Source of the DNA: a virus
Direction: 5' to 3' (one strand)
DNA length: 22,096 bases
IMG/VR virus record: IMGVR_UViG_3300010389_000160
Location: 1-22,096 of that record
Each line of letters starts with the position of its first letter. The first letter of the stretch is position 1. The position numbers and the translations under genes are program-made. Below the pieces are notes generated by a model. The model searched no databases, was not told the DNA's origin, and saw nothing but the letters and a program-made list of their open reading frames with translations. This document shows positions 1 through 22,096 of the stretch, one piece after another.

Positions 1-87
1 GTATTAGGTACTTCCGACTTGACAAACCGGAAAACCTTCCGCGGGTGCTATCGCGAAAATATTTGTACTAACGCTTATGGATTCTAG
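1..87 (+). other. possible 3' end of an upstream gene
   Basis: The first bases are open from the window edge in two forward frames. One frame ends with TAA at 69-71 and its translation ends in RLDKPENLPRVLSRKYLY; the other ends with TAG at 85-87. Either could be the C-terminus of a truncated upstream gene. A small terminase gene would be expected just upstream, but the fragment is too short to identify. Apart from an isolated TTGACA at 19-24 without a well-spaced -10 box, I see no regulatory element here. Confidence 0.3.
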
Positions 88-90
88 AAA

Positions 91-1005
91 ATGAAATCAT
101 GCATTTACAATCAAAACCTATTGAGGATGCTATTGGCTGCGGAAGGCGCAGACAATTGGCAGAGCTTCACCATGGAAGGTGCGACGGTCCCCGAAATCAG
201 GAGACTCAAAAAGCAGCTTCACGACAAGTATGGTTTATCTTTCGTTCCGGATGGAGCGATTAGCGGAGAAGCCGCTCCGGAAATAGAGGAAAAATACAAT
301 TTCTTGGCAAGTACGTATGAGTACATACCGTCAAGTGGAAAGTTTAGGAGGTATGGCTCAGGCAAGGAGCCTTTATTAGGCCAAGTGACAGCAAACGGCT
401 ATAGAGCAATAGGAACATTTTGGAAGAAGGCAGGGAAGGTCGTCAGCGCTCCGGCCCATAGGTTGGCTTGGTTTTGCCACTACGGAGAGGTACCAGCCGG
501 GCACGTAGACCACATAGATAACAACCGAGAGAATAACTGCATAGGCAACCTAAGAGTAGTTACGCACGCGCAAAACATGCGGAACAGGAAAGACAGCACA
601 GATGCGCCAGGTGTTCGAAGGGTTGGGAAGACGTCCAAGTTCAAGGCATCAATACACCATAATGGAGAAACCAAGCGGCTAGGCGTCTTTGATGACATGG
701 GTTCTGCCATTAGGGCTAGAAAACAAGCAGAGAAGATGGTTGATACTGGCGAATGGGACAAGGTAGAGGATTTTGAGCCAGCAACACACGCAAAAAGCGG
801 AAATGTTGGCGTAAGGATGAAGGGGGATCGCCATAGGGTTATTCTAGGATGCACTAGGCGCGAGCAAAGAAACGGCATGAAGGCCAATGTGCATATTGGT
901 ATGTATTCTGATCGCGAGACGGCATTGCTTGCCCGTGATATCTGCTACAAGTTGCGCGAAATGGGTTGCAACCCCAAAACCGGGGAGCCATTGCTTTTTG
1001 ACTGA
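91..1005 (+). CDS. HNH homing endonuclease with AP2-like DNA-binding repeats
   Basis: This 304-aa protein is a probable homing endonuclease that nicks or cuts DNA to spread its own gene. Residues about 75-168 form an HNH_3-type nuclease. The core HVDHIDNNREN (138-148) supplies the catalytic histidine region, followed by GNLRVVTHAQNM, the usual Asn-bearing end of the family. Two AP2-like DNA-binding segments follow, at about 173-215 and 238-290. Residues 1-60 are helical and unassigned. The gene is visibly less GC-rich than the terminase and uses more A/T-ending codons, which suggests independent acquisition. No good Shine-Dalgarno sequence precedes the ATG at 91. Its stop lies about 50 nt before the preferred terminase start. 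HNH proteins beside terminases can also assist packaging in HK97-type phages, but the AP2 repeats point to a mobile endonuclease. Confidence 0.85.
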   Translation: MKSCIYNQNLLRMLLAAEGADNWQSFTMEGATVPEIRRLKKQLHDKYGLSFVPDGAISGEAAPEIEEKYNFLASTYEYIPSSGKFRRYGSGKEPLLGQVTANGYRAIGTFWKKAGKVVSAPAHRLAWFCHYGEVPAGHVDHIDNNRENNCIGNLRVVTHAQNMRNRKDSTDAPGVRRVGKTSKFKASIHHNGETKRLGVFDDMGSAIRARKQAEKMVDTGEWDKVEDFEPATHAKSGNVGVRMKGDRHRVILGCTRREQRNGMKANVHIGMYSDRETALLARDICYKLREMGCNPKTGEPLLFD

Positions 1006-1054
1006 TTACACCCGCAATCAGAGACAAGACAGGTTCCAACGCAAGAGGCGCACG

Positions 1055-3079
1055 GTGACCGAAGGCAAGGCGCCTGCCAAGTTCGCCAAGTTGCGCGAGG
1101 ACAACGCCGGCTGCTTGCCCGATTGGCTGCGGGCGTTTATGCCCGAGAGCTTCCCGCTTGAGTTCTCGCCCGATCATATCGAGATGCTAACGCTCATGCA
1201 GGAGACAATTGAGCACGGCGGCATGTACGCGCTCGCCATGCCGCGCGGGATGGGGAAGACGACGAGCAGCCTAGGGGCGGCGGCGTGGGCGGTACTGGAA
1301 GGCCACATCAAGTACTTGGTGCTAGTCGGCGCCGACAGCAAGAGCGCGGGTGAAATGCTCGACTTCATCAAGACGCAGTTGCTGCACAACGAGCGCCTGC
1401 AAAAAGCCTATGCACCGGTGACGGGTTGGATGGAAGTAACGCAGGACGAGGACGGCGACAGCGAGTTCAATCACACGGGATACTTGAGCCAAGGCGAAGG
1501 GCAGGCATTGCGCTACAAGAGCCAATTGCGCCCCGACGGCAGAAAACCGCATGTCGAGTGGAGCAAGAGCCCGCCAAAGATTGTTTTGCCGTGGTTGCCG
1601 AAGTCAACGCAGGAGGCGCACGGCGTCAAGTGCTGCGGGGCGGTCATCGAGGCGCGCGGGCTGACGGGCGGGCTGCGCGGCATGAAGCACTGCCTGCCTG
1701 ACGGGACGGTTGTGCGGCCTGACATGGTGATAGCAGACGACCCACAGACGCGGGAAAGCGCCGCCAGTTTGACGCAGACCAAGACCCGCATGGAGATCAT
1801 GCGCGGCGACCTGATGGGGCTTGCCGGCCCCAACAAGGCAATTCGAGTTGTCGTCCCGTGTACGGTCATCAGCGAGGGAGACTTGGCAGATCAGTTGCTT
1901 GACCGCACCGAATGTCCCGAGTTTCGCGGGATCAAGAAACAACTGATCTACAAGTGGCCCGACGAGCAGGACGGCCTTTGGCAGCAATACGCCGAAATCT
2001 ATAAGCGATGCAAGCGCGAGGGCAAGACGACGGCGGAGGCTACCGAGTTCTATGCAGCCAACCGCAAGGCCATGGATGCCGGCGCCGAGGTGGCGTGGGA
2101 CGAACGCAAGGAGCCGAGGCAATTGTCGGCTTTGCAATACGCGCAGGACAAGCTATTGACCATGGGCGAGCAGGCATTTTATGCCGAGATGCAAAACGAC
2201 CCGCGCGCCAGCCAACCGACGATTTACGAGCTAAGCGCCGACAAGGTAAGCAAGCAGCTAAACGGGCTCCCGCAATACGAGCTTGGCCCCGAGTCGCATT
2301 TTGGCGCCGTCATGGTAGATATTAACATGTACGGCTTGCATTGGGTGGCAGTCGGGACGGCAAGCGACTTTTGCGGGACTATCGCGGGTTGGGGCAAGTT
2401 CCCGAGCGGTAACAAGCGGCTGTTCTACCCCGACAGGCGCGACGGCGTCACGGAGGAACAGGCCGTTTGGCAGGGTCTAAGCGAGCTGGTAGACGCCTTG
2501 ATCGCCTGCCCGTGGACGCGCAAGGGCGAGCGCGTGCACCTAGACGCCGTAACGATTGACTGCGGGTACCAAATGGACACCGTTTTCAGGTTCTGCAAGC
2601 ACAAACTGCGCGAGGGTGTGCCCTTCAAGCTGATCCCAAGTCGAGGCAATGCCAGCAAAAGCTATCGGCAATCGCGGGTCGTCGGGCGACCCGGAACGGG
2701 CTACCACGTAACCGAGTTCAGCGGGCGCGGGCGGGTGCTTGTCCACAATGCCGACTTTTGGCGGATGCAGTCGCAAAAAATGTTCTTGCTGCCGCCCGGC
2801 GCCCCCGGCAGCCTGTCGATCTACGGGCGCGACCACGTGAAGCAGCGCGAATTGGCGGACCAAATAACCGCCGAGCGATTGGTTGAGTATTACCGAGGAT
2901 CGACGCAGGACTTGTATAGTTGGTCAAAGCCGCCAGGACGGCGAAACGACTTGCTTGACGCGCTTGTTGGCGCCGTCGTTGCGTGCCATTTTATGGGAGC
3001 CCGACCGGCGGGCATCCCGCAGGAAGTAGTAAAACGCGCCAAGAAGCGCAGAGCAAAAGTGAGCGTAACAAAAGTATGA
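1055..3079 (+). CDS. terL: terminase large subunit
   Basis: This is the ATPase/nuclease motor that pumps phage DNA into the prohead and cuts it. From the GTG at 1055 it has 674 aa. The Walker A motif MPRGMGKTT lies at about 62-70 and the Walker B motif MVIADDPQ at about 224-231. The C-terminal RNase H-like nuclease shows acidic positions in VMVDIN (Asp about 422), VTIDCGY (Asp about 502) and RNDLLDAL (Asp about 632 and 635). I chose GTG 1055 because AAGAGG stands six bases upstream. The frame is open back to 887, and TTG 998, which overlaps the endonuclease stop, is an alternative start. The stop overlaps the ATG of the next gene (ATGA). No small subunit is recognisable in the window. Confidence 0.93.
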   Translation: MTEGKAPAKFAKLREDNAGCLPDWLRAFMPESFPLEFSPDHIEMLTLMQETIEHGGMYALAMPRGMGKTTSSLGAAAWAVLEGHIKYLVLVGADSKSAGEMLDFIKTQLLHNERLQKAYAPVTGWMEVTQDEDGDSEFNHTGYLSQGEGQALRYKSQLRPDGRKPHVEWSKSPPKIVLPWLPKSTQEAHGVKCCGAVIEARGLTGGLRGMKHCLPDGTVVRPDMVIADDPQTRESAASLTQTKTRMEIMRGDLMGLAGPNKAIRVVVPCTVISEGDLADQLLDRTECPEFRGIKKQLIYKWPDEQDGLWQQYAEIYKRCKREGKTTAEATEFYAANRKAMDAGAEVAWDERKEPRQLSALQYAQDKLLTMGEQAFYAEMQNDPRASQPTIYELSADKVSKQLNGLPQYELGPESHFGAVMVDINMYGLHWVAVGTASDFCGTIAGWGKFPSGNKRLFYPDRRDGVTEEQAVWQGLSELVDALIACPWTRKGERVHLDAVTIDCGYQMDTVFRFCKHKLREGVPFKLIPSRGNASKSYRQSRVVGRPGTGYHVTEFSGRGRVLVHNADFWRMQSQKMFLLPPGAPGSLSIYGRDHVKQRELADQITAERLVEYYRGSTQDLYSWSKPPGRRNDLLDALVGAVVACHFMGARPAGIPQEVVKRAKKRRAKVSVTKV

Positions 3080-3315
3080 CACCCGCCGCCGTCAAAAAAC
3101 GGCTACACTTGGCAGTTGAGCACCTGCAAGAGGCAGGCGTACGCGACTGTATGATTGCCTTCGAGGGCACGGACGAAGACGGCAGCGTGCAACCGTACGT
3201 GCTGCGCATTGGCTCGCCGATGGCGTGCTTGGCGTTGGCGCAATTCGCCAGCGACTACTTGGAGCAGCAACGCAATTCGGGAATCTACCAAAACGAGGAC
3301 GACGATGAAGACTGA
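3076..3315 (+). CDS. small hypothetical protein
   Basis: This 79-aa protein starts at the ATG inside the ATGA overlap with terminase, so it is probably translationally coupled. The frame is open upstream to 2983, but that part lies inside the terminase gene. The N-terminal half is helical and basic (TPAAVKKRLHLAVEHLQEAG). The C-terminal end is strongly acidic (YQNEDDDED). The middle, QPYVLRIGSPMACLALAQFASDYL, reads like a small alpha/beta fold. I do not recognise a family. It lies between packaging and glycosyltransferase genes and overlaps the next gene by 11 nt. Confidence 0.7.
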   Translation: MTPAAVKKRLHLAVEHLQEAGVRDCMIAFEGTDEDGSVQPYVLRIGSPMACLALAQFASDYLEQQRNSGIYQNEDDDED

Positions 3316-4513
3316 AGTGCTAATAGCCACCCGCCGCGACCCCGACTTGCGGGCGACGGTTGACAATATCAAGCAAAACAGCGGCTGCCACGTGACCGTG
3401 CACGAGGACGAGCGCGGCGCCGGCCCGCAGGCAATCCGCCACAAGCTGATCCGCGATGCCGTGCGGGCGGATGTAGTGATCGTCATGGACGGCCACATGA
3501 GAATTCGCAAGGGCACGCTTGACGCAGCAGCCGAGTATGTCGGCGCGCGAGGCAACAAGGTCGCCTGTCTGCGGTGCTTCCATAGCGAGCGGGAGGATTG
3601 GACGGGTACCCCGTATGCGGGCGCCACGCTGCAATGGGGCGGCAAGGGCAAGGATGCAGGCGAGCCGCAAGCATTCGTCGCCAAGTGGCGCAAGAGCCAA
3701 GACGCCGGCAAGATTGGCGCCGTCATGGGGGCGTGTTACGTCATGCGGCGCGATTGGTATATGGACGGCCTGCGGGCGCCTTGGCAGTGGGGGCAGGGCT
3801 GGGGCTGCGACGAGGAGTTGCTAAGTGCTGCTTCATATCTGCGTGGCGGGGAGGTAGAATTGCTGCCTTGGGCGGTTTGGCACCGTGCCCAGGTGGCAAA
3901 AAAGCAGGCTTTTAGGTACTCGCAGGCGCAAAAACTGGGCGTATGGGCTAACAGATTGGCGCTTTTGCAGGCGTTGCCGATGCCCGAAAAGCAGCGGAAC
4001 GAGCTTGTACGGCAGATCATGCCCGCGCTAGATATGCATAATTGGCGGCAGGTGGCCTTGCGGGTGGACAAAATCACCCTTGAATTGCAGGAATACCGCG
4101 CGTTTTTGGCTGCCGGCGGGCTAAGTTGGGGTGACTTTTGTACTCAAATCATGGAAAAGGAGACGGTGAAAATGGCTAGCATGATGGAAATGCGCGAGCA
4201 GGCGCGGGCTTTTGGGCTGACGGTGCCCTCTGGTTGCAAGAAGGTCGAGCTGCGGGCGATGTTGGACGACTTTCGTAAAACCGATTCACCCGAGCAGGTG
4301 CCCGAGCCCGAGCCGATGGAAGTGCCGAAGCGCCCGCGCGCGAATTGGGGGCCGGGAGAGTACAACAACCTGAAGGCGCGCGAATGCGTGCACTGCGGGG
4401 GCTTGCATACCGAGGTTGTAGGCGTGCGGCATATCGGCAAGCTGACGATTCGGCAGCGCATGTGCAAGGCCTGCTTCAAGCCGTTTCCGACTCGGGAGGT
4501 GGTTGTCAAATAA
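3305..4513 (+). CDS. GT-A glycosyltransferase (GalNAc-transferase-like) with C-terminal SAP/HeH-like segment and zinc ribbon
   Basis: This 402-aa protein starts at ATG 3305, with GAGG six bases upstream. The N-terminus (MKTEVLIATRRD) and VVIVMDGHMRI (57-67) are those of a GT-A nucleotide-sugar transferase. Asp62-Gly-His64 matches the metal-binding DxH motif of polypeptide GalNAc-transferases (GT27) and related GT2 enzymes. The segment GACYVMRRDWY (142-152), then WGQGWGCDEELLSAASYLRG (162-181) and ELLPWAVWHRAQ, matches the acceptor/catalytic block of that group and its terminal metal-ligand His. After about residue 285 comes a short SAP/HeH-like helical segment (about 294-325), a Pro/Glu linker, and a four-Cys zinc ribbon (Cys361, 364, 387, 390). 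I infer sugar transfer to protein or cell-surface acceptors; the actual substrate is not visible. An in-frame ATG at 4172 with its own Shine-Dalgarno could yield the C-terminal part alone. Confidence 0.8.
   Translation: MKTEVLIATRRDPDLRATVDNIKQNSGCHVTVHEDERGAGPQAIRHKLIRDAVRADVVIVMDGHMRIRKGTLDAAAEYVGARGNKVACLRCFHSEREDWTGTPYAGATLQWGGKGKDAGEPQAFVAKWRKSQDAGKIGAVMGACYVMRRDWYMDGLRAPWQWGQGWGCDEELLSAASYLRGGEVELLPWAVWHRAQVAKKQAFRYSQAQKLGVWANRLALLQALPMPEKQRNELVRQIMPALDMHNWRQVALRVDKITLELQEYRAFLAAGGLSWGDFCTQIMEKETVKMASMMEMREQARAFGLTVPSGCKKVELRAMLDDFRKTDSPEQVPEPEPMEVPKRPRANWGPGEYNNLKARECVHCGGLHTEVVGVRHIGKLTIRQRMCKACFKPFPTREVVVK
4157..4174 (+). promoter_or_regulatory. internal ribosome binding site and start in the glycosyltransferase gene
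   Basis: AAGGAG at 4157-4162 lies nine bases before an in-frame ATG at 4172 (residue 290). Initiation here would give a separate 113-aa protein (4172-4513) made of the SAP/HeH-like segment and the zinc ribbon, without the transferase. The domain border and the start coincide, which is the reason to suspect it. There is no direct evidence that it is used. Confidence 0.4.
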
Positions 4514-4530
4514 TTCTTCTATGCTATAGA
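4503..4530 (+). promoter_or_regulatory. sigma70-type promoter candidate for the head gene operon
   Basis: TTGTCA (4503-4508) and TATAGA (4525-4530) are 16 bases apart. TGC directly before the -10 box makes an extended -10. The site overlaps the end of the glycosyltransferase gene and lies upstream of the only gap of any size in the early + strand cluster. Transcription would start near 4537 and give a leader of about 70 nt before the TTG start at 4608. Confidence 0.45.
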
Positions 4531-4568
4531 AGGCAGGCGCCCGCTAACAATTCCAACGCCCTCTGCGC

Positions 4569-4590
4569 GGTTGTATATTACCCTACAACC
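4569..4590 (+). promoter_or_regulatory. hairpin in the leader of the head operon
   Basis: GGTTGTA (4569-4575) pairs perfectly with TACAACC (4584-4590) around an eight-base loop. It lies just before the strong GGAGGG ribosome binding site at 4595-4600. No U-run follows, so it is not an ordinary terminator. It may stabilise the transcript or tune translation of the joiner gene. Confidence 0.4.
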
Positions 4591-4607
4591 TACCGGAGGG
4601 TTTTTGT

Positions 4608-4826
4608 TTGGCTATCGCCACCACTACCGCGCGGCTCGAAGCCGTGCAAGCGGCAATCGCAGCCGTAGAAGCAGGGCAGAGCTTTACGATTGACGGCGTA
4701 ACCTTCACGCGCGCCAATCTCGCGACCCTGTATGCCCAAGAGAAGTACCTAGAGGGCAAACTGGCGAAAGAGTCGGGCAATCGTCCATTCATGAAGACAA
4801 TCGGCTTTACGGGGATGTCATACTAA
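4608..4826 (+). CDS. gpW-like head-tail joining protein
   Basis: This 72-aa protein starts at TTG 4608, seven bases after GGAGGG. Its length and layout fit lambda gpW: an N-terminal helix (TTARLEAVQAAIAAVEAG), a short beta pair (QSFTIDGVTFTR) and a second helix (NLATLYAQEKYLEGKLAKE). gpW binds the portal after DNA packaging and prepares the head for tail attachment. The position immediately before a lambda-type portal gene matches the lambda order W-B. The stop TAA overlaps the portal ATG by one base, which suggests coupling. Identification rests on size, fold-like pattern and synteny. Confidence 0.75.
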   Translation: MAIATTTARLEAVQAAIAAVEAGQSFTIDGVTFTRANLATLYAQEKYLEGKLAKESGNRPFMKTIGFTGMSY

Positions 4827-6286
4827 TGGCACCCCGTAAGCGAATGCCGCGCAAGGCTACGAACTTCACCTACCATGCCGCCGAGGATAAAGGCCGGCGG
4901 CAGGCGCCGGGCACCCGCACGAAGTCGGAGGACGTCGTTTTGCGGGCACCGCGCCGCAAGCGGCTGATTGCTACCGCTCGCGATCACTGCCGCAACTACG
5001 CCCTGATGGCGTGGGCAATCCGCCGGCACCTAGACTCCGTGTCCAAGTTCTCGCCTTTGGTACGGACGGCCAGCGACGAGCTAAACAACTACCTCGAAGA
5101 CAAACTGCGGCAGCACGGCAAGAAGCGCAACTTCGACGTTGCCAAGCGGCACTCGCGTGATTCGATGATGCGCCTGTTTGAGATGCTCAAGGTGACCGAC
5201 GGCGACTGTGCCCTCCACAAAGTCGACGGCGGCTACCTGCAAGGCATCGAGGGCGACCGTATCCGCGAGAACTCCGAGATAGGCACCAACGAGCACGGGC
5301 TGCTGATTGACGATTTTACCGGCGCCACCTTGGGCTATGCCGTCCACAACCGCACCGATGGCGGCGGCTTTGAGTTCGATAGGGTTCTGCCTGCCGAGGC
5401 GGTTGTCATGGACGGCTACTATGGTCGCTATGACCAAACGCGGGGCATCTCGCCGCTTGCGGCTGCGCTCAACATGTGTACCGACGCGCACGAAGCCTTC
5501 GAGTGGACGCAGCTAAAGATAAAATTTCACTCCATCCTTGGGCTGCAGATCAACCGCGCCACCACCAGCGAGGCAACGGACGGGTTCCCGACAACCGAAA
5601 GCCTAGACTACGACACCGACAGCGACGGCAACCAAACAGCCGAGAACCGCTACGAGTTCGACCCGTCGGGCTTGACCATGTTCGACATGGACCCCGGCGA
5701 GAGCGTCAGCCCGATTGAGAGCAACACGCCCGCGCAAGAGTTTACCGACTACAGCATGCTGATGATTCGGCTGATCCTGCTGGCGTTGGACATCCCATAC
5801 ACGGCATTTGACAGCATGTCTGCCAGCTTCTCCGCACGCATTGCAGATCGCGAAGAATATGAGAAGTCAGCCCAACACAAGCGGCAGAAGAATTGCGAGG
5901 TGTTGGAGGAAATCTACGAGTGGATCATTGGCGATTGGTGGGAGATGGACGACGAGTTGCGCCGCTTGGCGTCAGCCGCCGGCATTGTCAGCCCGTCCGC
6001 GCTGAATGATCGCGTCGAGTGGGTCGGGCAGTCGACGCCTTGGCTTGACAAGCTGAAGGAAGTCAACGGCGACGCCGTCGCCATTGCCAACGGACTCGAC
6101 AGCCGTAGTCGCATCGTCAAGCGCCGGCACGGCGTCAGCTTCGAAGACATAGCCCGCGAGTTGGCGGCAGAAGAGAACCTGGCCGACACGCTCGGGCTTG
6201 ACTTGGTCAAGGGCAACCCCGGCCAGCAGACGATTGGACAGATTGAAACACAGATAGACGAGGAAAACGCAAATGGCGACACCTGA
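4826..6286 (+). CDS. phage portal protein, lambda family
   Basis: This 486-aa protein forms the dodecameric ring at the unique capsid vertex through which DNA passes. The basic N-terminus and the stretch ARDHCRNYALMAWAIRRHLD are typical of lambda gpB-family portals, as is the later EFTDYSMLMIRLILLALDIP followed by SMSASFSARIADREEYE. The length is close to the family norm, slightly short. The start ATG overlaps the stop of the gpW-like gene by one base (TAATG), and the end overlaps the protease gene by 14 nt. The order joiner, portal, protease/scaffold, capsid is the lambda head order. Confidence 0.9.
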   Translation: MAPRKRMPRKATNFTYHAAEDKGRRQAPGTRTKSEDVVLRAPRRKRLIATARDHCRNYALMAWAIRRHLDSVSKFSPLVRTASDELNNYLEDKLRQHGKKRNFDVAKRHSRDSMMRLFEMLKVTDGDCALHKVDGGYLQGIEGDRIRENSEIGTNEHGLLIDDFTGATLGYAVHNRTDGGGFEFDRVLPAEAVVMDGYYGRYDQTRGISPLAAALNMCTDAHEAFEWTQLKIKFHSILGLQINRATTSEATDGFPTTESLDYDTDSDGNQTAENRYEFDPSGLTMFDMDPGESVSPIESNTPAQEFTDYSMLMIRLILLALDIPYTAFDSMSASFSARIADREEYEKSAQHKRQKNCEVLEEIYEWIIGDWWEMDDELRRLASAAGIVSPSALNDRVEWVGQSTPWLDKLKEVNGDAVAIANGLDSRSRIVKRRHGVSFEDIARELAAEENLADTLGLDLVKGNPGQQTIGQIETQIDEENANGDT

Positions 6287-7352
6287 CCTACAGGCAATCC
6301 CGCGCCGCGCCTGCGAGCTGCGCGCCGAGTTTGCCCACATTGGCGATAACGGCGAGAACGCCAAAAGCGCCCCCGTGCGGCTATTGGCCCGAAGCTCGCA
6401 GCCCATCGAGCATTGGTATTGGGGCAATGTTGCCCACGATCTCGAAGGCTACAACTTGAACGGCAAGAGCCGCCTTCCGATTGACTTCGACCACGACACG
6501 GGCGAAGCCATCGGTTACCTGAACAAGTTTGAGGTGACGGAAGATGGCTTGTATGCCAGCGGCGCCATCGTCAGCACCCAAGAAGGCGACCGCGCCAGTA
6601 AAATCATCAGCCAAATGCATGCCGGCATCCCTTACGAGGCCAGCATCAACTTCGGCGGCGACGGCATCGAGGTCGAGCAGGTGCCCGCCGGCAAATCGGC
6701 AACCGTCAACGGCTACGAATTGGCAGGCGAGAGCATGGTAGTTCGCAAGTGGCCGCTGCGCGGGGTGGCCGTGACTTTGTACGGGGCTGATGGCAACACC
6801 AGCACCAACCTACTAGCCGACAGCGGCACCGTTGCCGCCAAGGTTATCACACAAAAACAGGAGGAAGGCGACATGCCCGACACCGAAGAATTGAGCGCCG
6901 AGGGCAGCACGCCTGTCGAAGCGGTCAACGAGGCGGCAGAGGTCGCCCAATCCAACGAGGCAACCGAATCGGCTGCCAATCTATCCCAGGCTGTCGAAGC
7001 CGAAGCTGCGGAGCCCGTCGAGGGTGTCGAAGTTGCGGAAGTGGAAGCCAACGAGCCCGAAGCGGATCACCAGTTCAGCGCTACCGAGTTTGCGCGGCTC
7101 GTGTCGTCTTTTGGCGCAGAAGTGGCGGCGCAGGTCGTCACGAACGGCGGCGGTTATCAGGACGCATTGCAGCTTGCTTATGATGGCGCCTTGGCGCGCA
7201 TCGCTGAGCTAGAGGCGAAGGTTTCCGAGTTCACCGCCAAACCACGGACGGCATCAAGTGCTGCCGTTTCCTTTGTCGATGGCGAATCGACAAAACGCAA
7301 AAAACTATCGTTCGCGCAAGGCATTGAGGCCAAACTGCGCGGCGAAATCTAG
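6273..7352 (+). CDS. prohead protease fused to scaffold domain
   Basis: This 359-aa protein combines a capsid maturation protease with a scaffold. The N-terminal part (about 1-180) has the herpesvirus-assemblin-like pattern: PIDFDHDTGEAIGYL carries the likely catalytic His74, and GIPYEASINF carries the likely nucleophile Ser124. The C-terminal 160 residues are Ala/Glu-rich and acidic, with a coiled-coil stretch (DALQLAYDGALARIAELEAK) and a basic C-terminal tail (STKRKKLSFAQGIEAKLRGE), typical of scaffolds. The protease would cleave scaffold and perhaps capsid termini during maturation. An internal start at 6873 should express the scaffold alone. The gene overlaps the portal by 14 nt and precedes the major capsid gene by 11 nt. 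Confidence 0.82.
   Translation: MATPDLQAIPRRACELRAEFAHIGDNGENAKSAPVRLLARSSQPIEHWYWGNVAHDLEGYNLNGKSRLPIDFDHDTGEAIGYLNKFEVTEDGLYASGAIVSTQEGDRASKIISQMHAGIPYEASINFGGDGIEVEQVPAGKSATVNGYELAGESMVVRKWPLRGVAVTLYGADGNTSTNLLADSGTVAAKVITQKQEEGDMPDTEELSAEGSTPVEAVNEAAEVAQSNEATESAANLSQAVEAEAAEPVEGVEVAEVEANEPEADHQFSATEFARLVSSFGAEVAAQVVTNGGGYQDALQLAYDGALARIAELEAKVSEFTAKPRTASSAAVSFVDGESTKRKKLSFAQGIEAKLRGEI
6873..7352 (+). CDS. nested scaffolding protein from internal start
   Basis: AGGAGG (6859-6864) precedes an in-frame ATG at 6873 by eight bases, inside the protease-scaffold gene. Initiation would yield a 159-aa acidic protein starting MPDTEELSAEG and identical to the C-terminal scaffold part. Lambda C and Nu3 have this arrangement: the protease carries the scaffold as its C-terminal tail, and an internal start makes free scaffold in excess. 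The start falls exactly at the border between the folded protease and the acidic low-complexity region, which supports a functional role. Confidence 0.65.
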   Translation: MPDTEELSAEGSTPVEAVNEAAEVAQSNEATESAANLSQAVEAEAAEPVEGVEVAEVEANEPEADHQFSATEFARLVSSFGAEVAAQVVTNGGGYQDALQLAYDGALARIAELEAKVSEFTAKPRTASSAAVSFVDGESTKRKKLSFAQGIEAKLRGEI

Positions 7353-7363
7353 GAGGACTAGCA

Positions 7364-8299
7364 ATGGCTAGTGCAACAGACACACTCGCAGGTATCCTGC
7401 TTCTTGGCGACGCCAACAACGCCGACATCGACGTCAGCGACTTGCTGGATGACGCCCCTCTCATTCGCGCCATGGCGGCTGTCACGTCAAGCCAAGGCAC
7501 GAGCCACAAGTACAACAAGCGCACGGTCGCAGCCGGCGTCGGTTTCCGTTCCATTGGTTCGGGTTTGGACAACTCTGCCGGCTCCATCGAGCAGATCACA
7601 GTTGCCCTCAAGTTGCTTGACGCCACCCCGCGCCGGGACCAAGGCGCTGCCGCTGGTTACAAGGGCGGCGCCGAGGCATACATGGCCAACGAGGCTCGTT
7701 GGTCGCTGCGCGCTGCTTTCGCTCAGGCGGAAAAGCAGATCATCTTGGGTACGGGAAATGCGGCAGGCGGCTTCGCTGGGTTCAACGACTCGGTATTTAT
7801 CGACGACCAAGGCGACGGCATGGTTGTTGATGCCGGCGGCTCGGGCGGTAACTCCGTCTACCTGATCCGTTCGACTCCCGACGACGTCGCGCTCGTCACG
7901 AACGGCGAGATCGAAGTCGGCGACCTCCAAGGCGTCAGCATCTACGACGGCTCGGCGAGCTACCCGGGTTGGCAGTTGCCGATTCTGTCGTGGCTCGGTC
8001 TGCAAGTCGGCAACGCGTTCGGCATCAGCCGCATCTACAATCTTGACGGCACCAGCGGCAACACGCTGACTGACGACTTGATTGCGGAAGCCTACGCCAA
8101 GCATCCTGTCGGCAGCAAGCCCACGCACATCGTGATGGGCCGTGAAGAGCAGCGCCAGTTGCAGAACTCGCGGACGGCCACCACGACCACCGGCGCCCCG
8201 GCGCCTTTCCCCACGATGTGGGAGAACCTGCCGATTATCGTAACCGATGCTCTCGTGAGCAACGCAGGCGGTACCCCGGCAACCACGACCACCACCTAA
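7364..8299 (+). CDS. major capsid protein
   Basis: This 311-aa protein is the probable major head subunit with an HK97 fold, assigned from its position directly after the protease/scaffold, its strong ribosome binding site (AGGAGG, 7351-7356) and the efficient terminator behind it. The N-terminal half (DLLDDAPLIRAMAAV, then ALKLLDATPRRDQGAAAGYK) and the C-terminal half (AYAKHPVGSKPTHIVMGREE, then WENLPIIVTDAL) have the long-helix and closing-strand pattern of capsid proteins. Two Thr clusters stand out: ATTTT at 272-276 and the last residues PATTTTT. The C-terminal Ala-Thr tail recurs in two other virion-region proteins here. No short N-terminal delta domain or cleavage site is obvious. Confidence 0.85.
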   Translation: MASATDTLAGILLLGDANNADIDVSDLLDDAPLIRAMAAVTSSQGTSHKYNKRTVAAGVGFRSIGSGLDNSAGSIEQITVALKLLDATPRRDQGAAAGYKGGAEAYMANEARWSLRAAFAQAEKQIILGTGNAAGGFAGFNDSVFIDDQGDGMVVDAGGSGGNSVYLIRSTPDDVALVTNGEIEVGDLQGVSIYDGSASYPGWQLPILSWLGLQVGNAFGISRIYNLDGTSGNTLTDDLIAEAYAKHPVGSKPTHIVMGREEQRQLQNSRTATTTTGAPAPFPTMWENLPIIVTDALVSNAGGTPATTTTT

Positions 8300-8315
8300 T
8301 AGGCGGCAGTCGAAC

Positions 8316-8356
8316 GCCCCCGCCCGCAATGGGCGGGGGCTATTTACCCCTTTTTA
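8316..8356 (+). terminator. rho-independent terminator after the major capsid gene
   Basis: GCCCCCGCCC (8316-8325) and GGGCGGGGGC (8331-8340) form a perfect 10-bp stem around the loop GCAAT. The sequence TATTTACCCCTTTTT follows. The immediate tail is not a pure U-run, so termination may be partial and allow read-through into the decoration and tail genes, for which I see no separate promoter. Confidence 0.8.
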
Positions 8357-8375
8357 GACAAGCACACGGCGGAAG

Positions 8376-9371
8376 ATGGCAGATTACAGCGACCTAGTAC
8401 CGGCATACCTGCGGCCATCCGTCAGCGACGGGACGCGACTAAAGCCGAGCATTACGACGAGCAACTACTCGGGCGGCACGCCTAGCGCAGCCGACGAGGT
8501 GAAGCCGTCGCTTATGTATGCTGACGGCACGCTAAAGGAAAGCGTCGCGGATGCCGTCGGACTAAAGGCGTCGTGGCTATTGGCCGGCAGCCCGCGCCCG
8601 CCGAATACGGCACCCGTGGCATCCTCCGTTGCATTCACCGGCACCCAAACGGTTGGCGAGACGCTGACCCGCACCTATAGCTACTCGGACGCAGACGGCG
8701 ACAGCGAGGGAAGCAGCACGACGCAATGGTATCGGGCTGACGATGGGAGCGGGACAAATGAAGCCGCCATCTCTGGCGCCACCTCGGCCACTTATACGTT
8801 GCAAGCCGCCGATGAAGGTAAGTTTATCCGCGTCGGCGTGACGCCGGTTGCGGCTACCGGCACAAGCCCAGGCACCGAGGCTTTCAGTTCATACAGTGGG
8901 GCGATTGCGGCGGCGGGGTTGACCGAAGTCGCCACCACCACCGTAAGCGGTGGCGCGGTATCGTCCATGTCCATCACCGTCAACCTTGTAGCGGGCAAAA
9001 GCTACCGCTACGGCTACGGCGTCGAGCGCGTTAGCGGCACCACAGCCGTCACCGTCGAGATCAACAACGACGCGACCGCCGGCAACTACGACCGCGGCAA
9101 CATGGACGGCACCTCCCTTGCCGACAGCAACGCGCTCTTATCAAACAATCCGGCAAGCGCCGGAGACGTAGCTACGGCCTTTGGTGCAATCGGACTTCTG
9201 AATGCCACTCCATATATCGTTGGGCAAAGCACCCAGGTCGCCGCATCTGCTCGCGCACAGGCGGGAAGCGTCATCAACACCAACGAGTCAACCGTCGCCA
9301 CAATCACGATACAAGGCGGCTCCGCCGAGATCGCCAACGGCTCATGGCTTACCTGTTGGAGGCTCGACTAA
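8376..9371 (+). CDS. probable head fibre or decoration protein with Ig-like domain
   Basis: This 331-aa beta-rich protein has three parts. Residues 1-70 hold short related phrases (LRPSVSDGTRLKPSI, KPSLMYADGTLKES) that could anchor it to the virion. Residues about 77-176 form an Ig-like/bacterial surface-adhesin type domain with the phrases VGETLTRTYSYSDADGD, TQWYRADDGSG and SATYTLQAADEGKFIRVGVTPV. Residues about 182-331 are a beta-sandwich domain homologous to both halves of the next protein (shared VSGGAV, INNDATAGNY, NTNEST and a GSWL/GSYI-type end). It lies right behind the capsid gene and ahead of connector genes, where head decoration proteins are usual; a tail-fibre role is the alternative. 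The ribosome binding site is weak (GGCGGAAG). Confidence 0.65.
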   Translation: MADYSDLVPAYLRPSVSDGTRLKPSITTSNYSGGTPSAADEVKPSLMYADGTLKESVADAVGLKASWLLAGSPRPPNTAPVASSVAFTGTQTVGETLTRTYSYSDADGDSEGSSTTQWYRADDGSGTNEAAISGATSATYTLQAADEGKFIRVGVTPVAATGTSPGTEAFSSYSGAIAAAGLTEVATTTVSGGAVSSMSITVNLVAGKSYRYGYGVERVSGTTAVTVEINNDATAGNYDRGNMDGTSLADSNALLSNNPASAGDVATAFGAIGLLNATPYIVGQSTQVAASARAQAGSVINTNESTVATITIQGGSAEIANGSWLTCWRLD

Positions 9372-10318
9372 TGGCACTCTCCGAAATCTGCAACACCGTC
9401 AACGCCGGCGGCAACGTGTCCGTCCTTGCCTCCGACACTTTTACCGCGCTGACCGAAGGCGAGCCGTACCTGTTTGAGGCGTCCGTTATTGCATCCGGTT
9501 CTGGCACCGTAGAGCTGTTCGTCAACAGCGACGTCACCCGCACAAACTACGAAACCAGCGCCGTGCAATCCGACGGCGGTAAGTCCCAAGGAGTATCTAG
9601 CGGCATCAAGGCCACCCCGGACGGCTCTGGCGACGTCGTTGTCATAAAGGGCATCGTTTGCCTTTTCGGCGGACGCCCCTTTATCCTTGCCGAAGTCGTC
9701 GACTCAGGCGCGACGGAACGCTGCACCATACAAGGAACCGTCAACACCAGCGAGAGCACCATCACGCAACTCCGCCTTGTTGCCTCCGGGTCAATAATCG
9801 CGGACGGCAGCTATATCAAAGTATTTCCGGTTTCCGATCTAGCCACCACGGCAGAAGTGACCGTTAGCGGCGGGGCCGTTGCGACGATGGACACCGGCGC
9901 ATTTGCCGCGCTGACCGAGGGTAAGGCTTACTTGGTTTTTATGAGCTACCTACAAACCGGAAACGGCGGCCGCACGACGGACTTGTTCATCAACAACGAC
10001 CAAACGGCGAGCAACTACCGCCAAGGCCGCATCCGCGCCTACGGGACTAGTGGCAACTTCTCTACGGCCACCTCGATAGAGGGATCGGTTGACGGCAATC
10101 GCGCCGTCGCCTTCGGTTTTATTAGCGTCCTGAACTCGACGCCAACCTGGGCCGTCATGCACTACCAAGAAAACACGGTAGCCGGTTCTATCTACGCCAT
10201 AAACCTGCACAACAGCCACCACCCCACCGAGAGCGACCTCACCCGCGTACAACTCGCCTCCCGTACCGGCTCACCCATTGACAACAACTCGCGCATACTA
10301 ATCAAGGAGTTTGCATAA
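9371..10318 (+). CDS. duplicated beta-domain protein, probable head decoration or fibre
   Basis: This 315-aa protein starts at ATG 9371, overlapping the previous stop by one base. It consists of two copies of one domain of about 150 residues (about 1-158 and 162-315). Both copies carry ALTEG.YL near the start, then an ELFVNSDVTRTNY/DLFINNDQTASNY motif, then NTSEST or HPTESD followed by QL and SGSIIADGSYI or SRILI near the end. The same domain forms the C-terminal half of the upstream protein. It has no Ig-like domain or N-terminal anchor. I infer a virion surface or carbohydrate-contacting beta sandwich, co-expressed with the upstream gene. No enzyme motif is seen. Confidence 0.65.
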   Translation: MALSEICNTVNAGGNVSVLASDTFTALTEGEPYLFEASVIASGSGTVELFVNSDVTRTNYETSAVQSDGGKSQGVSSGIKATPDGSGDVVVIKGIVCLFGGRPFILAEVVDSGATERCTIQGTVNTSESTITQLRLVASGSIIADGSYIKVFPVSDLATTAEVTVSGGAVATMDTGAFAALTEGKAYLVFMSYLQTGNGGRTTDLFINNDQTASNYRQGRIRAYGTSGNFSTATSIEGSVDGNRAVAFGFISVLNSTPTWAVMHYQENTVAGSIYAINLHNSHHPTESDLTRVQLASRTGSPIDNNSRILIKEFA

Positions 10319-10752
10319 TGCCAAACGAATGGATCATGGACGGCAACACCCGCCGCCAGCTCACCGACGCCGAACAAGCCGCCCGCGATGCCGCCATCGC
10401 CGCCAACATCGACGCCGCCCGCATACCCGCCGTGAACGCCCGCACCCAGCAACTTATCGCCGTTGGCTATACCTACCGGGGCAAGACATTCTCGGCCTCC
10501 CCTCATCACCAAACCTGGGCGCTCGGCGTCCTCGTTGGCATCGGCGCGGGCCTCGACTTCGCCGGCACGACCATCCCCACCATTGACGACCAGGACAGCC
10601 ATACCCTCGCCGACAATGCCGACGCGGCCGCAATGGCCGGCGCGTGCATTGCCCACGTCAAGACCCACCTCGCCAGCGGCGCGGCCCTGAAGAAACAACT
10701 TGCCGAAGCCGCCGACGCCGAAGCCCGCGCCGCCATCGTTGATAACCGCTAA
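10318..10752 (+). CDS. DUF4376-like phage protein
   Basis: This 144-aa protein starts with a TAATG overlap. The N-terminus is an Ala-rich helix (LTDAEQAARDAAIAANIDAA). The following pattern of a basic helix (RTQQLIAVGYTYRGKTFSAS), a polar central region and a final two-helix stretch (GACIAHVKTHLASGAALKKQ) resembles DUF4376, a domain common beside phage tail-fibre and fibre-assembly genes. Its position behind two beta-rich fibre-like proteins supports a role in their attachment or assembly. The function of DUF4376 is not established. Confidence 0.6.
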   Translation: MPNEWIMDGNTRRQLTDAEQAARDAAIAANIDAARIPAVNARTQQLIAVGYTYRGKTFSASPHHQTWALGVLVGIGAGLDFAGTTIPTIDDQDSHTLADNADAAAMAGACIAHVKTHLASGAALKKQLAEAADAEARAAIVDNR

Positions 10753-10798
10753 GCCTCATCAAAGCCGCGCACGACAACCTGCCATAAAAAGGCACCCA

Positions 10799-11071
10799 AT
10801 GGACCCCGACGAAAAAACCCAGATCACAGAGCTGCTTGTACAGTTTGACAGGAAGCAAGCCGAGCGACACGACGAGATCAACGAGCGCGTCACGGCCATT
10901 GACGACCTGTTGCGCGGCACCTATGAGCGTCGGGGGCTTATTACTAGGCTAAGCAAGCTAGAAGACACCGAGGCCGCGCGCGCCTGTTGGTATAAGCTGA
11001 CAGTCGGTGCCGCGGTTACCAGCACCGTCGGCGCGGTCGTGTCTTGGCTAAAGCATGGTGGCACACACTAA
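10799..11071 (+). CDS. coiled-coil protein with one C-terminal membrane segment (XhlA/holin-like)
   Basis: This 90-aa protein starts at ATG 10799 (MDPDEKTQITELL), with an AAAAAGG Shine-Dalgarno seven bases upstream. Residues about 5-60 are a charged helix of coiled-coil type. Residues about 66-84 (KLTVGAAVTSTVGAVVSWL) could span a membrane, followed by a short KHGG tail. This layout resembles XhlA-type haemolysin/holin accessory proteins, so a membrane role in lysis is possible. It sits between a DUF4376 gene and head-tail connectors, not in a lysis cassette, so the assignment is weak. Its stop overlaps the next ATG by one base. Confidence 0.55.
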   Translation: MDPDEKTQITELLVQFDRKQAERHDEINERVTAIDDLLRGTYERRGLITRLSKLEDTEAARACWYKLTVGAAVTSTVGAVVSWLKHGGTH

Positions 11072-11403
11072 TGGCAAACGCCACCATCGCAGCAAGCATA
11101 GCCGCCGGGTTGGCGCAGATTGTCTCTGACACGGGCACCGCCAACAATGTTGTCCTGAACGGCAACAACTATACGGCGGCGCGCGGCGTCCTGTCAATCG
11201 AGCAGCAATATGCGGTGGTCGGCACGGTTGACGGCTACGAGGAAACCCTGACCATTTTGCAAAGCGCCCTGACTGCCAACGGCGACACACCAGAAGAGGG
11301 CGACGAGGTGACTGTTGACGGGACGGTCAAACGGATTATGCGCATCACGAAAGATAACAGCTTCGGCACCGTCCAACGCTTGCACGTCGGGGGGCGGTAC
11401 TGA
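11071..11403 (+). CDS. probable head-tail connector (gpFII-like)
   Basis: This 110-aa protein starts at the TAATG overlap at 11071 (MANATIAASIAAGLAQ). An N-terminal helix is followed by a mostly beta region (QQYAVVGTVDGYEETLTILQ, GDEVTVDGTVKRIMRI, FGTVQRLHVGGRY), which fits small head-completion or stopper proteins. It opens the typical series connector, tail-completion protein, tail terminator. The call rests on size, secondary-structure pattern and synteny; no signature motif is visible. Confidence 0.5.
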   Translation: MANATIAASIAAGLAQIVSDTGTANNVVLNGNNYTAARGVLSIEQQYAVVGTVDGYEETLTILQSALTANGDTPEEGDEVTVDGTVKRIMRITKDNSFGTVQRLHVGGRY

Positions 11404-12083
11404 TGGCCGACAACTCGCCAAGCATCAACCCGCAGGAGCTGCGCGCGTTGGATCGAGCCATCGGCGACTTGGCGTTGCTGTCTGGGCGGTCGATCAATAG
11501 CGTCATGCGGCAGCTAATCCCGCGCGTTGCTCGGTCGGCTGCGAAGGCGACGAAGCCCAACGGCAGCGTCGAAAAAGTCGTTAGCACTCCCAAGAATCGA
11601 CCTAAACGCGATATTCGCGGGCGACTGCTTGGCAAGCGCAAGGCGGGCGAGGTACCATGGTGGGCGGATTATGCGCTTACCGTATACAAGCAGGGACGCG
11701 GGGGCGAAGGCATCAAGCGCACGCTATACGTCACCGAGGAGCGATTGTCTAAATACATCCGCATCCCCAATCGTGGCGTCGCCAAGGCAGCATGGATTGG
11801 CGCGATTCCTTCGGCGCTGTCGAACAGCCTGCGCGGAGCTGCCAATGGGGTGCCTGGCGCCAAACGGTACTCGCAGGGCCGATTGGTGCGCGAACGTGGG
11901 CAGATCGTCGGCGCCAAGATGGAGAACCGCGTGCGCTACAACACCAAGGCTGGCCCTAATGCAGATTCGGTCGCATTGCGCAAGCAGGCCAATTGGCTCG
12001 GCAATGCAATCAAGCGCGAAGAAGCCAAAATTGCCAGCAAGTTTAGAAGCAGCGCGCGGCGTGCAATCGGGGGGCTGATCTAA
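11403..12083 (+). CDS. probable tail completion / minor tail protein (gpZ-like position)
   Basis: This 226-aa very basic protein starts at a TGATG overlap. It begins with a helical N-terminus (ELRALDRAIGDLALLSGRSI) and an Arg/Lys-rich stretch (RPKRDIRGRLLGKRKAGEVP), and ends in helices rich in Lys and Arg. Lambda gpZ and related neck/tail-completion proteins have a similar length and stand between the head connector and the tail terminator. I infer that role from position; the sequence itself shows no recognised motif. Confidence 0.5.
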   Translation: MADNSPSINPQELRALDRAIGDLALLSGRSINSVMRQLIPRVARSAAKATKPNGSVEKVVSTPKNRPKRDIRGRLLGKRKAGEVPWWADYALTVYKQGRGGEGIKRTLYVTEERLSKYIRIPNRGVAKAAWIGAIPSALSNSLRGAANGVPGAKRYSQGRLVRERGQIVGAKMENRVRYNTKAGPNADSVALRKQANWLGNAIKREEAKIASKFRSSARRAIGGLI

Positions 12084-12499
12084 TGGCGACAAGCGTCGAA
12101 CGGACCCTAGAGGACACGCTTGAGGGGTTGGTGGAGGGCTTGACCTACATAACTGCCAATAGCGTGCCCGTCTTGAATTGGGGCGACGTCAGCGCCGATA
12201 CCGTCTACCCATGCGTCAGCGTCCGAGTGCAGCCGCGCGAGCGCATTGCCCCGAATGCCGATTACTACCGCCTCGTTTGCGAGGTTGTCGCCTATCGGTA
12301 CATGCAGGACGACAAGAACCAAACGACAAGCGGCAAGGCGCTTGATGAAATATTTGCCGAGATATCCACTTGGGCGAATGGCCTGACGGCTGCGGGCTTG
12401 TCGGTCGACGGCATTGTCGGCATTGCCGGCATCGAGGATATCAGCGAAGCCATCCACTCGAAGGGCGTTTCCTTCGAGGTTTACGAAACAATCCCATAG
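12083..12499 (+). CDS. probable tail terminator protein (gpU-like)
   Basis: This 138-aa protein starts at a TAATG overlap. The pattern of an N-terminal helix (SVERTLEDTLEGLVEGL), strands with a conserved-looking VYPCVSVRVQPRERI, a central VCEVVAYRYMQDD strand, a helix (ALDEIFAEISTWANGL) and a final strand pair ending SFEVYETIP matches the small alpha/beta fold of tail terminators. These proteins cap the tail tube and fix its length. Size and place before the tape measure agree. No catalytic residue is expected. Confidence 0.55.
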   Translation: MATSVERTLEDTLEGLVEGLTYITANSVPVLNWGDVSADTVYPCVSVRVQPRERIAPNADYYRLVCEVVAYRYMQDDKNQTTSGKALDEIFAEISTWANGLTAAGLSVDGIVGIAGIEDISEAIHSKGVSFEVYETIP

Positions 12500-12514
12500 C
12501 AGGAGGTACTCCAA

Positions 12515-12811
12515 ATGGGTTTTGGAATCGACACCAGCGGGAATATCTCCCGCAACACGAACTACACCGTCAACGTGGCTGAGAAGATCAGCGAGGTTGG
12601 CAACATTGACGAAATGACTGCATATGGCGGCGCCGAGGAAACTACCTTGGAAAGCTACGTCGATGCGGGCAGCTTCGCCAACGAAGCCACCAACGCCCAG
12701 GCGGCGGGCGGCACCATCGTGACGGCGCACAGCCTGATCGAGAGCAACACCGAGTATGCGCGGCAGTCCAAGACGACGCGCGTTGCCTTGCCGGCGACTA
12801 CCACCACCTAA
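12515..12811 (+). CDS. small virion-region protein with Ala-Thr4 C-terminus
   Basis: This 98-aa protein starts at ATG 12515 behind a strong AGGAGG, which suggests high expression. It sits where the tail-tube (major tail) gene normally lies, but is much shorter than usual tube proteins. The composition is polar and Thr/Asn/Ala-rich without hydrophobic segments. The C-terminus ALPATTTT matches the ends of the major capsid protein and the 288-aa protein at 15080. It could be a minimal tube or a decoration protein. I recognise no family. Confidence 0.65.
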   Translation: MGFGIDTSGNISRNTNYTVNVAEKISEVGNIDEMTAYGGAEETTLESYVDAGSFANEATNAQAAGGTIVTAHSLIESNTEYARQSKTTRVALPATTTT

Positions 12812-12820
12812 ACGGGTCAC

Positions 12821-13615
12821 ATGGCAGTACCAGCCCAATACATCAAAGATGCACCAGTTGATTGGCGGCTTGAGTTTATGCAAGCCGCCCGTCAACCGTT
12901 GGCGTTTGGTACTGCCTTGATCCCCCCGCCTACCTTCGGCGTGTGGGCAATGCTGGAGTTGTGCGATTGCGACTTTGTGCACCCCGTGAAGGAACCAACG
13001 CCGTTTGGTGCAGTGATGGCTTCTTATCTTGCGGCCACGGGCAGTCGGGCGACGCCGTTTGTCGATGCCTATCTGCAAAGCGACGACAAGCCGACAACCT
13101 TGGAAGATGCTCGCGAGTGCCCGCTGATGGGCCGCGCGGTCGAGTGGGCGTTGACGGTTGACGCAGATCCCGAGAGGGACTACCCGCGCCTTCGGGATTG
13201 GTTGTTTGCGGGCTTTGTCGGGTTCTCGATGATACCCGGCGGCGGCGAAACGGGCGAGTCGCTTTTTGGCATTGACTCGCTTGCTGCCATGATTGCCGGC
13301 GTCGGCGAATCGCTGGGCTGCGGGTGGGAGGCAATCATGTGGGATACTCCTATGATTGTCGTCGGGCATACCGTCGCGCAGACCGCCCGCCAAAACGGCA
13401 CCAAGGGCGTCGCCCGCCCGAAGGACAAACAGCACATGCGCGAGATGTTCGAGCTGGAGCGCGAATGCCGCGAGACGGGTAGGCTCTACCCATGGCAGGA
13501 GGATCACCCGCTAGTTTTCGGGCCTGACGGGCACGAGTCGCCCGATGAATACTACCGGCTCGCAGAGCTGACTTGCAAAGCCAAGGAGGGCAAGCGTGGC
13601 AAAGCTAACGATTGA
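12821..13615 (+). CDS. hypothetical protein preceding the tape measure
   Basis: This 264-aa protein lies directly upstream of the tape measure and overlaps it by 20 nt, the place of tail assembly chaperones. Residues 1-120 contain a Pro-rich turn (ALIPPPTFGVWAMLELCDCD) and an acidic region (DARECPLMGRAVEWALTVDA). A hydrophobic Gly-rich stretch (FAGFVGFSMIPGGGETGESL) follows, and the C-terminus (FELERECRETGRLYPWQEDH, SPDEYYRLAELTCKAK) is charged and helical. I found no slippery heptamer or second overlapping reading frame of the lambda G/GT kind. The protein is unrecognised; a chaperone role is inferred from position only. Confidence 0.6.
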   Translation: MAVPAQYIKDAPVDWRLEFMQAARQPLAFGTALIPPPTFGVWAMLELCDCDFVHPVKEPTPFGAVMASYLAATGSRATPFVDAYLQSDDKPTTLEDARECPLMGRAVEWALTVDADPERDYPRLRDWLFAGFVGFSMIPGGGETGESLFGIDSLAAMIAGVGESLGCGWEAIMWDTPMIVVGHTVAQTARQNGTKGVARPKDKQHMREMFELERECRETGRLYPWQEDHPLVFGPDGHESPDEYYRLAELTCKAKEGKRGKAND

Positions 13616-15080
13616 GCTAGGCGCAACAATCGGCAAGCTCAAGCGCGGGCTTGCTAACGCCCGCGCGGAGCTGAAGGGTTGGAGTCAGCGCGTTGCCAAG
13701 CTGGGCAAGGTGGGCTTGGCTGTCGGTGCTGGCGCCTTGGCTGCGGGGCTTGCGACGCTGACTAAGCGCGCGGTCGAGCTTGCCGCAAAATTCCAGCAGA
13801 CTCAGGTGGCATTTAATGCCATGTTGGGCGACAGCCAAAAGGCAGCAAGCCTGATCGAGGCGCTGACCGAGTTCAGCACCAAGACGCCATTTAGCCCAGA
13901 GAAGGTACAGCAGGCGGCTAAAACCCTGCTGTCGTTTGGCTTCACGGCGGAGGAGGTCAAAAAGACCCTGAAGCCGTTGGGCGACGTGGCTGCCGGGACT
14001 GGCAAGGACTTTCAAGAGTTGGCCGTCATATTCGGGCAGATCAAAAGCGCGGGCCGATTGATGGGGCAGGACTTGCTCCAGCTTATCAACGCCGGGTTTA
14101 ACCCCTTGCAGGTCATGTCGGAAAAGACGGGCAAGAGCGTCACGCAGCTCAAGGACGACATGAGCAAGGGGCTAATTACCTTTGACATGGTGGAGCAGGC
14201 ATTTATTGACGCCACCAGCGCGGGCGGCTTGTTCAACGACATGATGGCAAAGCAGTCAGAGACGCTTATCGGCAAGGTGTCAACCCTGAAAGGCAACTTT
14301 GACGAGCTTCTAAAAACCTTGGGGTCTGGTTCCACGGGTTTCCTCGCCGACTTAGTGGAGCAGTTGAACGAAGCAACAAAGGGCTTCCAAGAAATGGCGA
14401 CGGCCATGGAGGCTGCTAACTCATCTGGGATAGATACCGGCATGGGGTTCGATTTTCGCAACTTGGTCGCTAGGTTGATCGAGGTAAATGCTGCAACGGG
14501 AAACCCCCTAGCAAAGTCAATGCTGCCATATGCCGGCGAGCTGAGGGAGGCAGTACTAAGGAAGCAGGGCATTGAACTAGGTGGGCCAAGTGAAGCGGAA
14601 ATAGAATCTGCCAGATTGGGCAGGACACCTACAGAGCCGCTAGCGGGAAACGATATTACCGAAAGACTCGAAAAAGAGGCCAAGCTACGGGACGAATTAA
14701 ACGGGGAGATTGCCGATTGGATCACCGACTTGGAAGCGGAGCACAACAAGACCCTGAGGGAAATAGCCCAAGACAATTCGATTTTGGAGCAGCAAGCCCG
14801 CGCCGCCCGCGAGTTCGCCCGCGACTCGTTGCGCGAAGGCATCGCCATGAACGAGAAGCGGGCGAGCGAGCTAGAAGCAAGCATCGCGCAGGCATTCCGC
14901 CCGCAAGGCGAGATCGCCAGCGGGCTTGCCCGCATCGGCGGCGAGCGCGGCATCACGCTTGCTCGCAACGTGCCCGAGAGGCAACTGTCAGAACTTCAAG
15001 CAATCCGCAAGGGTATCGACGTCATGAAGGACGCATTGCAACAGATTGACACCACGCCAGCTTGGCCCGGAGGTAGATAG
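13596..15080 (+). CDS. tail tape measure protein
   Basis: This 494-aa protein starts at GTG 13596, behind AAGGAGGG. Residues about 1-35 are a basic helix (IGKLKRGLANARAELKGW) followed by a hydrophobic stretch (VGLAVGAGALAAGLATL). Residues about 58-215 are the tape-measure N-terminal domain: FQQTQVAFNAMLGDSQKA, FSTKTPFSPEKVQQAAKTLL and GQDLLQLINAGFNPLQVMSE are its typical phrases. The rest is helical and charged to a Pro-Gly end. The protein sets tail length and is threaded through the tube. At 494 residues it is short for a siphovirus, so a short tail is expected. The part encoded by about 14400-14760 is richer in A/T-ending and CTA/AGG codons than its flanks. Confidence 0.87.
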   Translation: MAKLTIELGATIGKLKRGLANARAELKGWSQRVAKLGKVGLAVGAGALAAGLATLTKRAVELAAKFQQTQVAFNAMLGDSQKAASLIEALTEFSTKTPFSPEKVQQAAKTLLSFGFTAEEVKKTLKPLGDVAAGTGKDFQELAVIFGQIKSAGRLMGQDLLQLINAGFNPLQVMSEKTGKSVTQLKDDMSKGLITFDMVEQAFIDATSAGGLFNDMMAKQSETLIGKVSTLKGNFDELLKTLGSGSTGFLADLVEQLNEATKGFQEMATAMEAANSSGIDTGMGFDFRNLVARLIEVNAATGNPLAKSMLPYAGELREAVLRKQGIELGGPSEAEIESARLGRTPTEPLAGNDITERLEKEAKLRDELNGEIADWITDLEAEHNKTLREIAQDNSILEQQARAAREFARDSLREGIAMNEKRASELEASIAQAFRPQGEIASGLARIGGERGITLARNVPERQLSELQAIRKGIDVMKDALQQIDTTPAWPGGR

Positions 15081-15946
15081 TGGCAATTACAGGCACCCAA
15101 CACCCGTCAAGCCCGCAGACGAGCCTACAGAGCAACGGCAACAAGGTCATTGTGCGGCGCTTCCAATATGCCCGCGACGACGCATGGGAAGCAGACATGC
15201 CCGCGCTTGGTTCCTTCGATGCCTCCTATGGGTACTTCCGTGGCTATCGGACAACCAACGGCCCCGCATACCTGACGGTCGAGCTTGTCTACGACAGCGA
15301 GGGCACGGTCATCAACTTCTCGCCTGGCGACGGCGACACGGAGTATTGGGCGGAGACGCGCGGCGACGAGGTGCCAATTGAATATCACCCGAGCTACTTG
15401 GTCAAGTGGAATCATAACCTGTACAGTACCAAGAAGGGCGCAACTCCGAAGGACGTTACAGTTTTCGAGGACTTGTTAAATGATGGCAGCCCGGCGCCGC
15501 CCGATGCAGACTCTAAGTTGCTTGCTGCGCCGGAGGACAAATGGGACACGATGAAGGACCCAGCGAGCGCCAATACTAACGGTTCCGTTGCCGTCAACTT
15601 GGTAGATTGGACGGTAACCAAAGGGGACCCCGGGATTGGTTGGTATATCGTCAAGAAGAAAATCAAGCCGGGCCTAGAGTTCTACGTTCGCCCGCAGCGG
15701 GTTGTTGTCCGTCGCGACTACCACCGGCAGCAATCGTCGGCAGAGTCGGCGTTGGCCGCAGTAGGCACCCTGTCGACGCCGGGCGAAACCTTCGGCGAAT
15801 CGGGCGGCAATTGGCTTGTTATGTCGAGCAATACCAAGTATGACGGCAAGTATTGGGTGACGGAAACCGAGTATTGGTACAGCGACCGTCAGAGCGAAAC
15901 GGGTATTGGTTGGGATACGGATATTTATGCCACTACTACCACCTAG
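15080..15946 (+). CDS. virion-region protein with Ala-Thr4 C-terminus
   Basis: This 288-aa protein starts at GTG 15080, overlapping the tape measure stop (TAGTG). It is rich in Trp, Tyr, Asp and Gly and looks beta-structured throughout (NKVIVRRFQYARDDAWEADM, AYLTVELVYDSEG, GLEFYVRPQRVVVRRDYHRQ, KYWVTETEYWYSDRQ). No membrane segment or enzyme motif is visible. Its place after the tape measure suggests a tail-tip or minor tail protein. It ends YATTTT, like the capsid and 98-aa proteins. The last 20 nt overlap the start of the next gene, so the codons for the Thr tail are read in a second frame as well. Confidence 0.65.
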   Translation: MAITGTQHPSSPQTSLQSNGNKVIVRRFQYARDDAWEADMPALGSFDASYGYFRGYRTTNGPAYLTVELVYDSEGTVINFSPGDGDTEYWAETRGDEVPIEYHPSYLVKWNHNLYSTKKGATPKDVTVFEDLLNDGSPAPPDADSKLLAAPEDKWDTMKDPASANTNGSVAVNLVDWTVTKGDPGIGWYIVKKKIKPGLEFYVRPQRVVVRRDYHRQQSSAESALAAVGTLSTPGETFGESGGNWLVMSSNTKYDGKYWVTETEYWYSDRQSETGIGWDTDIYATTTT

Positions 15947-17594
15947 CCGCCCGCTAAAAGGGCAGCCAATCCCCGACAATTGGTTCCAGGACTTTTACGA
16001 CTACGTGCAAACCTTGCGCGTATCGGGCGACGGGTCAACGACAACCGTACACCGCGACCACTTCGGGACAATCGTACGGGCGCCGTTTGCAACTTCCGAG
16101 AATGCAGCGAGCGCCAACGGCGGCGGCGACTTTGGCGACTACTGCTTGGTGGCAAAAATCACTGCCGACAACGGTGACGGCACGTATGAGGCCGAGGCGC
16201 AAAAAAACAACTCGGGCACCTTCGCAGACCGCGACTCGTCAACCTATACCTTTGACACGACCAGTGTCGGCAGCGGGTACCTGTACGAATTGAACGGCAA
16301 GCGCGGGGTGGATACGGGCACCTTTGTTTTTGCCAAACGGGTGCCAGACGCAGACGGCCAAGACATTTGGTACTTTGACAGCAATCAGGCGGGTTATGGT
16401 GTTTATCAAGGCGGCGCGTGGGTTGAGCTTACTTCCGACAGCAGCCCATACAGTTGGAAACAAAAGGAGCCCGACGCTACCACCGACACCAGCCCTGCTG
16501 TTACGGGGAGCAGCAACCTATATGAGGTCAGCGGGCGAGACGGGATCAAGATTGGCTCAAAAATGTGGGTAAGGTTTGACGGGACAAACTTTCGATGCGA
16601 GTACCACGGCGCCCCATTAGGGACGGCTTACGACGTATTAGCCGGCACCTCTACAACCATCAACACCGATACTTGGGATCGCGCCAACCAAGACAGCGGC
16701 AAGTTTGGCGTTGACCATGAGTTTATTGCCCGCATTGCCGTCGACTCCACTTCCGGCGCCGTGTATGCATTCTGCCGAGAAAAGCAGTACGGGGCAAACG
16801 GTCATTTGAATTACATCACGGGCGAAACCCGCAAGCAGATTTTTACCATTGACCCGACTGCAATCTTGTGTACGACCGAGATGCAACCTGACGACTCGGC
16901 GGTATCGGGTAGCCTGTCGCAATGGCTCAAGGCAGACGCGATTAGCGGGTTGTCGGACACGGACCCCGTTACCACATGGACGGCCTCATCAGGCACCAAT
17001 GCAACGCAAACTACCTCAACCAACAAGCCAACCTACAAAACGGGTATATACAACAGCTTGCCGACAGTCAGGTTCACAACTGACGACTATCTCGATTGGT
17101 CGAGCGTTTTGGACACGTTGACTTCGGCAAGCACGCTGTTCCTAGTTGGAACGGGATCAGCTGGCTTCTTTTTGTCTGACTTCTACGAAACCTCTGCGGG
17201 TGCACCAAACGACGACAAGGACGGCACGTTTGTTCAATACGACGGGCGCATTGCGCAGTACGAACGGTCAGGCTCGCCAAATACCGATTCCCGTCAGGCG
17301 TCAATGTCGGGGCTGACGGTATTGGCCGCGCAGTTGTATAACAACGGCAGCACGCGCATGAACCTGTTCTCAAACGGGGAGACAAGCAATACCGACATTG
17401 ACGGTGGCGCGATCACTGCCACCTCCAGCCCCGTCAATAGCTACATCGGCGCAGCGCCGGCCAACGGCGCGACTCCGAGCATATCGGGATACCTCGAAGG
17501 CGACGTCTGCGAGATTATCATCTACTCGGCAGTACTGACGGACGAGCAGATCGAGCAAATATCATGCGGTCTAATCAGCAAGTGGGGGATCTAA
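15927..17594 (+). CDS. tail protein with C-terminal LamG-like lectin domain
   Basis: This 555-aa protein starts at ATG 15927, inside the end of the previous gene. An in-frame ATG at 15906 is an alternative. The N-terminal part (KGQPIPDNWFQDFYDYVQTL) is of the kind that joins a phage fibre to the tail. The centre is beta-rich and repetitive. Residues about 310-555 form a concanavalin A/LamG-like fold: LSQWLKADAISGLSDTDPVT, the PTVRFTTDDYLDW strand, and the closing GDVCEIIIYSAVLTDEQ helix region. Such domains bind glycans, so this is a candidate receptor-binding or minor tail protein. Its stop overlaps the next ATG by one base. Confidence 0.75.
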   Translation: MPLLPPSRPLKGQPIPDNWFQDFYDYVQTLRVSGDGSTTTVHRDHFGTIVRAPFATSENAASANGGGDFGDYCLVAKITADNGDGTYEAEAQKNNSGTFADRDSSTYTFDTTSVGSGYLYELNGKRGVDTGTFVFAKRVPDADGQDIWYFDSNQAGYGVYQGGAWVELTSDSSPYSWKQKEPDATTDTSPAVTGSSNLYEVSGRDGIKIGSKMWVRFDGTNFRCEYHGAPLGTAYDVLAGTSTTINTDTWDRANQDSGKFGVDHEFIARIAVDSTSGAVYAFCREKQYGANGHLNYITGETRKQIFTIDPTAILCTTEMQPDDSAVSGSLSQWLKADAISGLSDTDPVTTWTASSGTNATQTTSTNKPTYKTGIYNSLPTVRFTTDDYLDWSSVLDTLTSASTLFLVGTGSAGFFLSDFYETSAGAPNDDKDGTFVQYDGRIAQYERSGSPNTDSRQASMSGLTVLAAQLYNNGSTRMNLFSNGETSNTDIDGGAITATSSPVNSYIGAAPANGATPSISGYLEGDVCEIIIYSAVLTDEQIEQISCGLISKWGI

Positions 17595-17911
17595 TGCGCC
17601 GCTTGACTCTCATCACGACTAGCGCCCGAGCCGACACGGTGAAGGCTGAGGCGGAGGCGGTACTCGGCTTTGCCGTCGCTATGGAATGCTCCCTGAATGC
17701 GACGGGCAACCCGCAGTCGCCAATTACCCACAAGGCGATGGACCTGTTAATTCCAAACGACAAGTTTGACCAGTTGTTCAGCCAGCTTGGCAGCATACCT
17801 GGGACGCACGTGTACGAAGGCGACCCCAAGGTAGAAGACGAATCAAAGCGCGGCAGGGGACGGTTCCAAGAACGCAATCTAAAGCCTTTGGACCCGTTGT
17901 ATGCTAGGTGA
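17594..17911 (+). CDS. hypothetical protein
   Basis: This 105-aa protein starts at ATG 17594 (MRRLTLITTSARADTVKAE), which overlaps the lectin-domain gene by one base. It has an alpha/beta appearance: a first strand, a helix (ADTVKAEAEAVLGFAVAM), a Pro-rich turn, a helix around DKFDQLFSQLGSIPG and a basic Arg/Lys-rich C-terminus (ESKRGRGRFQERN). No family is recognised. It overlaps the following small gene by 11 nt and belongs to the end of the structural operon. Confidence 0.6.
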   Translation: MRRLTLITTSARADTVKAEAEAVLGFAVAMECSLNATGNPQSPITHKAMDLLIPNDKFDQLFSQLGSIPGTHVYEGDPKVEDESKRGRGRFQERNLKPLDPLYAR

Positions 17912-18044
17912 CGCAGTCGAGAAAGCCGCCAAAGCAGTTGGCATAAAGCCTTGCCAAGGTTGTCGGCGGCGCAAGAGCATACTAAACGGCCTGACGTGGA
18001 AAGCGTATCGGCTGCTAAACCCAAGGAGCAAGCGCGATGCTTGA
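17901..18044 (+). CDS. 47-aa small CxxC protein
   Basis: This short ORF starts at ATG 17901 within the previous gene and ends at TGA 18042-18044, overlapping the lipase start by 8 nt. The protein begins MLGDAVEKAAKAVGIKPCQG and continues with a Cys-x-x-Cys pair (Cys18, Cys21), a basic RRRK stretch and a helical end. Small phage proteins of this type (a GDxVEKxxKAxGIKPCxGC start followed by basic residues and a leucine/asparagine helix) are common near tail and lysis genes. Their function is not known to me. Tight overlaps on both sides support a real coupled gene. Confidence 0.7.
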   Translation: MLGDAVEKAAKAVGIKPCQGCRRRKSILNGLTWKAYRLLNPRSKRDA

Positions 18045-18636
18045 TAACGGTCTGCCTTCCTACTACCTCGCCAAGATTGCGCAGGATGCCTATACGGGCC
18101 GCTTCGCATTTGACGTCGGGGTGCTTTACTCGGGCGGAGTGGACAATACGCAATTCCACGTCCTAGATGACGGCGAGCATATTATCTGCACCTTTACCGG
18201 CTCGAACGAAGTAAAGGACTGGATGACGCACCTTCTCGTCAGGCGCCGCAAGAACGTCCACCGTGGGCACATGCGGGACTATGAGGAAATTGCAGACACC
18301 TTGCGGCAGGTGCTCGACGCCAACCCGCGCCGCAAGCTGGTATGCACCTCGCATTCTTACGGCTGCTCAGTGCAATGCATCGCCTTGCGGGACATCGCCC
18401 CCGAGGGCAGGTATGAGCATATCCAAGTGGCCTCCTTCGGCAGCCCTCGCGTTGGCAATAAGCAATTCTGCCGAGAGCTTGACGCCTTGGTGCCGCATCA
18501 TCACAGGTACGTCAACAGGTATGACGTGGTGACCAAAGTTCCGCTTGGCTTTGGTTATCGGCATTGCGGGACGGAGGTGCGCTTTCCGCGAGGGCGTCAT
18601 TCCATGGCGGATTACCTGCAAAACCTGACCAATTGA
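18037..18636 (+). CDS. class 3 lipase-like alpha/beta hydrolase
   Basis: This 199-aa protein has the features of the Lipase_3 family. CTFTGSNEVKDWM (51-63) carries the oxyanion region. TSHSYGCSV (104-112) is the nucleophile elbow with Ser107 in S-H-S-Y-G, a variant of GHSxG. VASFGSPRVGNKQF (131-144) and YVNRYDVVTKVP (158-169, Asp163) are the typical following blocks, and His188 completes a triad. It would hydrolyse ester bonds in lipids or acylated polymers. No signal peptide is seen, so it may act inside the cell, ride in the virion, or leave after lysis. It overlaps the upstream CxxC gene by 8 nt. In this position it could help in host lysis, but this is an inference. Confidence 0.8.
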   Translation: MLDNGLPSYYLAKIAQDAYTGRFAFDVGVLYSGGVDNTQFHVLDDGEHIICTFTGSNEVKDWMTHLLVRRRKNVHRGHMRDYEEIADTLRQVLDANPRRKLVCTSHSYGCSVQCIALRDIAPEGRYEHIQVASFGSPRVGNKQFCRELDALVPHHHRYVNRYDVVTKVPLGFGYRHCGTEVRFPRGRHSMADYLQNLTN

Positions 18637-18660
18637 AAAACGGCCACGTTCGGCTATATT
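18633..18660 (+). promoter_or_regulatory. sigma70-type promoter candidate for the lipoprotein gene
   Basis: TTGAAA (18633-18638) and TATATT (18655-18660) are 16 bases apart. The site straddles the end of the lipase gene. The start would lie near 18667, about 23 nt before the ATG at 18690, which has an AAAGGAGG ribosome binding site. The spacing and the GCTATA sequence at the -10 box match the candidate at 4503-4530. Confidence 0.5.
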
Positions 18661-18689
18661 TCGAGCATCCACAACAAAGGAGGACGACA

Positions 18690-18953
18690 ATGGCAAAACT
18701 CGCAATCATCGCGGGCTTCCTGATCTTCGCAGTCGGCTGCGAGACTACCACCGGCTACCGCAAGAGCGCAGGCGGGCAGTACAGCAGCAAGAACCTCAAA
18801 CTGTCGTTGAAGAACGTCAGCATTACGGGCAACCTCGTTATTGACGACGACGAGAGCTTGAGCAACACGGGCACCTCTGAGCAGACGGGCACCGCTGCCG
18901 GCGCCGCCAGCGGCAACGAGGTCAAGGGGAACAAGGTTGAAGGCGGCTTGTAA
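18690..18953 (+). CDS. small phage lipoprotein
   Basis: This 87-aa protein starts at ATG 18690, behind AAAGGAGG. MAKLAIIAGFLIFAVGC is a lipoprotein signal peptide with a lipobox-like AVGC, so processing would leave Cys17 as the lipidated N-terminus, followed by Glu, which suits outer-membrane sorting in a Gram-negative host. The mature part is short and polar: a beta-like segment (NLKLSLKNVSITGNLVIDDD) and a Thr/Ser/Gly-rich end. It is not Pro-rich like most outer-membrane spanins. It has its own promoter candidate and a terminator 32 nt behind, so it can be expressed alone. It might be a spanin analogue or a superinfection-exclusion/host-conversion lipoprotein. Confidence 0.75.
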   Translation: MAKLAIIAGFLIFAVGCETTTGYRKSAGGQYSSKNLKLSLKNVSITGNLVIDDDESLSNTGTSEQTGTAAGAASGNEVKGNKVEGGL

Positions 18954-18984
18954 TCGCATATCAACCATGCGTTGATGTTGTTAC

Positions 18985-19018
18985 GGGGGCGCCTGAGAGG
19001 GCGCCCCTAGCTTTTTTT
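18985..19018 (+). terminator. rho-independent terminator ending the + strand block
   Basis: GGGGCGCC (18986-18993) pairs with GGCGCCCC (19000-19007) around a six-base loop. CTAGC and a run of seven T follow. It ends the rightward transcripts just before the convergent - strand genes. There is no T-run for leftward transcription, so it works mainly in one direction. Confidence 0.88.
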
Positions 19019-19373
19019 ACCCATTATTGGCTAAACTCTTTCCATGTATGTCGTCATACAAAACCAACGGTTTTACCGCAGTAACCAATGACACGCCAAT
19101 ATCGGGGTGTGGATCGACAAAACGACCTTGGTTCTCGCATTCATAAATCAAAAGCCGCAATGCGTCTATTGGGTGAATATAGCCGTCTTCTTTTTCTTGG
19201 GTGTAAAATGATGGCTTTACGGCAATTAAATACTTCGCCCTAGCACAGAAACAGCATGGCTCTTTATCGCAACCATTATATTGGCTAGAACTTTTATCCG
19301 AATGCTCAGAAACCACCTCCTGAAGAAGATAGCCCATTAGCCCAGCTTTGGAAATCTCGTATTTTCCACTCAT
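19017..19373 (-). CDS. Cys-containing hypothetical protein
   Basis: This 118-aa protein starts at ATG 19373, overlapping the stop of the upstream 63-aa gene (TAATG). It contains a Cys cluster (GCDKEPCCFCARAKYLIAVK) that may bind a metal, followed by helical segments (HPIDALRLLIYECENQGRFV) and a C-terminal LVTAVKPLVLYDDIHGK. No family is recognised. The base composition is clearly more A/T-rich than in the structural genes, as it is for its upstream partner, which suggests that the two-gene unit was acquired as an accessory module. Confidence 0.6.
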   Translation of the reverse strand: MSGKYEISKAGLMGYLLQEVVSEHSDKSSSQYNGCDKEPCCFCARAKYLIAVKPSFYTQEKEDGYIHPIDALRLLIYECENQGRFVDPHPDIGVSLVTAVKPLVLYDDIHGKSLANNG

Positions 19374-19564
19374 TATCGCACCATGAAACCTTGCTCAGCT
19401 AACTCGCCGTCCTCGTCGTAAACGTCGATTCGGCCATAACCGTTATTGCAATCAACCACTTTATACTCCCAATCATCCCAAGGGTTTTCGTTCATTTCAT
19501 TGGCAATTTGAATTGCTTTATCAAGGTTGTAGAATCCCGTGCCCGTGTTGATTGTTGCTTTCAT
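19373..19564 (-). CDS. small hypothetical protein (early/accessory)
   Basis: This 63-aa protein starts at ATG 19564, with AAGGA nine bases upstream on the - strand. The phrases LDKAIQIANEMNENPWDDWE, then YKVVDCNNGYGRIDVYDEDG, look like a compact alpha/beta fold with an acidic surface; small phage proteins of this type are frequent in early regions. No enzyme motif is visible. It is A/T-richer than most of the window and coupled to the 118-aa gene behind it. A candidate promoter lies about 40 nt upstream. Confidence 0.65.
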   Translation of the reverse strand: MKATINTGTGFYNLDKAIQIANEMNENPWDDWEYKVVDCNNGYGRIDVYDEDGELAEQGFMVR

Positions 19565-19602
19565 CTTCTTTTTCCTTGTTGTGTTGTTTGGCCTACATCT
19601 TT

Positions 19603-19630
19603 AGTCTACACCGCATCGGGTGCCTGTCTA
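19603..19630 (-). promoter_or_regulatory. weak promoter candidate for the 63-aa/118-aa gene pair
   Basis: On the - strand, TAGACA (19630-19625) and TAGACT (19608-19603) are 16 bases apart, 39 bases before the ATG at 19564. The -35 box has one mismatch and the -10 box two mismatches to the sigma70 consensus. This gap between the metallophosphoesterase stop and the next gene is the only place for a promoter in the leftward cluster. Confidence 0.3.
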
Positions 19631-19661
19631 GCCGCTTTTGCAATTTTTCTCAAAATTCTTT

Positions 19662-20801
19662 TTACAGCTCCGAGTTATAGTAGAACCGACTCACCCGACC
19701 GGCGCGGGCGTGGTACTCAAACCCGCTCGCGCCTTTTTGGCTTCCGACGAAGCCCGCGCTTGCATGCCAATCGTCAACGGGGCAAAGCGCAGGCAGGTAC
19801 TCGACGTGCAAGCCAGCCTGTTCCTCCGACACCACTGGCGCGACGGCCTTCTTGTGATGCACGTGCCCAAGGTATAGGTATCGGTGGCGGGTCTTGCCCC
19901 AATTGGCAGCCATCTCGGCGGCGATAATCTGCGCCCACTTGCTGAAGCTAATCCGGTCCCCGTGCGTCCATGCCAACAGGTTGTCGCCGAATACAAGCGA
20001 CTTCCGATGATAGTGGGTTAGATCGACGGTGACGCGCTTCTCGCGGCGCCAGTAGGCATTTAGGACGCGAGTTAGCCACTTGCAGGAGTCTCGGTCATGA
20101 TTGCCAGGACAGACGACAACCCGAACCCGCTTGGCAACCCGCGCTGCAACTTGGATCGCGTCAACGCATGCGGCTTCTGCATACTCGATCACCCGTTGAT
20201 ATCGGGTGTCAACGTCAACCGTGTGACTTTGGCTCGTCGTTTGGTTGAACGAGTTGTCGGCGTGGATAATGTCGCCTCCGAAGACAACGACCACCTCGCC
20301 GAGGCGACCGAACCTGCCGGCAATATACTCGGTTGCCTTCAGCATCTCACGGGCTGCAATATCGCAGTTGTAGTCGGAGCCCCGAGTAATCCGCTCGGCG
20401 GCATACATGCCGACATGCGGGTCGTAGATATCAATCTCGCCAAGCATGTCGTCGCGGTCGCTCTTCCGGGCTTTGTACTTACCGACTCGGCCCTTGCCGT
20501 CGACGCGCTCGCACAAGGCAGTCACCAAGTCTTCGAGAGCCTGCTGGCTCGGCTCGCAGCGCGGCCATGCCTGCAACACTTCCATCTCGCCGGCTTCGTT
20601 GCGGGCAATGTGCATTGTGCCCTTGACCACATCGACGCCTGACGGCACAACGCCTTGCCCCAAGTATTGCTTGGCTCTTGCTTTTAGATGCGTCCTTACG
20701 CTACTGCGGCTGATTCCAAGCGCCGCGGCAATCTTTGATTGCGTCAAGCCCTCGTCTGCAAGCTGCCAGCACCGCGCTTGGTTCCCGTTGTTACTTCCCA
20801 T
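19662..20801 (-). CDS. HTH-metallophosphoesterase fusion (calcineurin-like, Mre11/SbcD-like)
   Basis: This 379-aa protein joins an N-terminal helix-turn-helix (about 11-43, EGLTQSKIAAALGISRSSVR) to a calcineurin-like phosphoesterase. All metal-site motifs are present in order: DIYDPHVG (Asp127, His129), FGGDIIHAD (Asp177), CPGNHDRD (Asn234, His235), AWTHGDRI (His280) and LGHVHH (His313, His315). This is a two-metal phosphodiesterase or phosphatase of the DNA-repair exonuclease type. The HTH suggests that it acts at or on DNA, perhaps as a nuclease in replication or host-DNA breakdown. The ATG at 20801 overlaps the end of the upstream zinc-finger gene by 11 nt. Confidence 0.85.
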   Translation of the reverse strand: MGSNNGNQARCWQLADEGLTQSKIAAALGISRSSVRTHLKARAKQYLGQGVVPSGVDVVKGTMHIARNEAGEMEVLQAWPRCEPSQQALEDLVTALCERVDGKGRVGKYKARKSDRDDMLGEIDIYDPHVGMYAAERITRGSDYNCDIAAREMLKATEYIAGRFGRLGEVVVVFGGDIIHADNSFNQTTSQSHTVDVDTRYQRVIEYAEAACVDAIQVAARVAKRVRVVVCPGNHDRDSCKWLTRVLNAYWRREKRVTVDLTHYHRKSLVFGDNLLAWTHGDRISFSKWAQIIAAEMAANWGKTRHRYLYLGHVHHKKAVAPVVSEEQAGLHVEYLPALCPVDDWHASAGFVGSQKGASGFEYHARAGRVSRFYYNSEL

Positions 20802-20985
20802 CGCGTTGGTACCTTGCTTTGCGTTTTGCGCGTTCCCGCGCGGTTTGGCAGTCGTCGCAATACTTGCGGCCCGTCTGCGCCTTCTTTGTGAACTTGTTGC
20901 TGCATCCCATCTCTTGGCAGGTTGCCTGCCTTGGCCTGAACCAATTCATGCCTGGGTGCCAGTAATCGCCCTCGCTGTTTTTCAT
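20791..20985 (-). CDS. small zinc-finger protein (twin A)
   Basis: This 64-aa protein starts at ATG 20985 in an ATGA overlap with the upstream gene. Four cysteines arranged as C-x4-C and C-x2-C (TCQEMGCSNKF, KYCDDCQTAR) form a probable zinc ribbon, followed by a basic helix RERAKRKARYQRDGK. It is a paralogue of the next upstream gene, with which it shares CQTAR.RAKR.ARY. It is probably a small nucleic-acid-binding regulator, and it is coupled to the metallophosphoesterase behind it. Confidence 0.72.
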   Translation of the reverse strand: MKNSEGDYWHPGMNWFRPRQATCQEMGCSNKFTKKAQTGRKYCDDCQTARERAKRKARYQRDGK

Positions 20986-21167
20986 TTATCGGCCTTCTGC
21001 TTCAGGTATCTCGCGCGGCGCTTGGCTCGCGCACGTGCCGTTTGGCAAACGCCGTCGCAGCATACCTTTTTAGTTTGTGGCGGTTGGTAAAAGCGGGTTC
21101 CGCATTCGGCGCAAGCCCGCCAATCACCAATCACCCGCAGCCGTCCCGATGGCTCGCGTATGGTCAT
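20982..21167 (-). CDS. small zinc-finger protein (twin B)
   Basis: This 61-aa protein starts at ATG 21167 in an ATGA overlap. A C-x2-C pair (RACAECGTRFYQP) and Cys residues in KKVCCDGVCQTAR form a zinc ribbon of the kind often annotated as MYND-like or cysteine cluster, and a basic RARAKRRARYLKQK tail follows. It is homologous to the downstream 64-aa gene. It is likely to bind nucleic acid; the exact role is unknown. Confidence 0.72.
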   Translation of the reverse strand: MTIREPSGRLRVIGDWRACAECGTRFYQPPQTKKVCCDGVCQTARARAKRRARYLKQKADK

Positions 21168-21523
21168 TCTAGGCCGTCCTCCATGCGCGATAGCGCCAGT
21201 TGGTTCATGCCCCGTTGATAGATCTTCGCCTTTAGGGCTTCCGCCGTATCCCGCTTGTAGTCGATGAACGGAAAGTCCGAGCTATCCTGTAACTCTCCAT
21301 CGTCTGCGTACGTGACGCCGTGTGCGAAGGCCAGTAGGCGGCGGAGTTCAGCGTCTTCCGCCTTGAGCGCGGCGATCTCGGCGGCTTGTTCGTTCAATCG
21401 GTCCACAATACGCTCACCGTGTTTCAGGGTGTCGGCAGATCCAAGCCACTTCGGGCCACGCCCACCTTCGGATTGGTCGCCATCGTCGTACATGATATCC
21501 TCGTCTTCCAACCAGTAGTCCAT
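21164..21523 (-). CDS. acidic coiled-coil phage protein
   Basis: This 119-aa protein starts at ATG 21523, eight bases after GGAGG. Residues 1-20 are strongly acidic (LEDEDIMYDDGDQ). Residues about 34-62 form a coiled coil (RIVDRLNEQAAEIAALKAED). The conserved block ELRRLLAFAHGVTYADDGEL with the following QDSSDFPFIDYKRD is a common phage early-protein module of unknown function. The EIAALKA part is shared with the next upstream gene and the AHGVTY block with the one after it. The C-terminal RGMNQLALSRMEDGLE is unique. Confidence 0.7.
   Translation of the reverse strand: MDYWLEDEDIMYDDGDQSEGGRGPKWLGSADTLKHGERIVDRLNEQAAEIAALKAEDAELRRLLAFAHGVTYADDGELQDSSDFPFIDYKRDTAEALKAKIYQRGMNQLALSRMEDGLE
21359..21380. 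repeat. 22-bp direct repeat, copy 1
   Basis: The 22 bases from CGCCTTGAGC to GCGATCTCG are identical to those at 21659-21680, exactly 300 bp away. They encode the coiled-coil phrase EIAALKA on the - strand in two different genes. The identity at base level suggests recent duplication or recombination. Confidence 0.85.
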
Positions 21524-21526
21524 CTC

Positions 21527-21736
21527 CTAGCCCTCCGCCTTGGCGATTATCGCTTGCCCTACGCGCATCATATCGCAACGCAGGCACCGCTTGTGTCCGC
21601 AGGTGCATGCGTACTGACAGACATACACCTTCAGCGCCTCAAGTAGGTCTGCGTTCTGCGCCTTGAGCGCGGCGATCTCGTCCTCAAGGGTACCACCGCA
21701 ACACTCCTTGCAACCACATTGGCTACACCTTGCCAT
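21527..21736 (-). CDS. Cys-rich coiled-coil small protein
   Basis: This 69-aa protein starts at the ATG at 21736 (TGATG overlap with the upstream stop); GTG 21739 is an alternative. An N-terminal Cys cluster (CSQCGCKECCGG), a coiled coil (EDEIAALKAQNADLLEALK) and a second Cys/His group (CQYACTCGHKRCLRCD) suggest one or two metal sites. The coiled-coil part is encoded by the same 22 bases as in the downstream gene. No family name can be given. Confidence 0.62.
   Translation of the reverse strand: MARCSQCGCKECCGGTLEDEIAALKAQNADLLEALKVYVCQYACTCGHKRCLRCDMMRVGQAIIAKAEG
21659..21680. repeat. 22-bp direct repeat, copy 2
   Basis: This copy is identical to 21359-21380 and lies in the coiled-coil coding part of the 69-aa gene. 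Beyond the repeat the two genes diverge, so the shared module is short. Confidence 0.85.
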
Positions 21737-21963
21737 CACTCACCTCCTGCCAGCCACGCCGCTTTGATCGCATCAAGGAACCGTCCTGCATCATCGTTGC
21801 AGTCGATGAACGAATAGTCTGAGTTGTCCTGAAGTTCCCCGTCATCGCAGTAGGTCACGCCATGAGCAAACGCCAAGAGGCGGCGGAGTTCTATAACTTC
21901 TTCGTCTAGCGTCCGATTGCCGCTTTGGGCCTCGGCTAATTGCCGTTTTAGGCTACCAACCAT
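21736..21963 (-). CDS. phage early protein with AHGVTY block
   Basis: From ATG 21963 this is a 75-aa protein; ATG 21975 and TTG 21990 are in-frame alternatives. A coiled-coil start (GSLKRQLAEAQSGNRTLDEE) precedes ELRRLLAFAHGVTYCDDGEL, then QDNSDYSFIDCNDD, a paralogue of the block in the gene at 21164. I prefer 21963 because the upstream 14-codon ORF ends 11 bases further on, so the ribosome could restart there; no good ribosome binding site is visible. A +1 frameshift joining it to that upstream ORF is another possibility. Confidence 0.6.
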   Translation of the reverse strand: MVGSLKRQLAEAQSGNRTLDEEVIELRRLLAFAHGVTYCDDGELQDNSDYSFIDCNDDAGRFLDAIKAAWLAGGE

Positions 21964-21997
21964 CCGGCACGCCATCAATCTCAAGTTCAACCTTCAT
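21953..21997 (-). other. 14-codon ORF upstream of the AHGVTY gene (leader or frameshift remnant)
   Basis: ATG 21997 follows a strong AGGAG with seven bases between. It encodes MKVELEIDGVPDGW and then TAG. The start resembles a common phage early-protein N-terminus of the M-K-x-E-(I/L)-x-(I/V)-P-x-G-W type, which is normally much longer. The downstream gene continues in the +1 frame. Either a mutation has broken a longer gene, or this is a short coupled leader, or a +1 frameshift joins the two. Confidence 0.5.
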
Positions 21998-22096
21998 CTT
22001 GCATCTCCTGTTTAGTTATCACAATCTCCATGCGCGGAGCCTGCTTGTCTATTCGCATCACAGGCCAATCCCGCTGCATGCATTGCTTGTTGTCGT
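21987..22096 (-). CDS. C-terminal part of a truncated gene at the window edge
   Basis: The - strand is open from the window edge to TGA at 21989-21987. The last residues include RDWPVMRIDKQAPRMEIVIT and KQEMQDEG. The composition looks coding, and the end overlaps the next ATG (21997) by 11 nt, as elsewhere in this cluster. The other two - strand frames here are less protein-like. The N-terminus lies outside the window, so the product cannot be identified. Confidence 0.55.
   Translation of the reverse strand, partial: DNKQCMQRDWPVMRIDKQAPRMEIVITKQEMQDEG

Follow-up and report, generated by a model that had tools for sequence, protein, structure and literature searches.

A GT27-like glycosyltransferase and threonine-tailed virion proteins in an uncultured phage: a putative system for virion O-glycosylation

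The head and tail module and its threonine tails

The window, that is, the whole stretch of DNA that was analyzed, is a 22,096-base IMG/VR virus fragment from an uncultured phage and contains a lambda-type head and tail module (all coordinates refer to the + strand unless noted otherwise). The module begins with an HNH gene that precedes the gene of the large terminase subunit (terL, 887–3079). The latter was assigned by family search against PHROG and Pfam and, together with the portal and tape measure genes, provides the context of the locus. Between terL and the gene of the lambda-type portal protein (4826–6286) lies a gene for a GT27-like glycosyltransferase of 402 amino acids (3305–4513), which is separated from the portal gene by a head–tail adaptor. 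A protease/scaffold gene leads to the major capsid protein of the GP7 family (7364–8299; PF20911, E 1e-8; PHROG 212, E 1e-14), and Ig-type appendage proteins and then connectors follow. A 98-aa protein (12515–12811), for which family searches in Pfam and PHROG gave no match, takes the tail-tube position by synteny, as its gene comes after the tail terminator and before the chaperone and the tape measure protein (13596–15080). The 288-aa protein encoded directly after the tape measure (15080–15946) is by synteny a probable distal tail protein and is followed by the fibre.

Some neighboring genes deserve mention as side aspects. Two consecutive Thr-rich proteins are encoded after the capsid gene (8376–10318); they have a "TVSGGAV..M" motif in common, the first contains an AIR9 Ig domain, and they are possible capsid decoration or appendage proteins. 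The late module closes with a class-3 lipase (PF01764; 18037–18636), and a fusion of an HTH domain with a metallophosphoesterase is found on the opposite (-) strand (19662–20801).

A preliminary description of this DNA had pointed to three proteins with threonine tails that are transcribed in the same direction as the transferase, and this was borne out. The major capsid protein ends in ATTTTT (tail 8282–8296, codons ACC ACG ACC ACC ACC), the protein in tail-tube position ends in ATTTT (12797–12808, ACT ACC ACC ACC), and so does the probable distal tail protein (15932–15943, ACT ACT ACC ACC). These three tails are the proposed acceptors. Only these three among 31 genes encode proteins that end in four or five Thr. 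When the own Thr content of each of the 31 proteins is taken into account, 0.0016 proteins ending in TTTT are expected, and the probability of finding at least three is about 7e-10. The Thr tail of the capsid protein is an extension past the conserved protein end, and the homologues of the 98-aa and 288-aa proteins in one relative (L171) carry no tail. Runs of five or more Thr were found at the very C-terminus in 21 of 24 cases, and two others were within the same tail region. The mixed Thr codons together with this C-terminal placement indicate selection on the peptide. As another origin of the tails, we considered slippage at simple repeats, which is disfavored by the same two aspects, i.e. 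the mixed codons and the almost exclusively C-terminal runs. That the tails are exposed on the virion is inferred.

An enzyme related to polypeptide GalNAc-transferases

The open reading frame at 3305–4513 has no internal stops, and its start lies 11 nt inside the upstream ORF. The preliminary description had named a DGH metal motif and a WGxGWGCDEE...WHRA block, and all of these elements are present (D62-G-H64, WGQGWGCDEE at residues 162–171, and WHRA at residues 192–195). In a profile alignment, D62-G63-H64 (3488–3496) is aligned with the D-S-H of GalNAc-T2, W166-G167-C168-D169-E170 (3800–3814) with its WGGEN, and H193 (3881–3883) with the His of "SRVGHVFRK", which we take to be the third metal ligand of GalNAc-T2. 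In a 10-member family alignment, no variation is seen at D62, H64, G142, A143, Y145, W166, G167, D169, E170, and G181, and almost none at H193. The C-terminus (residues 360–398; 4382–4498) contains an NrdR-like four-Cys Zn ribbon that stays under the Pfam cut-off and is common to most close relatives; it possibly binds nucleic acid or protein. The protein also has a helical part and a weak SAP match.

The family was not easily accessible. With the enzyme alone as query, neither isolated phages nor IMG/VR or GTDB genomes yielded a relative, a DNA pattern for WGxGWGxDE detected zero relatives, and a scan with the tape measure protein returned distant phages only. Relatives in IMG/VR were opened up by a looser, degenerate reverse-complement DNA pattern on the "GA-x-Y...R...WG" stretch, and a profile scan enlarged the enzyme family further. 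Distant homologues were seen in planctomycete assemblies (L167 and L168, contigs of Candidatus Brocadiaceae MAGs), which can be taken as a hint, not as evidence, with respect to the hosts. In three other members, the GT27-like domain is located inside larger proteins (L136:13423–16443, L160:9935–11752, L159:9761–11569). In the other half of these proteins, a "GSHIITNWI...LLRSPENYI" pattern is found, which by eye resembles sulfotransferases, and no sulfotransferase match was obtained for them in Pfam.

As a single sequence, the enzyme gave no match to GT27, and the homology became visible only with the family profile. The best 16 PDB matches of this profile were all polypeptide GalNAc-transferases, with GalNAc-T2 at an E-value of 7e-17. 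A single-sequence AlphaFold model was unusable (pLDDT 41), and we therefore rely on the structure that was predicted from a 10-row alignment (pLDDT 80, pTM 0.69). With this model, the best 50 Foldseek matches were all GalNAc-transferases, and VIA-align superposed 259 residues on GalNAc-T2 at 2.8 A with a Z of 25.2; the next families were GlfT2 (Z 18.3) and the chondroitin polymerase K4CP (Z 15.1). The profile matches and the fold comparison together establish the resemblance as real homology, and the view of the preliminary description that the enzyme is GalNAc-transferase-like is thus supported by profile, fold, and motif alignment alike.

The predicted enzyme shares with GT27 (GalNAc-T1/T2) the whole GT-A fold over its residues 1–290, and the DxH motif, the distal His, and the WG line up in the profile alignment to GalNAc-T2. 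It differs from GT27 in that the pairwise identity is only about 17% and in that WG is followed by C-D-E instead of completing WGGEN, so that D-E replaces E-N. Furthermore, no ricin-type lectin domain was recognized by Pfam, and the Zn ribbon is found instead. Since the donor motif WGGEN is not matched, we call the enzyme GT27-like and do not file it as a GT27 member, and the differing residues after WG (CDE versus GEN) leave the sugar open. Residues 16–152 also match GT2 (PF00535) at an E-value of 0.0014, which is under the Pfam cut-off, and distant members of the family exceed this cut-off; the closest solved structures are nevertheless GT27 and not GT2 enzymes. As judged from sequence profiles and the predicted structure alone, the phage thus encodes with ORF 3305–4513 a GT27 kind of glycosyltransferase, metal-dependent and with a GT-A fold.

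Pairing of enzyme and tails in relatives

The preliminary description had predicted that phages with the transferase should have tailed capsid proteins and that phages without it should not. We compared 80 loci of capsid-protein relatives and counted clusters at 95% identity in which the terL–portal interval was present. Enzyme and tail occurred together in 8 clusters, both were absent in 21, and neither the enzyme without a tail nor a tail without the enzyme was found (Fisher's exact test, 2e-7). Clustering at 70% identity gave 6 clusters with both, 14 with neither, and again none with only one of them (3e-5). Three further tailed capsids (L169, L172, L187) are encoded on contigs that end before the position of the enzyme. 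In the capsid tree, the enzyme-positive rows group in one region, which corresponds to only one or two changes, i.e. independent gains of the enzyme–tail pair, and the p-values therefore overstate the independent evidence. Within the capsid family, the prediction thus held in both directions (tails in all 8 enzyme-encoding clusters and in none of the 21 others), whereas "no enzyme, no tail" fails outside this family, as tails also occur in unrelated phages.

The pairing is not restricted to the capsid family. Distant enzyme members are encoded beside tailed proteins without similarity to the capsid protein of the window (L134, L121/L136, L160–162). For L136 and L160, the ORF of the enzyme comes immediately after a tailed gene or overlaps with it. 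The core enzyme clade comprises 13 records, 11 of which are tailed; among 163 background loci, the number of tailed ones is 6 at most. Five tailed proteins each, which are unrelated to one another, were found in L077 (capsid, head closure, tail terminator, tail-tube position, and a tail/fibre protein) and in L153, and the tails of relatives reach 24 Thr. The tails in L155 and L189 are real and are overlapped by antisense ORFs. There are also records with only one of the two partners: no tail was found in the enzyme-encoding L159 (20.6 kb) and none was seen in the short record L082 (4.8 kb), which contains an enzyme-family member, and L232 and L236 encode one weakly tailed connector each, with the enzyme not found.

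Further transferases (GT17-like, GT2) are encoded beside the enzyme in L077, L153, L155, and L189, as if they built a longer glycan, and radical SAM/SPASM genes accompany the enzyme in L077 and L153. The largest cassettes (L077 and L153) go with the longest tails, which is an impression from a small sample. As a side aspect, the terL–portal interval can contain cassettes with GT17-like, GT2, and radical SAM/SPASM genes that immediately precede the GT27-like gene (L133:39–2438, L153:2058–4776, L189:5116–5934).

When we scanned for stop codons preceded by at least seven Thr codons, at least 120 stretches were returned, and many true multi-tailed phages were among the matches listed. The catalytic domain of the enzyme was detected in 0 of the 17 tailed records of more than 20 kb among these matches, all of which are possibly fragments, and a general presence of this enzyme in poly-Thr-tailed phages was consequently rejected. 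GT2 and GT4 enzymes were not enriched either (6 of 17 tailed versus 4 of 20 control records, p 0.46). Many unrelated phages from metagenomes encode several proteins with C-terminal runs of 7–20 Thr, and the enzyme family was not found in them (L249, L254, L262, L269, L270, L279, L293, L297, L318, L323, L360, L366). A protein of about 190 aa that ends with ..SPYFNVTFATTTTTTTT recurs in this set, and in one poly-Thr-tailed record without GT27-like enzyme a GT4 gene lies close to tailed genes (L371:2776–4173). The absence of the enzyme from many tailed phages implies either other modifying enzymes, possibly encoded outside the contigs, or another role of the tails, and it is what weighs most heavily against the view that the tails exist for glycosylation. 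A large set of poly-Thr-tailed phages thus remains unexplained, and their modifying enzyme, if there is any, is unidentified.

These tails without the enzyme, together with the one or two changes of the pair on the capsid tree, are what an own role of the Thr tails would lead one to expect: the tails could serve as flexible C-terminal extensions, in adhesion, or in assembly, without being glycosylated by the enzyme, and both could simply have been co-inherited in one lineage. We regard this as unlikely, as distant enzyme members show the same pairing with unrelated tailed proteins, as tails are far more frequent in the core clade than in the background loci, and as this kind of enzyme acts on Thr/Ser of flexible peptides.

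A putative O-glycosylation of the virion

Taking these aspects together, we think it likely that the phage uses this enzyme for O-glycosylation of the Thr tails on its own virion proteins, with the acceptor, the donor (UDP-HexNAc), the glycosylation itself, the exposure of the tails, and the benefit all being inferred. This reading is supported, strongly but only indirectly, by the kind of the enzyme, which acts on Thr/Ser of flexible peptides, by the tails, and by their pairing in relatives. The enzyme would transfer a sugar from a UDP-sugar to hydroxyls of the C-terminal Thr runs, the acceptors would be the capsid, tail-tube, and distal tail proteins of the phage, and the finished virion would bear O-glycans at many C-termini, which may shield the particle or may mediate adhesion.

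Virion glycosylation by phage enzymes is known. As reported for the mycobacteriophages Che8, Corndog, and Myrna, the C-termini of their capsid and tail-tube proteins bear glycans that are attached by phage glycosyltransferases (Freeman 2023, as cited in PMC12619734 and PMC12363180), and these glycans reportedly shield the phages from antibodies (PMC12619734, PMC12363180, PMC11256854, PMC11600133). The phage described here resembles them in having a phage-encoded glycosyltransferase and Ser/Thr at the C-termini of the capsid protein and of the protein in tail-tube position, the latter assigned by synteny only. In contrast to the mycobacteriophages, the enzyme gene is located between terL and portal, gp108–110 of Che8 are outside the family of the enzyme, with gp109 showing weak similarity over about 90 columns only, and poly-Thr is lacking in Che8, the capsid protein of which ends in TGS and the tail tube protein in DGS. 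In the literature that was searched, which did not include most subscription papers, there was no report of poly-threonine phage tails and none of a phage GalNAc-transferase homologue acting on virions.

The NrdR-like Zn ribbon and the weak SAP match could also be read as guiding the enzyme to phage DNA, which it would then glycosylate, and DNA-modifying phage glycosyltransferases are known (Pyle 2024, as cited in PMC12619734). We consider this highly improbable, since the fold is nearest to peptide-acting enzymes, the gene is part of a virion module, a thymidylate-synthase/hydroxymethylase homologue (PF00303) is absent from 8 family records (all of them fragments), and the tails would be left unexplained. 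A modification of host surface glycans for serotype conversion or superinfection exclusion, which is a common role of temperate-phage glycosyltransferases (general knowledge; PMC12619734), is scarcely credible here, as the gene belongs to the packaging/head module and does not occupy a lysogeny-conversion position, as no integrase, flippase, or similar protein was recognized in the window (not every ORF being covered), and as the enzyme co-occurs with tailed virion proteins.

Glycosylation of the own virion thus remains our preferred reading. Beyond it, and only tentatively, since we are less than evenly convinced, the family may represent a GT27-type mucin-like system, in which one initiating Zn-ribbon transferase, sometimes followed by an extending cassette, would act on dedicated C-terminal poly-Thr tags that most of the exposed proteins of the virion would carry, and phages with more transferases would have longer tags. 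If true, viruses of prokaryotes would possess a counterpart of mucin glycosylation. If the Thr tails are indeed glycosylated, virion O-glycosylation would extend beyond actinobacteriophages and would be readable from sequence, as a transferase between terL and portal together with poly-Thr C-termini. Portable Thr tags and a soluble GalNAc-transferase-like phage enzyme would then be at hand for protein engineering, and the function of phage glycans in shielding or in adhesion to mucus or surfaces would become testable.
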